A stretch of DNA of 64,000 bases, taken from contig NZ_CP097384.1 in NCBI RefSeq assembly GCF_024584705.1, forward strand, positions 5,766,001 to 5,830,000, read 5' to 3'. Below the pieces are notes generated by a model that saw nothing but the letters and a program-made list of their open reading frames with translations, had not been told where the DNA came from and made no database searches. Each line of letters starts with the position of its first letter. Position 1 is the stretch's first letter. This document shows, piece after piece, positions 1-64,000 of this stretch. The position numbers and the translations under genes are program-made. This stretch comes from Blastopirellula sp. J2-11. Its GTDB lineage: Bacteria > Planctomycetota > Planctomycetia > Pirellulales > Pirellulaceae.

Positions 1-640
1 GGAGCGCTCTAGCCGATCCGGTTCCTCACTCAATCGAATCAGGTTGAATCGTGCATCTCGCGGAAACGAAGCTACGCCTCTCTCGATCGTTCCTGAGCGA
101 ACGCTTCGCGGCGCCTAGGGCGATTAAATGGCTGTTTACCAGCGACAACTTGGTTGCAGAATCGCCACATCGATGCTGCTGACGACCCAACGGGGGACGT
201 TCTCGTTCATTCCGTCGCGATTGTCCGCCGCCTATCGCAATCGCTTCTACAGTGCGAAACCATCGCTCGCGTGTTGACGTTTTTCAACGCACGATGATTC
301 TGCGAAACATTGTCGATTGGGTTGAGTTGCCTGCGATGCTATCACAAGCTGCAACGATTGCTTTGAAAGTATCGATAAAGCGCTCGGTCGAGAGTGTGAA
401 AAACTTGAAAGAATTTCTAGTCTCGTAAAGCACGATGACGTATGATTTTCCAGCGATTAAGCGACCCGAGCTGCAAAATAATCCGTTTGATAACGGCGCT
501 GAAATCTGGCAATCTCTAGTAACGAGTTGCCTGTACTCAGGCCGCCCGGCGACGGACTTGCCGCGGCTCGTCAAGCGAGAGGGACTTTGCCCAGAGAACC
601 TCTGGTCGTTTTGATGACCCCCGGTTGAGGAACCGAAACC
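1..640. other. intergenic region, no gene supported
   Basis: I see no convincing coding sequence, RNA gene or terminator here. A 121-codon minus-strand frame (284-649) exists but has no family resemblance and overlaps the translation start of the next gene, so I do not call it. The right end must carry the promoter of the gene at 641, but no clear -35/-10 pair stands out. Confidence 0.5.
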
Positions 641-2047
641 ATGAATCACATGCTCTTAAAATTCGTCTTAGCGGCGCCATTATTGGTCGCCGCCGCGTCG
701 CCGACCTTCGCCCAAAGCTGCGAGCCTTGCGGCGGACCTTCGTACAAAATTATTCAACAGACGGTCTACGAAGATCAGCCCGTCACGGTACGTCGCCTGC
801 AGTACCAAAAAGTCGAGATCCCGAAAGAGGTCACGACCTATCGCCCTGTCTGGGAAACGGAGATGCGCGAACGACGTTATACCGTCGCCAAGCCGATCAC
901 CGAAACCAGCGAGCGTGAAGAACGCTACAAGGTGATGAAGCCGGTCTGGGAAGAAGAGATTCGCGACCAGAGCTACAACCAGGTTCGCTACGTCGAAGAG
1001 ACGGAGATGCGTGAGCGCCGCCAAACGGTGATGCGTCCGGTTTGCGAGACGCAATATTACGAACAACAAATTCGCGTCCAGCGTCCTGTGACCGAAACGG
1101 TCATGCAAACGCAGACCACCGTCCAGTACACTCCCAGCACGACGCTGCAAACGCAGTATGTCAACCAAGGACAATACGTTAACCAAACGGTCTACGAACC
1201 GGGCCCGACCCGCAATCGTCTCCGTTGGACCGGCGGAACCAACTACGTCGATCCGGTCACCGGCCGCGCGATGTACGATCGCCCCGGCTTGCACTGGGTT
1301 CCAGAGCAACGCCCCGGCACCTATCAACAGGTTCAGACGTACGTCCCCAGCGTTGTCGCTCAGCAAGTTCCGGTCACGACCTATTTGCCGCAGCAAGTGA
1401 CGCAGCAGATTCCGGTGCAGCGCATTCGCTATGATGAAGAAATCCAGGTTCAACGGATTCCGTATCAAACCACGCGTTACGAATCGGTCGAACAGGTTCA
1501 GCAATATCCGGTCACCGTCCGCAAGCCGGTCGTCGAGCGGATCGAAAAGAAAGTGCCGGTGAAAGTTTGTCGCTGGGTCGAAGAAGAACAGGTCCGCAAG
1601 GTCCCGATCACCACGACCCGCATGGTCTACGAAGAAAAAGTGGAGCAAACGCCGGTTCGCGTCCAAAAATGGGTCGCCGAGACAAGCACCGTTGTCGAGA
1701 CCAAACTAGAGCCGGTCTGGACCGAGCAGCAGATGGTCAAACGGACTCCTCGTGTCGTCACGATGCGTGTGCCGCTCGATTCGTACGGCAATGTGATCGT
1801 CGCTGCTCCGGCGCCGACCATCACTTCGTACGCTCCGATCGCTCCTTCGATTATCACCCAAAAGGCGCCGACCGAAGCCAAGAAGCCGGCGACTGCTGAG
1901 CAAGAAGAATCAGAAAGCCCGATGGAAGACGTCGATCAGGGGGGCCCGATGGCTCCGCTGGATGACGCTCAAAGACCGAGCCTGACCGACGAAGCGCCGA
2001 AGGATAGCGATCCGACCGGTACGCCTTCGCTCGACAAGCCGCTCTAA
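641..2047 (+). CDS. secreted YTV-repeat protein
   Basis: The product is 468 residues with a clear Sec signal peptide (about residues 1-24, ending PTFA). The mature part is built from degenerate repeats of the form YxVxxPVxET, such as RYTVAKPITET and RQTVMRPVCET, rich in Val, Arg, Glu, Gln and Tyr. This is the planctomycete YTV repeat; such proteins are associated with the planctomycete cell wall. Two blocks of repeats (about residues 45-165 and 225-390) flank a short segment with WTGGTNYVDPVTGRAM. The last 60 residues are acidic and Pro-rich, probably disordered. The ATG has GAGG about 10 bases upstream. It is a single-gene unit closed by a strong terminator. A structural envelope role is inference. 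Confidence 0.85.
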   Translation: MNHMLLKFVLAAPLLVAAASPTFAQSCEPCGGPSYKIIQQTVYEDQPVTVRRLQYQKVEIPKEVTTYRPVWETEMRERRYTVAKPITETSEREERYKVMKPVWEEEIRDQSYNQVRYVEETEMRERRQTVMRPVCETQYYEQQIRVQRPVTETVMQTQTTVQYTPSTTLQTQYVNQGQYVNQTVYEPGPTRNRLRWTGGTNYVDPVTGRAMYDRPGLHWVPEQRPGTYQQVQTYVPSVVAQQVPVTTYLPQQVTQQIPVQRIRYDEEIQVQRIPYQTTRYESVEQVQQYPVTVRKPVVERIEKKVPVKVCRWVEEEQVRKVPITTTRMVYEEKVEQTPVRVQKWVAETSTVVETKLEPVWTEQQMVKRTPRVVTMRVPLDSYGNVIVAAPAPTITSYAPIAPSIITQKAPTEAKKPATAEQEESESPMEDVDQGGPMAPLDDAQRPSLTDEAPKDSDPTGTPSLDKPL

Positions 2048-2075
2048 ACGCAGGGCCAATCGCCGAACTTACAAG

Positions 2076-2108
2076 GCCGACCGCACTAACTTGCGGTCGG
2101 CTTTTTTT
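2076..2108 (+). terminator. rho-independent terminator of the YTV gene
   Basis: A perfect 10-bp stem (GCCGACCGCA / TGCGGTCGGC) with a 6-base loop is followed by a run of T. Confidence 0.93.
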
Positions 2109-2140
2109 ATGCGCCATCGGTCGTTCGCAGCGCGGTTGGC

Positions 2141-2174
2141 TTGACAGATATGGTTGTGAGAACAATTATTGTTC
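2141..2174 (+). promoter_or_regulatory. promoter with overlapping palindromic operator of the MarR gene
   Basis: A consensus -35 TTGACA lies at 2141-2146. A 17-base spacer leads to an AT-rich -10 (AATTAT, 2164-2169). The perfect palindrome GAACAAT-T-ATTGTTC (2160-2174) covers that -10. Operators of this size overlapping their own promoter are typical of MarR autorepression, and the MarR gene starts 32 bases downstream. Autoregulation is inferred. Confidence 0.7.
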
Positions 2175-2205
2175 GTGCGATCATTTCTCTTCGGAAGCCG
2201 TCGGC

Positions 2206-2706
2206 GTGCCCAAATCAATCCTCCAACAGCAACTGAAAAAGTCAGCGCCGTTCGACTCCTTACCGCAGGAGACGTACCTCAACTTGCTGCGCACGCACAA
2301 CATGGTCGCGGCGGCGCCTAGCCAATTGCTGAAGCAGCATGGTCTTTCGAGCGCCCAATACAACGTCCTCCGCATTCTAGAAGCGGCCGATGCGCCAGGA
2401 CTTCCCTGTCTCGAAATCGTCAGTCGCATGGTGACGCGCGTGCCAGACATCACACGGCTGATCGACCGCCTCAAAGAGGCCGGTCTGGTGTCGCGAACCC
2501 GTTCGCAAACCGACCGCCGCGTCATCCGGATCAAGCTGACCAAAAAGGGATATGCGCTGATCGAAGAGTTGTCAGAACCGCTGGTCGACATCCACCAACA
2601 AAACCTCGGGCACATGACCAAAGCCGAATTGGTCGAGTTGAATCGCTTGTTGGTGAAGGCCCGCGAAGCGGCGGAGTCCGGAAAAGTAGGTCAGGCCTTG
2701 GCCTGA
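2206..2706 (+). CDS. MarR-family transcriptional regulator
   Basis: The product is 166 residues, starting at GTG. It has the MarR winged-helix layout: an N-terminal dimerisation helix (LRTHNMVAAAPSQLLKQHGLS), the recognition region (LEIVSRMVTRVPDITRLIDRLKEAGLVSR) and the wing (TRSQTDRRVIRIKLTKKGYALIEEL). Such proteins repress from short palindromes and are released by small phenolic, oxidant or antibiotic ligands; the ligand here is unknown. A matching palindrome overlaps its promoter. The last codons and stop lie inside a REP sequence (2686-2707), so the C-terminus VGQALA was probably created by a repeat insertion. Confidence 0.92.
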   Translation: MPKSILQQQLKKSAPFDSLPQETYLNLLRTHNMVAAAPSQLLKQHGLSSAQYNVLRILEAADAPGLPCLEIVSRMVTRVPDITRLIDRLKEAGLVSRTRSQTDRRVIRIKLTKKGYALIEELSEPLVDIHQQNLGHMTKAELVELNRLLVKAREAAESGKVGQALA

Positions 2707-2707
2707 C
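2686..2707. repeat. REP-like palindrome, copy 1
   Basis: GTAGGTCAGG followed by CCTTGGCCTGAC is an imperfect palindrome nearly identical to the reverse complement of 3335-3356 and to 5409-5475. It overlaps the end of the MarR gene and sits just left of the REP-associated transposase gene. Confidence 0.8.
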
Positions 2708-2761
2708 GAAAATGGGGTCGGCCCCTGGGGCGCCTGTCTCTCATCCAATAGGATCTGAAAC

Positions 2762-3327
2762 TTGCCCAACTACCGACGTTTCATCGAACCCGGCGGAATA
2801 TATTTCTTCACGTTGGTCACCTCCAACCGACGACCAATCTTCCCAGACATGCGAGCAAGAATGCTGCTCGGCGATTGCCTACGCCAGTGCCGGGAGACTC
2901 GTCCATTTCAGGTTGAAGGAATCGTACTTCTTCCAGACCACCTTCATGCGATTTGGCCGCTGCCTCCGAACGACAACGAAAATTCCAAGAGGTGGTCGTT
3001 CATCAAAAGCGAATTCACCAGACGATGGCTCCAGTCTGGCGGCGTTGAAATGAGAGTGACAAGCGCCAGCCAACGTGAAAGGCGTCGCGGAGTTTGGCAA
3101 CCTCGTTTTGGGAGCACCTCATTAGCGATGAAGAGGATTTTGAGCGACATTTGGATTACATTCATTACAATCCTGTGAAACATAGCGATGTGAAATGTCC
3201 ACAAGACTGGCCTTCCTCCAGTTTTCATGACTGGGTTGCAAAGGGGGTCTATGAGAAGAATTGGGCGTGTGGAAACGGCTCACTACCGTTGGACTTTCGT
3301 GACATTCAGAAATTGATGGGCGAATAG
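2762..3327 (+). pseudogene. frameshifted REP-associated tyrosine transposase (RAYT, IS200-like Y1)
   Basis: The first frame (from TTG 2762) gives MPNYRRFIEPGGIYFFTLVTSNRRPIF, the RAYT N-terminus, and the HUH metal motif in LLPDHLHAIWP. It runs to GVWQPRF and then loses similarity. The expected continuation WEHLISDEEDFERHLDYIHYNPVKH, which includes the catalytic-Tyr helix and the NPVKH signature, is in the -1 frame (3094-3327). The break is at a T tract, 3106-3109, consistent with loss of one T. RAYTs mobilise REP palindromes. This copy lies between two REPs (2686-2707 and 3335-3356), the classical arrangement. I call it inactivated; a sequencing error or programmed slip is possible but less likely. 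Confidence 0.85.
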
Positions 3328-3334
3328 CGGGGCC

Positions 3335-3356
3335 GTCAGGGCAAGGCCTGACCTAC
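3335..3356. repeat. REP-like palindrome, copy 2
   Basis: GTCAGGGCAA followed by GGCCTGACCTAC is the reverse complement of copy 1 with one mismatch. It closes the REP-RAYT-REP unit on the right. Confidence 0.8.
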
Positions 3357-3361
3357 ATCCG

Positions 3362-3691
3362 ATGCACTCTCGGCTTGAACAAATCGCTCGTCATTGCTTC
3401 GCGCCGGCGGCGTTGATCACGTTGTTCTTGCTGGTGAGCTATCTGGTTGAACTGCTCACGTTCACCGACACGCATGCGATCTTTCTATGGTTGCATGATA
3501 CCGGTGAGTTTGGATCGGCTCCCCATTCGCATCGCTTGGCCCTGCCGCTTTGGTCTTTTCCGCTGACGGTCCTGGCGATACTCGCTTTGCTCACATTTGT
3601 TAGCTATGGGCTGCTCCGCCGTCGAGCGTCGCCGAAAACCGACGCTTTCACCGAATCTTCTCGCACCGAGGAAAAGGAATCTCTAAAATAA
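3362..3691 (+). CDS. small membrane protein of unknown function
   Basis: The product is 109 residues with two predicted transmembrane segments, about residues 13-33 (FAPAALITLFLLVSYLVELL) and 65-84 (LWSFPLTVLAILALLTFVSY). The cytoplasmic tail is basic, then Ser/Glu/Lys-rich. I recognise no family. The ATG is six bases after a REP sequence, so the repeat may have replaced the original upstream region. It ends 50 bases before the first copper-site-type protein, on the same strand. Confidence 0.6.
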   Translation: MHSRLEQIARHCFAPAALITLFLLVSYLVELLTFTDTHAIFLWLHDTGEFGSAPHSHRLALPLWSFPLTVLAILALLTFVSYGLLRRRASPKTDAFTESSRTEEKESLK

Positions 3692-3741
3692 GGGAGCGCC
3701 AAACTCTTGATCTAGCCCGACCTTCACGGAAGTCCTCTGCG

Positions 3742-4515
3742 ATGAAAACATGGCTATTTGCTTCAGCATCGCTGCTAACTCTCCTGTTCAGCCATCTTGC
3801 TGCAGCGGAAGGCTGGGGAACGATCAAGGGACAGTTCGTCGTGGAAGGCAAGATTTTTCCGCCAGAGGCGCTGGCCATTCAACGCCCGGGGCCGATTCGT
3901 GCGATTCCCAATCAAAAGCTGGTTGTTGGTCCGCATGGAGAATTGCAGAACGTGTGCTTGTGGCTGACAGTCCCACGCGGCCAGAGCTATCCCCAACCGC
4001 ATCCTAGTTACGCTGAAACAGCCAATGACGAAGTAGAAATCAAGTTGAAAGACTATCTCTTTCAACCCTATTTGATCTTCATCCGTACGTCGCAAAAAGC
4101 GAAGTTCAAAAACATGGATCCGGTCGGCCATAACATCAAGACATCCGGATTCGCCAATCCACCGGGCCCCGGCATCGTCCCGAAAGGGGGCCAGTGGGTG
4201 CAATCGTTTACCCAAGAAGAGCGCACGCCGTGTCCAGTTATGAGCACGGTCTATCCTTGGATGGAAGCCTTTCTGCTGATTCGAGAATCCCCCTATGCGG
4301 CCATTTCCGACGAACGCGGCGATTTCGAGCTCACCCATGTTCCGGCCGGCACTTGGACCTTTCATTTTTGGCATGCCAGCGCTGGATACATCCCGGAGAT
4401 CAAGCTGCTTGGCCATGTGCAAAATCACCACCATGGCGAGTATGAGATCGAAGTCTTTGCGGATGAAGTCACCGATCTTGGAAAGATCGCAATTTCTGCG
4501 CGACGTTTCCAATAA
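3742..4515 (+). CDS. secreted cupredoxin-like paralogue lacking the copper ligands
   Basis: The product is 257 residues with a signal peptide ending near AAAEGWG. It is a tandem paralogue of 4616-5398 and shares the N-terminus, KLVVGPxGEL, FIRTSQKAKFKNMDP, PWMxAxLLIRESPYA and the C-terminal PxGxWTFxFWH beta domain. The neighbour has Cys161 and His164 (CSIHPWM); here they are Ser168 and Tyr171 (STVYPWM), while Met174 and the upstream His130 remain. The Cys/His pair of CVYDPHV is also gone (YLFQPYL), as is Cys53. The fold is kept but metal binding and disulfides are probably lost. The C-terminal half resembles carboxypeptidase-regulatory-like beta domains. Function is unknown. Confidence 0.82.
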   Translation: MKTWLFASASLLTLLFSHLAAAEGWGTIKGQFVVEGKIFPPEALAIQRPGPIRAIPNQKLVVGPHGELQNVCLWLTVPRGQSYPQPHPSYAETANDEVEIKLKDYLFQPYLIFIRTSQKAKFKNMDPVGHNIKTSGFANPPGPGIVPKGGQWVQSFTQEERTPCPVMSTVYPWMEAFLLIRESPYAAISDERGDFELTHVPAGTWTFHFWHASAGYIPEIKLLGHVQNHHHGEYEIEVFADEVTDLGKIAISARRFQ

Positions 4516-4556
4516 TCGGTCCTAACGATTTAACGCGCATTCGGATTGCAAATCCC

Positions 4557-4562
4557 TATAAT
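4557..4562 (+). promoter_or_regulatory. -10 element upstream of the second copper-site protein
   Basis: A consensus TATAAT lies 53 bases before the ATG at 4616, between the paralogous genes. No good -35 is seen at 16-18 bases. It suggests the second copy has its own promoter. Confidence 0.45.
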
Positions 4563-4615
4563 AAGATCGCGCGGCTCTCTCGATCCCTGCCCAAATCTCA
4601 CGGAGGCTCTCTGCG

Positions 4616-5398
4616 ATGAAAATATGGCTGCTTACTTCAGCACTGCTGTTGACTCTCCTGTTCAGCAATCTCGCGTCCGCCGAAGGTTGGGGCACGATCA
4701 AAGGGAAGTTTATCGTCAATGGAGCGACGCCGGATCCGGCGGTCCTTGAGGTCGAAAAAGACAAAGCCGTTTGCGGGCTCAAGCCGATCTACGAACAAAA
4801 TCTGGTCGTGGGGCCCAAAGGAGAGCTGAAAAACGCTTGCGTCTGGCTAACCGTCGCCCGCGGAAAACTCTATCCGACCGCTCATCCCATGTATGCTGCG
4901 ACGGCAAAGGACGAAATCGACGTCGACAATATCGCCTGCGTTTATGATCCGCATGTGACCTTCATTCGCACTTCGCAAAAAGCGAAGTTCAAAAATATGG
5001 ACCCCATCCCGCACAACGTGAAGGTCGATGGTTTCGCCAACGCGGCGATGAACACGCTGATTCCGGCGATGGGGGAGTTCGTGCAGAGCTTTCCTGAGGA
5101 AGAACGAACGCCGATTCCCGCCTCTTGTTCGATCCATCCCTGGATGTCGGCTTATCTGCTGATTCGTGAATCGCCGTACGCGGTTGTTTCCCAAGCGGAC
5201 GGCAGCTTTGAACTTGCGAATGTGCCTGTGGGAAAATGGACATTCCAATTCTGGCACACCGCCGGCGGATACATGTCAGAGTTGCAAATGCAAGGCAAGC
5301 CCCAAAAAGATCGCCGGGGCCAGTACGAGATCGAAGTCGTCGATGGCCAAGTAACCGACCTGGGTGAGATTGTCATCGCGGCGAAGAACCTAAAATAA
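4616..5398 (+). CDS. secreted cupredoxin-like protein with intact copper-site residues
   Basis: The product is 260 residues with a signal peptide (cleavage near SAEGWG). Visible putative ligands are His133 (IPHNV) and the cluster Cys161-x2-His164-x2-Met167 (CSIHPWM), the pattern of type-1 copper sites in cupredoxins. Further Cys residues at 53, 75 and 108 and His113 (CVYDPHV) may form a disulfide or second site. The C-terminal 60 residues form a carboxypeptidase-regulatory-like beta domain (FELANVPVGKWTFQFWHTAGGY). Related proteins in planctomycetes are often labelled methylamine-utilisation-like or plastocyanin-like. An electron-transfer or copper-handling role in the periplasm is inference. 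Confidence 0.82.
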   Translation: MKIWLLTSALLLTLLFSNLASAEGWGTIKGKFIVNGATPDPAVLEVEKDKAVCGLKPIYEQNLVVGPKGELKNACVWLTVARGKLYPTAHPMYAATAKDEIDVDNIACVYDPHVTFIRTSQKAKFKNMDPIPHNVKVDGFANAAMNTLIPAMGEFVQSFPEEERTPIPASCSIHPWMSAYLLIRESPYAVVSQADGSFELANVPVGKWTFQFWHTAGGYMSELQMQGKPQKDRRGQYEIEVVDGQVTDLGEIVIAAKNLK

Positions 5399-5408
5399 TC
5401 AACTGTCG

Positions 5409-5475
5409 CGGTGTATGTCAGGCCTTGCCCTGACGCATGGACCCGCATCGTCAGGCCAAGGCCTGACATACACCG
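5409..5475. repeat. paired REP palindromes (BIME-like)
   Basis: Left arm 5409-5434 and right arm 5450-5475 form a nearly perfect 26-bp inverted repeat (CGGTGTATGTCAGG...CCTGACATACACCG) around a 15-base centre. Each arm is one REP unit of the type that flanks the RAYT at 2762. It sits between convergent genes and could fold as a large hairpin that ends transcription from both sides. Confidence 0.82.
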
Positions 5476-5490
5476 CCATGCGATTGACTA

Positions 5491-6183
5491 TTACGGCAAA
5501 CGCGTGATCACTTCTGCAAGAGAACGAATCACCGCGTCGGTTGCGATATCGTCTGGCGCTTCCGACTCGCGAGCCAAAAAGAGCGTCTGATAGCCGGCCG
5601 TGATCGCGCCATGATAATCATTGCGGGGGTCATCGCCGACCAGCAAGATCTGATGCGGCTGCAGCTGCAGCACGTTGGCGATCGAACCGTAATAGTGCGG
5701 GCTCGGCTTGGCCCAGCCCACTTCGGCGGAGACGAACAGCATCGCGTCAGAGAGACAGGGCCAATGCCCTGCGATGGCGCGTAGTCGCCCGTCAAAGTTT
5801 GACGCTAACCCTATCTGATAGCGATCGCTCAGTTTCTCCAGCGTCGGCAGCGCATCTTGGTAGACGCTCCAACTGCTGGGCATCGCGAAGTGTTTCCACA
5901 GGCGATCCAAAATCGCGCTGGTCTCGCCAGCTTCCGCAAAGACATGCGCGACGATCTGTCGCCACCGCTCGCGCTCGAGCGCTTCGTCGGTGCGCAAATC
6001 AGGCGAGACCGAGTAGAGGGTCAGCGCCTCGCGAAAACGATCGCGGATCGTCTCGATCGGCAAATCACACCCGTTGGCGACGCCAGCCGCTTGGTAGACG
6101 GCGGCGACGCTGGGCTGTGGATAGATCAACGTTCCGACCACGTCCAACAAGACGCAGCGGATCAAATTCGGAGAATGAAGCAC
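5491..6183 (-). CDS. HAD-superfamily hydrolase
   Basis: The product is 230 residues, starting at GTG with AAGG upstream. HAD motif I is VLLDVVGTLI with the nucleophile Asp14; the usual second Asp of DxD is Val16. Motif IV is VGDDPRNDYHGA and the helical cap is about residues 20-100. The family dephosphorylates or dehalogenates small molecules. Loss of the acid/base Asp is seen in non-phosphatase HADs and makes the substrate unclear. It is the last gene of the dxr-rseP-HAD operon, seven bases after the rseP stop. Confidence 0.85.
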   Translation of the reverse strand: MLHSPNLIRCVLLDVVGTLIYPQPSVAAVYQAAGVANGCDLPIETIRDRFREALTLYSVSPDLRTDEALERERWRQIVAHVFAEAGETSAILDRLWKHFAMPSSWSVYQDALPTLEKLSDRYQIGLASNFDGRLRAIAGHWPCLSDAMLFVSAEVGWAKPSPHYYGSIANVLQLQPHQILLVGDDPRNDYHGAITAGYQTLFLARESEAPDDIATDAVIRSLAEVITRLP

Positions 6184-6190
6184 TTCGACC

Positions 6191-8275
6191 TTACCCCGTA
6201 ATCAACGGCAAAAAGCGATTGATATCGAGGCCGATGACGCAGATCATCAGCAGCAACACGAAGGCGAAGCCCGCGAAAGTGAGTCGCATCATCCACTTTT
6301 CATCAAGCGGTTTTCCCCGGATTCCTTCGTACAGCAGAAAGACCATATGCCCGCCGTCGAGCACCGGAATCGGCATGAAGTTGATCACCGCCAGGTTGGC
6401 GCTGATCAGCGTCAAAAAGAGAAGCAGTCTTCCGATACCCTGCGACGATTCGCTGGTCGCGACCGCAAGGATCGTGCCGGGTCCGCCGAAGCCGGCCAAC
6501 GGCACTTTGCCGGTCACCAACTTGCGAAGCATCATAAAGACCTGTCCCATACCGCTGCCGGTCTCTTGAAATCCAAGTCCAACCGCTTCGCCAATCGATT
6601 TGGCGACATAGATCGGACTGGGAGTGACAAAGACGATGTAGCGATATTCGACAAATTGATCCTTCGAGTCGACCGGGGTGATGAGCGCCGTTTGCGTCTC
6701 GTTGGTTCCTTCGCGATTGAAGATCACTTCGACCGGCACTCCGGCAGGCAGATATTGGAACGCGGCGTTAAACGCATCCTGCCAATCGATTTCGTCTTCG
6801 ATAATCTTCAGCGGTTTGTCATCTTTCGGCCAAGCGTACGCCATTTCTCGTTGCGAGTCGGTCGGCTTCAACTTCAGGGTCCGAATTTCGTCGCCTGCTT
6901 TGATTCCAGCGGCAGCCGCCGGGCTTGCGGGCAAAACTTCCGCCACACGATTCGTCAGCGAGTACGCGACGCCCAGCATATCGATCGCTAGTTCGGCGCC
7001 GAACCCGCTCTGCGTGTTGTATTGCTCCGGCTGACGCATCGGCACAGACAGAGTCTTCTCTTCGCCGTCGCGCAGAATCACCACGTCGACCGTTTGCCCA
7101 GCGTATTTGGCCGAACGAGCGGCCAGCGTATAGCCGTTGGCCGCCGGCACGTCGCCGATCGAGACCAGCTTGTCGCCGATCTTCAGGCCTTGCGCTGCGG
7201 CCGGCGATCCGGTCTGCACATACTGGATCGGCGTCATTTCCATCACCAGACCGGTTTCGCGATACGGAGTCGGCGGCAGTTCGATTTCGTACGTCGACTT
7301 CTGCTCCGCATCCCCAGAGCCTTCGGTATGCTCAAAGTTCAGCTTTAACGTGTCGGCGGCGTGCGTCGCGAGGATGTTTTCCCATTGGATGTAGTTCTCG
7401 ATCGGCTTGCCATCGACGTCGATCAGCAAGTCGCCGGTCGCCAGCTTCGTCATCCACTCTGGATTTCCGGCCAACAACGCATACCCTTCCGGCGGCTTGG
7501 CCACCTTCAACGAGTTCTCGGGCGAAATGCCGAGCAGCGGAAAGTCGGCCTCGGGGAACGGCTTTTTCGGGGTAACATCAAAGTCGAGCGTCTTATCGCC
7601 GCGGCGAATCACGATCGGCATCGGCTTCTCGTCGCCGTTCATGACGACGGCAAGCGTCAAGTCTTTGCGGAAACGGAGCGTATCGCTCGGTTCGGCGCCG
7701 GGGGTCACCGCGACAATTTTGTCGCCAGGGCGAATCCCTGCGATCCACGCAGGTCCGCCTGGCTGAGCATAGGCGACGTCGCACGGCGTATAGCTAACGC
7801 CAATCATGTAAGCGATTGCGGCGAAAATCACCGCCGAGATGACGTTAAACGTCACGCCGGCCGAAATAATCATCATCCGCTGCGGCACCGACTTGGCCAG
7901 ATAACTGCGCGGGTCGTGTTGATCGGCTTCGCCACCTTCTTTCGAGCGAGCGATTTCTTCTTCAGCAGCGGCCGGATTGTCATCCTGGCCGAGCATCTTG
8001 ACATATCCGCCAAGCGGAATGGTGCCGATGCCGTATTCGGTTTCGCCCCACTGCTTTTTCCAGAGAGCGCTGAACTTCCAAGGTCCGATGCTGATCGGAG
8101 CGTCAAAACCGACGTAGAACTTTTCACACTTCACGCCGCACGCTTTGGCGGCCAAAAAGTGACCCAGCTCGTGAATGAAAATCACGACTCCCAGGCCGGC
8201 GACGCCCATGGCGAAAAAGCCGATGTTGGTCAAAATGCCCAGAAAATTAGTCTCGGCTAACAACACGTAATCCAC
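6191..8275 (-). CDS. rseP: RseP-like site-2 metalloprotease with expanded PDZ region
   Basis: The product is a 694-residue intramembrane zinc protease (M50). The active-site helix carries H35-E36-L-G-H39 (FIHELGHFLAAK), and the third ligand region is NFMPIPVLDGGH near residue 634. E. coli RseP is about 450 residues. Here the periplasmic insert is much larger, with PDZ-type ligand loops near residues 172, 357 and 450 and a possible fourth near 275. In other bacteria RseP cleaves anti-sigma factors and remnant signal peptides. The start is GTG 8275, supported by AGGGAGG seven bases upstream, and overlaps dxr by 19 bases. Confidence 0.93.
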   Translation of the reverse strand: MDYVLLAETNFLGILTNIGFFAMGVAGLGVVIFIHELGHFLAAKACGVKCEKFYVGFDAPISIGPWKFSALWKKQWGETEYGIGTIPLGGYVKMLGQDDNPAAAEEEIARSKEGGEADQHDPRSYLAKSVPQRMMIISAGVTFNVISAVIFAAIAYMIGVSYTPCDVAYAQPGGPAWIAGIRPGDKIVAVTPGAEPSDTLRFRKDLTLAVVMNGDEKPMPIVIRRGDKTLDFDVTPKKPFPEADFPLLGISPENSLKVAKPPEGYALLAGNPEWMTKLATGDLLIDVDGKPIENYIQWENILATHAADTLKLNFEHTEGSGDAEQKSTYEIELPPTPYRETGLVMEMTPIQYVQTGSPAAAQGLKIGDKLVSIGDVPAANGYTLAARSAKYAGQTVDVVILRDGEEKTLSVPMRQPEQYNTQSGFGAELAIDMLGVAYSLTNRVAEVLPASPAAAAGIKAGDEIRTLKLKPTDSQREMAYAWPKDDKPLKIIEDEIDWQDAFNAAFQYLPAGVPVEVIFNREGTNETQTALITPVDSKDQFVEYRYIVFVTPSPIYVAKSIGEAVGLGFQETGSGMGQVFMMLRKLVTGKVPLAGFGGPGTILAVATSESSQGIGRLLLFLTLISANLAVINFMPIPVLDGGHMVFLLYEGIRGKPLDEKWMMRLTFAGFAFVLLLMICVIGLDINRFLPLITG

Positions 8276-9423
8276 GCGGAAACCTCCCTACGCGCCCATG
8301 CGTCGAGCGCGAGTAGTTGATCAATCGTTGGGGTAGGGTCAAAGTCGTGACTATCTAACGCAGCACGACATGCCCTGGATATATCGGTGAACGAGATCTC
8401 GCCGTCGAGAAAGCTCTGTACGGCCGCTTCGTTGGCGGCGTTCAAGACCGCTCCGGTCGTTCCCCCGCGCTGGGCCGCTTCTTTCCCTAATCGTAGGGCA
8501 GGAAAACGGTCCAAGTCGGGCGGTTCAAATTCCCAGCTGGACGCGATGGTGAAGTCTAGCCTTCGAGCCGGGCCAGGGAAGCGCTCTGGGAACGACATTG
8601 CATATTGTATCGGTAATTTCATGTCGGGGGGGCTCAATTGCGCCACCACCGAACCGTCGACATATTCGACCAGCGAATGGACCACCGATTGGGGGTGGAC
8701 TACTACGTCAATCTTGTCTGCCGGCATCTCAAACAACCACCGAGCCTCGATGACCTCCAGCGCCTTATTCATCATGGTCGCTGAGTCGACCGTAATCTTA
8801 GGCCCCATCTTCCAAGTTGGATGATTTAAAGCCTGGGCGGTGGTCACTTGTTCCAATTGCGCCTGGCTGTGATGTCGAAACGGCCCCCCGGATGCGGTCA
8901 AAATGATTCTGGCCACTTCGTGTTGCTGTCCAGCCTGCAACGCCTGAAAGATGGCGCTATGCTCGCTGTCGACCGGCAAGATCAGGGCGTTTCGCTCGGC
9001 GGCCAGTCGCATCGCCAATCCGCCGGCCAAAACCAGGGTCTCTTTGTTCGCCAATGCGACGCGTTTGCCAGCTTCGAGTGCGGCCCAGGTCCCTTCGAGA
9101 CCGGCGCGTCCCACAATCGCGGCGACCACGATATCGACGTCGGCGTGCGAGACCAACTCCGCGATCGCGTCAGGGCCGATCCGCAGTTCGGTCTCTTTTG
9201 GCAAATCCGACCAATCGCGGGCTGCCGCAGCCGTTGGATCGGTCGCGACGATATAGCGCGGGACAAACTGTCGCGCGGCGGCGGCCAATTCATCCAGTTT
9301 TTGATGCGCCGTTAACAGGTAACAGACGTAACGCCCCTCGGACGCAGCGATCACGTCAAGCGTGCTGCGTCCAATGCTGCCGGTAGCGCCCAGCAGAGCA
9401 ACGGTTTGAGGGAAGGCCGTCAT
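8257..9423 (-). CDS. dxr: 1-deoxy-D-xylulose-5-phosphate reductoisomerase
   Basis: The product is 388 residues from the ATG at 9423 (MTAFPQTVALLGATGSIG); a longer frame to 9489 lacks family similarity before this Met. The NADPH-binding GATGSIG is at residues 12-18. Also visible are ALANKETLVLAGG, the metal/substrate loop LPVDSEHSAIFQ, LTASGGPF and the signature MGPKITVDSATMMNKALEVIEARWLF. It converts DXP to MEP, the first committed step of non-mevalonate isoprenoid synthesis. It is the first gene of the operon; dxr next to rseP is a common arrangement in bacteria. Confidence 0.97.
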   Translation of the reverse strand: MTAFPQTVALLGATGSIGRSTLDVIAASEGRYVCYLLTAHQKLDELAAAARQFVPRYIVATDPTAAAARDWSDLPKETELRIGPDAIAELVSHADVDIVVAAIVGRAGLEGTWAALEAGKRVALANKETLVLAGGLAMRLAAERNALILPVDSEHSAIFQALQAGQQHEVARIILTASGGPFRHHSQAQLEQVTTAQALNHPTWKMGPKITVDSATMMNKALEVIEARWLFEMPADKIDVVVHPQSVVHSLVEYVDGSVVAQLSPPDMKLPIQYAMSFPERFPGPARRLDFTIASSWEFEPPDLDRFPALRLGKEAAQRGGTTGAVLNAANEAAVQSFLDGEISFTDISRACRAALDSHDFDPTPTIDQLLALDAWARREVSAWITCC

Positions 9424-9772
9424 GTCGACGATTCGATCGGTGGAATAGGGATATTTGGACGGCGACGAGCCAGGACGATTGAGGTGCAATCGCTACTAGC
9501 CGTCTAAGTGGACCGGCGCTGAAAATGCTTTTTGCATTCTACGACAACCCGAGGACCACGCCATGGGCGGCTAGTGATACACCCATCTCTTGATGGGGCA
9601 AGTACTTGCGAATCACGCGAATTCTAGGAAGAATCGCCCATCGCAGCAAGCCGAGCCGATTTGGTCCAGTGAGACAATTCATTGGCCTGGAACTTGGCGC
9701 TGTATAATAGCGGCTGACCCAAAAATCTTGACATTCGCCGGCCCCCTCGGCGTTACTCTCACTTGGTTGCTC
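9424..9772. promoter_or_regulatory. divergent dxr/ftsH intergenic region
   Basis: This 349-base region separates the minus dxr operon from plus ftsH. It contains a hairpin CCCATC-TCTT-GATGGG (9582-9597) directly followed by the perfect 12-bp palindrome GCAAGTACTTGC (9598-9609). A consensus -10 TATAAT for ftsH lies at 9703-9708, with a possible -35 TTGGCC at 9682-9687 (short, 15-base spacer). The palindrome may be a regulator site; no regulator can be named. Confidence 0.5.
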
Positions 9773-11842
<2,070 letters not shown>

Positions 11843-11880
11843 CTTTCGACGCGCTCAGAATTCGTTACACTGAACAAGGT

Positions 11881-11910
11881 CGCCGGTATTTATGCCGGCG
11901 GCTTTTTTTT
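11881..11910 (+). terminator. ftsH terminator
   Basis: CGCCGG (11881-11886) pairs with CCGGCG (11895-11900) and is followed by GC and eight T. It lies 18 bases before the fmt start, so fmt is probably transcribed separately or by read-through. Confidence 0.85.
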
Positions 11911-11928
11911 ATCGCTGGGGAGGCGAAG

Positions 11929-12942
11929 ATGCTACGAATTGTGATGATGGGAACCGGTCCATTCGCCGTGCCAACCTTTCGCCGACTCCTGGCTTCGCCT
12001 CATCAAGTGCTCGCTCTGCTGACGCAGCCGCCGCGCGTGATGCGCGGCAATCGCCAGGCGCCGCTCAGTCCGATGCGCGCCGTCGCCGAAGAAGCCGAAT
12101 TGCCAGTCCATTGGCCCGAAAGCGTCAACACGCCGGAAGCCCACGAGATCTTACGCACCTACGCCGCCGATCTGTTTGTCGTTTGCGACTACGGGCAAAT
12201 CCTTTCGGCCGAGTCGCTGATGCTCGCCAAACTGGGCGGGATCAATCTGCACGGTTCGTTATTGCCCAAGTATCGGGGCGCCGCTCCGGTGAATTGGGCC
12301 ATGTACCACGGCGATGCGGAGACCGGCGTGACCGTGATTCACATGACGCCCAAACTGGACGGCGGACCGATTTTGGCGATCGCCAAAACGCCAATTGACG
12401 CCGATGAAGACGCCGTTGCGTTAGAAGAACGACTCTCGCTCATCGGAATCGAACCGGTGATGGATTCGATCGCGCTGCTCGAAAAGCATGGAAACAATCC
12501 GCCAGGCGAGTTGCAAGATCCGGCGCTGATCACCAAGGCCCGCCGCTTGCGCAAAGAAGATGGCGACCTGCCGTGGGCGCGCACGGCGGCCGAAATCTAC
12601 AACCAGCATCGCGCGTTTCAGCCTTGGCCCGGAACCTATACGCATTGGCTGCGCGACGGCGCCGAGCCGCTGCGACTGATCATCAAACGGATGACGCCGC
12701 TGGCCAGCGACGCGCACGTCGCACCGGGGCAAGTCGCGTCGACCGACGAAGGACGACTGGTCGTCGCGACCGCTAGCGGTCAGATCTCCTTGGACGAAAT
12801 TCAGCCGGCCGGCAAGCGCGTCATGCAGGCAGCCCAGTTTCTAAACGGCTACGGGCTTCGCCCCGGTGACCGGTTTGGCTCGTTTGAGCCGCTGCCGGGA
12901 ACCGACGGCACTCCCCCCGCTAGTCCCGGCAGTCGAGCGTAA
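11929..12942 (+). CDS. fmt: methionyl-tRNA formyltransferase
   Basis: The product is 337 residues. It opens with MLRIVMMGTGPFAVPTF. The 10-formyl-THF site signature is INLHGSLLPKYRGAAPVNWA, with catalytic Asn/His before the SLLPxxRGAAP loop, and the catalytic-loop region is MTPKLDGGPILA. The C-terminal OB-type tRNA-binding domain contains PWPGTYTHW. It formylates Met-tRNAi to permit initiation, and partners functionally with metG (14530) and def (45438) in this window. GGGGAGG lies eight bases upstream of ATG. The 3' end overlaps the convergent oxidoreductase gene by 23 bases. Confidence 0.95.
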   Translation: MLRIVMMGTGPFAVPTFRRLLASPHQVLALLTQPPRVMRGNRQAPLSPMRAVAEEAELPVHWPESVNTPEAHEILRTYAADLFVVCDYGQILSAESLMLAKLGGINLHGSLLPKYRGAAPVNWAMYHGDAETGVTVIHMTPKLDGGPILAIAKTPIDADEDAVALEERLSLIGIEPVMDSIALLEKHGNNPPGELQDPALITKARRLRKEDGDLPWARTAAEIYNQHRAFQPWPGTYTHWLRDGAEPLRLIIKRMTPLASDAHVAPGQVASTDEGRLVVATASGQISLDEIQPAGKRVMQAAQFLNGYGLRPGDRFGSFEPLPGTDGTPPASPGSRA

Positions 12943-13921
12943 TTTTGCCAAATTGCGAGGAATGTCGCATCTTCTCGATCGCTTCGTTCACGGCGCTGAG
13001 CGGTAGCGTCTCGTCGATAATCGGTTTGATTTTACGCTCGTTGACAAACTGCAGCATCGCGGCGAAATCGTTCGGCGACCCCATCGTCGAGCCGATCAGA
13101 TGCAACTGCTTCCAAAAGACTTTAAACAGGTCCAGCTTGGGCGGTGGCCCGGCCGTTGCGCCATAGTTCACAATCCGTCCGCCAGGCGCCGCCAGATCCA
13201 AGAGCCCGCGATATCCGGCTCCACCGGCGCTGTCGATAATGAGATTGACCGGGCCGAACTGCGTAGTCGCTTCGCCCACCCAATCGGTTGCGTTGTAGTC
13301 ATAGCCGTGCGCCGCGCCATAGCGAATCGCGGTCGCGATCTTCTCGCTGGAAGAGGAAGTAACAATCACCTCGGCGCCGGCCGCACAGGCGAATTGCAGC
13401 GCAAAGGAGGCGACTCCGCCGCCGATGCCGCTGATCAGCACCTTCTCACCCGGCTGAAGTCTCCCTTGCGTGAACAACGCGCGATAGGCCGTCATTCCCG
13501 CCAGCGGCAGCGCCGCCGCTTCGACAAAACTTAGGTGGCTCGGTTTTTCGTGCAGGTACTGTGCTGGAACTTGCACGTGCGTGGCGAACGTGCCGTTGAC
13601 CGGCATCCCCAAAATTTTGAACGCGTCCGACTGCGCGGCGGCGTTGTCTCCCCAATTCCAACCGGGATTGATGATCACCTCGCGACCAAGCCAGCTCGCC
13701 GACCGCGAATCATTGGTCTTGCTAACAACGCCGGCGCCGTCGGACCCCAAAATCGACGGCAACTGGATGCCGGGATACATTCCCTGACAAATCCAAAAGT
13801 CACGCCGGTTCAGTGCGGCGGCGTTGAGCTGGACGATCACTTCATGATCGCTAGCGATCAGATCGTCCTGCGACTCCAGCACCAGAGGGGAATTTAATTG
13901 TTTGAGTATGGCGGCCTTCAT
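12920..13921 (-). CDS. MDR-family (zinc-less quinone-type) oxidoreductase
   Basis: The product is 333 residues. It opens with MKAAILKQLNSPLVLES, typical of MDR enzymes, followed by the GroES-like domain (LGSDGAGVVSKT) and a Rossmann domain with GIGGGVASFALQFACAAGA for NAD(P)H. The structural-zinc Cys cluster is absent, which points to a quinone-oxidoreductase or acyl-CoA-reductase-like MDR rather than a zinc alcohol dehydrogenase. The substrate is not identifiable. It converges on fmt with a 23-base overlap and is transcribed alone. Confidence 0.88.
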   Translation of the reverse strand: MKAAILKQLNSPLVLESQDDLIASDHEVIVQLNAAALNRRDFWICQGMYPGIQLPSILGSDGAGVVSKTNDSRSASWLGREVIINPGWNWGDNAAAQSDAFKILGMPVNGTFATHVQVPAQYLHEKPSHLSFVEAAALPLAGMTAYRALFTQGRLQPGEKVLISGIGGGVASFALQFACAAGAEVIVTSSSSEKIATAIRYGAAHGYDYNATDWVGEATTQFGPVNLIIDSAGGAGYRGLLDLAAPGGRIVNYGATAGPPPKLDLFKVFWKQLHLIGSTMGSPNDFAAMLQFVNERKIKPIIDETLPLSAVNEAIEKMRHSSQFGKITLDCRD

Positions 13922-14529
13922 GGAGCGGCTCCTAAGTAGATATCAACATGTAGTGCGGTCTCGACGCCAACACCAAATACGCCGCAGCGAGCGAAATTCC
14001 TGGTCGAGAAACTTCCTCGTTCTCTCTATTTTCGCAGCGGAAAAGTGAAAGGAAATGCGAACGCCCGCAATGGGCGTTAAGGACTTTTTCTGCCGATTCT
14101 CCCAGCGCACAAACTATTTTTTTTTGCGTCCCATCTAGCGTCAAAGAAGTAAGGCGAATGACGACGGCGTGAATTTCGGATTCTTTTTTTGACTTTCAGG
14201 AATAACAGGGAGTCCACGTCACGAATGGTTTCGATAGTAGAACATTCGGCGACACCCAATAGGCGGTGACGCCGGTCTTTCATAATCCAACGAAGCGCGA
14301 CGGTCGAAAATGCCATCCCTCGGGATGCTTTTCGACCGTCTCTTTTTCTTGTCGCTTCCGCTAGGGGCCCTCCCGAACCCCTCTGCATGGCCATTTGTCT
14401 GTTTCCTAGGGGGCGGATCGTATTAGAGTCGTCGTCAGCGACATCTCGCCGATCTTGCTCCGCTGCGGTACAATCCTCGGTTCGACTTGCCCTAACTCTT
14501 GGCAGGAAAACGACTTCAACGGTTCTTCC
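13922..14529. other. intergenic region with two hairpins, possible small RNA
   Basis: 608 bases without a supported protein gene lie between divergent genes. A perfect hairpin AACGCCC-GCAAT-GGGCGTT (14060-14078) is followed by AAGGACTTTTT. A larger hairpin (14299-14340) is followed by TCTTTTTCTT. Neither ends a known plus-strand gene, so they may terminate an untranslated RNA or lie in the metG leader. No riboswitch or T-box class was recognised. Confidence 0.4.
14299..14350 (+). terminator. terminator-like hairpin upstream of metG
   Basis: GACGGTCGAAAA (14299-14310) pairs perfectly with TTTTCGACCGTC (14329-14340). A second inner stem (CCATCCC/GGGATG) and a T-rich tail follow. It looks like a strong intrinsic terminator, but the nearest plus-strand gene upstream (fmt) ended 1.35 kb earlier. 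Confidence 0.65.
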
Positions 14530-16584
14530 ATGACTGCGCGACGAATTCTTGTAACTTCTGCTTTGCCCTACGCGAATGGCCCGATCCATATCGGCCACTT
14601 AGTCGAGTACATCCAGACCGATATCTGGGTCCGCTTTCAGCGACTACGCGGCAACGATTGTCGCTACTTCTGCGCGGACGATACGCACGGCACGGCGATC
14701 ACGATCAGCGCCAAACGGAACGAAGTCTCGGAAGAAGCGTTCATCGCCCAAATGAGCGCTGAACATCAGACCGACTTCGCCGGCTTCGATATCGAGTTCG
14801 ACAATTACGGCTCGACCAACAGTGATGAGAATCGCGAGCTTTGCGCCCAGTTTTGGCAGTCCCTGCGCGACGCCGATCTGGTCATCGAGAAGGAAATCGA
14901 GCAACTTTTCGATCCCGAAGCCCAGCAATTTCTCGCCGATCGCTTTGTCCGCGGCACTTGTCCCAAGTGTGGACGGACCAATCAACCCGGCGACAACTGC
15001 GAGTGCGGGCACACCTACACGCCGGTCGAGTTGATCGATCCTGTCAGCGTCCTCTCGGGCGCAACGCCAGAGCTGCGCAAAGCGACGCACCTGTTTGTCG
15101 CCCTCGAAAAGTTGCATCCCTTCCTGGAAGAGTGGTCGCAAAGCGGCGAGCATCTGCAGACGGAAGTCGCCAACTATTTGAAGGGGCACTTCCTTCACGA
15201 AGAGCTGCGTGATTGGGATATTTCACGCCCTGGTCCCTATTTTGGCTTTGAGATTCCTGACAGTCCCGGCAATTATTGGTACGTCTGGTTCGACGCGCCG
15301 ATTGGTTACATCGCTTCGACCTGGGAGTGGTGCAAACGCAACGGCGAGTCGCTCGACAAATGGTGGAGAGATCCGTCGACTGAAGTCCATCACTTCATCG
15401 GCAAAGACATCACTTACTTCCATACGCTCTTCTGGCCCGGCATGTTGCAGACGGCCGGATTCACGCTGCCGACCAAAGTCCATATCCACGGCTTTTTAAC
15501 CGTCGGCGGCGAGAAGATGTCCAAGAGCAAAGGGACCTTCGTCAAAGCGGCGAAATACCTGGAGCATCTCAATCCAGCCTACCTCCGCTACTATTACGCG
15601 ACCAAGCTTGGTCCGCGCTTGGACGATCTCGATCTGAACGTCGCTGAGTTCGCTGAAAAGATCGACAGTGACCTGGTCGGCAAAGTGGTCAATATCGCCA
15701 GCCGCTGCGCCAAGTTCGTGCAGACGACCGGGCTCTCCGCCGCGTATCCCGATGACGGCGGACGGTTTGAGCATGCCGCCCAAGCGGGCGAAGAGATCGC
15801 CGCCGCCTACGAAGCGTGCGACTACAATCGCGCGATGCGTTTGATTTTGGAACTGGCCGATCGGGCCAATCCCTTTATCGAAACGAACAAGCCGTGGGAA
15901 CTGCGGAAAGATCCGGCCAACGCCCAGACATTGCAAGACGTCTGCACCGTGGGGATCAACCTCTTCCGCCAGATCATCATTTACCTGTCGCCGGTGTTGC
16001 CCAAGTTGGCGGCCGAAGTCGGCGCACTGCTGAATGATCCGCTCACGTCGTGGGACCAGTCGCAAACGCCGCTGGCGGGGACGCAGGTCAACAAATTCGA
16101 ACACTTGATGAAACGAGTCGACACAAAACGAGTTCTTGCCATGATTGACGAAAGCAAAGAAGAAACCGCCGACGCTGACGCAACAAGCCCAGCCGACGAA
16201 ATCGCCGCCAAGTACAACGACAGCGCCGAGGTGCTGGCCGCCGAACCATTGGCCGAAGAATGCACGATCGACGACTTCATGAAGGTTGACCTGCGAGTCG
16301 CCCGCGTGTTGCACGCCGAAGAAGTCACCGACGCCCGCAAGCTGCTGAAGCTGACGCTAAGTCTGGGGGGCGACGAGCGTCGCCAAGTCTTCGCCGGCAT
16401 CAAAGCGGCCTACAAACCAGAAGATCTGATCGGCCGCCTGGTCGTGATGGTCGCCAATCTAAAGCCGCGGCAGATGAAGTTCGGCCTGTCCGAAGGCATG
16501 GTCGCCGCCGCCGGAGAAGGGGGCGCCGAAGTCTTTGTGCTGACCGCCGACGAAGGCGCCAAGCCGGGACATCGCGTCCACTAA
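14530..16584 (+). CDS. metG: methionyl-tRNA synthetase
   Basis: The product is 684 residues from ATG 14530 ([23 protein letters not shown]); in-frame codons upstream are not conserved. Class I signatures are PIHIGH near the N-terminus and KMSKSKGT in the catalytic domain. The zinc knuckle is [18 protein letters not shown]. After a charged linker ([15 protein letters not shown]) the C-terminus carries the Trbp111/EMAP-II-like tRNA-binding domain ([18 protein letters not shown] ... [14 protein letters not shown]), giving the dimeric long form. It charges initiator and elongator tRNAMet. No clear Shine-Dalgarno is seen. Confidence 0.97.
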
Positions 16585-16617
16585 ACCGAACTTCGATGTT
16601 CGACAAGCTCCACAAGC

Positions 16618-16652
16618 GACGCCCAGGGGATTCCCGAAGCGTCGTTTTTTTT
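16618..16652 (+). terminator. metG terminator
   Basis: CGACGC (16618-16623) pairs with GCGTCG (16639-16644), with additional GGGGA/TCCC pairing inside, followed by eight T. Confidence 0.8.
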
Positions 16653-16662
16653 GTGGCTATTC

Positions 16663-17050
16663 CTCTTCGTAGCCCGACGCGCGAGTTTTGAGGTTGCGCT
16701 ATTTTCCAACGATTGAAAGTGAAGACGGTGCTGCGCGGCACGTATTGACATCAGCCGCACGGCGTTAGCCGCGGTTTTTGTCTCCAATTTTCCGTCGACA
16801 AAGAGTTCCTGTCAGAAACCGCGGCTAACGCCGTGCGGCTGATTTTGGGAGAGAAGCTAGACGTAAGAGGCAGCGAGCCGTGGTCGGACCTGATAGCGGT
16901 GGTCGCCGCGCCGTTTGAAATGGCGAAATGGCCTCGAACTGCTTACCAGGAACCAATGCCTCTTACGGCTGCGCCGCCCCGATAGCGGAGCTATCGCGGC
17001 CAACCGGGAAATTGCGCAACTTCAAAACGCGCGCTTCGGGCCACGAAGAG
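16663..17050. repeat. composite palindromic element 1
   Basis: The outer inverted repeats 16663-16699 and 17014-17050 match at about 33 of 37 positions (CTCTTCGTAGCCCGA... at the left end). Inside is a perfect 28-bp inverted repeat, 16750-16777 with 16816-16843 (ATCAGCCGCACGGCGTTAGC...), which recurs at 27280-27373. A further segment, 16956-17005, is identical over 50 bp to the reverse complement of 44659-44708. There is no transposase. It looks like a non-autonomous, modular, MITE-like intergenic repeat that fills the metG/ATPase gap. Confidence 0.8.
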
Positions 17051-17072
17051 AGAAGCTGCAAGCGAGAACCTC

Positions 17073-17840
17073 TTACAGCACGCCCAATTCGCCGTACAGA
17101 CCTTCGATCGTCTCGGCGTCGATTTGCGGCAGATGTTGCGCGGCGCCAGTCGTTAGACTCAAATTCAGCAATTGGGCGACGCGCCGGGGCGATCCTTCTG
17201 ACAACGCATGAATCCGGGCGATCGCCGCTTCGTCCACTTCCGGAAAGTCGTCCTGTTCCAGCAAGGTCGACTCGACGAAGTCTTGCGTCTCTTCTACGGT
17301 CCACGGCTCCAGATCAACCCGCAGTTCGCACAGTTCCAGAATTCGCCGATCGATTTGACGCAGCGAACCTTCGAGCGCCGCTAGCACGATGGTAAGTTTG
17401 GCGCCTTCGTGCGCCGGAGCACGCAGCAATTGCAACACGACGTTGGCGGCGTCCATCGTCATTTCGTCCGCATTGTCCAGAAACAGGACCGCCGCTTGGC
17501 GTTCGGCCGTTAGCACCGCCAACTGATCGGCCAATGCGATTGTCGGGTATTGGCCCGGTCGCAGACGTCCCCCCCAAGCTTCGACCAGCAGCGACGCCAT
17601 GTCGTAGGAAGCCAATCCGGTCGCTGCGATCTGGGCGACCGCAACGTGGGACTTCGCGAGTTGTGCGGCGTAACGAGACATCAGCGTTGATTTGCCGACT
17701 CCGGCCGGTCCGATCACTACGGCGCAGCGGCGGTTCGACTGCCAGACGTAGTCAAGCCGCGCCCAGGCTTCGGCAAACGGCGCGCTGCGCAGCAATTGCT
17801 CGTCGCTCAGTTGATTCAAGGGATGTTCGTTCTGGGGCAT
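17073..17840 (-). CDS. AAA ATPase, ExeA/GspA-like
   Basis: The product is 255 residues. Walker A is GPAGVGKS (44-51), Walker B is AVLFLDNADE (about 115-124), and sensor-like residues and LSEGSPRRVAQLLNLSL near the C-terminus match ExeA-type and transposition-accessory AAA ATPases. No peptidoglycan-binding domain is attached and no type II secretion genes are adjacent. It is divergent from rsmE by 109 bases. The cellular role is unknown. Confidence 0.8.
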   Translation of the reverse strand: MPQNEHPLNQLSDEQLLRSAPFAEAWARLDYVWQSNRRCAVVIGPAGVGKSTLMSRYAAQLAKSHVAVAQIAATGLASYDMASLLVEAWGGRLRPGQYPTIALADQLAVLTAERQAAVLFLDNADEMTMDAANVVLQLLRAPAHEGAKLTIVLAALEGSLRQIDRRILELCELRVDLEPWTVEETQDFVESTLLEQDDFPEVDEAAIARIHALSEGSPRRVAQLLNLSLTTGAAQHLPQIDAETIEGLYGELGVL

Positions 17841-17949
17841 CGGCGCAACAGTACGTATCGGAGGGTATTCGTCTATCTTGTTTGTTCGGTAAAATCGTCA
17901 GGCGCCCTGTAGGCATTCTGTTAAACCGTCTTGAGCTAGCACGCTGCAA

Positions 17950-18672
17950 ATGTCACATCGATTCTTTTTAGAAGCGCCGATTACGGGAGATACCGTGGAA
18001 ATCGACGGTCCCGAAGCCCACCATCTTTTGCACGTCATGCGAGCAAAAATTGGCGCTCAGGTCACGCTGTTCGATGATAGCGGCGCTCAATTCGCCGCCG
18101 AAATCATCGCTGTTGGCCGCAAATCGGCGACTGCCAGAGTTATCGCACGCCAAGAGGTGAGCCGTGAACTGCCGATCGCGCTGACAATCGCGGCCGCTCT
18201 GCCGAAGGGGGATCGCCTGCGGTGGCTGGTCGAAAAATGCGTCGAGCTGGGAGTGACCGAACTGACGCCGCTAGAAACCGAGCGGAGCGTTTCGCTGAAA
18301 AAAGAAAAGTCGCTCGACAAGCTCCGCGGCTATGTGATCGACGCTAGCAAGCAATGCGAGCGCAACCGCTTGATGCGAATCGCCGATTCAGCCGCGCTGC
18401 CGGCGTTTTGGAGTCATGCACCATCTAGTGCGCTGCGCCTGATCGCCGATCCCAACGCCAGCGAATCGGTCGCCGACTTGTTGCCGGCCGAGCCAACCGA
18501 TGTCGTTGTCGCCATTGGACCGGAAGGAGGCTTCTCGCCCGACGAGTATCAAGCCGCCCTGTCAGCCGGTTGGCGCGGGTTCCGATTAGGAAAGCGAATC
18601 TTGCGAATCGAAACGGCGGCGCTGGCGACAGCAGCCCTGATCGCCGCCCACTACGATCGATCTGGCGCCTAA
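17950..18672 (+). CDS. rsmE: 16S rRNA m3U1498 methyltransferase
   Basis: The product is 240 residues. The N-terminal PUA-like domain includes EAHHLLHVMRAKIGAQVTLFD. The C-terminal SPOUT domain has the trefoil-knot motifs VAIGPEGGFSPDEY and RLGKRILRIETAALAT, which form the SAM site. It methylates U1498 of 16S rRNA in the assembled small subunit. Typical family length. Confidence 0.95.
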   Translation: MSHRFFLEAPITGDTVEIDGPEAHHLLHVMRAKIGAQVTLFDDSGAQFAAEIIAVGRKSATARVIARQEVSRELPIALTIAAALPKGDRLRWLVEKCVELGVTELTPLETERSVSLKKEKSLDKLRGYVIDASKQCERNRLMRIADSAALPAFWSHAPSSALRLIADPNASESVADLLPAEPTDVVVAIGPEGGFSPDEYQAALSAGWRGFRLGKRILRIETAALATAALIAAHYDRSGA

Positions 18673-19001
18673 TTCGATCCGATTCCTAGTCGGCCAATCG
18701 CCCGATGTAGAAAATGTCGCAATGGCTGCTGGGGCGGCAACTCTTGGGGAAGCGGAGCGGAGCCAGCTGGCGTCGGCTGCTGGCGCAGCGCCGCTACATA
18801 CTGTCGCGTCGTTTCTTCGCCGCACGACAGTCCCAGACGCTGCTTCAGGTGATAGAGATCGATTGCGTGGCGATCCAAGCTTGCCCCCCAAGGAATCGCG
18901 AGCGTCTGTAACCATTAACAGACGCGGCAATCCCTAGGTATCGACGCGGCACGGCGGATCCAATGAGCCAAACGACAGCGCCCGATGCGACGCCCTTACA
19001 G
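18673..19001. other. intergenic region with a possible gene remnant
   Basis: There is no start-to-stop gene with family support. A minus-strand frame of about 80 codons (about 18669-18911) reads smoothly (DRHAIDLYHLKQRLGLSCGEE..., then a Pro/Gln-rich stretch) but lacks an ATG or GTG start and a Shine-Dalgarno. It may be the 3' end of a decayed gene. No terminator for rsmE is visible. Confidence 0.35.
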
Positions 19002-20852
19002 CTACTCAGCGGGAGCCAGATACGGAGGCGACTGTCGCGGCCCGCAGTTGGCGACCCGTTTTTGATACGTCGCCAGGTCGAACTTGTCGGCCGTCAGCAC
19101 GATATTGTTGGTCTGCTGCACCGTCTCGGCTTTGGTGCTGTTGTAACGTAGCGGCGGAGTCGCCGCGTCGCGGCAGACCAACACATTTTTCCGCACGAAC
19201 ATCTCTTCGGCCTTATGAAACCGGAGCGGCGATTTGTCGATGTTGTAGATCAAATTGTTTTCGATCGTGATCTGATCGCTCCCTTCGTCCAGAAACATCC
19301 CGTTCGATTCGGCGCGGCCGGCGTTCAGCGGGATGTCGTGGATGTGATTCTCGGCCAAACGTGTTCCCGGTTGTCGTCCCAACGTATAGATGCCGCCGCC
19401 GTCGCTCAGTCGTTGCATCACATGATGAATGTGATTCGTCGCGACCACGTTCTTTTCGACCGGTGTCGGCGTCGGATTCCAGAGCCAGCCGACTGAAACG
19501 CCGGAGTAAGGCAAGTCGGTAATCTCGTTATGGGTAACTTGGGTCTCCGCTGCGAAGGCGACCCACACGCCGATCGAACCAAAAAACTGTCGTCCGCAGC
19601 GCCGCACCACGCAGTCAGTCACCGCATTGCCGCGCGCAATCTGCTGCGGCGCCGCCTCGCTCCACAGTTTGCCATCGACGCGACGTGTACGGTCTTCCCC
19701 AATGTTGACGCCGTTGCCGCTGACGTCTTCCACGACGCAGCGCTCGATGCGGCAGTTCTTGGTGCGCGAGCCGAGCCACGCGCCGGAGCAACCGAGGTTA
19801 GCGATCCGCCCATCTACAATCGCGCAATCTTCCGCCAACTCCAACAAAATCGCCGCCGGCATGATGCCTCGCGATTTGGAGCGGGGAGAGGAGTCGCGCG
19901 CTTCATGCATGGTCGCTTGCGACGATGCGTATCCTTCCGGCGGCAGCATCCAAGCAGCGTGCTGAAATTCGATTCCCTCAAAACGAACGCCGCGAACCGG
20001 CGAATCTTCCGTTCCGCGAACAACTAGCAATTGTTCGGCCAACGGCGCAAAGACGCGAGTATTCTCCGGCGTCTCTCCTTCACGCGGCAGATAAGTGAGC
20101 GTGCCTGACACCTCGTCCAAATACCATTCGCCAGGCGCGTCGAGCAAGTCGGGATGATTTTCGAGATAGAAGCGGGGATGCGGTTCAAAGTTGTCGATCG
20201 CGTAATGGGCCGCATTGGGTCCAATCGGAAACTGCGTCTTCAGCGTGTGCGTCGCCGCGTCGATCGACGCGATATTGATCCGCGACATCGACCAATCGTG
20301 CAGAAACACCAACTCGGCGCCGACGGCTTCGAGCGGCACTTCGCCTGCGTTGAAAGTAAAACCGCTGCGACGATCGGGCAGCGACTTTTCGATCCGCAGA
20401 TAACCTTCGTTGGGATGGCGCGCCCGGGTGGCCGGCGCACTGCTGACAAAGAGTTCACGAAAACGCCAATCGCCGCTTTTGACTTCCGCGATCTCCGTCG
20501 TCCAGGCGCCGTCGCCCGCGACTTTCCAACCGGTGATTTCTCGTCCGCCGCTGATGCTCGGTTTGGCGCCTGGGGCGGCGCGAAACGTAAGCGTTCCTGC
20601 CGTCGGCAAATGTTGCGGCCCCAACTCAATCGGCCGCTCGATCGCATAAACGCCGTCATGCAGGATCACCTGCGTATCGCCGGCGTACTGCGATTGCTGC
20701 AATTTGGTCAGCACGGCGGAGAACGTTTTCAGCGGTGTGGCGACTGTGCCTGCGGCGATATCATCACCGTTGGGGGCAAGATGGATTTCGGCGGCGGCGA
20801 TCGTCGAAACGGCTATGCACAACGCGACGAAGAGCGAGCAAACGGATTTCAT
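19002..20852 (-). CDS. secreted right-handed beta-helix protein
   Basis: The product is 616 residues from ATG 20852 (MKSVCSLFVALCIAVSTIAAAEIHLAPNGDD), with a Sec signal peptide. The segment HLAPNGDDIAAGTVATPLKTFSAVL is the usual entry strand of pectate-lyase-like beta-helix proteins. The second half shows parallel beta-helix repeats (NCRIERCVVEDVSGNGVNIGE, TQVTHNEITDLPYSGVSVGW, ENHIHDIPLNAGRAESNGMF, ITIENNLIYNID). The family includes polysaccharide lyases and glycoside hydrolases; no specific catalytic set was identified. Marine planctomycetes carry many such proteins for algal-polysaccharide use. A carbohydrate-active role is inference. Confidence 0.82.
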   Translation of the reverse strand: MKSVCSLFVALCIAVSTIAAAEIHLAPNGDDIAAGTVATPLKTFSAVLTKLQQSQYAGDTQVILHDGVYAIERPIELGPQHLPTAGTLTFRAAPGAKPSISGGREITGWKVAGDGAWTTEIAEVKSGDWRFRELFVSSAPATRARHPNEGYLRIEKSLPDRRSGFTFNAGEVPLEAVGAELVFLHDWSMSRINIASIDAATHTLKTQFPIGPNAAHYAIDNFEPHPRFYLENHPDLLDAPGEWYLDEVSGTLTYLPREGETPENTRVFAPLAEQLLVVRGTEDSPVRGVRFEGIEFQHAAWMLPPEGYASSQATMHEARDSSPRSKSRGIMPAAILLELAEDCAIVDGRIANLGCSGAWLGSRTKNCRIERCVVEDVSGNGVNIGEDRTRRVDGKLWSEAAPQQIARGNAVTDCVVRRCGRQFFGSIGVWVAFAAETQVTHNEITDLPYSGVSVGWLWNPTPTPVEKNVVATNHIHHVMQRLSDGGGIYTLGRQPGTRLAENHIHDIPLNAGRAESNGMFLDEGSDQITIENNLIYNIDKSPLRFHKAEEMFVRKNVLVCRDAATPPLRYNSTKAETVQQTNNIVLTADKFDLATYQKRVANCGPRQSPPYLAPAE

Positions 20853-20957
20853 CGGCGGGAACTCGGTAGGTGTATTGCGGCGGGAAACATGCAAGGCAGG
20901 ACCCGCATTCTAACACCAATCGCCGACTGCTCCAAAAAAAACGGCGAGCCGTCTACG

Positions 20958-21404
20958 CTAGATATAAAACATATCTTCGACGGTGCTGCCGGCTTTCTCG
21001 GCCATGTCGGCCAAGGTCGCGGCCGAGAGAATCTCGCGTTGGGCGGTCGCCGCTTCACAACAGAGCGCCTTCAGCGCCGCCGCAGCTGCGGTCGGCTTTT
21101 GCAGCGCGCCGCAAGGTTGATCGCTGTCCCCTTCGATCACGCGGTGGATGTCATAGATCGAGATCTCGCTGGGATCGCGGGCCAAGCGATAGCCGCCGGT
21201 TGCGCCGCGGGTGCTTTGCACCATGCCGGCGCCTTTGAGCTGCAGCAAGATCTGCGTCAGAAAATGAGCCGGAATGCTGTGCGTCGCCGCCAACTCGCGC
21301 ACGCGGACAGGGTCGCCCGAGTCGTAGAGCGCCGCCAATTCGATCATGGCGACGCAAGCGTATTCGGTTTTGGCGGAGATATTCAAAACGGTTCCGGCGG
21401 CCAT
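20958..21404 (-). CDS. Rrf2-family transcriptional regulator
   Basis: The product is 148 residues from ATG 21404 (MAAGTVLNISAKTEYACVAMIEL). The winged helix includes VRELAATHSIPAHFLTQILLQLKGAGMVQSTRGATGGYRLAR, the Rrf2 signature. Cys residues after DQPCGALQ... do not match the IscR [2Fe-2S] spacing, so it resembles CymR-type sulfur regulators more than iron-sulfur ones. It lies 32 bases downstream of cysH on the same strand, and a palindrome overlaps the cysH promoter, which suggests control of sulfur assimilation. Confidence 0.9.
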   Translation of the reverse strand: MAAGTVLNISAKTEYACVAMIELAALYDSGDPVRVRELAATHSIPAHFLTQILLQLKGAGMVQSTRGATGGYRLARDPSEISIYDIHRVIEGDSDQPCGALQKPTAAAAALKALCCEAATAQREILSAATLADMAEKAGSTVEDMFYI

Positions 21405-21436
21405 GCCGCCGCCTATCAATGACGCTGGTGCGCCCG

Positions 21437-22264
21437 TTACTTGTTCGTATCGTCGTCTAGCGTGTGCAGACCGCACTCGGTCTTTTCGGTTCCGCTCCAA
21501 CGACCGGCGCGTTCATCTTCGCCGGCGGCGACGGCCCGTGTGCAGGGCCAGCAACCGATGCTGGTGTAGCCTTGGTCATGCAGCGGGTTGTAGGGAATGT
21601 CGTGCTCGGTGATCATTCGCCAGACCCACGCTTTGTCGACATTGGCCAGCGGATTGATTTTGGCCAGGCCGAATTTTTTATCCCAACCAACGATCGGCGC
21701 TCTCGCGCGATCGGGGCTTTGATCGCGGCGGATCGCGCTGATCCACGCATGCTTCCCTTCAGCGCCACGTTTGAGCACGGTGATCTTGCGATCAAAGCAG
21801 CACTGCGTGGGGTTCGTCTTGTAGAGGGGCAGCCCGCCGGTTTGCGCTTCGTACTCTTCGACGCTCAGCTCGGGCTTCAGCAGTTCGACTTCGATCCCCA
21901 GTTTCTCGGCGATGCGATCGCGCAGATCGAGCGTCTCTTGAAACTGATAACCGGTGTCGAGATTAAAGACCGGCGTCTCGGGAGCAATCTGCGAGAGCAT
22001 GTAGAGAATCGTGCAGCCTTCAGGGCCGAACGCGGTTCCCATGGTCAGCTTCGAGCCAAATCGCTCGGCCGCCCAGGCAATAATTTCTTCCGGCGAGGCC
22101 GATTCCAACTCTTCACTTTTGGCGGCTAATTCGGCCAAAAGCTCATCGGTCGGCTCTAATTTTCCGGTTTCGGTCAGCACTTGCGTCTTCATGGCCGGCT
22201 TCAAAATATCGGAAAGTCGTTTTCTAACAATGGTTTGCGATGATTTGACGACTGCTTTCGTCAC
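21437..22264 (-). CDS. cysH: adenylyl-sulfate reductase, iron-sulfur type
   Basis: The product is 275 residues with a GTG start and GGAG about 10 bases upstream. The PP-loop-like fold is visible (TMGTAFGPEGCTILYMLSQ, FNLDTGYQFQETLDLRD). The [4Fe-4S] ligands Cys145-Cys146 (TQCCFDRK) and Cys228-x2-Cys231 (GCWPCTR) are present, as is the catalytic Cys254 in ECGLH. The CC...CxxC set marks APS-reducing enzymes rather than enteric PAPS reductase. It reduces activated sulfate to sulfite. It is first in an operon with the Rrf2 regulator. Confidence 0.95.
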   Translation of the reverse strand: MTKAVVKSSQTIVRKRLSDILKPAMKTQVLTETGKLEPTDELLAELAAKSEELESASPEEIIAWAAERFGSKLTMGTAFGPEGCTILYMLSQIAPETPVFNLDTGYQFQETLDLRDRIAEKLGIEVELLKPELSVEEYEAQTGGLPLYKTNPTQCCFDRKITVLKRGAEGKHAWISAIRRDQSPDRARAPIVGWDKKFGLAKINPLANVDKAWVWRMITEHDIPYNPLHDQGYTSIGCWPCTRAVAAGEDERAGRWSGTEKTECGLHTLDDDTNK

Positions 22265-22299
22265 GATGAGGACTCCACTTCCGTGCTGAGTTCATTTCA

Positions 22300-22328
22300 A
22301 TCTAAACCATGTTGACCAACTTAGTCAA
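22300..22328 (-). promoter_or_regulatory. cysH promoter with palindromic operator
   Basis: Read on the minus strand, -35 TTGACT (22328-22323), a 17-base spacer and a weaker -10 TTAGAT (22305-22300) place transcription start about 30 bases before the GTG. The -35 is inside the palindrome TTGACCAACTTAGTCAA (22312-22328), in which 7 of 8 half-site positions pair. This is the expected place for Rrf2/CymR-type repression. Confidence 0.7.
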
Positions 22329-22420
22329 CAATCCCTCCGATGCCAGAACATTTCATCGGTTACAGCAGGGGTCGAACTTCAGATTGGAACGATTTTGTCG
22401 ATATTGCGACAAAAACCGCC

Positions 22421-24058
22421 CTAATGAGGGGCAAGATCTAACGAGTCGACCATCGACAGCAAGGCGCTGGCGACGTGCGACTCTTCGTCAATCGCCAGAT
22501 CGGCGCCAGAGGAGAGGAGGCGCGCACGCGTCTCGAGATAGCGACAGCGGGCCATGATCGTCGCACTCTTGTTTAACCGGCGAATCATTCGGACGATCGC
22601 GACCGCCGCTTCGTCACTGGGAACCGAGACGAGCACCAGCTGCGCGCGATCGACTTCGGCCTGCTGCAGCGTCTTCAGCTTCGTCGCATCGCCGGTCACG
22701 GTGCGAAAACCGAGTTGCTCCAGCGGATAGGTGTTCACGGCGTTCATATCCACAAAGCAAACCGAGATTCCCATCATCTCAAACCGCGACGCGACCTGCT
22801 TGGCGATCGGACCGACGCCGATCACCACCGCCTCTTTCACGTCTGACGGAGGTCGCTTCAGCTTCTTCACATGGCGAACCACTTCGGCCAGATGATCGCC
22901 GACCGCCCGAATTCCGTATCCGATCATCGCCGGCGTCAGCAGCAGCGTCGCAATCGCTAACACCAGCATTTGGTTGTACTGGGCGGCGTTGATCAGGTCG
23001 AGCCGCATCCCTTCGGACAGCAGCAAGAAGCTCAATTCGCCCACCTGAGCCAGTCCCAGACCAAAGCAGAAAGCGACCGGCCAGCGCACGCCGACAGCAC
23101 GCAGCGCGACGGCGCCGCCAAGCGTCTTGAGCGCCAAGATCACCGGTAGACCGATCAAGACCAACCATGGATCTTGCATCGCTTCTTGGATGTGGAGCAA
23201 ACCGCCGAGCGAGATAAAGAAAATCGCCGCGAACGTTTCGCGAAACGGCAAAATCAACGCGTCGACCTGCTGCGTCAGTCGGTTGCCAGACAGGATCAAT
23301 CCGGCGGCGAACGCCCCCAGTGCGGCCGGCAAACCAAGCTCATGCGCGAGAAAGCACATCCCGCCCAACACGGCCAGCGCGAACAGCACCAACAGTTCGC
23401 GACTGCGTAGCCGCTGTAAAACCGGGACGCCGATCCGCTGCACAATCAGGCCAGAAATCGGGATAATCGCCAGGAACATCAGCGAATAAAGGCCCAGCTT
23501 CAGCAGATCCAGCGAGGATTTTTCGCTCGCCCCCGCCAACAACGGCGCCATCAGCATCAGCGGGACGATCGCCATGTCTTGAAAGATGAGGACGCTGATC
23601 GAGGAGACGCCGGCCGCGGTCGATTGCACGCCCCCCTCTTTCAGTGCGCGAAACACCAGCACCGTCGAGCTGAGCGCAATCGCCGAGCCCAGCAAAATCG
23701 CCGCCGGCCAATCCAAACCGAGCGCGCGGATCAGCAGCGCCGACGGGATCGAGACCAACAGCAACTGCGTCGGACCGCCCACCAGCAGGCGAAACGCGAA
23801 CTCCTGGACCTCGTCGAGCGAGATTTCCATCCCGATCGAAAAGAGCAGAAACAGCGCCCCGATTTCGGCCAAATGGGCCAGTACTTCGCTTTCGCTCGTA
23901 AAAAACCCCAGTCCGCCGCTGCCGCAGATCGCGCCGATCATCAGATAGCCGACCAAGGACGAAATCTGAAAACGGCGGCAAACGGCGCCAGAGATGGCGC
24001 CGGCCGTCAGAATCACAATCAGGTCGAGAACGACTTGTTCTACGGTCGTCGGTTGCAT
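22421..24058 (-). CDS. CPA2 monovalent cation:proton antiporter, KefB-like
   Basis: The product is 545 residues from ATG 24058 (MQPTTVEQVVLDLI). About 11-12 membrane segments span residues 5-385, with CPA2 motifs such as FLLFSIGMEISLDEV, LGSAIALSSTVLV and LGAFAAGLILSGN. After a short linker comes an RCK/TrkA-N Rossmann domain (VVIGVGPIAKQVASRFEMMG ... VTGDATKLKTLQQAEVDRA). It exchanges K+ or Na+ for protons under nucleotide control. There is no KefF/KefG partner nearby. A single-gene unit. Confidence 0.92.
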   Translation of the reverse strand: MQPTTVEQVVLDLIVILTAGAISGAVCRRFQISSLVGYLMIGAICGSGGLGFFTSESEVLAHLAEIGALFLLFSIGMEISLDEVQEFAFRLLVGGPTQLLLVSIPSALLIRALGLDWPAAILLGSAIALSSTVLVFRALKEGGVQSTAAGVSSISVLIFQDMAIVPLMLMAPLLAGASEKSSLDLLKLGLYSLMFLAIIPISGLIVQRIGVPVLQRLRSRELLVLFALAVLGGMCFLAHELGLPAALGAFAAGLILSGNRLTQQVDALILPFRETFAAIFFISLGGLLHIQEAMQDPWLVLIGLPVILALKTLGGAVALRAVGVRWPVAFCFGLGLAQVGELSFLLLSEGMRLDLINAAQYNQMLVLAIATLLLTPAMIGYGIRAVGDHLAEVVRHVKKLKRPPSDVKEAVVIGVGPIAKQVASRFEMMGISVCFVDMNAVNTYPLEQLGFRTVTGDATKLKTLQQAEVDRAQLVLVSVPSDEAAVAIVRMIRRLNKSATIMARCRYLETRARLLSSGADLAIDEESHVASALLSMVDSLDLAPH

Positions 24059-24242
24059 GCAAACTCCCCGAGGTCTATCCGTCGCTAATGTAGCATCCAC
24101 GCCGAAAAAAAAAGGGGGGCGTCGTACAGGCGCAAAGTCGGCGCACTCCCGCGACAGGCAAGTTGTGATCGCGCCGAATAGGCTTTAAACTGAGCCGCCG
24201 GAATACTTAGCGACTTTCCCTGCATGCAAAGCAAAGATTCTG

Positions 24243-25736
24243 ATGGCGACAAAAACCTATTTGGCGATCGATATCGGCGCATCGAGCGGCCGTGTTCTCG
24301 GTGGTATTTTCGACGGCGAACGTCTCCGCCTTGAAGAGCTTCACCGGTTTGATAACGGGCCTACGCACGCAGCCGGCGGCATGTACTGGGATTTACTGCT
24401 GCTCTGGAAAAACGTCCAAGAAGGGCTCAAAGCGGCCCAAGCCAAGTATGGTGATGACATCGTCAGCATGGGGGTCGACACCTGGGGAGTCGATTTCGCT
24501 TTTCTGGGAGACGACGGCGAGCTGCTCGGAAACCCGCGGCATTATCGGGATCCGCGGACCAAAGGAATTTTTACCGATGCGTTTGAAATCGCGTCGCGCG
24601 AACAGATTTTCACCGAGACTGGGCTGCAATTTCTCGAGTTCAACTCCCTTTACCAGTTGTATGCGATGCGTCGCAACGACAGCTCGATCTTGGAAGCGGC
24701 CGAAGATTTTTTGATGATGCCTGACATTTTTCATTGGCTGCTGACCGGCGAAAAAGGGAACGAAGTCACCAACGCCACCACGACGCAACTCTACAATCCG
24801 GTCACCAAAGATTGGTCGAAAAAGCTGATCGAGAAGTTTGGTCTCCCCAACGTCTTTCACGAGATCCTGCCGACCGGAACCAACCTTGGCAAGTTGCGCA
24901 GCGAAGTGATCGCCGCCACCGGCATCCGCTCGGCCGAAGTGATCTTGCCTGGCACGCATGATACGGCCAGCGCCGTCGCGGCAGTGCCGGCGACGCAATC
25001 GACCGGCAAGTCGCCCAACTGGTGCTATATCTCCAGCGGCACTTGGAGCCTGATGGGGGTCGAGACGACGCACCCGGTGATCAACGCCAAATGCGCCGAG
25101 TACAACTTCACCAACGAAGGGGGAATCGGCGGCACCACGCGACTGTTGAAAAACATCGGCGGGCTCTGGCTCGTGCAAGAATGTCGCCGCATCTGGAAAG
25201 AAGCAGGCCGCGAGTTCAGCTGGTCCGAACTAGTCCGCATGTCGGAAGCGGCGACTCCGCTCGCTTCACTCATCGATCCCGATCACGCGAGCTTCTCGGC
25301 GCCGGCCAACATGCCGCAGGCAATCCGCGACTTCTGCACGCGCACCGGACAGCAAGCGCCGCAAAGCGAAGGGGAAGTGATCCGCTGCGCCCTGGAAAGC
25401 CTGGCGATGCGTTACCGCATGGTCCATGGTTGGCTGCAAGAGCTGACCGGCGGACAGATCGACACCATCCATATCGTCGGCGGCGGAGCGCAAAATACGC
25501 TCCTCAGTCAGTTCGCCGCCGACTCTTGCAAATGCCGCGTAATCGCTGGCCCGACCGAAGCGACCGCCGTCGGCAATTTAATGACCCAGGCCGTATCGCT
25601 GGGCGATATCGGCAACCTGTGGGAAAGCCGCGAAGTCGTCCGCAACAGTTTTTCCGTGACCGAATATCAGCCCCGTAACACGACCGCGTGGGACGAAGCG
25701 TTCGGGCGATTCATGAACTTAATCAACAAGGTGTAA
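24243..25736 (+). CDS. rhaB: rhamnulokinase
   Basis: The product is 497 residues of the FGGY kinase family. Visible are the phosphate-1 loop AIDIGASSGRVLGG, MGVDTWGVDFAFLGDDG, YHYRDPRT-like HYRDPRTKG, LPGTHDTASAVAAVP and IHIVGGGAQNTLLSQFAADS. These match RhaB (L-rhamnulose to L-rhamnulose-1-phosphate). Neither rhaA nor rhaD is adjacent. Rhamnose is abundant in algal polysaccharides such as ulvan, and fits a marine planctomycete diet. Confidence 0.93.
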   Translation: MATKTYLAIDIGASSGRVLGGIFDGERLRLEELHRFDNGPTHAAGGMYWDLLLLWKNVQEGLKAAQAKYGDDIVSMGVDTWGVDFAFLGDDGELLGNPRHYRDPRTKGIFTDAFEIASREQIFTETGLQFLEFNSLYQLYAMRRNDSSILEAAEDFLMMPDIFHWLLTGEKGNEVTNATTTQLYNPVTKDWSKKLIEKFGLPNVFHEILPTGTNLGKLRSEVIAATGIRSAEVILPGTHDTASAVAAVPATQSTGKSPNWCYISSGTWSLMGVETTHPVINAKCAEYNFTNEGGIGGTTRLLKNIGGLWLVQECRRIWKEAGREFSWSELVRMSEAATPLASLIDPDHASFSAPANMPQAIRDFCTRTGQQAPQSEGEVIRCALESLAMRYRMVHGWLQELTGGQIDTIHIVGGGAQNTLLSQFAADSCKCRVIAGPTEATAVGNLMTQAVSLGDIGNLWESREVVRNSFSVTEYQPRNTTAWDEAFGRFMNLINKV

Positions 25737-26146
25737 AGTTGCCCATGGGGGGAATACGACGATCCTTTTCTTCGTAACCCGAAGCGCGAGTTTTGAAGTT
25801 GCGCTATTTGCAATTCGCGAACGATCGAACACGAAAAAAGGACGTTAATACGGCCAGAATCAACCGCAAATCGTCACACTAGCCCGCCAGCGCCAGCGAG
25901 GGAATAGAGTTGGCGATCCTTAGACGGATTGAAGTGGTGAGCCGTATTCCCTCGCTTGCGCTGCGGGCTAGTGTTCGATGGATTCGAAATAGTGAAACCT
26001 TAAAACTGGCGCTTCGGGCTACGAAGAAAAATAGGCGTCGGCGATTTCCATGCCGCAACTTCCCAACGAACTAGTAACGCCGCGACCGTTTTCGCATCGC
26101 ACGATCCAAAACTATTTATAAAAACTGCATCAGGAGCAAACAGACT
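25737..26146. repeat. composite palindromic element 2 (25768-26028) in rhaB/oxidoreductase gap
   Basis: The outer inverted repeats, 25768-25798 and 25999-26028 (TTCTTCGTAACCCGAAGCGC...), match the ends of element 1. The central palindrome is a different one: 25877-25906 with 25945-25973 (CACTAGCCCGCCAGCG... / ...CGCTGCGGGCTAGTG). The same frame thus carries different palindromic cargo. No gene is seen. Confidence 0.78.
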
Positions 26147-27190
26147 ATGATTCGCGTTGGCATCGTTGGAGTCGGTTTCATGGGCTGGATTCACTATCTG
26201 GCTTACCAAAAAGTTCGTTCGATGAAACTGGCCGCCGTCAGCTCGCGCGATCCCAAACGTCTCAAAGGGGACTGGCGCGGCATCAAAGGCAACTTTGGTC
26301 CTCCCGGCGCCAAGATCGATCTGAAGGGAGTCGCGACCTACTCGACCTACGAAGAGATGCTGGCCGACGATTCGATCGACATGGTCGACCTTTGTTTGCC
26401 CCCGGCGATTCATGCCGACTTCACCATTAAAGCCTTTGAAGCCGGCAAGCATGTCTTGGTCGAAAAGCCGATCGCCGTCTCGGCCGCGGACGCCAAACGG
26501 ATGGTCAAAGCGTCCCAGAAGTCGGGCAAGTTGCTGATGACGGCGCATTCGCTGCCGTTCTTTCCAGAGTACAACTTCGCGCTGAAAGCGGCCCGCAGCG
26601 GTCAATACGGCAAGCTGCTCGGCGGCAGTTTCAAACGGTCGATCTCTGATCCGACGTGGGTCGACGGCTTTTGGGACGCCGAGAAAGTAGGTGGCCCGAT
26701 GGTCGACCTGCAGATTCATGATTCGCATTGGATCCGCTTGCTGTTCGGCATGCCGACGGCCGTCACCAGCCAAGGCCGGATGCGCGGCGACGTGGTCGAA
26801 TATGTCAGCTCACAGTTCGAATTCGCCGACCGCAGCCTGGTCGTCAACTTGAACGCCGGCGTGATCGATCAACCCAGCCGCTCGTTCGCCCACGGCTTTG
26901 AAATTCACTTTGAAAAAGCGACGCTGCTGTTCGACTTCTGCGTGATCGACGACCAACCTGTCCTCTCGATGCCGCTGACAGTCATCCCGAAAAAGGGAAA
27001 ATCGAAGCAGCCGAAACTAGCCGGCGGCGATCCGGTCGAAGCGTTCATCGCCGAGATGAAAGAAGCGGCCACGTCCATCGAAACCGGCACGCCGTCCGAC
27101 ATCCTCTCTGGCGAAACCGCCGCCGACGCGCTGGTCCTCTGCCACAAACAAACCGAAGCGGTGGTCAAGGGACGCAAGGTGAAGATCTAG
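26147..27190 (+). CDS. Gfo/Idh/MocA-family oxidoreductase
   Basis: The product is 347 residues. The N-terminal Rossmann domain has IRVGIVGVGFMGWIHYLAY, and the nicotinamide-site motif is HVLVEKPIAVSA. The C-terminal alpha/beta dimer domain includes GGPMVDLQIHDSHWIRLLFG, with the catalytic-type Asp/His of the family. It oxidises or reduces sugars and cyclitols with NAD(P); the substrate is unknown. AGGAG lies 11 bases upstream of ATG. It follows rhaB on the same strand after a repeat element. Confidence 0.92.
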   Translation: MIRVGIVGVGFMGWIHYLAYQKVRSMKLAAVSSRDPKRLKGDWRGIKGNFGPPGAKIDLKGVATYSTYEEMLADDSIDMVDLCLPPAIHADFTIKAFEAGKHVLVEKPIAVSAADAKRMVKASQKSGKLLMTAHSLPFFPEYNFALKAARSGQYGKLLGGSFKRSISDPTWVDGFWDAEKVGGPMVDLQIHDSHWIRLLFGMPTAVTSQGRMRGDVVEYVSSQFEFADRSLVVNLNAGVIDQPSRSFAHGFEIHFEKATLLFDFCVIDDQPVLSMPLTVIPKKGKSKQPKLAGGDPVEAFIAEMKEAATSIETGTPSDILSGETAADALVLCHKQTEAVVKGRKVKI

Positions 27191-27199
27191 TTCCAACTG

Positions 27200-27462
27200 T
27201 AAACAGAGGCGCAATTTTGCAGTTCACGAACGAGCAAGTACGGATAAAGGACGGTGAGATATGGCGTCCCTGTATCGACATCAGCCGCACGGCGTTAGCC
27301 GCGGTTGCTTGTCTTCCTTTTCCGTCGTCAATGAGTTCCTGTCAGAAACCGCGGCTAACGCCGTGCGGCTGATTCTGTGAGAGAAGCCGGAGCGAGGTGC
27401 GACGATTGGTTCACTTGATTCGAAAAATCGCAACGCCAAAACTCGCACCTCGGGCTACGAGT
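27200..27462. repeat. composite palindromic element 3
   Basis: The central perfect 27-bp inverted repeat (27280-27306 with 27347-27373) is the same sequence as in element 1, and the loop is also similar (TTCCTGTCAG). The right outer end (27430-27460) matches the outer repeat of elements 1 and 2; the left outer end (from about 27209) is decayed. It fills the gap before the VOC gene. Confidence 0.78.
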
Positions 27463-27559
27463 TTTGACGAATAGAGCGCAAGCGCGATTGGCGCATTAAC
27501 ATTTCGTTTGACTTTACCCAGGCTTTGACGTTCGCAATTTGTCCAAGGAGCACGCCCAG

Positions 27560-28030
27560 ATGAAACCCAAGAATACGATCTGCCTGTGGTTCAAAGACGA
27601 CATGCTCGAAGCGGCGAACTTTTACGCCGCCACCTTTCCCGATAGCGAAGTGACCGCGGTGCAGCACGCCCCCGGCGATTATCCCGGCGGCAAGCAAGGA
27701 GACGTGCTAACGGTCGAGTTCACCGTCGTGGGCATTCCCTGTCTCGCCCTCAACGGCGGCCCCGGGTTCAACAACGCTTTCTCGTTTCAGATCGCGACCG
27801 ACGATCAGGCCGAGACCGACCGCTATTGGAACGCGATCGTCGACAACGGCGGTCAGGAAATCGCCTGCGGTTGGTGCTCTGACCGTTGGGGCCTCTCATG
27901 GCAGATCACGCCGCGCGTCCTGACCGACGCATTGGCCGCCGGCGGCGAAGAAGCTGGTCGTGTTTTCAACGCAATGATGACGATGAAAAAGATCGACGTC
28001 GCGGCGATCGAAGCGGCGCGGCGCGGGTGA
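27560..28030 (+). CDS. VOC-superfamily protein (PhnB/glyoxalase-like)
   Basis: The product is 156 residues from ATG 27560, set by AAGGAG at 27545-27550. It shows the 3-demethylubiquinone-methyltransferase-like VOC pattern: KNTICLWFKDDMLEAANFYAATFPDSEV, LALNGGPGFNNAFSFQIATDDQAETDRYWNAIV, and GWCSDRWGLSWQITPRVL. Members bind metal or small ligands; many are of unknown function. Not a methyltransferase despite the historical name. Confidence 0.88.
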   Translation: MKPKNTICLWFKDDMLEAANFYAATFPDSEVTAVQHAPGDYPGGKQGDVLTVEFTVVGIPCLALNGGPGFNNAFSFQIATDDQAETDRYWNAIVDNGGQEIACGWCSDRWGLSWQITPRVLTDALAAGGEEAGRVFNAMMTMKKIDVAAIEAARRG

Positions 28031-28145
28031 TCGAGAGATGCAGTTGCATCAACGAGCGGCCGTGTTGATTGTCAAGCGGTTTCCCTCAGCACGCGCCCTT
28101 GGACTTCGATGCCCACGACGGAACAAAAATAAGGCCGCCGACACA

Positions 28146-28179
28146 GCGTCACTTCCATTCTTCCGAATGGAAGTGACGC
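28146..28179. terminator. perfect hairpin between convergent genes
   Basis: A perfect 15-bp stem (GCGTCACTTCCATTC / GAATGGAAGTGACGC) with a TTCC loop lies between the convergent VOC and DJ-1-like genes. It lacks a T tract but is well placed to act in both directions. Confidence 0.6.
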
Positions 28180-28198
28180 ATGAGCTGGACAATCATCA

Positions 28199-29023
28199 CT
28201 ACTTCGCGGCGTAGTTATCCATGTCTTTGGCGGCGGCGGCACACGCAGATGGAAACGCCTTCAGGACAGGCGCCATCCAGTCGAGCGCCATCTTCGTGAC
28301 CTTCTCGCCCGCTTTCTGGGGCGTGCCTGCATCGAATGGAGGCGCGGGGTCATACTCGATGCCAAGTTGACTCATCTTTGCGATGTCCTCGCCGAGCATC
28401 TTTGCTAGTAACGTCAAACCGAAATCGATCCCGGCTGTCACGCCGCCGCCAGTAATACGGTTACGGTCGGTCACTACTCGCGCCACCACCGGAGTTGCAC
28501 CAAACAACTCCAGTTCCGCATGGCACGCCCAATGGCTGGTCGCGTTATACCCCTTGAGTAAACCTGCTGCTCCAAGGACAAGCGAACCCGAACAAACGGA
28601 GGTTATCCACTTGGCTCTCGCCCCGCGATCCGCCAGAAATTTCATCACCTCTGGGTCCTTCATGACCGCAAGCTGCCCTGGACCGCCACCGACGAAAATA
28701 GCGTCCAAGTCCTGCGGACAATCTTTGAGCGTCATTGACGGGCGCAGCACGACGCCCGTGTCAGACTCCATAAGATCCATGTTCTTCCACACCAAGTGAA
28801 CATTGCAGGACAACGACAGAACGGTATGGGGGCCGAGCATGTCCATGAGGGTGAGGCCAGGGTAGACCAGCATGGCGATTTCCGGCCTGCGTCCACCTTG
28901 GATGGATGGAAACGAAACGCGACTCGTTTGCACAGGCGGCTTTTCATCGGCCGCAACCGCCGAGCCAGCGATCCCTGCAACTGCCGTCGCCGCGACTACG
29001 CCACCAAATTTTCTTCGATCCAT
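28199..29023 (-). CDS. exported DJ-1/PfpI-family protein, isocyanide-hydratase-like
   Basis: The product is 274 residues. It begins MDRRKFGGVVAATAVAGIAGSAVAADE, a Tat-like signal (RRKF, then a hydrophobic stretch and AxA site). The class I glutamine-amidotransferase-like domain has the nucleophile elbow SVCSGSLVLGAAGLL with Cys144, preceded by FVGGGPGQ and followed by ATSHWACHAELELFG. These match cyclohexyl-isocyanide hydratase and GlxA sensor domains. An exported form is unusual. A GlxA-type regulator with a related domain lies 1.2 kb upstream. Confidence 0.85.
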   Translation of the reverse strand: MDRRKFGGVVAATAVAGIAGSAVAADEKPPVQTSRVSFPSIQGGRRPEIAMLVYPGLTLMDMLGPHTVLSLSCNVHLVWKNMDLMESDTGVVLRPSMTLKDCPQDLDAIFVGGGPGQLAVMKDPEVMKFLADRGARAKWITSVCSGSLVLGAAGLLKGYNATSHWACHAELELFGATPVVARVVTDRNRITGGGVTAGIDFGLTLLAKMLGEDIAKMSQLGIEYDPAPPFDAGTPQKAGEKVTKMALDWMAPVLKAFPSACAAAAKDMDNYAAK

Positions 29024-29157
29024 ATCAATTTCCTGATTGTTTTTAAAAGGTGCTTTAACTGCAAAAGAATGATTTCTGTGAGCCGGTTTCGCCCCGTTGC
29101 AAACCGCATTCGGGGGTGGCTTTCAGTGCGCTTTACTTTTCCATTTCAATCTCCTTG

Positions 29158-29664
29158 TCAATGGTGAAGAGGAACGCTCGTTCGTTGATCCACATCAGAA
29201 ACGAATGGCCGAAAGAAAGGCCGACCAAAGCTGTACGACGGCCAAGGGATCGCCGCAATCATCAAGACGATCGCCAGCGAGTATCCGTAGGCGGCCCAGC
29301 GGAATTTTTTTCTGTCATCCTCCACACGCTTGGCGACGGAATAGACGGCCTGTGCAAAGCCGATAGCCAAGAACATCATCGACGGATGGTAGGCCGTCAG
29401 AAAAAACGCCATGTAGCTGCTAAAGGCGTAAGCCGGATCCCCAAAGAGCGGTTTGATATGAGGGCTGGAAACGTAGAGAAACAATCCAAGCAGGAATTGC
29501 AGGTTTGCAACCGTAGTGAATGTCAATCCTGCCCGCGTGTCGCTACGCGTCCATTTCCGTCGGCAAAGCAATCCATGCCACGCTTGCGCCAATGCCCAGA
29601 ATGCGGACAGTAGTACGATCCAACGCGTCAGGCTGTGGTACGGCAAGAGGCGTAAATACTCCAT
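29158..29664 (-). CDS. multi-pass membrane protein of unknown function
   Basis: The product is 168 residues with four predicted membrane helices (about 14-31, 47-65, 82-105, 124-142). I recognise no family. Its ATG shares one base with the stop of the upstream DUF3817-like gene (TAATG), so the two are translationally coupled. Confidence 0.75.
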   Translation of the reverse strand: MEYLRLLPYHSLTRWIVLLSAFWALAQAWHGLLCRRKWTRSDTRAGLTFTTVANLQFLLGLFLYVSSPHIKPLFGDPAYAFSSYMAFFLTAYHPSMMFLAIGFAQAVYSVAKRVEDDRKKFRWAAYGYSLAIVLMIAAIPWPSYSFGRPFFRPFVSDVDQRTSVPLHH

Positions 29665-30062
29665 TAGCGGCCCCCTTCCTGAGAAGCGTCATGCGCTGCA
29701 GGGCTCGGTTCGACGACGAGCGAACGATTCGGCGACCTACGCGATTCCTCACGAAGTTTGCGATCCAGCACAAATGTTCCCAGGGGATAGAGCGACGCAA
29801 TGATCGCCTCGAAGATCCGCTCGAACGGCCAGCAATTCGAGCGGGCCGCCCGCACGACGGCGACCATATACAGCAGAAAGAGAACGCCATGCAGCGTTCC
29901 GGCGACACGTACGGCAAGCGGCTCCCCGGCGACATACTTCATCGGCATTGCCACGCCGAGCAGCAACAGGAAAGAGAGCCCCTCAAGGGCGCCCACGATT
30001 CGCAGATCGGTTATTGAATTTCGCACGGGTGAAGCCTTGCAGTCAGTAGTTCCGGTGGACAA
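29664..30062 (-). CDS. DUF3817-like membrane protein
   Basis: The product is 132 residues. LRIVGALEGLSFLLLLGVAMPMKYV followed by VAGTLHGVLFLLYMVAVV is the DUF3817 pattern (three helices, here about 22-45, 52-75 and 85-103), with a hydrophilic tail. It is first of a two-gene unit divergent from the GlxA-type regulator and is probably under its control. Confidence 0.82.
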   Translation of the reverse strand: MSTGTTDCKASPVRNSITDLRIVGALEGLSFLLLLGVAMPMKYVAGEPLAVRVAGTLHGVLFLLYMVAVVRAARSNCWPFERIFEAIIASLYPLGTFVLDRKLREESRRSPNRSLVVEPSPAAHDASQEGGR

Positions 30063-30178
30063 TTTAGCGGCGTGCGGCCTTGCACTTCATGAATCTACTT
30101 GACGCCGCAATTGGCACAAATGACAATATTCCGACATATTCGGCCATTCTGTCGTGCAAGAAGGACTTGAGAAAACTG

Positions 30179-31177
30179 ATGGCGAACGATGGCGGCGCTC
30201 AGGCGTCAAACAAACCGCGGCGAATTGTGTTTCTTGCATTTCCACAAGTGGTCCTGCTTGATCTGATCGGGCCGTGGGATGTTTTCTTTCTGGCGAATAC
30301 GCTAATCGGCGGCGAGAAGCCGCCCTATCAACTGGAGCTGGTCAGCGGTGACGATTCTGCGTCGATTCTTTCTTGCGGAGGTATTTCGATGGCGAGCCAT
30401 CAGACGGCGACGAACTGTCGAGGCGCTATCGACACGCTGATTGTTCCCGCCGATGGGATGAGTAATACGCCGCCGTCGGCTCGCTCATTGAAGATCGTGC
30501 GACGCTTGGCCGGACGCTCGCGTCGCATCGTATCAATCTGCGGAGGCGCAATGCTCCTAGCTGCAGCCGGGCTACTGGATGGCAAGCAGGCGACGACACA
30601 TTGGCGGGCGACGGATGAACTTGCAGCCCGCTTTCCTCAAGTCGCCGTCCAGCCCGATTCAATCTTCGTGAGAGATGGAAATGTCTATACATCAGCTGGA
30701 GTGACGGCTGGGATCGACTTGGCGTTGGCTCTGGTTGAGGAAGATTTAGGGCGAGCGATGGCGCTTAATTGCGCTCGACAGCTGGTCGTTTTCATGCGCC
30801 GTCCTGGCGGGCAGTCTCAATTTAGCGCTACGTTAGAATCGCAACAGACGGAGAGAAACGCCATCAATGAGCTCATCGCATGGGCGACCGATAATCCGGC
30901 GAGTGATCTATCGGTTGAAGCGATGTCGGAACAAGTTCACATGAGCCTCCGCAATTTCTCGCGAGTATTCCGCAACGAGGTCGGACAAACGCCGGCGGCA
31001 TTTGTAGAGAAACTGCGAGTCGAAGCCGCGCGTCGTCGGCTTGAAGAAACAGACAATTCGCTCGAAACGATTGCGAAGGACAGTGGCTTCGGTAGCGCGG
31101 ATTCCATGAGGCGATCCTTCAATCGGGTCATGAAAGTTGCTCCCAGCGACTACCGCCGTCGGTTTTGCCGGCAGTAA
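30179..31177 (+). CDS. GlxA-type AraC-family regulator with DJ-1/PfpI sensor domain
   Basis: The product is 332 residues from ATG 30179 (MANDGGAQASNKPRRIVF); codons before it in frame are not family-like. Residues about 15-190 are a class I GATase-like sensor (VVLLDLIGPWDVFFLAN, ICGGAMLLAAAGLLDGKQATTHW). Residues about 225-330 are an AraC/XylS double HTH (LSVEAMSEQVHMSLRNFSRVFRNEVGQTPAAFVEKLRVEAARRRLE ... GFGSADSMRRSFNRVMKVAPSDYRRRF). Such proteins often regulate adjacent divergent genes, here the DUF3817-like unit and possibly the exported isocyanide-hydratase-like gene. The ligand is unknown. Confidence 0.93.
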   Translation: MANDGGAQASNKPRRIVFLAFPQVVLLDLIGPWDVFFLANTLIGGEKPPYQLELVSGDDSASILSCGGISMASHQTATNCRGAIDTLIVPADGMSNTPPSARSLKIVRRLAGRSRRIVSICGGAMLLAAAGLLDGKQATTHWRATDELAARFPQVAVQPDSIFVRDGNVYTSAGVTAGIDLALALVEEDLGRAMALNCARQLVVFMRRPGGQSQFSATLESQQTERNAINELIAWATDNPASDLSVEAMSEQVHMSLRNFSRVFRNEVGQTPAAFVEKLRVEAARRRLEETDNSLETIAKDSGFGSADSMRRSFNRVMKVAPSDYRRRFCRQ

Positions 31178-31483
31178 CTCCCATGGTTCGGATGTTTGGC
31201 AGAGAAAGCATTCCCCAGGCGAAACGCTCAAAACGAAGAGCGCGTTTTGGGAAAATCTCTCGAAGCAGGGTACGTCAAGACAGTCGCAACACAGGTCAAA
31301 AATTGTCGGTTGACAAAGCACACGGAATTGGGGTCATTTACCCATTGCGATTCCACCATCCAATCACGTTCACACATCGGCCGAATCGTCGGACGATGAG
31401 GGAGATCCTCTGCGCGGGGATTCCGTGAGGGAATATCCCTCGTTCTGTTGAAAGGCTAGTCCGGTGGTCCCAGATAAAAACGT
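31178..31483. other. intergenic region before the tandem array
   Basis: 306 bases with no supported gene and no recognised terminator. Reading frames here are fragments; a minus frame that continues out of the tandem repeats is an artefact of repeat openness. Confidence 0.45.
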
Positions 31484-31809
31484 GGTCCTGTCCAACGCGT
31501 CCGATCCTGTCCAACGTGTCCGATCCTGTCCAACGCGTCCGATCCTGTCCAACGCGTCCGATCCTGTCCAACGCGTCCGATCCTGTCCAACGCGTCCGAT
31601 CCTGTCCAACGCGTCCGATCCTGTCCAACGCGTCCGATCCTGTCCAACGCGTCCGATCCTGTCCAACGCGTCCGATCCTGTCCAACGCGTCCGATCCTGT
31701 CCAACGTGTCCGATCCTGTCCAACGCGTCCGATCCTGTCCAATGCGTCCGATCCTGTCCAACGCGTCCGATCCTGTCCAACGCGTCCGATCCTGTCCAAC
31801 GCGTCCGAT
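31484..31809. repeat. 19-bp tandem repeat array, left part
   Basis: About 17 head-to-tail copies of GATCCTGTCCAACGCGTCC. The first lacks GA and the array ends in GAT at 31807-31809, followed directly by the IS. Most copies are identical. A few differ at one base (ACGTG at about 31516 and 31706, ATGCG at about 31742). Nineteen is not a multiple of three, so all frames stay open here; these are not genes. Confidence 0.95.
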
Positions 31810-31841
31810 TGCCCCAGCCCAGGACTGGTGGACGCTGAAGG
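31810..31841 (+). repeat. IS left inverted repeat (IRL)
   Basis: 32 bp, perfectly complementary to 33068-33099. Confidence 0.95.
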
Positions 31842-31871
31842 ATTTTTGGAAAATCCCCTCAGGAGGTCTGC

Positions 31872-32327
31872 ATGTCTCAGGAATCGAATCGGATGCCACG
31901 GAAGTACTCTCAACAGTTTAAGCAGGACTCGGTCGACTTGGTCGTCAAGCAAGGTTACTCGTTTTCGGCGGCGGCCGACGCGGTTAATGTGCTGGAACGG
32001 AGCCTTCGGCGATGGCACAAGCAGCTCGCCCCGAAGCCGAAACCGTGCGGCGATGACGCTTCGCTCGAAGATTTGCGAGCCGAGAACAAGCGGCTGCGCA
32101 AGGAACTGCAGCAAGCGGAACTTGAGCGAGAAATCTTAAAAAAAGCGACGGCGTATTTTGCGAAGGAGTCGCAGTGCAATTCGCCTGGATCGCTCAACAT
32201 CGTGACTCCTTTCCGGTCGAGACCATGTGCTGCGTGCTGCAGGTCAGCAAGAGCGGGTTTTATCGCTCGCTCCGTGCGCAGCCTGGTCCCCGGGCGCTGC
32301 GGACCGCGAAAATTCATCAAGCGGTGA
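31872..32327 (+). CDS. IS3-family OrfA (HTH transposase subunit)
   Basis: 151 codons in the zero frame; family similarity stops near residue 97. MPRKYSQQFKQDSVDLVVKQGYSFSAAADAVNVLERSLRRWHKQL is the helix-turn-helix that binds the IS ends. LEDLRAENKRLRKELQQAELEREILKKATAYF is a leucine-zipper coiled coil. AGGAGG lies six bases upstream of ATG. A frameshift at 32138-32144 would fuse it to OrfB, as in other IS3 elements. Confidence 0.93.
   Translation: MSQESNRMPRKYSQQFKQDSVDLVVKQGYSFSAAADAVNVLERSLRRWHKQLAPKPKPCGDDASLEDLRAENKRLRKELQQAELEREILKKATAYFAKESQCNSPGSLNIVTPFRSRPCAACCRSARAGFIARSVRSLVPGRCGPRKFIKR
32138..32144 (+). promoter_or_regulatory. probable -1 ribosomal frameshift site
   Basis: A run of seven A is read TTA-AAA-AAA in the OrfA frame. 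A -1 slip enters an open frame that runs without stop into OrfB. A7 is the usual slippery signal of IS3 elements. The fused OrfAB would be the transposase. Confidence 0.75.
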
Positions 32328-33058
32328 AACACGTTTTCGAGCAGTCGGATCAAATTTACGGCAGCGAAAAGATTGCGAAAAAGCTGCAGGCGAGCGACGA
32401 GATGGAATCGCCCTGTCGCAACACCGTCGCTAAAGCGATGCGTGATTTAGGCCTGAAAAGCAAGGTTTTCAGCCGTTTCAACCCGACAACGACCAAGGCC
32501 GATCCCACGAAGCGTCCGGCCGCCAATCTCCTCGATCAACAGTTCGCGGCTGATGCCCCGAATCAAAAATGGGTGACCGATATTACGTATCTGCCAACCG
32601 CATCCGGCTGGGTTTACCTGGCGGTGGTGCTCGATTTATTTAGTCGCAAGGTGGTCGGGTGGGAGTTGTCGACAAGCCTGGCGACGTCGTTGGTCAACAG
32701 CGCGTTGCGCAATGCGATCGAGTCGCGGCGGCCCAACACGAAGCAGTTGCTGCATCACAGCGATCGCGGCTGTCAGTACACAAGCGACGAGTATCAACGA
32801 ACGCTGAAGACGCTGGGAATCACTTGCTCGATGAGTCGCACCGGCTGCTGCTACGACAATGCAGTGATGGAACGATTCTTCTGGTCGCTCAAGCACGAGC
32901 GGACGAAGTTCGAAGAATTCGCCAACATCGAAGAGGCCAGACTCAGCGTGTTCCGCTACATTGAAACGTTCTACAACAGCGAGCGAATCCACCAAACGCT
33001 AGGTTACCTAACGCCCAATCAGTTCGAGGCCCGGCACGCTACGAGCTTGGCCGCGTAA
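32174..33058 (+). CDS. IS3-family OrfB (DDE transposase)
   Basis: 294 residues from GTG. The HTH_21 region is FPVETMCCVLQVSKSGFYRSL. The rve integrase core has the catalytic triad Asp136 (WVTDITYL), Asp197 (HHSDRGCQYTS) and Glu233 (NAVMERFFWSLKHE), with the characteristic 35 residues between the last two. The C-terminus is ERIHQTLGYLTPNQFE. It is intact and in the -1 frame relative to OrfA. Confidence 0.96.
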   Translation: MQFAWIAQHRDSFPVETMCCVLQVSKSGFYRSLRAQPGPRALRTAKIHQAVKHVFEQSDQIYGSEKIAKKLQASDEMESPCRNTVAKAMRDLGLKSKVFSRFNPTTTKADPTKRPAANLLDQQFAADAPNQKWVTDITYLPTASGWVYLAVVLDLFSRKVVGWELSTSLATSLVNSALRNAIESRRPNTKQLLHHSDRGCQYTSDEYQRTLKTLGITCSMSRTGCCYDNAVMERFFWSLKHERTKFEEFANIEEARLSVFRYIETFYNSERIHQTLGYLTPNQFEARHATSLAA

Positions 33059-33067
33059 AAAAGTCTA

Positions 33068-33099
33068 CCTTCAGCGTCCACCAGTCCTGGGCTGGGGCA
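33068..33099 (-). repeat. IS right inverted repeat (IRR)
   Basis: 32 bp, perfect match to IRL in reverse orientation. Confidence 0.95.
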
Positions 33100-33223
33100 G
33101 ATCCTGTCCAACGTGTCCGATCCTGTCCAACGTGTCCGATCCTGTCCAACGTGTCCGATCCTGTCCAACGTGTCCGATCCTGTCCAACGTGTCCGATCCT
33201 GTCCAACGTGTCCGATCCTGTCC
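33100..33223. repeat. 19-bp tandem repeat array, right part
   Basis: Six complete copies plus GATCCTGTCC. All are of the ACGTG variant, while the left part is mainly ACGCG, so the array was not homogeneous when the IS entered. Together the two parts give about 24 copies. Confidence 0.95.
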
Positions 33224-33364
33224 CGGAGATGCTGAATGACTAATTTCGAAGGAAGCATGAAGAGCGAGGCTCCACGCCTCCTTCCTTAGACATTCGTCCC
33301 TAACTTTACGCTCGCTGTACCTTGCATCGGCCTAGGCCAGCGGGTAAAGTGAAGTCTCGTGACA

Positions 33365-33379
33365 TGAGATTAAATCTCA
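33365..33379. promoter_or_regulatory. palindromic operator before the feo operon
   Basis: TGAGATT-A-AATCTCA is a perfect palindrome ending 25 bases before the first feoA. Position and size suit a metalloregulator (Fur or DtxR/MntR type); the sequence does not match the E. coli Fur consensus closely. Iron control is inferred from the downstream genes. Confidence 0.55.
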
Positions 33380-33404
33380 ATACCACCAACCCCCGTCCTC
33401 CGAC

Positions 33405-33635
33405 ATGATGCCACTCGATATGCTTCCGATCGGCCAATCAGCCGAGATTGCCGACGTTCTGGGAGACCAGAACGACGTCAAACGCTTGGCTGAGATGGGT
33501 TTGAGCGCCGGAGTGGTCGTGCAGGTCGTGCAGCAAGGGAGTCCTTGCATCGTTCGCGTGGATGGATCGACCCTCTGTTTTCGTGAATGTGACCACTTGC
33601 AAATCTTTGTTCAGCCGGTCGCTCCTGTCGCATGA
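33405..33635 (+). CDS. feoA: FeoA-domain protein, first copy
   Basis: 76 residues with the SH3-like FeoA fold: MLPIGQSAEIADVLGDQNDVKRLAEMGLSAGVVVQVVQQGSPCIVRVDGSTLCFRE. FeoA is a small cytosolic partner of FeoB needed for Fe(II) uptake. Its stop overlaps the next ATG (ATGA at 33632). Confidence 0.92.
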   Translation: MMPLDMLPIGQSAEIADVLGDQNDVKRLAEMGLSAGVVVQVVQQGSPCIVRVDGSTLCFRECDHLQIFVQPVAPVA

Positions 33636-33856
33636 AGACGCTTTCCGCCGTCAAAATTGGAGATCGGGTCACGGTCGGCTCGATTGAGGGTGACGATGAC
33701 ATCTCGGTTCGCTTGCTCGAGATGGGACTGGTGCCGGGGGTCGAACTGACGATCGTCGGCTATGCCCCGCTGGGGGATCCCATTGAGATCGAATTGATCG
33801 GGTATCGGTTGTCGCTCCGAAAAACAGAAGCGTCGCGCGTGCTGCTTACCGATTAA
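33632..33856 (+). CDS. feoA: FeoA-domain protein, second copy
   Basis: 74 residues (VKIGDRVTVGSIEGDDDISVRLLEMGLVPGVELTIVGYAPLGDPIEIELIGYRLSLRKTEA). It is divergent from the first copy but has the same RLLEMGLxPG core. It is translationally coupled to the first and lies 30 bases before feoB. Two separate FeoA proteins may form a heteromeric partner of FeoB. Confidence 0.93.
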   Translation: MKTLSAVKIGDRVTVGSIEGDDDISVRLLEMGLVPGVELTIVGYAPLGDPIEIELIGYRLSLRKTEASRVLLTD

Positions 33857-33886
33857 AACTCCTCCCGCGAATCCCGCCTGATTTTT

Positions 33887-36118
33887 ATGTCGCTAGAGCA
33901 GCAGACCCAGTCGATCGCCGTCGCTTTGATCGGCAATCCGAACACCGGCAAGTCGACGCTGTTCAATGCGCTCTCCGGCGTTCGTCAGCGGACCGGCAAC
34001 TATCCAGGCGTCACGGTCGAAAAGAAGCACGGCACGTTTCGGGTGGGCGACAAATCGATCGAACTGATCGACTTGCCTGGCTCGTACAGCCTGGCGCCGC
34101 GATCGCCTGACGAGATGGTTGCGGTTGACGTGCTGCTGGGCCGCTTGCCGGCCGAACGCAAGCCGCAAGCGGTGTTGGTAATTTTGGACGCCGGCAATCT
34201 TGAACGCAATCTCTATATCTTGAGCCAGGTGCTCGAGCTGCGATTGCCGACGATCGTCGCACTGAACATGATCGACGTCGCCCAGGACAAAGGGGTGACG
34301 GTTGACGTTCCGCTATTGGCACAGCGTCTCGGCGTTCCGGTGCTGGAGACTCGCGCCAATCATGGCGCCGGAGTCCAGCAACTGCGCGAAGCGCTGGCCC
34401 ATATCGAAGACCAGGCGCCGCCCGAATACATGAGCCCCTTTCCGCCGGCGTTTCGTGAAGAAGTCGCCGGCCTGCAAGGGAAAATGGTCGCTAGTGAAGT
34501 CTCGGCGCCCCGTTATCTGGTCGAACGATTGCTGCTCGATACGAGCGGCTATCTCGAAAAAGAGCTGAAGCTGGGGGGGGACAATTTTCATCAAACGATT
34601 GAAGAGGCCCGAGCGCGCCTGAAGGAATCAGGCGTACCGGTTCCCGCGGTCGAAGCGATGTCACGTTATGCGTGGGTGCGTGAAACGCTGAGCGGCGTCG
34701 TGCAGCGCAAGCCGGTCGCGCCTCCCCTTTCGGACCGCATTGATCGCGTCATGACGCATCCCATCTTGGGCTCGTTCTTTTTCGCGATTTTGATGCTGAC
34801 GGTCTTCACCGCCGTCTTTAGCGATTACATCGCCGGCGTGCCGATGGGTTGGATCGAGGGCTTGTTTGAAGGACTCGGCGGACTGGTCGGCGACAATTTG
34901 GCGGAAGGTCCGTTCCGATCGCTGCTGGTTGACGGCGTGATTGCCGGCGTCGGCGGCGTGCTCGTTTTTCTGCCGCAAATCTGCATCTTGTTTTTCTTCA
35001 TCGCGATCCTGGAAGACTGCGGGTACATGGCCCGCGCCGCTTACTTGATGGACCGCTTGTTCTCGAACGTCGGCCTGAGCGGCAAGTCGTTTATTCCGCT
35101 GTTGTCGTCGTTCGCGTGTGCGATCCCCGGCGTGATGGCGACCCGCGTGATCGAAAACCGCCGCGACCGTTTGACCACGATGATGATCGCACCGCTGATG
35201 AGCTGCGCGGCGCGGATCCCGGTTTACGTGGTGATGATCGCGGCGTTTGTTCCGCAATATTCTTTCGCTGGCGGCTTGCTCAACTCGCAGGCGTTGACCT
35301 TCGCCGGGATGTACCTGGTTGGGATCGTCGCGGCGGTGTTTGTGGCGCTGGTGCTGAAGAAGACATTGCTGAAAGGAGCGACTCCGCCGTTTGTAATGGA
35401 GTTGCCGTCGTACAAATGGCCGTCGCTGACAACCGTCGGCTTGCGGGTCTTTGAAAAAGGATGGTCGTTTATCTATCGCGCTGGAACGTTGATTTTCGCT
35501 TCGAGCGTGTTGGTTTGGGCCGCCGCTTACTATCCGCACAACGATGCCGCCGTCGCTACTTGGACGCCGCGTCTGGCCGAAGTGGAAACGGAACTGGCGC
35601 AGGCGACCGAGCAAGCGAAGATTGACGAACTGGAAGCCGAGCAAGGGGACCTGGAACATCACATCGCTGGCGCCTATCTGCGCGACAGCTATCTTGGCCG
35701 AGCCGGGCAGTGGGTCGAACCGGTCGTCCGCCCATTGGGCTGGGATTGGCGAATCGGCTGCGCGACGATCGCGTCGTTTCCGGCTCGCGAAGTGATTATT
35801 GGAACCCTTGGCGTGATCTACGATCTGGGGGGGGAGGAAGATGAAGAGTCTATTCCGCTACGTGAAAAGCTGAAATCAGCGACTTGGGACGGAACCGACC
35901 GCCCTGTCTACAATTTGCCGGTCGCTTTGTCGGTAATGGTGTTTTTTGCCCTTTGCGCCCAGTGTGCAGCGACTTTAGCGGTAATTAAACGCGAAACCAA
36001 CTCTTGGCGATGGCCGATATTTACTTTTGTTTACATGACCTTACTGGCGTATTTCGGCGCCTTTATTGTCTATAGAATCGCGGCTTTTTTCACCACAACG
36101 CCGCTTGTCTCCGTATAA
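33887..36118 (+). CDS. feoB: ferrous iron transporter FeoB
   Basis: 743 residues. The N-terminal G domain has G1 GNPNTGKST (16-24), G3 DLPGSYSL and G4 LNMIDVA. A GDI-like helical region follows, then the inner-membrane domain with repeated gate segments (ILFFFIAILEDCGYMARAAYLMDRLF; CAIPGVMATRVI). An extra coiled-coil segment (VETELAQATEQAKIDELEAEQGDLEHH) sits in a periplasmic or cytosolic loop near residue 570. It imports Fe(II) in a GTP-dependent manner. Confidence 0.97.
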   Translation: MSLEQQTQSIAVALIGNPNTGKSTLFNALSGVRQRTGNYPGVTVEKKHGTFRVGDKSIELIDLPGSYSLAPRSPDEMVAVDVLLGRLPAERKPQAVLVILDAGNLERNLYILSQVLELRLPTIVALNMIDVAQDKGVTVDVPLLAQRLGVPVLETRANHGAGVQQLREALAHIEDQAPPEYMSPFPPAFREEVAGLQGKMVASEVSAPRYLVERLLLDTSGYLEKELKLGGDNFHQTIEEARARLKESGVPVPAVEAMSRYAWVRETLSGVVQRKPVAPPLSDRIDRVMTHPILGSFFFAILMLTVFTAVFSDYIAGVPMGWIEGLFEGLGGLVGDNLAEGPFRSLLVDGVIAGVGGVLVFLPQICILFFFIAILEDCGYMARAAYLMDRLFSNVGLSGKSFIPLLSSFACAIPGVMATRVIENRRDRLTTMMIAPLMSCAARIPVYVVMIAAFVPQYSFAGGLLNSQALTFAGMYLVGIVAAVFVALVLKKTLLKGATPPFVMELPSYKWPSLTTVGLRVFEKGWSFIYRAGTLIFASSVLVWAAAYYPHNDAAVATWTPRLAEVETELAQATEQAKIDELEAEQGDLEHHIAGAYLRDSYLGRAGQWVEPVVRPLGWDWRIGCATIASFPAREVIIGTLGVIYDLGGEEDEESIPLREKLKSATWDGTDRPVYNLPVALSVMVFFALCAQCAATLAVIKRETNSWRWPIFTFVYMTLLAYFGAFIVYRIAAFFTTTPLVSV

Positions 36119-36159
36119 TGGGAGGTTGTCTCGGACACCCCATTTCCCAAGGCGCAGGC

Positions 36160-36366
36160 ATGTCAGACGTATTGCAGAACGTCGGCGTTTTGCTCTTTAT
36201 CGCCGGCAGCGGACTTTACATCGCCATCTTGATGTGGCGAACGGTTCGTGAAGAAAAAGAAGGCTGCGGAAGCAGTTGCGGCGGCTGTTCGTCTAAACGA
36301 TCCTCCCCCAACGTCCGCACGACGCTGATTCAGCTTGATACCAAGATCGTCGAGCCGAAGAGTTAG
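36160..36366 (+). CDS. small FeoB-associated Cys-rich membrane protein
   Basis: 68 residues from ATG 36160 (MSDVLQNVGVLLFIAGSGLYIAILMW). One membrane helix is followed by EKEGCGSSCGGCSSK, a Cys cluster like that of FeoB-associated Cys-rich proteins. It lies 41 bases after feoB. It may take the place of FeoC or handle iron at the cytosolic face. Confidence 0.82.
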   Translation: MSDVLQNVGVLLFIAGSGLYIAILMWRTVREEKEGCGSSCGGCSSKRSSPNVRTTLIQLDTKIVEPKS

Positions 36367-36403
36367 GGTCGAATTGTTCGTCTGCGTTTCGCAGCGCGAA
36401 TAA

Positions 36404-36430
36404 AGAAGCGTGCCATTGTTGCACGCTTCT
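36404..36430. terminator. hairpin ending the feo operon
   Basis: A perfect 10-bp stem AGAAGCGTGC / GCACGCTTCT with a 7-base loop lies between convergent genes. Flanking T tracts are weak on both strands; it probably acts bidirectionally. Confidence 0.7.
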
Positions 36431-36459
36431 CTTGATTGGTACGGCCGCAATTTCGACGG

Positions 36460-37380
36460 CTACAGCTTCTCTTCGTGGTGAGCACGAATTGCCGCCAAAT
36501 CATCGGCGGCGCGAAAGAAGGCGATCACCACTTCAGCGCCGATTCGCAGCCCGAGAATGTAGAGCAGCGCCACGATGCCGCCCATGAAGAAAAATCCGAT
36601 GGCGCCCCCAATAGCTCCGACCACGTCTCCGGCAACGAAGCCGGCGACCAGAACGGCGACACAACCTCCCAGCCAACCAACAATAATCAGCGCCAGGCAA
36701 AGGTAGTAGACAACCTTGGCGACCGTCGGCGCAATCATCGTATTGAAGCTGAAGAGTCCGCCGATTCCACCGCCAGATTTTGCCTCGTCTGCGCCTGCCC
36801 GCGCCGGACGATGCTTCGCTTTCTTCTTTTTGCCTTTTGCTTCCGCTTTGTCGGTCGGAGTAACCGCAATCATCTCCGAGATTTCGGATGTTTCCGATTT
36901 GCCCTTTGCTTCTACAACCGTCGCAACTTGCGGCGCAGGAGGAGCAGGCGGCGGCGGTGGCGGAGCGGTAATCGACGGCGGAGTCGGCGTATCTTCGTCA
37001 AACGCCTGCGGCTCGCTCGCGGGTGGCTGAACTTGCGCTTCGCTGGTAGCGCCGGTGGGATCGGTGATTCGCGGCGAGAGCGAGATCCCATGATCGTCAT
37101 CCGGCACATTGGGAATCGCCGAGACGACTCCATCGGAGGGAGTCACCGGAATCCCCATCGGAACTGCGTCCCCAGAAGGCGCTGGCGATAGCGGCGCCGA
37201 GCCGGTCGGAACTTCTAATCCTCGCACGCTGGTCGCATGGACCCACGAACTTTCCCCCCGCCGCACGAGGGTCTCGGGCGTAATCTGCCCAGCGGCGGCA
37301 AGTTGCCGCATCTTCTTCGACGAAAACGGGCCTGTCTCCGGCGCATTTTCGTTTGCTTTCAGGTAGAATTCTTCGGCCAT
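36460..37380 (-). CDS. GYF_2-domain membrane protein
   Basis: 306 residues. The N-terminal GYF_2/DUF4339 domain is about residues 1-58 (FYLKANENAPETGPFSSKKMRQLAAAGQITPETLVRRGESSWVHA). A long Pro/Ala-rich linker includes PPPPPPAPPAP near residue 145 and a Lys-rich patch. Two or three hydrophobic segments follow (about 215-285, Gly/Val-rich with KVVYYLCLALIIVGWLGGCVAVL). GYF_2 proteins are abundant in planctomycetes. The domain may bind Pro-rich partners; function unknown. Confidence 0.85.
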   Translation of the reverse strand: MAEEFYLKANENAPETGPFSSKKMRQLAAAGQITPETLVRRGESSWVHATSVRGLEVPTGSAPLSPAPSGDAVPMGIPVTPSDGVVSAIPNVPDDDHGISLSPRITDPTGATSEAQVQPPASEPQAFDEDTPTPPSITAPPPPPPAPPAPQVATVVEAKGKSETSEISEMIAVTPTDKAEAKGKKKKAKHRPARAGADEAKSGGGIGGLFSFNTMIAPTVAKVVYYLCLALIIVGWLGGCVAVLVAGFVAGDVVGAIGGAIGFFFMGGIVALLYILGLRIGAEVVIAFFRAADDLAAIRAHHEEKL

Positions 37381-37613
37381 GAGATTTCTCGGGGTGGGTC
37401 TTCACGGTCAGAAAGCCGGATCGCCTACTCTGTGCCGTCCATCCATCTTGAACGCGGCGCAGCGCCAAGTCAACGAAACAATGGAATGGACTGCCGCCGG
37501 AAACTCCATGGCATTGCTGCTCTTCGCCGCTAGACGCACTCCCGGTCGGCGGTTACGTTGAGCCGAGCGTGAGAAGATTCCGCGAGCCGACCTACCTCCC
37601 CCAGTTTTCGACC

Positions 37614-39311
37614 ATGGATGATTTTTCGAACTACTGCCTTCCCAATCCCATTCTGGATGCGGTAACGGCAGAGTATGCAACCCTCGAACAAGAGCTCGAC
37701 ATCGCACTGGCGAGCTCCAATACGTCTGACGATGCGCTTCGCGCGATTGTCGGCAAATGGGACCACATCCGGCGAAGACTCGAATCGTGGAGCAATCTGG
37801 TTGAGATCCGTTTCAATCAAGAAACGAACGACCCAGACTTCAAAGCGGCGCAAGATTATCGCGACGAAATTGCGCCAAAGTTGACCGAACTCAACGTGCG
37901 GATTCAAAAGAAGCTGGTCGAAACGCCGCTGCGGCCACGTCTGGAAGAGATCTTCGGCGCCCATGCGTTCCAGCTGTGGGAAGTGCAAAACAGCACGTTT
38001 GATCCCTGCATCCATGACGACCTGGTCCAAGAGTCGAAGCTCGTCTCGCGCTACAACGAGCTGACCGCGTCGGCGAAGGTCGAATTCCAGGGAGAAGAAT
38101 ACAACCTCTCCAGCATCGCGAAGTTCGAAGAACATGCCGATCGCGATGTGCGCTACGGCGCCGCCCGTGCGGTCTGGCAATGGTTCGCCGCCAATCGAGT
38201 CGAGCTGGATCAGATCTTCGACGAGCTCGTGACGCTACGTCATGGCATCGCGCAAAAGCTGGGCTTTGACAGCTTTGTCGAGCTCGCCTATCGCCGCATG
38301 TCGCGAACCGACTACGGCTCGGAAGATGTCGCGCGCTATCGTGAAGAAGTTCGCGAGCATGTTGTTCCGCTCTGCCGCGAGATCCATCGCACCCAGGAAG
38401 ATACCCTAAATCTCGAGGACTTGATGTTCTGGGACGAAGGGCTGTTCGACAGCGCCGGCAACCCGACTCCGCAGGGCTCCTACGAAAAGCAAATCGAGTT
38501 GGCGCAGCAGATGTTCAATGATATGAACGTCGATCTGGGCAAGTTCTTTCAGTTGATGTGTGAGAAAAACCTGCTCGACCTGAAAATTCGCCCCTGGAAA
38601 GCAGGCGGCGGGTTTTGCTCGAGCCTGCCGAGCGAAGAGCTGCCGTTTATCTTCGCCAACTTCAACGGCAGCAAAGGAGACGTCGAGGTCTTCACGCACG
38701 AAATGGGACACGCGTTCCAGTGTTACAGCAGCTTTGACGGCGCCGCGCTGCTAGAGCATGTTTGGCCTACCTACGAAGCGTGCGAGATTCACTCGATGAG
38801 TCTCGAGTTTCTCACCTGGCCTCACATGGAGATGTTCTTTGGCGACGCGGCCGAGCGTTTCCGTCGCATCCATTTGCTGACGTCGCTGTTGTTCTTGCCA
38901 TACGGCGTCGCGGTCGATCATTTTCAACATGCGATCTTCGCCGAGCCAGACGCGACGCCGGAGCGCCGTCATGCGATCTGGCAAGAGATGGAGCGGCTGT
39001 ACCTGCCGGACACCAACTACGGCGACTTGCCGCACGTATCAAGCGGCGGCCGTTGGCAGCAGAAGCGGCACATCTATATGTCGCCGTTTTATTACATCGA
39101 CTACACGCTGGCCCAATGCTGTGCGCTGCAGTTTTGGGTGCGATCCGAGCGCGACTTCGCCACCGCGATGCAAGACTATGTCGACCTTTGCAAACGGGGC
39201 GGCACGATGCCGTTCTCGGGATTAGTCGACAGCGCCGGTTTGAAAAACCCGTTTAAGCCCGGCAGCTTGAAAGAAGTGGTCCAACAGGCCCGCGAGTATT
39301 TGAAGCTGTAG
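37614..39311 (+). CDS. M3-family oligoendopeptidase
   Basis: 565 residues from ATG 37614 (MDDFSNYCLPNPILDAV); a GTG at 37569 would add 15 residues and neither has a clear Shine-Dalgarno. The zinc site is H362-E-M-G-H (VFTHEMGHAFQ) with the downstream Glu in YEACEIHSMSLEF. The C-terminal signature is SPFYYIDYTLAQCCALQFW. Cytosolic PepF-type enzymes cut short peptides. It is not exported (no signal peptide). Confidence 0.93.
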   Translation: MDDFSNYCLPNPILDAVTAEYATLEQELDIALASSNTSDDALRAIVGKWDHIRRRLESWSNLVEIRFNQETNDPDFKAAQDYRDEIAPKLTELNVRIQKKLVETPLRPRLEEIFGAHAFQLWEVQNSTFDPCIHDDLVQESKLVSRYNELTASAKVEFQGEEYNLSSIAKFEEHADRDVRYGAARAVWQWFAANRVELDQIFDELVTLRHGIAQKLGFDSFVELAYRRMSRTDYGSEDVARYREEVREHVVPLCREIHRTQEDTLNLEDLMFWDEGLFDSAGNPTPQGSYEKQIELAQQMFNDMNVDLGKFFQLMCEKNLLDLKIRPWKAGGGFCSSLPSEELPFIFANFNGSKGDVEVFTHEMGHAFQCYSSFDGAALLEHVWPTYEACEIHSMSLEFLTWPHMEMFFGDAAERFRRIHLLTSLLFLPYGVAVDHFQHAIFAEPDATPERRHAIWQEMERLYLPDTNYGDLPHVSSGGRWQQKRHIYMSPFYYIDYTLAQCCALQFWVRSERDFATAMQDYVDLCKRGGTMPFSGLVDSAGLKNPFKPGSLKEVVQQAREYLKL

Positions 39312-39331
39312 TCAATTCTTGGGCGAGGGCG

Positions 39332-40483
39332 ATGGACAAAGTTGAGTTTCAATATTGCGCTGAAGATGCGGACGCGTTTGGCCCTGAAGAAGCTCCTCAG
39401 CATCGCTGGTGGAACCATGTGTTACTGATCGTCGGCGGCGTATTGATCGGCGTTCCCGGCGTGATTCCGGCGCTGCTGCTCGACTTTCGTTGGGTCTCTG
39501 GCATGATTGCGATCGCCTACTACAGCGCTTTGTACCGTTACGCGCGCTATCTGTTTCAACTGCCGGCCGCTGCGATCTTCCCCGGCGGCCAGTTCCGTGT
39601 GCGATTGACCCCCAACTTTCTCGAAGAAGCAGCCGACAATCATCGGGCGCGATTCTCCTGGTCCCATATCGAAGAGGTGATCGAAAATCGTGAAGCCGTG
39701 TTGATCTATCCTGATCGACTCCAAGCAATCGTCATTCCCAAGCGGGCCTTCGCATCGTCCAGCGAGATGCGTCAGTTCGCCGCATTGGCGCAGCAGTATC
39801 GCAAAGAAGCTTTACAGACAACCTTGCCGGCGATCGGTTTGTACGACGACGACTTCTTCTCCGCCTGGACGCGCGACGCCGGGCTGAGCGTCGAATATCA
39901 GAACACTCGCGCTGATTGGGCGCACGCGATGCAGTTTGGCGCCTACGAGTCTCCCTGGCAAAGCATGGGAACGCGACTCTCGAAGTACGTGTTCTTTCTG
40001 ATTCTCAGCGTCTTGATGCTGTATATGGCGTGGACCATCAATCACATCGGCTTCAAAGCCTTTTGCCTGGTCGCTGCGGCCGCCTTCTGGTATGTCGGTT
40101 CAATCTCGCTGGCTCTGGTCGTAAGCGAGCGAGGTCGGCGGCATGACGTGCCAGAACAATGGCTCGCCAGACGGACGCTCTTCATTTCACCGATCGGCGT
40201 CATTGCGCTAACGCCGTTCGCGATCCATTGCACCAAGTGGAATGGCTTGGAAGCCGTGTTGCAAAATACAAGCTTCCTCTATTTTCTCGAATCGTCTGAC
40301 CACATTTGCCAGATCGCGCCCAAGCGCACGTTTCCCACCTTCGGCCAAGCCGAACACTTCGCCCATGAGGCGATCCAGTGGCATCAAGAAGCGTTGGCCG
40401 TCGACGCCGAAGAAGCGGCCAACGACTCGCTGCCTACCCAACCCGACGACGGCGAAGATCCATTCCGATCACCGCAAGCTTGA
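39332..40483 (+). CDS. YcxB-like membrane protein with C-terminal PFRSPQ motif, paralogue A
   Basis: 383 residues. Two helices (about 28-48, 50-70) precede a YcxB-like soluble domain (RVRLTPNFLEEAADNHRARFSWSHIEEVIENREAVLIY ... AIVIPKRAF). A second helix pair (about 220-265) precedes a second YcxB-like domain (LFISPIGVIALTPFAIHCTKWNGLEAVLQNTSFLYFLES ... CQIAPKRTF). It is thus an internal duplication. It ends GEDPFRSPQA, a motif seen at termini of many planctomycete proteins. It starts 20 bases after the M3 peptidase. Confidence 0.78.
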   Translation: MDKVEFQYCAEDADAFGPEEAPQHRWWNHVLLIVGGVLIGVPGVIPALLLDFRWVSGMIAIAYYSALYRYARYLFQLPAAAIFPGGQFRVRLTPNFLEEAADNHRARFSWSHIEEVIENREAVLIYPDRLQAIVIPKRAFASSSEMRQFAALAQQYRKEALQTTLPAIGLYDDDFFSAWTRDAGLSVEYQNTRADWAHAMQFGAYESPWQSMGTRLSKYVFFLILSVLMLYMAWTINHIGFKAFCLVAAAAFWYVGSISLALVVSERGRRHDVPEQWLARRTLFISPIGVIALTPFAIHCTKWNGLEAVLQNTSFLYFLESSDHICQIAPKRTFPTFGQAEHFAHEAIQWHQEALAVDAEEAANDSLPTQPDDGEDPFRSPQA

Positions 40484-40525
40484 GTCGCGGCGGCATGTCG
40501 TCGACAATGGCGCCTTGTTGAAGCG

Positions 40526-41800
40526 ATGAGCACTGGCCAACAGCGCTATTCGCTGCAGGAACCGTCGAGCGATTCGCCGGCAAACGACAATCCTTTCGAA
40601 CTCTCCCCCCAACCTGATCGGCGCGAGATGGAAGTCGAATACAAAAACGCGCCGGAAGATATCCGCTACATGGTGCGAGTCTTGCCCTGGTCGACCATCG
40701 CCGAACTACTGATCACGGCCCCCGGTTTTGTCTTGGGTGCGACGGCGCCGGCGATTTTGATTTTCCTCGCGTCAGAGCACTACATCCTCGGCCTGGGTCT
40801 GTTGTTAGCGGCAGTGCTATTCGCCGCGCGACTCCTTTGGCAGACGCTGCAATTCTTCCGCAAGATCCCTGTTAAACCGGGCCGCATTCGCCTGCGGATT
40901 ACGCCCGAGTTTATCGAGACGGAACATCCCGAATATCGCTCACGGCAAGCATGGACCTATTTGAAATCGGTGCAGCGCGTCAGTGGTGCGATCATCTTGA
41001 TTCGACCGCTGAACCGCGCCTACATTGTTCCTGATCGTGATTTTGATTCTCCCCATACAGCCGAGCTGTTTTATCAAACGGCGCTCGCCTATCACGCCGC
41101 GGCGGTGAACCAACCCGACGGGGATCTGGCGCATGATGTCGAAGCGTTCTTGCCGGACTGGTCACACCGCGCTCGGCGGACAACTTCGTATCAAAACACG
41201 ATCGGTGAGTGGGCGCACGCAATGAATCCAGGGGCGACATCCTTGCGATCATCCTGGCTGGGGCATTTCACCACGATGCTGGTCGCCGTTCTCATGAACC
41301 TGATCCTCGCAGTGATCGCCTATGGAACGCATTGGCAGGCTGGCGCTCCGCTGGAGTTTTCGCCTTGGCTGGGTTTTTTCGCCCTTGCGATGGCGACAGT
41401 CTCGGCAGTGATCCTAACCTTCCGAGCAGTGCTGAAGTTGCGGGAGTTCACCAATCGTTGGCGAGTTCCGAAGACGCTTTTAGAGCCGCGATCCATCGGC
41501 ATTTCGCCGCCAGGCATGGTCGTCCGCAATCGGCTCATGGTGCTGGCGATCCGCTGGCCGGCCTTGGCCCAGATCACGCACAACGCTGACGCGATCTACG
41601 TCAGCGACGTCTTGCCGTCGATTGCTTTTATCATTCCGAAGGCGGCGTTCGCCGATCCCACAGCCGCCGAGTCGTTCGCCGAAGAGATGCTCACGTGGTA
41701 CACGTCGGCGATCGAAACGTCGAATCTCGGGATCGATGCGGAGCTGATCGAAGCCGAAGTGGTCGACGGCGACAATCCTTATCGTTCACCACAAAGCTGA
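40526..41800 (+). CDS. YcxB-like membrane protein with C-terminal PYRSPQ motif, paralogue B
   Basis: 424 residues, same duplicated layout as the upstream gene: membrane pair, YcxB-like domain (IRLRITPEFIETEHPEYRSRQAWTYLKSVQRVSGAIILIRPLNRAYIVPDRDF), membrane pair, second domain (IGISPPGMVVRNRLMVLAIRWPALAQITHNADAIYV ... FIIPKAAF). It has NDNPFELSPQ near the N-terminus and GDNPYRSPQS at the C-terminus. It lies 42 bases after paralogue A, an adjacent gene duplication. Function unknown. Confidence 0.78.
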   Translation: MSTGQQRYSLQEPSSDSPANDNPFELSPQPDRREMEVEYKNAPEDIRYMVRVLPWSTIAELLITAPGFVLGATAPAILIFLASEHYILGLGLLLAAVLFAARLLWQTLQFFRKIPVKPGRIRLRITPEFIETEHPEYRSRQAWTYLKSVQRVSGAIILIRPLNRAYIVPDRDFDSPHTAELFYQTALAYHAAAVNQPDGDLAHDVEAFLPDWSHRARRTTSYQNTIGEWAHAMNPGATSLRSSWLGHFTTMLVAVLMNLILAVIAYGTHWQAGAPLEFSPWLGFFALAMATVSAVILTFRAVLKLREFTNRWRVPKTLLEPRSIGISPPGMVVRNRLMVLAIRWPALAQITHNADAIYVSDVLPSIAFIIPKAAFADPTAAESFAEEMLTWYTSAIETSNLGIDAELIEAEVVDGDNPYRSPQS

Positions 41801-41986
41801 GCGATCGATCGGCGGTTCTAGCGATTATCCCGATTGCAGCAAATCGGCGTGCTTGAATGCCGTTCGCCCAGCGACTTCCGCAACTCCTCCCCCGCGATGA
41901 CGCGATTTACATGCCATGTTGAAGGTGGAAGACGCCCGATTCGCGGCGTCCCATCCTGATTGCTTCGTCTTGGAGAATTCACCGCT

Positions 41987-43300
41987 ATGTCGCGACTCAT
42001 ATCGCTTTCGACCGTTACGTTGGCCCTACTACTAATCGCTCCCTTGACATTGGAAGCTGGTCCCCGCGGCGGTGCTCGCGGAGGCGCACGCGGCGGCGCC
42101 GGTGGTGGAGCTCGACCCGCTGGAGGCGGCAATCGACCTTCGCCTGGCGGCGGAAACTTTGGCGGCGGCAATTTCAACGGCGGACAAAATCTGGGCAGTC
42201 GCCCCGGTGCTGGCGACAGTCGGTTTGGCGGTGGGGATCGCGGCGGGCAAAGCTTCGGCGGCAACTCGCGTCTATCGAGCGCCCTGGAAGGGGGCAACCT
42301 TGATAAGTTCGGCGGCAACGGCGCTGCTGGCGGTCGCAATCCGGCCGGTAATGGTCGCCCTAACAACAACCAACTGAACAACTTTTTGGGAATCGACGGC
42401 GGCAAAGGAAACGTCAACCCGGCCAATCGGGACCTAACCGATCGCAATCTGGATCCGGCCAACCGTGATCTAACCGATCGCAATGTGAATCCGACCAATC
42501 GTGATCTGAACAACAACAATCGGGATCTGACAAATCGGAATCTGGACAACCGCAACGTCGATGTTCGCAATAACAATACGAACATTCGAAACAATAACAT
42601 CAACAACGTCAACGTGAACAACAACCACGTGAACGTGAATGCTCGCGGCGGCCAGATCTACAACAACATGAACGGCTATTGGAACAACGGGCCCCGTCCC
42701 TTCTCCAACGGCTGGTACGGCGCTCACCCGAACGCTTGGCAGTATCGTTATCCGCACGCCGACGCTTGGGCGGCCGCCAGCTTTGGCGCGGTGACCGGCT
42801 GGATGATCGGCGCAGCAGCGACTCCGACCACCTACGTCTACAGTGATTCGTACTACTACCCCGCAGGGACCACGGTCGAAGATCAGCAGACGTACGCCGC
42901 GCAACAAGCGACCGACGCGTCGCAATTGGCTTCATCCGCTCCGCAGCCAACCGCCGATGACGGCGAACAATGGATGCCGCTGGGCGTTTATGCGATCGTC
43001 GACGGCGAAGATGCGACTTCTTCCAAGATGCTGATCCAATTGGCGGTCAGCAAATCGGGGAACATCGCCGGCACCTACTATCACGCTCAGACCGGCAACA
43101 GCCAAACTGTTCACGGCGCCGTCGACTTGAAGACGCAGCAGGTCGCCTGGCAGATCGGCGACAATACGAGCGTGACCTTCCAGACCGACCTGGAAAGCTT
43201 GACGAAAGACGAGACCCCGGTGCTCATTCATTACGCAAGCGGCCAAAGTGAGAAGGTCGAGATGGTCCGGATGCCGGACGAAGATTCGTCAAAATCGTAA
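41987..43300 (+). CDS. secreted Gly-rich/Asn-rich low-complexity protein
   Basis: 437 residues from ATG 41987 (MSRLISLSTVTLALLLIAPLTLEAGPRGG), with a signal peptide. Residues about 25-140 are Gly/Arg/Asn-rich (GGARGGAGGG-type). Residues about 155-220 are a repeat of NRDLTDRN/NPANRDL units that grades into Asn-rich NNNTNIRNNN. Then comes a short Trp/Tyr-rich segment (NNMNGYWNNGPRPFSNGWYGAHPNAWQY), a hydrophobic Gly/Ala stretch, and a C-terminal globular domain (PLGVYAIVDGEDATSSKMLIQLAVSKSGNIAGTYYHAQTGNSQ...). Similar architecture occurs in many planctomycete envelope proteins. Probably surface-exposed; function unknown. Confidence 0.8.
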   Translation: MSRLISLSTVTLALLLIAPLTLEAGPRGGARGGARGGAGGGARPAGGGNRPSPGGGNFGGGNFNGGQNLGSRPGAGDSRFGGGDRGGQSFGGNSRLSSALEGGNLDKFGGNGAAGGRNPAGNGRPNNNQLNNFLGIDGGKGNVNPANRDLTDRNLDPANRDLTDRNVNPTNRDLNNNNRDLTNRNLDNRNVDVRNNNTNIRNNNINNVNVNNNHVNVNARGGQIYNNMNGYWNNGPRPFSNGWYGAHPNAWQYRYPHADAWAAASFGAVTGWMIGAAATPTTYVYSDSYYYPAGTTVEDQQTYAAQQATDASQLASSAPQPTADDGEQWMPLGVYAIVDGEDATSSKMLIQLAVSKSGNIAGTYYHAQTGNSQTVHGAVDLKTQQVAWQIGDNTSVTFQTDLESLTKDETPVLIHYASGQSEKVEMVRMPDEDSSKS

Positions 43301-43326
43301 GGCGGACCGCAAACCGTAAAGTTGAA

Positions 43327-43357
43327 AGGAGAGCCGTTTACGGCTCTCCTTTTTTTA
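43327..43357 (+). terminator. terminator of the Gly/Asn-rich gene
   Basis: A perfect 10-bp stem AGGAGAGCCG / CGGCTCTCCT with a TTTA loop, followed by a T tract. Confidence 0.95.
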
Positions 43358-43690
43358 TTGCCAAACTCGACCCGTCTTATGCCAGATCTTGGATGGGTGA
43401 TTGCGCAGCGGTTAGGCATTTTTGCTTAGGAACCGCGAAAAACGTGCGCACTATCAAATTCACCGATAGTGTCAGAGCTCTAGATTTCGGATTTCTTATT
43501 TTCCGCAAGGTATTACCTGATATCAGGTAACGACCACGCTTCGGTACTCCGCAAGCGATTTGGCATAGATTTCGCCATAGGATTGCTCTGCTTGCGACAT
43601 TACGTCGCAGGCGACTCGCCGACCCTTCGCCGCTTCGGAACAGGGCGAGGGGTATATCCCTCAACCATGGATGGATGAAAGGAAACGAGC
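43358..43690. other. intergenic region with a perfect 18-bp palindrome
   Basis: It contains TTACCTGATATCAGGTAA (43513-43530), a perfect palindrome about 160 bases before the next gene, and TGGATGGATGAAAGGAAACGAGC just before the ATG (AGGAAA as Shine-Dalgarno). No gene is supported. The palindrome may be an operator or an RNA hairpin. Confidence 0.5.
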
Positions 43691-44113
43691 ATGACTAGTC
43701 TCATCGCTGCGAGCATTCTGACGCTCGCCATCGCTGGCGCCGCTCCCCAGGAAACGGCTGCTGTCGATAAGGTCGACCTGATTGAGGTCAACCACCTTTA
43801 CGATCAACAAGGACGGCACGTGATCGACCAGCTCATTTTTTATGACTGGGACAGTTCACACGGCCGCTTCCAGGTTCGCGCCTGGCGATTGATCAAAAGT
43901 CCTGGGCAAATGCCGCAGCGCGACTGGAGCAAAGACACGTACGTTAGCTATTGGCGCGACATGCACGTGATGCGACGCGTTTACGCGAGTCGGATCAAAG
44001 AAACGTGGACCACCTACGATCCAGAGGTTCTCGAACGAGAAGTGCTGCCGATCGAATATCGCCAGGAACTAAGCCAGGCAGTCCCCTCGCGGCGGAGAAT
44101 CGCTTCGAACTAG
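43691..44113 (+). CDS. small secreted protein of unknown function
   Basis: 140 residues with a signal peptide (MTSLIAASILTLAIAGAAPQ). The mature part is Trp/Tyr-rich: VNHLYDQQGRHVIDQLIFYDWDSSHGRFQVRAWRLIK, then MPQRDWSKDTYVSYWRDMHVMRRVYASRIKETWTTYDPEV. It reads as one compact domain. I know of no assigned function. Confidence 0.75.
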   Translation: MTSLIAASILTLAIAGAAPQETAAVDKVDLIEVNHLYDQQGRHVIDQLIFYDWDSSHGRFQVRAWRLIKSPGQMPQRDWSKDTYVSYWRDMHVMRRVYASRIKETWTTYDPEVLEREVLPIEYRQELSQAVPSRRRIASN

Positions 44114-44186
44114 CGTCATTCTCGTCTATCGAGATTCCCCGTATAATTCTGTAGGAGACGTGATATTCGCCTACGGAAAGGGGCCG

Positions 44187-44636
44187 ATGGCCGAGACCAA
44201 CAAAATACTGATCGCCGACGATAATCAAGCCAACGTCGAACTGTTGGAAGCCTATCTCGCCGGAGTCGACTGCGATGTCGAAATCGCCGTCAACGGACAA
44301 GACGCGCTTGACAAAGCAGCCTCATTTGGGCCTGACTTGATTTTGCTCGACGTAATGATGCCAAAGCTGAACGGTTTTGAAGTTTGCCAAAAACTTAAGA
44401 GCGATCCGGCGACCTCCAGGATCATGATCCTCATGGTGACGGCGCTCAACGAACTTGGAGACATCGAACGTGCAGTTACTGCCGGGACAGATGATTTTCT
44501 CTCGAAACCCGTCAACAAAGTCGAGTTGCTCAAGCGCATATCGAACATGCTCCGCATCAAAGATATGCAGGACGAAAACGAGCGACTTCGGCGGTACATC
44601 GCTGACATGGAAACCGAGTCCGGACACGACGCGTAA
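44187..44636 (+). CDS. single-domain response regulator
   Basis: 149 residues from ATG 44187 (MAETNKILIADDN), with GGAAAGGGG upstream. The REC domain has the acidic pair Asp11-Asp12, phospho-acceptor Asp55 (LLDVMMPKLNGFEV), the switch Thr in MVTALN and Lys in FLSKPVN. The C-terminus is a short coiled coil (LLKRISNMLRIKDMQDENERLRRYIADMETE) with no DNA-binding domain, so it acts through protein contacts. No histidine kinase is adjacent. Confidence 0.93.
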   Translation: MAETNKILIADDNQANVELLEAYLAGVDCDVEIAVNGQDALDKAASFGPDLILLDVMMPKLNGFEVCQKLKSDPATSRIMILMVTALNELGDIERAVTAGTDDFLSKPVNKVELLKRISNMLRIKDMQDENERLRRYIADMETESGHDA

Positions 44637-44658
44637 GCGGCCAGAGGCCTAATCCGCT

Positions 44659-44843
44659 GGTTGGCCGCGATAGCTCCGCTATCGGGGCGGCGCAGCCGTA
44701 AGAGGCATCCATCGCCACGCGGCGGCTAATGCGACTGTCGATATCGCCAAACAGGTTGGCGAGCCGCCGATTTGACTTCAACCGCGGCATGATGCCTCTT
44801 ACCGACTTCGTCGGCCCCGATAGCGGAGCTATCGGGGCGAACC
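44659..44843. repeat. composite palindromic element 4
   Basis: Arms 44659-44708 and 44792-44843 are imperfect inverted repeats of about 50 bp (GGTTGGCCGCGATAGCTCCG... / ...CGGAGCTATCGGGGCGAACC), each containing its own short palindrome around GATAGC-GGAGCTATC. The left arm is identical over 50 bp to the reverse complement of 16956-17005 inside element 1. It fills the response-regulator/def gap. Confidence 0.85.
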
Positions 44844-44853
44844 ACTTCATTCG

Positions 44854-45438
44854 CTAGCAATACGTCGCTTCATACTGCTGACGACGCTCGGCGATCTCTT
44901 CATCGGTTGGCATTCCGCCGACGTCGCGGCGGCTTTTGAAGTCGATGACGAACTCTTCGATGTCGTAGGCGATTTCTTGGATCGCTGAGGGCTGCATCCG
45001 ATCAAAGAACATGATTCCGTCCAGGTGATCGGTTTCGTGCTGCACGACCCGGGCCAGCATGCCGTCAATTCTCTGGCTGAAGAGTTCCCCTTGCAGGTTG
45101 TAGGCGTCAAACTGGATCTCGGCGGGTCGCTTTACTGGACCAAATACCTGCGGCAGGCTCAAACAGCCTTCTTCCTCTTCTTCGTTCCCTTTGGGGCGCG
45201 AGATGACTGGGTTGATGAAAACCAGTTCTTCCCCTTCTCCCTTGGTCCCGGACAGATTGGCCACAAACAGGCGAATCGGCAGATCGACCTGATTCGCGGC
45301 GAGTCCGATGCCCCGATTCTCGTACATCAGCTCGAACATCTCTGCGACGATCTTGCGCAGATCGGCGTCAACCCGTTTGACCGGTTTGGATTGGTAACGA
45401 AGCGTGGGATGCGGATAATGGACAACTTCAAGCGGCAA
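44854..45438 (-). CDS. def: peptide deformylase
   Basis: 194 residues. I choose TTG 45438 (MPLEVVHYPHPTLRY) because AGGAG (45450-45446) lies seven bases upstream; a TTG at 45453 would put that site inside the gene. The three family motifs are complete: GIGLAANQ (43-50), EGCLSLP (90-96, metal ligand Cys92) and QHETDHLDG (metal ligands His134 and His138, catalytic Glu135). It removes the N-formyl group from new proteins, completing the fmt/metG pathway. A poly-Glu stretch precedes motif 2. Confidence 0.96.
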   Translation of the reverse strand: MPLEVVHYPHPTLRYQSKPVKRVDADLRKIVAEMFELMYENRGIGLAANQVDLPIRLFVANLSGTKGEGEELVFINPVISRPKGNEEEEEGCLSLPQVFGPVKRPAEIQFDAYNLQGELFSQRIDGMLARVVQHETDHLDGIMFFDRMQPSAIQEIAYDIEEFVIDFKSRRDVGGMPTDEEIAERRQQYEATYC

Positions 45439-45445
45439 CGGACAA

Positions 45446-45450
45446 CTCCT
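45446..45450 (-). promoter_or_regulatory. ribosome binding site that sets the def start
   Basis: AGGAG on the minus strand, seven bases before TTG 45438. A -10-like TATAAT is at 45508-45503 on the same strand, without a clear -35. Confidence 0.6.
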
Positions 45451-45630
45451 CAATGAGCCTCTTTCCCATCTGGGAACACGAGGGCATGGCGATAATCCAC
45501 CAATTATAGGCGAAATCTCCGTTCGGGGGAGGATGCTGACCGCCGGCGCAGCTGCAAATCCCCGCGACAGCTGAACTGACGCGCGATCCCCTGCATCACC
45601 AGAATCCCCAATGGCTAAAATGGGGCGAGC

Positions 45631-45663
45631 AAAAACGGCTTCGATCGTCTGGCGATCGGAGCC
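45631..45663 (-). terminator. terminator of the DUF1570 gene
   Basis: On the minus strand GGCTCCGATCG pairs with CGATCGAAGCC (one mismatch), followed by GTTTTTG. It starts 14 bases after the gene's stop. Confidence 0.8.
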
Positions 45664-45676
45664 TGGGCGACGCCGC

Positions 45677-47131
45677 TTACCTAGCGTCTTCCAGAGTTTT
45701 CTCCAGATCGGTTTTCAGCGAACGCATGTAGGCGCGCCACTCGCCGTCCAGGGCCCGCTTGTCTTCACCGAAGACTTGGTCAAACACCTTTTGCAATTCG
45801 TCCGGCTGGGCATGACTTGCTTTGGGAAGCTTGCCCAGTTCGCGATAGTACTCGACCAGCTTGTCGAAATGCTTTTCCATGAGAAAGTGGGTCAAGGCCC
45901 ACGCTTGGCCATAAGCGTGCAACGTCGCAAAGTTGTTGGCCGAGCGGGTAAAGATTTGATCCGATGCGATGAAATCGATGTTAGAAACGCTACTGAGGGG
46001 AGCAAGTTCCCGGTACCATTCCAGTCGTTCCGCGTTCACCGCGCCAATCCCGCTCCAGGCCGCTTGCTTGGGAGATTCAAAATAGGTGGCCAGACCTTCG
46101 GCGACCCAAACCGGAATGGGAGAGTCGGCCGGCATCAGCCCCGTGTTGGCGGCCAGTTGATGGGTCGCTTCGTGACTGACGACTTCGATGTCGAGATTCT
46201 CTCGTTTCACTTCAATCAAAAGGCTCAGCGTATCGGCAAAGCGGATCACATCGGCCATCCCCCGGATCTTGCGGCGGACGATCTCGTCTCGTTCTGACTG
46301 GATTTTCTTGTTCAGAAGATTGAGCACCTCGAACGACTCGTCGGTTCCCTGGTCGTAAAAGACGGCCACATTGTCGATACGATGGTAGAACCCGGCCGCC
46401 GACGCCAAGTCAGGGCCCAACAAATTCACGAACTGGAGGTATTCTCGATGCTCGGCGAAGAGAACCACCATCAACAGCTTGTCAGGCACATCCAGTTCGA
46501 CCCCTTCCAGGCAGAACTTCATCAGGAAGCTTTCGTAGACCGTTTCCAGCAGCGTGAGACGTTCCTCGGCACGCGTCATCCCGGTGCGTTCATCCTTTTT
46601 ACCAGAGGTATCGTGTAACAACAGAAAATGCTTACTGCGGAGGAATTTCATATCCGCGCGGTTCTTCGTGAAGTCCCGCATGATCTTTTCCTGCGCCGGG
46701 TCGATCGGTATCGGCTTGTCGACCGCCTGCTTTAATTCGACCAACTTCTTCACGCGATCGTCTTGGGGATCAATTTCCCAAGCCGCTCTGCAGGCCTGAT
46801 AGAAGAGATCCAACTTGCCGATCTTTAACGCATGCTGGGCCGCATCGAGACAGCCAGCAAGATCGCTGGCCGCTTTGGCCGTACTCAACTCATTGGCGGC
46901 TTGCGACTGAACGGAACGAACTTTGTAGATCTTGACGTCCGCGGCGCTCATGTACAGATTGCCGAACGTCGCATGCCGAAACGTGACGTTTGCACCTGGG
47001 TTAACGGTGGCTCGGCCTTGAAGAACAAAAACCAAACCCGTTCCGGGAACGTTATACAGAACCAAGTCCGCACAGGATTGCGATACGCAGGCCAACCCCA
47101 GCATCAGTCCTAAGAGGCCTCGAACAATCAT
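45677..47131 (-). CDS. secreted DUF1570 metallopeptidase-like protein
   Basis: 484 residues with a signal peptide (MIVRGLLGLMLGLACVSQSCA). An N-terminal beta-rich part (20-75) is followed by a helical, partly TPR-like stretch, then the DUF1570 domain. The gluzincin-like site is H320-E-A-T-H324 (VVSHEATHQLAANTG), followed by VWVAEGLATYFESP, which supplies the third ligand Glu. DUF1570 is strongly enriched in planctomycetes. Peptidase activity is likely from the motif but not proven. Divergent from the vWA-ExbBD operon. Confidence 0.88.
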   Translation of the reverse strand: MIVRGLLGLMLGLACVSQSCADLVLYNVPGTGLVFVLQGRATVNPGANVTFRHATFGNLYMSAADVKIYKVRSVQSQAANELSTAKAASDLAGCLDAAQHALKIGKLDLFYQACRAAWEIDPQDDRVKKLVELKQAVDKPIPIDPAQEKIMRDFTKNRADMKFLRSKHFLLLHDTSGKKDERTGMTRAEERLTLLETVYESFLMKFCLEGVELDVPDKLLMVVLFAEHREYLQFVNLLGPDLASAAGFYHRIDNVAVFYDQGTDESFEVLNLLNKKIQSERDEIVRRKIRGMADVIRFADTLSLLIEVKRENLDIEVVSHEATHQLAANTGLMPADSPIPVWVAEGLATYFESPKQAAWSGIGAVNAERLEWYRELAPLSSVSNIDFIASDQIFTRSANNFATLHAYGQAWALTHFLMEKHFDKLVEYYRELGKLPKASHAQPDELQKVFDQVFGEDKRALDGEWRAYMRSLKTDLEKTLEDAR

Positions 47132-47477
47132 GACAACCTATTGGAAAAAAGAGGAACGGTGGGTAACTCGCCCCCCGAATTATGTCCTGGATTGCCGGCG
47201 AGAGCAAAATCATCTTTAGAAACTTTGGCCCAATTGCCCCGAAGTCGGCGCAAAACGGAGGCGCCATGCATTGGAAATCGGCGAACTCTCCGTTCGTAGG
47301 AGCCGAACGGCAAATTTCGCCCCAAATTGCGAAAACCGGGCATAATAAGTAGCAGAGCGAAGCCGCTAGCAACATCGGCCGCGGATCCAACGTTGACCCC
47401 AGATAGACGCCGCTCTAGAATCCGCGCCCTAGGCGCGGCTCGCGCCTTCCTTTCCCTATAACTACTTCCGGTCACTG
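47132..47477. other. divergent DUF1570/vWA intergenic region
   Basis: 346 bases without a gene. TATAAC (47457-47462) and CATAAT (47341-47346) are -10 candidates for the plus operon, but neither has a convincing -35. Confidence 0.4.
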
Positions 47478-48467
47478 ATGATCGCACCTGTCCATCTACC
47501 TGACGCCGAGAGCGAGAAAGCGAAACGCCGTTTTGCGTTGCCGGCCTGGCTGATGTCAATGCTGGTGCATGCGTCAGTCATCGTCGTGTTGGCGATCACC
47601 ATCCGCTCGGCGCCGCGCGGCGCCGCGAGCGAACCAAGTCGCAGCGGCGGCATTGTCCTGGCCGAGCGTTCGGATGGCCGAACCGACTACGTCGACGGCG
47701 ACCAGAACGACGCCGCCGACGCGGCCAATGCTCCGTCGACCGCCGAAGCGGTGATGTCCGAAAGTTTGCCTTCGGCCGACCAACCGCCGTTGGATATGAC
47801 CGGCTTTCTGCCGACCGGCGAAGGGGGCGAAACCGACGGGTCCGATAGGACCGGCCTCCCCAGCGCCAGCGGCTTGACCGGAGGCGGCGGAGGCTCGAAG
47901 TCCGGCATTGACGGCGCCGGCACAACGCGCGTGTTTGGGATCGAAGGAACCGGCAGCAAGTTCGCCTACGTCTTTGATCGCTCCGGCAGCATGGGCAACT
48001 CGGCTGGCCGCCCGCTGGCCGCCGCCAAAGGCGAGTTACTGGCAAGTCTGCGCGAGCTCGACAAACTGCATCAATTTCAAATCATCTTCTATAACGAAGA
48101 ACCGCGCGTCTTTAACCCGCTGGGCGGAACGCCGCGGCTGATGTTCGCCGACGAACAAGGCAAAGCCCTCGCCGAACAATTTGTGGGCAGCATTGTCGCG
48201 AGCGGCGGTACGCAGCATCTGAAGGCGCTGTACATGGCGTTGGCCATGAGCCCTGACGTTATCTTCTTTTTAACCGACGCTGACGGCTCGCCGAGCGAAG
48301 AAGAGATGGCCGACATTCGCCGTCGCAACCGCAGCGCCGTGATCAACACGATCGAGTTTGGGGTCGGCCCCTGGGACGGTCGCCGCAACTTTCTCGTTCG
48401 TTTGGCCGAAGAGAACGGCGGACAGCACGTTTACGTCGACACCTCCAAGTTGAGGGCGCGCCGTTGA
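47478..48467 (+). CDS. von Willebrand A protein with TonB/TolA-like membrane anchor
   Basis: 329 residues. A basic cytosolic N-terminus (KAKRR) leads to one membrane helix (about 22-43). The helix contains Ser27-x3-His31 and Leu38 in the spacing of the TonB/TolA SHLS motif used to contact ExbB/ExbD; the final Ser is at 44 instead of 42. A Gly/Ser/Asp-rich periplasmic linker (about 45-155) follows, then a vWA domain with MIDAS D167-x-S169-x-S171 (FDRSGSMG), GGTQHL and TDADG. It starts the six-gene operon with ExbB and two ExbD. The TonB beta domain is absent. I propose that it is the energy-transducing effector. Confidence 0.85.
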   Translation: MIAPVHLPDAESEKAKRRFALPAWLMSMLVHASVIVVLAITIRSAPRGAASEPSRSGGIVLAERSDGRTDYVDGDQNDAADAANAPSTAEAVMSESLPSADQPPLDMTGFLPTGEGGETDGSDRTGLPSASGLTGGGGGSKSGIDGAGTTRVFGIEGTGSKFAYVFDRSGSMGNSAGRPLAAAKGELLASLRELDKLHQFQIIFYNEEPRVFNPLGGTPRLMFADEQGKALAEQFVGSIVASGGTQHLKALYMALAMSPDVIFFLTDADGSPSEEEMADIRRRNRSAVINTIEFGVGPWDGRRNFLVRLAEENGGQHVYVDTSKLRARR

Positions 48468-49492
48468 ACCTGCTTCGCTTGATTTTGTTCGCGCTGCTGT
48501 TGGTCCTCGGCGGCGCCGTCGGCGCCGCTGCCGAAGATCGCGTCTATCTGCAGCACTCGGTCGACTCGCGTGCGCCGGAAGTCTATGTCGGCGACGTGAA
48601 CGACTTTACCGGCGAAACCTTGAAGATGACGACGCTGAGCGGCCGGCAGATCGAGATTCCCGCCGCCAAAGTAGCACAGGTCGACTCGGATTGGCCCGAG
48701 AAGATGCGCCAAGCACAAGCCCTTGCCGCCCAAAAAAAGTTTGCCGAAGCCGAGATCGCATTCCAAGCAGCCTATCGCGCCGAACCGCGACCATGGGTCA
48801 AACGCATGTTGATCGCCGAGATGGCCCGCTGTCGACGAAATCTCGGTCGCAATGATGCAGCCGGCGACGCCTTTTTGGCGCTGGTCGCATCGGATCCTTA
48901 CACGCCGTATCTCGATGCGATGCCGTTGGCCTGGAAGACCGGCGAGCCTGACGTCAACTTGCATCGCGCGGCGATCGCCTGGCTAGAGAAAACCGATTCT
49001 CCCCACGCCCAACTGATGGGAGCCAGCTTTTTGCTCAGCGCCGCCGAACGAAGTCAGGCCATCGCGGCGCTGCAAAAACTGCGCACGGCCGCTCCTGCCG
49101 AGTTGGCCTTGCTGGCCGAAATGCAACTTTGGCGCACCGAGCCGCCGACGACGCAAACCGCCGATCGAATTGCCGAACGTCGTCCCCAAGTGGAACGCCT
49201 GCCGCGGACCGTGCAAAGCGGCCCGCGACTTTTGCTGGGTGACGCGCTTGCCCGCGACGGACAGCCGGAATCCGCGGCGCTCGAATACTTGCGGATCCCG
49301 ATCCTCGACAACGTCGACCGACCGCTGGCGGCCGAAGCGCTGTTGCGGGCCGGCAAACAACTAGAATTATTGGGGCGCCCGGTGCAAGCCAAGCGTCTCT
49401 ATCGCGAAATCATTACTGACTACCCCGCCGCCAATGCGATCGCCCGAGAGGCTTCCGCACGCATGGAACAAGCAGGCGGCGCCTCGCCGTAA
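48464..49492 (+). CDS. secreted TPR-like protein
   Basis: 342 residues from TTG 48464, overlapping the previous stop as TTGA. A signal peptide (MNLLRLILFALLLVLGGAVGAAAED) is followed by a short beta domain (VYVGDVNDFTGETLKMTTLSGRQIEIPAAKVAQVDSDW). Then come TPR-like helical pairs (AQALAAQKKFAEAEIAFQAAYRAEPRPWVKRMLIAEM; AALEYLRIPILDNVDRPLAAEALLRAGKQLELLGRPVQAKRLYREIITDYP). Probably a periplasmic scaffold. Coupled to the vWA and ExbB genes. Confidence 0.82.
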   Translation: MNLLRLILFALLLVLGGAVGAAAEDRVYLQHSVDSRAPEVYVGDVNDFTGETLKMTTLSGRQIEIPAAKVAQVDSDWPEKMRQAQALAAQKKFAEAEIAFQAAYRAEPRPWVKRMLIAEMARCRRNLGRNDAAGDAFLALVASDPYTPYLDAMPLAWKTGEPDVNLHRAAIAWLEKTDSPHAQLMGASFLLSAAERSQAIAALQKLRTAAPAELALLAEMQLWRTEPPTTQTADRIAERRPQVERLPRTVQSGPRLLLGDALARDGQPESAALEYLRIPILDNVDRPLAAEALLRAGKQLELLGRPVQAKRLYREIITDYPAANAIAREASARMEQAGGASP

Positions 49493-49496
49493 GGAG
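49491..49496 (+). promoter_or_regulatory. ribosome binding site that sets the exbB start
   Basis: AAGGAG, six bases before TTG 49503. The next ATG (49512) would be 15 bases away. The site overlaps the stop codon of the preceding gene. Confidence 0.65.
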
Positions 49497-49502
49497 ACGA
49501 AC

Positions 49503-50342
49503 TTGGCGAATATGACGCGCATCATGATCTGGTCCCTCGCGCTGACGTTGATCGGCGGCGGCTACTGGTTCATCACGCAGCAACCCTCGGTTGCAACCAC
49601 GCTATTGGCGCAAGACGCGAACACGCCGGCTGGCGCTGCGCCGCTTGAGAGTCCCCCCAGCCAACCGGCGGAAGGGACCGGCTTTATCGACATTTTGCTT
49701 TCCGGCGGGATCGTCGGCAATTTGATCATGCTGCTGTTGCTCGCGCTCTCGTTGACCGCAGCTTACCTCGTTTTTGAACATGCGATGGCGATTCGCCACA
49801 AAGAGCTTTCGCCGCCAGGACTGGCCGATGAAGTCCGCGAGCAGTTGATCGCCGGCAACGTGAAGGAAGCGGAAAAGGTTTGCCATACGCATCCCAGCTT
49901 TCTGTCGTTTGTATTGTTAAGCGGGATCGCCGAACTCGACAGCGGTTGGACCGGCGTCGAGAAGGCGCTTGAAGATTCAGTCGCTGAGCAGTCAGCACGG
50001 CTCTTTCGCAAGATCGAGTACCTCTCGGTGATCGGCAACATCGCGCCGATGGTCGGTCTGCTAGGGACGGTGACCGGGATGATTTTCGCTTTCCAGCAAG
50101 TCGCCAGCACGCAAGGCGCCGCCGGCGCGGCTGATCTGGCGGAAGGAATTTATCAAGCGCTGGTCACCACGGTCGGCGGACTACTGGTCGCGATTCCTTC
50201 GCTCGGCGCATTCGCCGTGTTTCGCAACTGGGTCGACGAATTGGTCGCGGAATGCGCCTATGAAGCGCAGCAGGTCTTCACACCGCTCAAACGTCGCCGT
50301 CGTCAAACGGCCGCTCCCACGCAGGGAGGCCGCAGCGGATGA
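49503..50342 (+). CDS. exbB: MotA/TolQ/ExbB proton-channel protein
   Basis: 279 residues from TTG 49503. An extra N-terminal helix (WSLALTLIGGGYWF) with a periplasmic Pro-rich linker precedes the core. The core has a helix at about 63-85 (IVGNLIMLLLLALSLTAAYLVF), a cytosolic domain, and the paired C-terminal helices with NIAPMVGLLGTVTGMIFAFQQV and ALVTTVGGLLVAIPSLGAF, the ExbB signature containing the proton-path Thr residues. It forms the pentameric stator that converts proton flow into motion. The added N-terminal helix is common in planctomycete and proteobacterial ExbB variants. Confidence 0.93.
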   Translation: MANMTRIMIWSLALTLIGGGYWFITQQPSVATTLLAQDANTPAGAAPLESPPSQPAEGTGFIDILLSGGIVGNLIMLLLLALSLTAAYLVFEHAMAIRHKELSPPGLADEVREQLIAGNVKEAEKVCHTHPSFLSFVLLSGIAELDSGWTGVEKALEDSVAEQSARLFRKIEYLSVIGNIAPMVGLLGTVTGMIFAFQQVASTQGAAGAADLAEGIYQALVTTVGGLLVAIPSLGAFAVFRNWVDELVAECAYEAQQVFTPLKRRRRQTAAPTQGGRSG

Positions 50343-50767
50343 AAGTCCACGCCAACCTCAGGCCAGGACAATTCGACTTCAACATGACGCCGATGATCGA
50401 CGTCGTCTTTTTGTTGATCATTTTCTTTCTCGTCTCCAGCCATTTGGCGAAACAAGAAAGTCAATTGCCGCTGCCGTTGCCGACCGCGGAAACCGGCAAC
50501 GAGATCATCGACGACGAACGTCCGCGCGTGGTGGTCAACGTCGCAAAAGATGGTCGCGTCTTGTTGGCGGGCAAGCCGGTGACGCTGGAAGAAATCGGCC
50601 AGCGACTCGAGTTTCAGCGCAGCCAATCAGGCGACGACCTGGAAGTTCGTATTCGCTGCGATCGTGATGTCGCCTACGAACATGTGAAACCCATCATGTT
50701 GGCCGCCGCCGAAGCCGGCGTCTGGAACGTGAACTTTGCGGTGATTCGCGGGGAGGACGCTCGCTGA
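50339..50767 (+). CDS. exbD: ExbD/TolR protein, first copy
   Basis: 142 residues, start overlapping exbB stop (ATGA). One N-terminal helix (FNMTPMIDVVFLLIIFFLVS) carries the essential protonatable Asp21. A periplasmic domain follows (RPRVVVNVAKDGRVLLAGKPVTLEEIGQRL ... VRIRCDRDVAYEHVKPIMLAAAEAGVWNVNFAV). Standard TolR/ExbD fold and length. Confidence 0.95.
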   Translation: MKVHANLRPGQFDFNMTPMIDVVFLLIIFFLVSSHLAKQESQLPLPLPTAETGNEIIDDERPRVVVNVAKDGRVLLAGKPVTLEEIGQRLEFQRSQSGDDLEVRIRCDRDVAYEHVKPIMLAAAEAGVWNVNFAVIRGEDAR

Positions 50768-51213
50768 TGCGCCGCTCGTCTCCCTACGTCGACCGCCAGA
50801 GTTTACAGATTTCGATGACGCCGATGATCGACGTCGTCTTCCTGCTGCTGGTCTTCTTTTTGTGGACCGCCAGCTTTCAGGTCGTCGAGTATTCGCTTCC
50901 CAGCAACCTGACGCCGCAGATGGGAACCGGCGCTAACGTCCAACCGCCCCCCGAGCTGGCCGACTTTGAGCAAGTGGTCGTTCGCCTGACCGAAGAACGG
51001 GGCCGTTTGGTCTGGAAGGTAAACGATCAACCCCGTTTTCAACTATCCGAGGTGCGTCAATTGATGCAGACGTTGGCCTCGATCAAGAACGACGTGCCGC
51101 TGGTGATTGACGCCGATGGCGCCGTCGGAGTCGGCGACGTGATCGACATCTATGACCTGGCCCGTGAGCTGAATTTTCAAGACATCCAATTCGCCGTCGA
51201 CGCAAAAAGCTGA
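50767..51213 (+). CDS. exbD: ExbD/TolR protein, second copy
   Basis: 148 residues, start sharing one base with the previous stop (TGATG). ISMTPMIDVVFLLLVFFLW carries the essential Asp22. The periplasmic domain (EQVVVRLTEERGRLVWKVNDQPRFQLSEVRQLMQTLASIKNDVPLVIDADGAVGVGDVIDIYDLARELNFQDIQFAV) is diverged from the first copy. ExbB pentamers enclose an ExbD dimer, so the two copies could form a heterodimer. Confidence 0.95.
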   Translation: MRRSSPYVDRQSLQISMTPMIDVVFLLLVFFLWTASFQVVEYSLPSNLTPQMGTGANVQPPPELADFEQVVVRLTEERGRLVWKVNDQPRFQLSEVRQLMQTLASIKNDVPLVIDADGAVGVGDVIDIYDLARELNFQDIQFAVDAKS

Positions 51214-51222
51214 GCGTTCGTC

Positions 51223-53706
51223 ATGCCGCGTAAACCGACAATCTGCAAGCTCCTCGGACTGACGCTGCTGCTCTGCGCTGGCCGGCTCTGCGCGGATGAA
51301 TCGGCCGACGTGCAGATGATCGCCGGGCTGCGACAACGGCAACTGTTCGCCCTGGCCGAAAAATACGCCGCCGAACGATTGGTCGCGCCAGACCAGGATC
51401 AGGCCGAGCGCAGCGTGTTGGCCGGCGAGTTGATTCGCACCTTCGCCGCGCATGCGCTCAATTCGCCAACCGGCGATCGCAATCGTTGGTGGACCGCCGC
51501 GCAGAGCGTGCCAACCGAATACGCCAAGCAGTTTGGGGGCGACCCGCGACAGATTATCGTCGAATCCCAAAGCGCGCTCGCGATGCTCGCCCAAGCCGAG
51601 CAAATTCGGCAAGAGTCCGAACTCGGCGCCGCCGGCGCCGAATCGGTTGAGCAAACGCAGCTGCTGTTGCGCAAGTCGATCGCGCGGCTGGAAGGTTTGC
51701 TGGCCGAAGCGAAACGACTGACGATCGCCGCCGATCTGCAGCGCGGCGCACCAGGGCTATCAGGTGAAGAACTGACCGGGCTATCGCGCAACTTACAGTT
51801 TGAATTGGCCCGCGCACTTGAGAATCAGGCGCTCACCTATCCGCCAGAAAGTCTTGATCGGATCAACTCGCTGACGCAAGTTTTAACAACGCTCGACCCG
51901 CTGACCAAGTTGGGGGATTCGTCGCCGATTACGTGGCCAAGTCGTTTGGCCGAAATCCGAGCTTTGCGATTGTTGCAAAAATATGCGGAAGCGGAGAACG
52001 CGATCATAACGCTCGCCGACGGTAAGCCGCCGGCCGGCGTATTGCTGAAAGCGAAGGCCGAGCAGATTCGCTTGGCGCTCGATGCCGGACAAATCGACGT
52101 TGCGAAACAACTGATCGATCAGGGACGTCAACTGAACGGCGTCACTTCGCCGGAACTCGACTTCGCTTACTTTCAGACCTACGTCGCGCTCTGGCAAGCG
52201 GCCGCCAAAAATGGGGACGCAGCCGGAGCCAAATGGCAAGCGCAAGCTTCTGCCGTCATTCGCGATCTTGAGCAACTTTACGGCGCCTATTGGGCGCGCC
52301 GCGCTGAACTGCTGCTGACGCAAAACGCTCAATCGGCCGGAACCAAAGACATTGATCTGCTCCAGCGAACTGCCGACGGATACTACCGCCGCGGGCAATA
52401 TGTCGATGCGATCGCGACGTATGATCGCGCGGCGGCCGCCGCAGCGGAAGAGAAAAAAGGGGACCGCGAGTTTCAACTGCGGCAGACGGCCGCGGCGGTC
52501 TTGGCGAAACAACAGCGGTACGCCGACGCCGCGAAACGACTCCGGCAACTCGCCAATCTGTTTCCGTCGCAAGAGAAAGCGGGAGAAACTCACTTAACTT
52601 CCGCCTACTATCAATCACTGGCGATGCGAGCCGATCCCAGCCTTAACGACAAGACCTATGTCGATCAATTGCGTGAGCACCTGATCCGCTGGCCGACCAG
52701 CCAAACGGCCGATCGCGCGCGACTCTGGTTGGCTCAGTATCAACTGGCCAACGGAGATGCCGGCCAAGCGGTCGATACGCTGCTGCCGATTCCGGCCGAT
52801 TTTGACGAAGCGGAGGAAGCGGCGATTTTAGCGGCGGCGGCGATTCGGGAGCATTTTTCCCAAGCCAGCGCCACCGGAGAAATATCACCGCGCGACGTCG
52901 CGCAAGTGCAATCCTTTCTCGAACGGTATGCGCTGACCTCGCCATCGGCTGAAGCGCGCCGCACAGCCGCCGAAGCGCTGGCCGAACTGCTGCTGTTTTA
53001 CGTGAAGAATGGCTATGCCACGGCGCAAACGACCATTCGCTTGGCCCTACAAGCCAACGCCGACGCTCCGATAAATTGGCGCAGTCGGATGCAGTCGCTG
53101 TTGGTTATCGCGCTTGCCGGCGGTGGAGACGAACAAGGCGCCGCCGCCGCCCTGGCCGACGTGAGCGGCGGTGAGCCGGAGAAGCTGTTTCAAGTGATCG
53201 CCGCTTTGCAACAGATCAGTCGCACCGCGAGAGGAGACGCCAAATCGCAACTCGCCAAACTGCAGTTGCAAGCGATCGAACAGCTTAAGCCGCGTGCTGT
53301 GCAATTGCCGCCGCCGCAACAATCGCAACTGCAAAAGCTTGAAGCCGACGCGTTGGCCGCTTCCGGAAACCGTCAGGCGGCGCTAGCCGAGATGCGCACC
53401 GTCGCTCAAACCCAGCCAAAAGACGTGGTGCTGCAAGTCGCGCTGGCCGAACTGTTAGCCGCCGACGGCTCGGTCGCCGAGCGCCGCGAAGCGCTAAATA
53501 TCTGGCGTTTGATCGGCGCCAGGATGAGCCAACCGCAATCGGATCGCTGGTATCAAGCGAAGTACGAAACGGCCCGTCTGCAAATCACGCTAGGCGAGAA
53601 CGAGGAAGCGGCGAAACTGCTGAAGTACCTGCAGACGCTCTACCCCGATCTCGGCGGCCCCCAGTGGAAGCCGAGATTTGAGAAGTTGATTACAACAGCA
53701 AAGTAG
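51223..53706 (+). CDS. large secreted TPR-repeat protein
   Basis: 827 residues with a signal peptide (KPTICKLLGLTLLLCAGRLCADES). The rest is helical TPR-like repeats rich in Ala, Gln and Leu, for example GYYRRGQYVDAIATYDRAAAAAAEEKKGDREFQLRQTAAAVLAKQQRYADAAKRLRQLANLFPSQEKA and a final pair ending ENEEAAKLLKYLQTLYPDLGGPQW. It starts nine bases after the second exbD and closes the operon. It is probably a periplasmic scaffold or partner of the vWA domain, as YbgF/CpoB is for Tol-Pal, though much larger. Confidence 0.85.
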   Translation: MPRKPTICKLLGLTLLLCAGRLCADESADVQMIAGLRQRQLFALAEKYAAERLVAPDQDQAERSVLAGELIRTFAAHALNSPTGDRNRWWTAAQSVPTEYAKQFGGDPRQIIVESQSALAMLAQAEQIRQESELGAAGAESVEQTQLLLRKSIARLEGLLAEAKRLTIAADLQRGAPGLSGEELTGLSRNLQFELARALENQALTYPPESLDRINSLTQVLTTLDPLTKLGDSSPITWPSRLAEIRALRLLQKYAEAENAIITLADGKPPAGVLLKAKAEQIRLALDAGQIDVAKQLIDQGRQLNGVTSPELDFAYFQTYVALWQAAAKNGDAAGAKWQAQASAVIRDLEQLYGAYWARRAELLLTQNAQSAGTKDIDLLQRTADGYYRRGQYVDAIATYDRAAAAAAEEKKGDREFQLRQTAAAVLAKQQRYADAAKRLRQLANLFPSQEKAGETHLTSAYYQSLAMRADPSLNDKTYVDQLREHLIRWPTSQTADRARLWLAQYQLANGDAGQAVDTLLPIPADFDEAEEAAILAAAAIREHFSQASATGEISPRDVAQVQSFLERYALTSPSAEARRTAAEALAELLLFYVKNGYATAQTTIRLALQANADAPINWRSRMQSLLVIALAGGGDEQGAAAALADVSGGEPEKLFQVIAALQQISRTARGDAKSQLAKLQLQAIEQLKPRAVQLPPPQQSQLQKLEADALAASGNRQAALAEMRTVAQTQPKDVVLQVALAELLAADGSVAERREALNIWRLIGARMSQPQSDRWYQAKYETARLQITLGENEEAAKLLKYLQTLYPDLGGPQWKPRFEKLITTAK

Positions 53707-53752
53707 TGTGGATGATATCCGGCGCCAAAAAATTCGGCGCAAGCTCTCTTTC

Positions 53753-54628
53753 CTACTTTGCCGTCCGCTTGCTCTCCTCGTCGGCGCTCGGAAAGTCATC
53801 CGGAATGGGCTGCGTCACCGCGCCGGTCGCCGCCCATTCGGCGCCGCGGCACAAAGTCGTGATAAAGCCAACGCATTCCATCGAGTAGTCGGCGTGTCCC
53901 ATCGGCGTGTGAAAGACGCGCCCGTCGCCATACTGAATGGTCATCAGCATCGGTTCGTGCCGACCGCTTCCTCCTTTGCCTGGCTCGGCGTAGGCGGTCG
54001 CGAGGATGTGCATATTTTCACCGGGGCCGCGAAGCTGATCGTAGAGTTCGTCTTGACTATGCATCCAGGCCTTTGGCATTCCCTTGGTGATCGGATGCTC
54101 AGCGTCGCGCACGACAACCTGGAAGGGATGTTGTGCGCCATGGTGACCGCCGGAACCGGGATCCGTGTTGCGGACGACCTCTCCTTCTTTACCGTAATAG
54201 ATGTAGGGGCCCGACTTCTCGTTGCGGCCGCCCCAGCCGCCGAGTCCGATCATGCGGTTGTACTGATCCCAATTGCCAAACGCATTGTCAGCGGCATGAA
54301 TCACCACAAAACCGCCGCCATTTTTGACGTAGTCGACAAACGCTTCCTGCGTCGCTTTCGGCCAGGGCTGACCGTTGTAGTTGCTAATCACGACGTCGTA
54401 ATTTTTAAACTCCGGCGCAAAGCCTTCCGTCGACTTCGGCTCGGTCGTGGCCACATCGACCGTAAAGAGATCTGTTTTGATCAGATCGGCTTTCATCATC
54501 CGCGTCGTCTTGGGCCAGATGCCGTGGTTGTTTTGACCATCGACGATCAGCGCTTTCAATTTCGCATCAGCGGCAAAGCCAGGCGCCGCCAGCGCCAACA
54601 GGCAAAGTAAGGTGCAGAACATGCGCAT
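53753..54628 (-). CDS. secreted ThuA-like protein
   Basis: 291 residues from ATG 54628 (MRMFCTLLCLLALAAPGFAAD), with GGAG eight bases upstream; the longer frame to 54718 is not conserved. Signal peptide, then a ThuA/class I GATase-like fold (LKALIVDGQNNHGIWPKTTRMMKADL; YDVVISNYNGQPWPKATQEAFVDYVKNGGGFVVIHAADNAFGNW; DEHPITKGMP-like AEHPITKGMPKAWMHSQDELYDQLRG; VFHTPMGHADYSM). Planctomycetes hold many such proteins, often in sugar-degradation loci. The catalytic role is unclear. Its 3' end faces the TPR gene tail to tail. Confidence 0.9.
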   Translation of the reverse strand: MRMFCTLLCLLALAAPGFAADAKLKALIVDGQNNHGIWPKTTRMMKADLIKTDLFTVDVATTEPKSTEGFAPEFKNYDVVISNYNGQPWPKATQEAFVDYVKNGGGFVVIHAADNAFGNWDQYNRMIGLGGWGGRNEKSGPYIYYGKEGEVVRNTDPGSGGHHGAQHPFQVVVRDAEHPITKGMPKAWMHSQDELYDQLRGPGENMHILATAYAEPGKGGSGRHEPMLMTIQYGDGRVFHTPMGHADYSMECVGFITTLCRGAEWAATGAVTQPIPDDFPSADEESKRTAK

Positions 54629-54680
54629 GAGGGAAACTCCGGAGTGCGAAAGGGGAGGAAAGTAGTCGAACGCGTGTCGC

Positions 54681-55292
54681 TTAGCGTCGTGAACGTTTGT
54701 AACGGATATTGCAACCAATCGCGATCGTCTCCGTCTTAGCGGGGCGTTCCCCCTTCAGTGCGGCGTCGATCGCTAATTGCACATAATTGGTCTGCGCCTT
54801 GTCGGCGTCGGTCGAGTCATCGAGAGCGCCCATATAGACGATCTCGCGTTTTTTATTCAGCACGAAAAACTCCGGCGTACGCGTCGCCCCAAATTGCTTA
54901 CCACTCTCTTGAGAAGTGTCGGCCAGGTAAGCGAAGGCGAACTTTTTCTCGGCGGCCCGCTCTTTCATCGCCGCCAACGAATCCTCTTCCACCAAATTGC
55001 AATTGATCGCAACGACGGCGACACGGCTATCGGCCGCCGCGTACAGAGCGGCGAGCTGATTCAAGCGATCTTCGTAGTCGACCGCGTAAGGACACGTATT
55101 GCAGGTGAAAGCGACGACGACGACCTCTTTGGCTTGCAGATCAGACAGCGAGTGCTTTTGTCCATCGACGCCAGGCAAATCTTGCCAGACAGGCGCCTTA
55201 TCGCCGATGTTTTTGACAGGGTTAAACTCGCCGGCCGTCAGTAACGTAGTCAGACTAAACAGCGCAACGAGGGTCCAGAGTCGTGAGAGCAT
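54681..55292 (-). CDS. secreted thioredoxin-like (redoxin) protein
   Basis: 203 residues with a signal peptide (MLSRLWTLVALFSLTTLLTAGE). The AhpC/TSA-redoxin fold has the redox pair Cys64-x2-Cys67 (AFTCNTCPYAVDYE), FAYLADTSQESGKQFGATRTPEFFVLNKKREIVYMGALDD with the cis-Pro region TRTPEFF, and a C-terminal TIAIGCNIRYK. Periplasmic thiol-disulfide activity is inferred. It lies 52 bases upstream of thuA-like gene on the same strand. Confidence 0.9.
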   Translation of the reverse strand: MLSRLWTLVALFSLTTLLTAGEFNPVKNIGDKAPVWQDLPGVDGQKHSLSDLQAKEVVVVAFTCNTCPYAVDYEDRLNQLAALYAAADSRVAVVAINCNLVEEDSLAAMKERAAEKKFAFAYLADTSQESGKQFGATRTPEFFVLNKKREIVYMGALDDSTDADKAQTNYVQLAIDAALKGERPAKTETIAIGCNIRYKRSRR

Positions 55293-55380
55293 TGTTTACT
55301 TTGGGTGAAGGATCGAAGGGCGAGCCGTTCTACCTAGTTTAACGAGCCGCGCCCCAGATTTCACCATTGCTTGAGCAAAC

Positions 55381-55420
55381 CAAGAAAAACAAAGGCCGTC
55401 CCCAGGACAGGACGGCCTTT
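55381..55420 (-). terminator. terminator of the tad operon
   Basis: A perfect 12-bp stem CAAAGGCCGTCC / GGACGGCCTTTG with an 8-base loop (55389-55420). On the minus strand it is followed by GTTTTTCTT-type sequence (55388-55381). It lies 120 bases after the TadG gene. Confidence 0.88.
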
Positions 55421-55539
55421 GTCAGCAACGGGCAACACACGCAATAAACGACTCGAGGTTATTCTCTCTGCTGTTTCAAGGGAGGATGGCCGACGGCGAC
55501 CGAAATCGCCGCCGACCATCCGGCAGGACACGTCCCGTT

Positions 55540-57417
55540 TTAATTCACTGTGATCTCATAAACCAATTGCGGCGGCGGAACCTTGGCCGCGATCTGACCG
55601 AATGCGTCGAGCAATTGCTGCTCCATTTCGGCCACCGTCGCTCCGCCGGGGACCGCGATATGAACGCCGCCGCAAGCGAACGCGATCGCCGTCATCAAGT
55701 TTCGATCGGCATCCAAGCCGACGCTCATCGTGTGGATCGTCACGTCCAGCTTGTGAGCCTGGACCGCTTCGTAGAAAGCGTATTGCTTGGATTTGTCATT
55801 GGTGCTGTAGTCCGCATCGCCATCCCCATCGAAGTCGGTGTAGTCAGCCCAGTCCCATTCGTACGGCAGGCTCCATCTGTTGGGGTAGCGGTTCGCTTGG
55901 CCGTCGGTCATCACCACCATCGTCGGCCGCGCTCCATGCCGCGAATGTTCGGTCAGCAGCTCACTCGCCTCTTTTACGCCGTATCCCATGCCGGTGTACG
56001 AACCGTAATGGCCTGACTGCTTGTGACGTTGAATCAGGTTGAGCGTATCGTAGTCTTCGCTGATGTTGTTTCCGCCGAGCGTCGCGTACTCGCCATGCTC
56101 GTCGAGCGTATGTTCGACCCGGGCGCTTTCGTCATACGAGACGACGCCGACTTCGTCGCCAAAGTCGAGATCATCCAAAAACGAGAGGAACAACGTGAAG
56201 CCGTTCTTCACCGCATGAAACGGATAGTGGGGCGCCTTCCAGAGATCCTGGGTCTGCCAAGAGTTGTACTTTTTCGCAAGCCAATAGTTGGCCAACGTGA
56301 CCCCGCCGTACATGTTGCGATAGTCGGCCGAACGGACGTCGTTGTCATTGCGGCAATAGTTGATGTAGTCATCCCAACTGCCGGAGGCGTAAGGATAAGA
56401 AACGTCGTAGAGTCCGAACGCGCTTTTCACGGCGCTGTTGGTGTCTTCAAAGCGCTCGCCATAACCAGAGCCTTCACCACTACTATTGCAACCCGATTTG
56501 ACCCAGGCCTTGGTGATCACGCGATTGTTGTTGTAGCCGGTTCCTTGGAAGGTTCCGGTCTTCCCTTGGTTTAGATTGTCGTACTTGTATTTATTGCCGT
56601 TATCAAACTGCAGCACGACGTTCGACAAATCTTTTGACGATTGCACATAGACTTCGGTCCCTTTGAACGTGACCTGAACTTGTGAATCGCATCCGCTTGT
56701 CGGCGCCGCGCCGACTACCGTCAGATATGTCGGCTCCAGCGGCAAATCGCCGACATTGGGACTCATCGAAGTAAAGATGTCTCGCAAGTTCTGCGTAACC
56801 GCATCCTTGCCCAGGCGATTGATCGCTTTGAACTGGCTGTCGTCATTCATCGAGCCCGAGAAGTCGAGCACGACCACCATATCGCGAGCTTCGACAAAGC
56901 TGGTCGCCGAGGTGACCAGCGGAATCGAAGGGATACCGACCGCCCACCCAAACGCCAACGGCACGCGGCCGTCGGGAGCTTCCAGGTTCGGTTGATCGCG
57001 ATGGGCTTCGACTTTCACGACGTTGTAAGGGCCGTTGGTCCAGTCATACGTCCATTCGCCGCTGCCGGGATCATACGTACGCTTGCCAAACACGACATCG
57101 CGATCAGCGTTGAGATATACTCCGTTCGCCGCCGCCACATCGACCGCCATTTGTTTGGCGAACGAAATCGAGATCGAATTGGGGTCGCCGCCGCTATCAC
57201 CTGCTTGAGCGACAGCCGAAGTGATTTCTTGCGAAGCGGCCAAGGCCGCCGCATCCACTGCGTTCTGCATTCGGGTTTGTTCCAACGAAATCAACCCTGT
57301 GTCGATGCCGAAAGAAATGAATGCGAACAAAACGGCCATCACGACGGCGGCCAACACGACGAAGATCCCCTTGCGAGCCGAGCGTCGATTGGTCCAATTG
57401 CAGGCGAAACGAGGCAT
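55540..57417 (-). CDS. TadG-like protein with vWA domain
   Basis: 625 residues. The N-terminus RRSARKGIFVVLAAVVMAVLFAFISFGIDTGLISLEQTRMQNAVDAAALAASQE is the TadG/pseudopilin segment with a membrane helix. A vWA domain begins at VVVLDFSGSMNDDSQ (MIDAS DxSxS) and continues after a large insertion to DEVGVVSYDESARVEH and ARPTMVVMTDGQANRYP. The insertion (about 245-380) is Tyr/Asn/Ser-rich. Tad/Flp systems make adhesive pili; TadG is a putative tip or cell-wall anchor. Third gene of TadE-TadE-TadG. Confidence 0.9.
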   Translation of the reverse strand: MPRFACNWTNRRSARKGIFVVLAAVVMAVLFAFISFGIDTGLISLEQTRMQNAVDAAALAASQEITSAVAQAGDSGGDPNSISISFAKQMAVDVAAANGVYLNADRDVVFGKRTYDPGSGEWTYDWTNGPYNVVKVEAHRDQPNLEAPDGRVPLAFGWAVGIPSIPLVTSATSFVEARDMVVVLDFSGSMNDDSQFKAINRLGKDAVTQNLRDIFTSMSPNVGDLPLEPTYLTVVGAAPTSGCDSQVQVTFKGTEVYVQSSKDLSNVVLQFDNGNKYKYDNLNQGKTGTFQGTGYNNNRVITKAWVKSGCNSSGEGSGYGERFEDTNSAVKSAFGLYDVSYPYASGSWDDYINYCRNDNDVRSADYRNMYGGVTLANYWLAKKYNSWQTQDLWKAPHYPFHAVKNGFTLFLSFLDDLDFGDEVGVVSYDESARVEHTLDEHGEYATLGGNNISEDYDTLNLIQRHKQSGHYGSYTGMGYGVKEASELLTEHSRHGARPTMVVMTDGQANRYPNRWSLPYEWDWADYTDFDGDGDADYSTNDKSKQYAFYEAVQAHKLDVTIHTMSVGLDADRNLMTAIAFACGGVHIAVPGGATVAEMEQQLLDAFGQIAAKVPPPQLVYEITVN

Positions 57418-57469
57418 AGCGAAATTCTCCCAGATTTGGCGTATTCAAAAGGACGTCGCGACAGCGCGA

Positions 57470-57949
57470 TTACTGAACGATCGTGCTCTTGCTATTGCGA
57501 AATACGACCTTACTCACCAATTTGAATTGGTTCTCGTTGTCGTTATGCGTTGAGGTCAACGAAGTAAGCGGCGTCTCGATTCGCAGCTCAAACAACTGGA
57601 AGTCATTCGCGGGATCATCCAGATCAAACTCGTTGCCAGGATCGTCGGGAAACTCGATAAAGACGTCGACTTCTTCCGGGTCAAATCCAGCGGCCGCCAA
57701 CGTATTGCGAACATCTTGTTTGATTTTGTCGTTGGACTGAATCCCCTGCGCCACCCAGTCCGCACGATCCATCGCGCCCAATCGCGCGCCGTCGCGCGCC
57801 GCTTGCGCCATCACCGAGTGGGAGTCAAACAGCTTGCTTCCCTGGATCAAGCCGACGACCATCGTCAAAAACAACGGCGCTACGACGGCAAATTCTACGG
57901 TCGCCGTTCCACGGCGACTGGCGACTTGTTTTCGGCGAAAGCGTAACAT
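57470..57949 (-). CDS. TadE-like pseudopilin
   Basis: 159 residues. SRRGTATVEFAVVAPLFLTMVVGLIQGSKLFDSHSVMAQAARDGARLGAM is the TadE motif: a Gly/Ala before the prepilin-peptidase site, then Glu and a hydrophobic helix. The remainder is a periplasmic beta domain with Asp/Asn-rich stretch. It lies between a second TadE-like gene and TadG; spacing 52 and 48 bases. Confidence 0.92.
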   Translation of the reverse strand: MLRFRRKQVASRRGTATVEFAVVAPLFLTMVVGLIQGSKLFDSHSVMAQAARDGARLGAMDRADWVAQGIQSNDKIKQDVRNTLAAAGFDPEEVDVFIEFPDDPGNEFDLDDPANDFQLFELRIETPLTSLTSTHNDNENQFKLVSKVVFRNSKSTIVQ

Positions 57950-57997
57950 CGGCCTCTTTCCTTTCCAACAACGTGTGTCTGGTTGTGACGTAACCGG

Positions 57998-58474
57998 CTA
58001 TTCGTGACGCGTAATTGATTGGCCGCCCAAGACGGCGTCAGCCGACCAAGGCTGCGGCACGATGGTTACGTCTCCGTAGCGTACCGTCGCGCGGATCAGA
58101 AACATCTGTCGCGACTCGGCTTCGGATAATTCGAGATCGGGCAAGCCTGCCCAATCATTGGAGTTGGCGGGAAGATCGCCGCCGTCATCAAAGAAACTGG
58201 CGTCCTTGACCTGGATGGTCACCGCGTCAGTGTTGACGGCTGATTTCATTTGATTGCGTGCGTAGGCGACGACTTCTTCGGTCGTCGCTCCACTCGCAGC
58301 GCCCCAGCGGGCCGCGTTTCGACACGCGTTTTTCAGTACGTTTGAGACCATCGTCGCATGGCCGAACTCCATGATTGCAAACACAAACAAGAAGAATACC
58401 GGCAATACCAAAGCGGTTTCGACGAGCGTTGCGCCACGGCGATCGGCAGTTCGTACTTTGCGTACTCGTAACAT
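57998..58474 (-). CDS. TadE-like pseudopilin
   Basis: 158 residues from ATG 58474 (MLRVRKVRTADRRGATLVETALVLPVFFLFVFAIMEFGHATMVSNVLKNACRNAARWGA). Same TadE organisation as its neighbour. A longer frame to 58576 has no similarity before this Met. First gene of the three-gene minor-pseudopilin operon. The rest of the Tad machinery (ATPase, secretin, Flp) is not in this window. Confidence 0.92.
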   Translation of the reverse strand: MLRVRKVRTADRRGATLVETALVLPVFFLFVFAIMEFGHATMVSNVLKNACRNAARWGAASGATTEEVVAYARNQMKSAVNTDAVTIQVKDASFFDDGGDLPANSNDWAGLPDLELSEAESRQMFLIRATVRYGDVTIVPQPWSADAVLGGQSITRHE

Positions 58475-58732
58475 ACGACGTGCGTCTTTACGAAAAGTGG
58501 ATCGCCGAGAAAAACCGGCGAACAGGGAAAAGGAATCGAGCGAGATAAGCTGCGTCGGCAGCCGAATAGCCGCCAACAGAAACGTAGGTCAGAACGCCGG
58601 CGAAAGTCGCGGAAGAATGGAGAATTCTTGATAGATTTCAGGCTAGAGGGATCGTAGTGATTCTGCGGCCCTGCTAACCGCTTCAGCCGCTGAAACTAAA
58701 CCCAAAACAAGGGCGCCGGACAAGAAACAAAA

Positions 58733-58762
58733 AACGGCGTCAACCTGACGGTTGACGCCGTT
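58733..58762 (-). terminator. terminator of the NHL-protein gene
   Basis: A perfect 13-bp stem AACGGCGTCAACC / GGTTGACGCCGTT with a 4-base loop, followed on the minus strand by TTTTTGTTTCTTG. Confidence 0.93.
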
Positions 58763-58792
58763 GGCGACTTGATCGCTCTTTTCTTCTCGGCT

Positions 58793-59845
58793 TTAGCCCA
58801 CCTTCTTCAGGAAGGAGACGCGGCCGCCGACAACCCATTCGGCAAGATAGATGTTGCCATCCGCGTCAAATGTCGCGTCGTGCGGATGAACAAACTTTCC
58901 CTCGACCCACTTGTCGCGCTGCGACCGAACGCGGCGACCATTCGCGTTGACCGTCTTCCGCCAGGCCGGATCGTCATCGAGATAGGTGATGACGTTGTTC
59001 TCTTTGTCGAGCAGCGTCAGCCGCGAATCCAATTCGCCGACCAGCATCACTTCTCCCTGCACGTCCAGCGACGAAGGATAAACCAGGTTGTCGACATAGC
59101 TCAAATGCTCGCCATCCAGCGAGAAATATTGCAGGCGATTGTTGGCCCGATCGGTCACCGCTAACGACGGCTCACGACCAGGACGCGTATCGACGTACAG
59201 ACCGTGCGGACAATTCAGCTCGCCCGGCTTGGTTCCGCGACCGCCCCAACTGCGGACCCAATTCGCGTCTGCGTCATACTGATGGACATAGTGCGAACCA
59301 TATCCGTCGCCTACATAAAAGCCGCCGCTCGGCGCCAGGGCGATGTTGGTCGGGCAATAGCCCTTCGCATTTTTGTACTTGCCCGATTGTTCAGGAAAAC
59401 CTTGCCTCCAAACCACTTCGCCCTTCAGGTCCAGCTTGGCGATCTGGCGATTTTTGACGTCGCACAAGTAGAGAAACTCTTGCCCATCTTCGGCACGCAA
59501 TTCCAGTCCATGTCCGCCGCCGTGAAACTCTTTGCCAAACGAGCGAACGCATTTACCATCAGCGTCAAATGCGACAACGGCGTCCATCGCTTCGCCAGCG
59601 GGACTTTGATGCGTGATATAAATGAGGCCAGACTTATCAAGCGCGACGCCGTGCGTCGCGCCCCACTGGACGCTGCTGGGAAGTTCGCCCCAATAATGGT
59701 GACATTCGTAGGTATGCTCTCCAGAACCGACGCGAACCGGCGCAGAGCCCGATTTGTTTTCGGCACGTAGAAACAAAGGAGTCGCCGCAACGGTAGCGGC
59801 GACGGCAGTTGATTGGAGAAATTGTCGTCGTGTTGGCGAAGCCAT
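58793..59845 (-). CDS. Tat-exported NHL-repeat beta-propeller protein
   Basis: 350 residues. MASPTRRQFLQSTAVAATVAATPLFLRAE is a Tat signal (RRQFLQ). NHL repeats follow (THGVALDKSGLIYITHQ; YLCDVKNRQIAKLDLKGEVVWRQG; PTNIALAPSGGFYVGDGYGSHYVHQYDADANWVRSWGGRGTKPGELNCPHGLYVD; VHPHDATFDADGNIYLAEW), forming a six-bladed propeller like peptidyl-hydroxyglycine lyase. Conserved His residues at blade tops (HGLEL, CPHGL, HPHD) could bind a metal. Function unknown. Divergent from the helicase by 101 bases. Confidence 0.9.
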   Translation of the reverse strand: MASPTRRQFLQSTAVAATVAATPLFLRAENKSGSAPVRVGSGEHTYECHHYWGELPSSVQWGATHGVALDKSGLIYITHQSPAGEAMDAVVAFDADGKCVRSFGKEFHGGGHGLELRAEDGQEFLYLCDVKNRQIAKLDLKGEVVWRQGFPEQSGKYKNAKGYCPTNIALAPSGGFYVGDGYGSHYVHQYDADANWVRSWGGRGTKPGELNCPHGLYVDTRPGREPSLAVTDRANNRLQYFSLDGEHLSYVDNLVYPSSLDVQGEVMLVGELDSRLTLLDKENNVITYLDDDPAWRKTVNANGRRVRSQRDKWVEGKFVHPHDATFDADGNIYLAEWVVGGRVSFLKKVG

Positions 59846-59946
59846 GCGGCGGGAACCTTATCGGGGGCTAAACTAGGAAAGCGTTTGCAACGGCGGTAAG
59901 CCAGAAAATCTGTACGTAATCTCTTCATTTTACGAGAACTCGCCTC

Positions 59947-62900
59947 ATGGCCAACGCCCAATTCCCGCAAGTTCGGTTTCGCGGAAAACTGCGCCCTTCA
60001 CAACAGGATGCGGTGGAAATAGCCCGCAAAAGCCTCGATTCGGGCGAGCGGCAACTCTATGTCGTCGCCCCGCCGGGATCGGGAAAGACCGTTTTGGGCC
60101 TGTATCTCTGGGCCGAATGCGTGAAGCGTCCGGCGCTGGTCCTCTCTCCCAATTCGGCCATTCAAATGCAATGGGCGGCGCGGACCGACCTGTTTGATCG
60201 CACGCCGCCCGGCGGCGAGTTGGCCAGCACCGACCCCAAGACTCCCGGCTTGCTCACGTCGCTCACCTATCAATCGGTTACGCTGCCGCGCCGCGGTGAC
60301 GACGGACTCGATGACGCCGCGCTCGATCTGTGGCGCGGCAAGCTGATCGAAAAAGAGGCGGCTCGCGATCCCGAAGAGGCCCGCATCTGGATCCGCGATC
60401 TGCAGAAGCACAATCGCGACTACTATGATCAACGTCTGTCCGCCTATCGCAAAGAGATTCGCGACGAAGCGAGCCAGCGCGGGGATACGCTCGACATGCT
60501 GCATCGTTCGTCGCTGGCGACACTCGACCGGTTAAAGACGCAGCAGATCGGGCTGATCATCCTGGACGAGTGTCATCATCTGGTCGGTCACTGGGGACGC
60601 GTGTTGGCGGACGCCGCGGTGATGTTCGACAATCCGGTCATCCTGGGCCTGACGGCGACGCCCCCGGATGTCGATAACAAATCTCCCCAAGACTTTGAAC
60701 GTTACGCAACCTTCTTTGGCCCAATCGATTACGACGTCCCGGTCCCGGCGGTGGTGAAGGACGGTTTCCTGGCGCCCTATCAAGACCTCGCCTACTTTGT
60801 GCGGCCCAGCGAAGCCGAATTGCGCTACGTCGCCAACGCCGATGATCTGCTGCACGAGATCGTTGATCTCGCCAGCGCACCGCGCGACGGGAGCGCCGCG
60901 TCACAGGAAGTCGTCGCCCCCCAGCCGGTCAAACCGCCGACATCCGAGCCGACCGAAGAAGAAGAGGCGCCGATCCAGTTGCTCGATCTTTCGGCGCTGC
61001 AAGTCGTCGGTTCGGCGGAAGCGGCCTACGCAGAAGAGGCCGAGTCCGAACCGACCGCCAGGGTCGATCCGGTCGCCGTCGCCGAAATAGAGGTCGAAAC
61101 AGTCGCCGACGCGCCCCGTATCGCGCCGCTTCCCGCGTGGTTGCTGACTTCGCTCGCCGAGAAGAAGCATGCGGCGCAGAAGTTCAACACCTGGTCGGCC
61201 TTCGAACGGCGCGATCCCGAGTTCGCCGCGGCGGCGCGCGTCTTCTTACAAATGCGCGAGTTGGCCCTACCGGCAGATGTTCCGCCTGCCGAGTGGGACC
61301 CGTCAGCTGAAGCCCCCGAGATGGCGATTCTGGTCCCGGTGCTTGATCGTTACGTCCGACACGCGTTGCGACGTTCTCCCAATTCGGACGACCACGCGTT
61401 GGCGCGCGACATCATCACGCGACTGCGGATGCTCGGCGTGCAGATTACCGAAACCGGTTGTCAGGCCTGCGCTTCGCCGGTCGGTCGCGTGTTGGCTTAC
61501 TCGCGTGAAAAAGCCCGCGCCGTCATCCCGATTTTGCACGCCGAGATGGCGACGCTCGGAGATTCGATTCGCGCGATCGTCGTCGCCGACTATGAAAAAA
61601 CCGCCGCCGTCATGCCCGAAACGGCCGATTTGCTCGATGAAGAAGCCGGCGGCGCCGTCGCCGCATTTCGCACGCTGCTGCTAGATGAACAAACCGATCG
61701 ACTGCAACCGATCTTGGTGACCGGCTCCAGCGTCCTGATCGATGACGATCTACAACCGCAGTTTGATCATGTGGCGCATGCCTGGCTGCAGAAAGAAGGC
61801 TTCCGCGTTGAACTCGAATACGGCGAAGAAGAAGGATTTTGCGTCGTCCGCGGCCAAGGCGCTGATTGGTCGCCGCGCGTCTATATCGAGATGATCACCG
61901 AACTCTTCCAGCAAGGGGTCTCCCGCTGTCTGGTCGGCACCCGCGGTCTCTTGGGGGAAGGTTGGGACGCCAATAAGATCAACGTTTTGATCGATCTGAC
62001 GACGGTCACGACCAGCATGTCGGTGCGACAACTTCGTGGACGTTCGTTTCGGTTGGATCCAGCCGTTCCCGAGAAAGTCGCCAATAACTGGGATGTGGTC
62101 TGCATCGCGCCCGAGTTCAGCAAGGGCCTTGACGACTACGCCCGCTTTCGCAAGAAGCATGACAACATCTTTGGGGTCACCGACGACGGCGAAATTGAAA
62201 AAGGGGTCGGGCATGTCCATGCGGCGCTGACCGACTTGCGTCCCGAACTGCTGGAAGACTCGGTTCGCCTGCTCAACGGCGACATGCTGGTCCGCGCCGG
62301 ACAACGGACGACCGCTCGGGAACACTGGAAGATTGGTCAGCCCTATCATGGCCAGCCGCGAACCACGCTGGAAGTTCGACTCGAGCGCGACGAGCGCGAA
62401 CAATCCGGCTTTCCGCCGTTCGCCGCCAAAGGAGAAGTGTGGCGCGACGATTCATTGGCGATGAGCATCGGCACAGCGATCTTGTCGGCCTTGGCCGAGA
62501 CTCAACAAATTACTCCATCGGCTCGGCCGCAGGTTAAATCGCGAGCCGGCGGATATGTCCGGATGTTTCTGGACGACGCGTCCGAGGAAGAGAGCGAGTT
62601 GTTTGCGACCTCGCTGCGTGAAGCGCTCGGCCCGCTGCATCGCCCCCGGTACGTGGTGCCGCGGAAGCTCCGTTTCTCGACGCCCACTTTTTGGTCGAAG
62701 TTGTTGCCCCAATTTTTGGGCCAGTATCTCGAACAACAAAATGATGAGATGGTGATGCTGCACGCGGTGCCTTCGGCGCTGGCCAAAAAGAAAGAGAGCG
62801 CCGAGATCTACGAAAAGTATTGGAATCAATATGTCAGCCCCGGCCAGGCGATGTTCTCTCTGCGCGGCGCCGGCGAAGAACTACGAATCGAAGCCGAAAA

Positions 62901-62952
62901 AGCAGGCCTCACTCCGCGCGGTTCGTATCATGAGAAGGAAGTTTTTTCCTAA
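59947..62952 (+). CDS. large SF2 DEAD/DEAH-type helicase
   Basis: 1001 residues. Q-motif-like RPSQQDAVE precedes Walker A APPGSGKT (41-48). Walker B/motif II is LDECHH (206-211) and motif III is LGLTATPP. An acidic, Pro/Glu-rich insertion of about 120 residues (about 320-400) splits the core. The second RecA domain has GTRGLLGEGWDANKINVLIDL (about 665-685) and motif VI QLRGRSFRLDP. A C-terminal region of about 280 residues has no domain I recognise. It resembles the SSL2/RAD25-type (COG1061) superfamily. It could act in repair, restriction or defence; no nuclease domain is visible. Confidence 0.88.
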   Translation: MANAQFPQVRFRGKLRPSQQDAVEIARKSLDSGERQLYVVAPPGSGKTVLGLYLWAECVKRPALVLSPNSAIQMQWAARTDLFDRTPPGGELASTDPKTPGLLTSLTYQSVTLPRRGDDGLDDAALDLWRGKLIEKEAARDPEEARIWIRDLQKHNRDYYDQRLSAYRKEIRDEASQRGDTLDMLHRSSLATLDRLKTQQIGLIILDECHHLVGHWGRVLADAAVMFDNPVILGLTATPPDVDNKSPQDFERYATFFGPIDYDVPVPAVVKDGFLAPYQDLAYFVRPSEAELRYVANADDLLHEIVDLASAPRDGSAASQEVVAPQPVKPPTSEPTEEEEAPIQLLDLSALQVVGSAEAAYAEEAESEPTARVDPVAVAEIEVETVADAPRIAPLPAWLLTSLAEKKHAAQKFNTWSAFERRDPEFAAAARVFLQMRELALPADVPPAEWDPSAEAPEMAILVPVLDRYVRHALRRSPNSDDHALARDIITRLRMLGVQITETGCQACASPVGRVLAYSREKARAVIPILHAEMATLGDSIRAIVVADYEKTAAVMPETADLLDEEAGGAVAAFRTLLLDEQTDRLQPILVTGSSVLIDDDLQPQFDHVAHAWLQKEGFRVELEYGEEEGFCVVRGQGADWSPRVYIEMITELFQQGVSRCLVGTRGLLGEGWDANKINVLIDLTTVTTSMSVRQLRGRSFRLDPAVPEKVANNWDVVCIAPEFSKGLDDYARFRKKHDNIFGVTDDGEIEKGVGHVHAALTDLRPELLEDSVRLLNGDMLVRAGQRTTAREHWKIGQPYHGQPRTTLEVRLERDEREQSGFPPFAAKGEVWRDDSLAMSIGTAILSALAETQQITPSARPQVKSRAGGYVRMFLDDASEEESELFATSLREALGPLHRPRYVVPRKLRFSTPTFWSKLLPQFLGQYLEQQNDEMVMLHAVPSALAKKKESAEIYEKYWNQYVSPGQAMFSLRGAGEELRIEAEKAGLTPRGSYHEKEVFS

Positions 62953-62969
62953 GCGATGAAAGCCATTCG

Positions 62970-64000
62970 CTATCCGCCGACATAGCGCGAGTAGAGCGTG
63001 CGCGCTACAGACGGTTCCGTCGTGCCGGCGATGATCGCGCGACCGTCGGGAAAGATGGTGAGCACGTATTCGTCGACATGCAGTCGCAATAGATAAGGAT
63101 TCTTTTCGACCCGGCCGACGCCAGCGAGCTTCTCGGCCAGCGCCTCCAGTGATACGGCAGGGCGATCGGGAAAGCTAATCTGCACCGCGTTGCGTCCGCA
63201 CAGCACGGTTGATTGGCCACCCAACTCGCCGCGGAGCCATTCGTATTGTTGCTGACCGCAGGCAGGGCAATCGGCGTTGTCGCGCAAATTGTCGAGCTTG
63301 ATTTGACGCCAGCGATTTTCCCACAGATCAACGACCACGAACTCTCGCTGCACCGCGTCACGATTGCCGGAGAGCAGCTTGATCGCTTCGAGCGCTTCGA
63401 GTGATGCAACTACGTTGACGATCGGCGCGACAACGCCGGCGGTATCGCAGGTCGGCGTCATCTCGGCAGGCGGGGGCTCCGGCATCAAACAACGGAAGCA
63501 CGGGGTTTCGCCCGGCAAGATCACCATCATCCGCCCTTCGGCGCCGACGCAACCGCCGTAGATCCAGGGAATCCCGAGCTTCAACGAGGCGTCATTCAGC
63601 AGAAACCGGACGCCAAAGTTATCGGTCCCATCGATGATCACATCGACGCCGGCGGCTAGATCTTCGACGTTGCGATAGTCGACATCGGCGACATGCGTTT
63701 CGATGTTGATTTCAGAGTTGATCGCTCGTAAGCGTTGCTCGGCGGCGACCGCTTTCGGCAGGCGATCACGCACATCTTGTTCGGTATAGAGAACCTGTCG
63801 CTGCAGGTTGTTCCACTCCAGAAAGTCCCGGTCCACTATTCGCAAATGGCCGACGCCAGCGCGAGCGAGCGTCTCGGCGATCACGCTTCCCAGCGCGCCG
63901 AGTCCGACGATCAGCGCCGTCCCGCCTGCGAGTTTCGTCTGTCCTGCGGCGCCAATCGCGTGATAGGCGACTTGCCGAGCGTAGCGATCTTCAGGCTTAG
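62970..64000 (-). CDS. ThiF/MoeB/HesA E1-like adenylyltransferase (5' end outside window)
   Basis: At least 343 residues; the frame runs to the window edge, where EDRYARQVAYHAIGAAGQTKLAGG and the nucleotide-binding loop ALIVGLGALGSVIAETLARAG are read. Catalytic and substrate residues follow (DRDFLEWNNLQRQVLY, DVIIDGTDNFGVRFLLNDA), then the zinc Cys pairs (CFRCLMP and CPACGQQ). The C-terminal 90 residues are an added small domain. It activates a ubiquitin-like sulfur carrier (ThiS or MoaD type) by C-terminal adenylation for thiamine or molybdopterin synthesis; which one cannot be told without the partner gene. It faces the helicase gene tail to tail. Confidence 0.92.
   Translation of the reverse strand, partial: KPEDRYARQVAYHAIGAAGQTKLAGGTALIVGLGALGSVIAETLARAGVGHLRIVDRDFLEWNNLQRQVLYTEQDVRDRLPKAVAAEQRLRAINSEINIETHVADVDYRNVEDLAAGVDVIIDGTDNFGVRFLLNDASLKLGIPWIYGGCVGAEGRMMVILPGETPCFRCLMPEPPPAEMTPTCDTAGVVAPIVNVVASLEALEAIKLLSGNRDAVQREFVVVDLWENRWRQIKLDNLRDNADCPACGQQQYEWLRGELGGQSTVLCGRNAVQISFPDRPAVSLEALAEKLAGVGRVEKNPYLLRLHVDEYVLTIFPDGRAIIAGTTEPSVARTLYSRYVGG

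Follow-up and report, generated by a model that had tools for sequence, protein, structure and literature searches.

A six-gene ExbB-ExbD-ExbD operon of Blastopirellula sp. J2-11 encodes a candidate vWA force transducer with a TonB-like anchor helix

We analyzed a 64,000-nucleotide stretch of the Blastopirellula sp. J2-11 genome (contig NZ_CP097384.1, positions 5,766,001 to 5,830,000; here called the window, with position 1 as its first letter), in which six genes follow one another in the same direction, encoding a vWA protein, a TPR protein (TPR1), ExbB, two ExbD proteins (ExbD1 and ExbD2), and a second TPR protein (TPR2). The open reading frame coordinates agree with the original prediction both in this order and in the junctions, which are, in order, a 4-base overlap, a 10-base gap, a 4-base overlap, a 1-base overlap, and a 9-base gap. 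The start codon of TPR1 is TTG, as is that of ExbB, which is preceded by AAGGAG. The genes and features are as follows.

47478..48467, + strand: vWA force-transducer candidate, 329 aa (open reading frame, AlphaFold2, Foldseek)
47544..47606, + strand: anchor helix of the vWA protein, residues 23-43, with Ser27 (47556-47558) and His31 (47568-47570) (AlphaFold2 helix, conservation)
47646..47660, + strand: GGIVL, residues 57-61, candidate D-box/motor-box for ExbD (conservation, spacing from His)
47919..48443, + strand: vWA domain, residues 148-322, with presumed MIDAS residues D167, S169, S171, T245, and D267 (AlphaFold2, Foldseek)
48464..49492, + strand: TPR1, 342 aa, with a signal-peptide-like start, a small beta domain (residues ~25-74), and TPR helices
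49503..50342, + strand: ExbB/TolQ-like motor protein, with TM1 Ser83 (49749-49751), pore Thr189 and Thr223, and Pro232
50339..50767, + strand: ExbD1, with proton-binding Asp21 (50399-50401) (Pfam, conservation, tree)
50767..51213, + strand: ExbD2, with proton-binding Asp22 (50830-50832) (Pfam, conservation, tree)
51223..53706, + strand: TPR2, 827 aa, with a signal-peptide-like start and a weak YbgF/TPR-type match

Pfam identified ExbB as MotA_ExbB (93.9 bits), both ExbD proteins as ExbD (94.1 bits for ExbD1 and 76.5 bits for ExbD2), and TPR in TPR1; the vWA protein scored 21.4, under the cut-off of 27. For TPR2, Pfam gave nothing over cut-off, and the YbgF-type match in NCBIfam was weak (22.9 bits versus a cut-off of 90.1). 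The AlphaFold2 model of TPR1 (mean pLDDT, 93.2) has a small beta domain and TPR helices, and the 50 Foldseek matches listed for it were all low-scoring proteins with TPR or other helical repeats. We also considered conserved neighbors as a clue to function and set them aside, since the upstream pair among the recurring neighbor ORFs encodes a peptide deformylase and a formyltransferase (one representative each), which are housekeeping proteins. The closest named relative found was Blastopirellula marina DSM 3645, whose vWA protein is 96% identical.

The AlphaFold2 model of the vWA protein, built with 51 aligned sequences, consists of a helix at residues 23 to 43, a poorly ordered linker of about 100 residues, and a vWA domain with pLDDT values mostly above 90. 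When this model was used in Foldseek, it matched many vWA domains, Bacteroides BatB among them. We take D167, S169, S171, T245, and D267 to be the MIDAS residues. All five are present in 80/80 loci (the best 80 of 386 relatives), a count in which D167, S169, S171, and D267 belong to the search patterns and only T245 lies outside them.

The original prediction had placed Ser27-x3-His31 and Leu38 in the membrane helix of the vWA protein. Ser27 and His31 both lie inside helix 23-43 and are its two most conserved positions, followed by Trp24 (83/92 rows), with the remaining positions variable; Leu38 is also located in the helix but is only moderately conserved (64/92 rows). Although Ser27 and His31 were absent from the search patterns used to find relatives, the pair is present in 79 of the best 80 loci from 386 relatives, the remaining locus being truncated, and S-x3-H is found in 91/91 readable sequences of a wider set of 92 rows that takes in the window itself and some genomes in duplicate. 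Further loci from the class and phylum also carry S-x3-H (20/20), with ExbB nearby in 15/20. Among the 21 mechanically called open reading frames in the window that have at least 150 aa and an N-terminal hydrophobic stretch, the vWA gene alone has S-x3-H in that stretch, and its occurrence in the helix is therefore more than chance.

The gene order was compared in one scan of 80 named loci (the best 80 of 386 relatives), and in 52 of these the sequence continues for 6.2 kb or more past the vWA gene. In these 52 loci, the six-gene order is complete in 34, and ExbB plus two ExbD genes are found near the vWA gene in 43. The other 18 comprise 6 loci without a recognizable TPR2, 3 without a recognizable TPR1, and 9 without a nearby ExbB; a missing TPR gene may be a missed match, since the profiles came from the same loci. 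The nine genomes without a nearby ExbB all carry ExbB elsewhere, with 50 to 61% identity to the window ExbB in five of them and at most 37% in four. The expected co-conservation of the six genes thus withstood comparison with relatives. A phylum-wide search found vWA in 237/294 genomes, a tally that we did not use because it mixes the cassette family with generic vWA domains.

The residues expected of the motor are strongly conserved. All 73 cassette ExbB proteins have the TM1 serine, a count that sets aside five more distant rows (four with Ser and one, L042, with Ala), and 72 or 73 of the 73 have each of the two pore threonines and the proline. We take the TM1 serine to be the equivalent of Escherichia coli ExbB Ser34 and TolQ Ser28. 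The Trp that follows it in the E. coli proteins is missing from the cassette ExbB proteins examined, which weighs against a TonB-like contact. We considered whether Trp24 of the vWA protein compensates for this Trp and rejected the idea, since relatives without Trp24 regain no Trp in ExbB. The positions of the expected contacts between the vWA helix and ExbB show no variation. In cryo-electron microscopy structures, ExbB Ser34 and TolQ Ser28 contact Ser16 and His20 of TonB and His22 of TolA (PMC12215075).

The proton-binding Asp is present in 83/83 ExbD1 and 83/83 ExbD2 proteins, taken from the window and 82 other loci. A tree was built from 58 of the 166 (the window plus 28 loci; supports are SH-aLRT only, several of them moderate); in it, ExbD1 and ExbD2 form separate groups, with 2 label changes compared to 19.6 in shuffles. 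The sole exception is locus L041 of the same genome, whose two ExbD proteins lie on long branches. L041 is a cluster without a member of the cassette vWA family. The separation is lasting, since it also holds for L040, a paralogous cassette, and for other classes, and the ExbD1-ExbD2 order is the same in both vWA cassette families. From this pattern, we infer that ExbD1 and ExbD2 are old, separate groups, already distinct when the two vWA families diverged.

The same genome contains a second six-gene cassette (G000:C1, about 1615270-1621680), whose vWA protein has an N-terminal zinc-ribbon-like CxxC pair and the sequence SFIVH in its helix, and two more ExbB-ExbD-ExbD clusters. In addition, two groups of vWA proteins, B and C, have no cassette gene in the fetched flanks, which were mostly 13 kb (only 2.1 kb downstream for L175). 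Group B (9 loci) has S-x3-H in 9/9, and group C (8 loci, 10 proteins) has the His in 10/10 and the Ser in 9/10. Eight of the nine B proteins form one clade of the vWA tree, with L176 elsewhere; the label-change count of this tree was not used, since the contig-cut loci L066, L102, L111, L129, and L132 were labeled "orphan". In five genomes, the best vWA match is a B-type protein, three of them assigned by the tree and two (G008 and G029) by score only; all five carry a vWA-less TPR1-ExbB-ExbD1-ExbD2-TPR2 cassette elsewhere. Other genomes have an adjacent vWA gene and a B copy together.

Beyond the helix, a G-[IVLA]-x-[LVIFM] motif is found in 76/91 group A rows, in 65 of which its first hydrophobic residue lies 28 to 29 residues after the His. 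It is rarer outside group A (5/9 B, 1/11 C-type, and 7/20 class or phylum rows). Several of these nonmatching rows have a similar strand-like stretch, as judged by eye. The strands that AlphaFold2 places in the linker, at residues 61-65 and 68-72, merely touch GGIVL (57-61).

We also compared retention of the anchor with the presence of a cassette-grade ExbB, defined by a cut-off set in this analysis (E below 1e-60), in 60 genomes that include J2-11 itself. Some ExbB is present in all 60 and a vWA homologue in 59, while a cassette-grade ExbB is found in 49 and is lacking in 11. Where the cassette ExbB is present, the best vWA match has S-x3-H in 47/47 readable cases, 2 of the 49 being cut by contig ends. 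In contrast, of the 10 genomes with vWA but no cassette ExbB, 7 keep S-x3-H and 3 have lost the helix, with a signal-peptide-like start in its place (judged by eye). Loss of Ser27/His31 had been named as evidence against the prediction; the pair is retained throughout in the company of the cassette ExbB, and the anchor is lost only without it. The chance that all three losses would fall among these ten is about 0.004 with the two contig-cut rows set aside and 0.03 if they are counted as losses, values that are not clean probabilities because the genomes are related. The seven genomes that keep the anchor imply that another ExbB serves or that the motif has another use, so that vWA function may either not depend strictly on the cassette ExbB or be served by a different one. 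The vWA, TPR1, and TPR2 genes stay together in 6 of the 10 (G037, G040, G046, G049, G054, and G058), and TPR1 and TPR2 are in one frame in four genomes (G040, G046, G058, and G049 [L084]), which shows only that both TPR proteins can form one chain.

Conservation, synteny, and two natural experiments support the claim that the vWA protein is joined to ExbB-ExbD-ExbD through a TonB-like helix, and at the level of sequence, it appears to plug into the proton motor as TonB and TolA do. Our main reading, to which we give a probability of roughly 0.7, is that ExbB and ExbD1/ExbD2 form a motor that uses the PMF to pull on a MIDAS vWA domain, with the two periplasmic TPR proteins as working partners of this domain. 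For the vWA-motor contact, the stoichiometry, the proton flow, the direction of force, and the vWA-TPR contact, we infer the following model. An ExbB ring in the inner membrane would surround an ExbD1/ExbD2 pair and form a proton motor with the vWA protein as its driven transducer. The vWA helix would dock on ExbB TM1 via Ser27 and His31, like Ser16 and His20 of TonB, and GGIVL, just past the membrane, would probably be captured by the periplasmic ExbD domains in the fashion of the TonB D-box. By way of the linker, about 100 residues long and mostly disordered, the MIDAS-type vWA domain would reach across the periplasm and there may work with TPR1 and TPR2 on a putative ligand, and proton flow would be turned into force on this domain or on its binding partner.

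An improbable alternative is that the vWA protein, TPR1, and TPR2 form a force-independent periplasmic chaperone or adhesion complex to which the motor genes are merely linked. Such a complex would account for the 6 of 10 ExbB-less genomes that keep these three genes together and for the secreted-looking, anchor-less vWA proteins in 3 of the same 10, but it does not explain why S-x3-H is kept in 47/47 readable cases wherever the cassette ExbB is present or why vWA and motor co-occur in five genomes in which they are unlinked. We regard as less probable again that the docked vWA protein senses tension or metal and thereby gates the motor, with the real output passing through TPR2 or another partner. 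The conserved MIDAS residues would suit regulated binding, and a role in relaying a signal from TonB/TolA to ExbB/TolQ has been put forward for the Ser and His of SHLS (PMC12215075); however, the anatomy of the vWA protein, with its motor helix, linker, and end domain, is that of TonB and TolA, and we noticed no membrane helix bearing a motor motif in either TPR protein (judged for TPR2 by inspection only).

The reading that we consider least probable is a machine for gliding or adhesion of the kind formed by Myxococcus AglR-AglQ-AglS with CglB. That system shares with the operon one TolQ-like protein (AglR), two TolR-like proteins (AglQ and AglS), and the involvement of a protein with a vWA domain (CglB) (PMC4488436), and a link to gliding is also suggested in PMC12204202, but CglB is an outer membrane lipoprotein and the operon vWA protein has an anchor of the inner membrane type.

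The preferred reading, a proton motor that pulls a vWA transducer, can be extended to a broader proposal, which taken jointly is tentative enough that we would bet lightly against it. Here, the planctomycete machine would be a third energized envelope machine standing beside Ton and Tol, with an obligate ExbD1/ExbD2 axle, a heterodimer fixed before the two cassette families split, in which the one-sided capture of the D-box that the E. coli ExbD reaches as a homodimer would be hard-wired. The motor could be served in trans by a vWA protein encoded elsewhere, and the vWA-TPR1-TPR2 module would be detachable, with some lineages running it on another motor or in anchor-less form. The unlinked copies, the motor-only cassettes, and the anchor-less versions offer natural comparisons for whether proton motors pull vWA domains, and the two ancient ExbD types are relevant to symmetry breaking in such motors.

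The operon shares with TonB-ExbB-ExbD the S-x3-H anchor, the ExbB/ExbD motor, and a candidate D-box-like segment, and it differs in having two ExbD types and two TPR proteins and in lacking a receptor gene. In E. coli, the TonB D-box binds an ExbD homodimer, one strand meeting two chains differently (PMC10907165). The TonB protein of J2-11 itself has S-x3-H and GGTVML at a spacing similar to that of GGIVL, and S-x3-H is present in 9/10 TonB_C proteins fetched. We found no TonB/TolA C-terminal domain in the vWA protein, for which Pfam and the fold indicate vWA; it thus falls outside the TonB and TolA families because its C-terminal domain is different, with a motor end that appears to work alike. 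To call it a substitute for TonB/TolA, as the original prediction did, is too strong, since a TonB_C protein and one TonB-dependent receptor coexist with it elsewhere in the genome. TonB_C was found in 33/60 genomes, J2-11 included, and vWA more often, in 59, by searches that differ in kind and sensitivity.

With Tol-Pal, the operon has in common the motor type, the anchor motif, and a TPR protein that is weakly YbgF/CpoB-like. It differs from TolQ-TolR-TolA and Tol-Pal in that its six genes lack a TolA C-terminal domain, TolB, and Pal; Pfam, NCBIfam, and the fold agree with the prediction that no TonB C-terminal domain, Pal, or TolB is encoded among them. Two OmpA-type proteins are encoded elsewhere in the genome. 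The TPH-vWA/TolQ pairs described in PMC12204202 share the vWA and TolQ-like components but are without TolR/ExbD and the SHLS residues, both of which the operon has. RB7557 of Rhodopirellula, a vWA protein of 327 aa that PMC2754498 tabulates among stress-repressed genes, was considered as a family member and set aside, since the table entry, given without sequence, provided no tie.

The locus is a member of a kind already described, the inner membrane vWA force transducers of planctomycetes and relatives (Williams-Jones et al. 2025, PMC12204202), so that the idea had been published and the original prediction is an independent rediscovery; in the titles and abstract openings searched, we found no other description of a vWA-motor system. 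The set described there, from the PVC group and others, combines an SHLS helix and a disordered linker that holds a predicted motor box with a TolQ-like protein, a heterologous TolR-like pair, and TPR; AF3 models dock the helix on the motor by way of a conserved His, and according to that paper, no deletion phenotype had been reported. In that set, vWA often follows the TPR and motor genes, whereas here it leads the operon and the motor lies between two TPR genes. In the available part of that paper, we found no mention of a second TPR gene, of unlinked SHLS-vWA copies, or of anchor loss. The genome comparisons, based on sequence, strengthen the published proposal. Like those transducers, the operon vWA protein has an SHLS-type helix, a disordered linker of about 100 residues, and a C-terminal vWA fold, and its gene adjoins genes for a TolQ-like protein, two TolR-like proteins, and TPR proteins.

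We found a second complete cassette in the genome that carries the window (G000, contig C1), together with ExbB-ExbD-ExbD clusters at two compared loci, L041 in the same genome and L042. Coordinates with the prefix L are local to each locus.

L040 4270-10680 (G000:C1 about 1615270-1621680): complete vWA-TPR-ExbB-ExbD-ExbD-TPR cassette
L041 8140-16685 (G000:C1 about 2204100-2212700): TPR-TPR-ExbB-ExbD-ExbD cluster, without a vWA of the window's family
L042 3921-14069: ExbB-ExbD-ExbD cluster

The vWA protein of the L040 cassette has a zinc-ribbon-like CxxC pair at its start, and its anchor-helix motif reads SFIVH. At L041, the adjoining upstream gene encodes a larger protein with a weak YfbK-type match that falls below the cut-off. 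In the L042 cluster, where we looked for the window's vWA family and found no member, a zinc-ribbon-like CxxC pair lies at the N-terminus of the second ExbD, while the ExbB residue that aligns with the TM1 serine is Ala.

The vWA relatives at L266, L267, and L269 have a signal-peptide-like start in place of the anchor helix, and their genomes lack a cassette ExbB (cassette-grade at E below 1e-60). At L265, L270, L272, and L084, TPR1 and TPR2 form one long frame, and the motor genes between them are missing.

A vWA gene of the window's family also lies on L102, a contig binned as Candidatus Nealsonbacteria; since its tree neighbor is L117, from Pirellulales, this contig is probably mis-binned.

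We also noted a gene of the window that lies upstream of the cassette.

Window 44854-45453, opposite strand to the cassette: peptide deformylase gene

A homologous upstream ORF group, its deformylase identity tested on one representative, occurs in half of the relatives compared (40 of 80, the best of 386), and the cassette neighborhood is therefore old.
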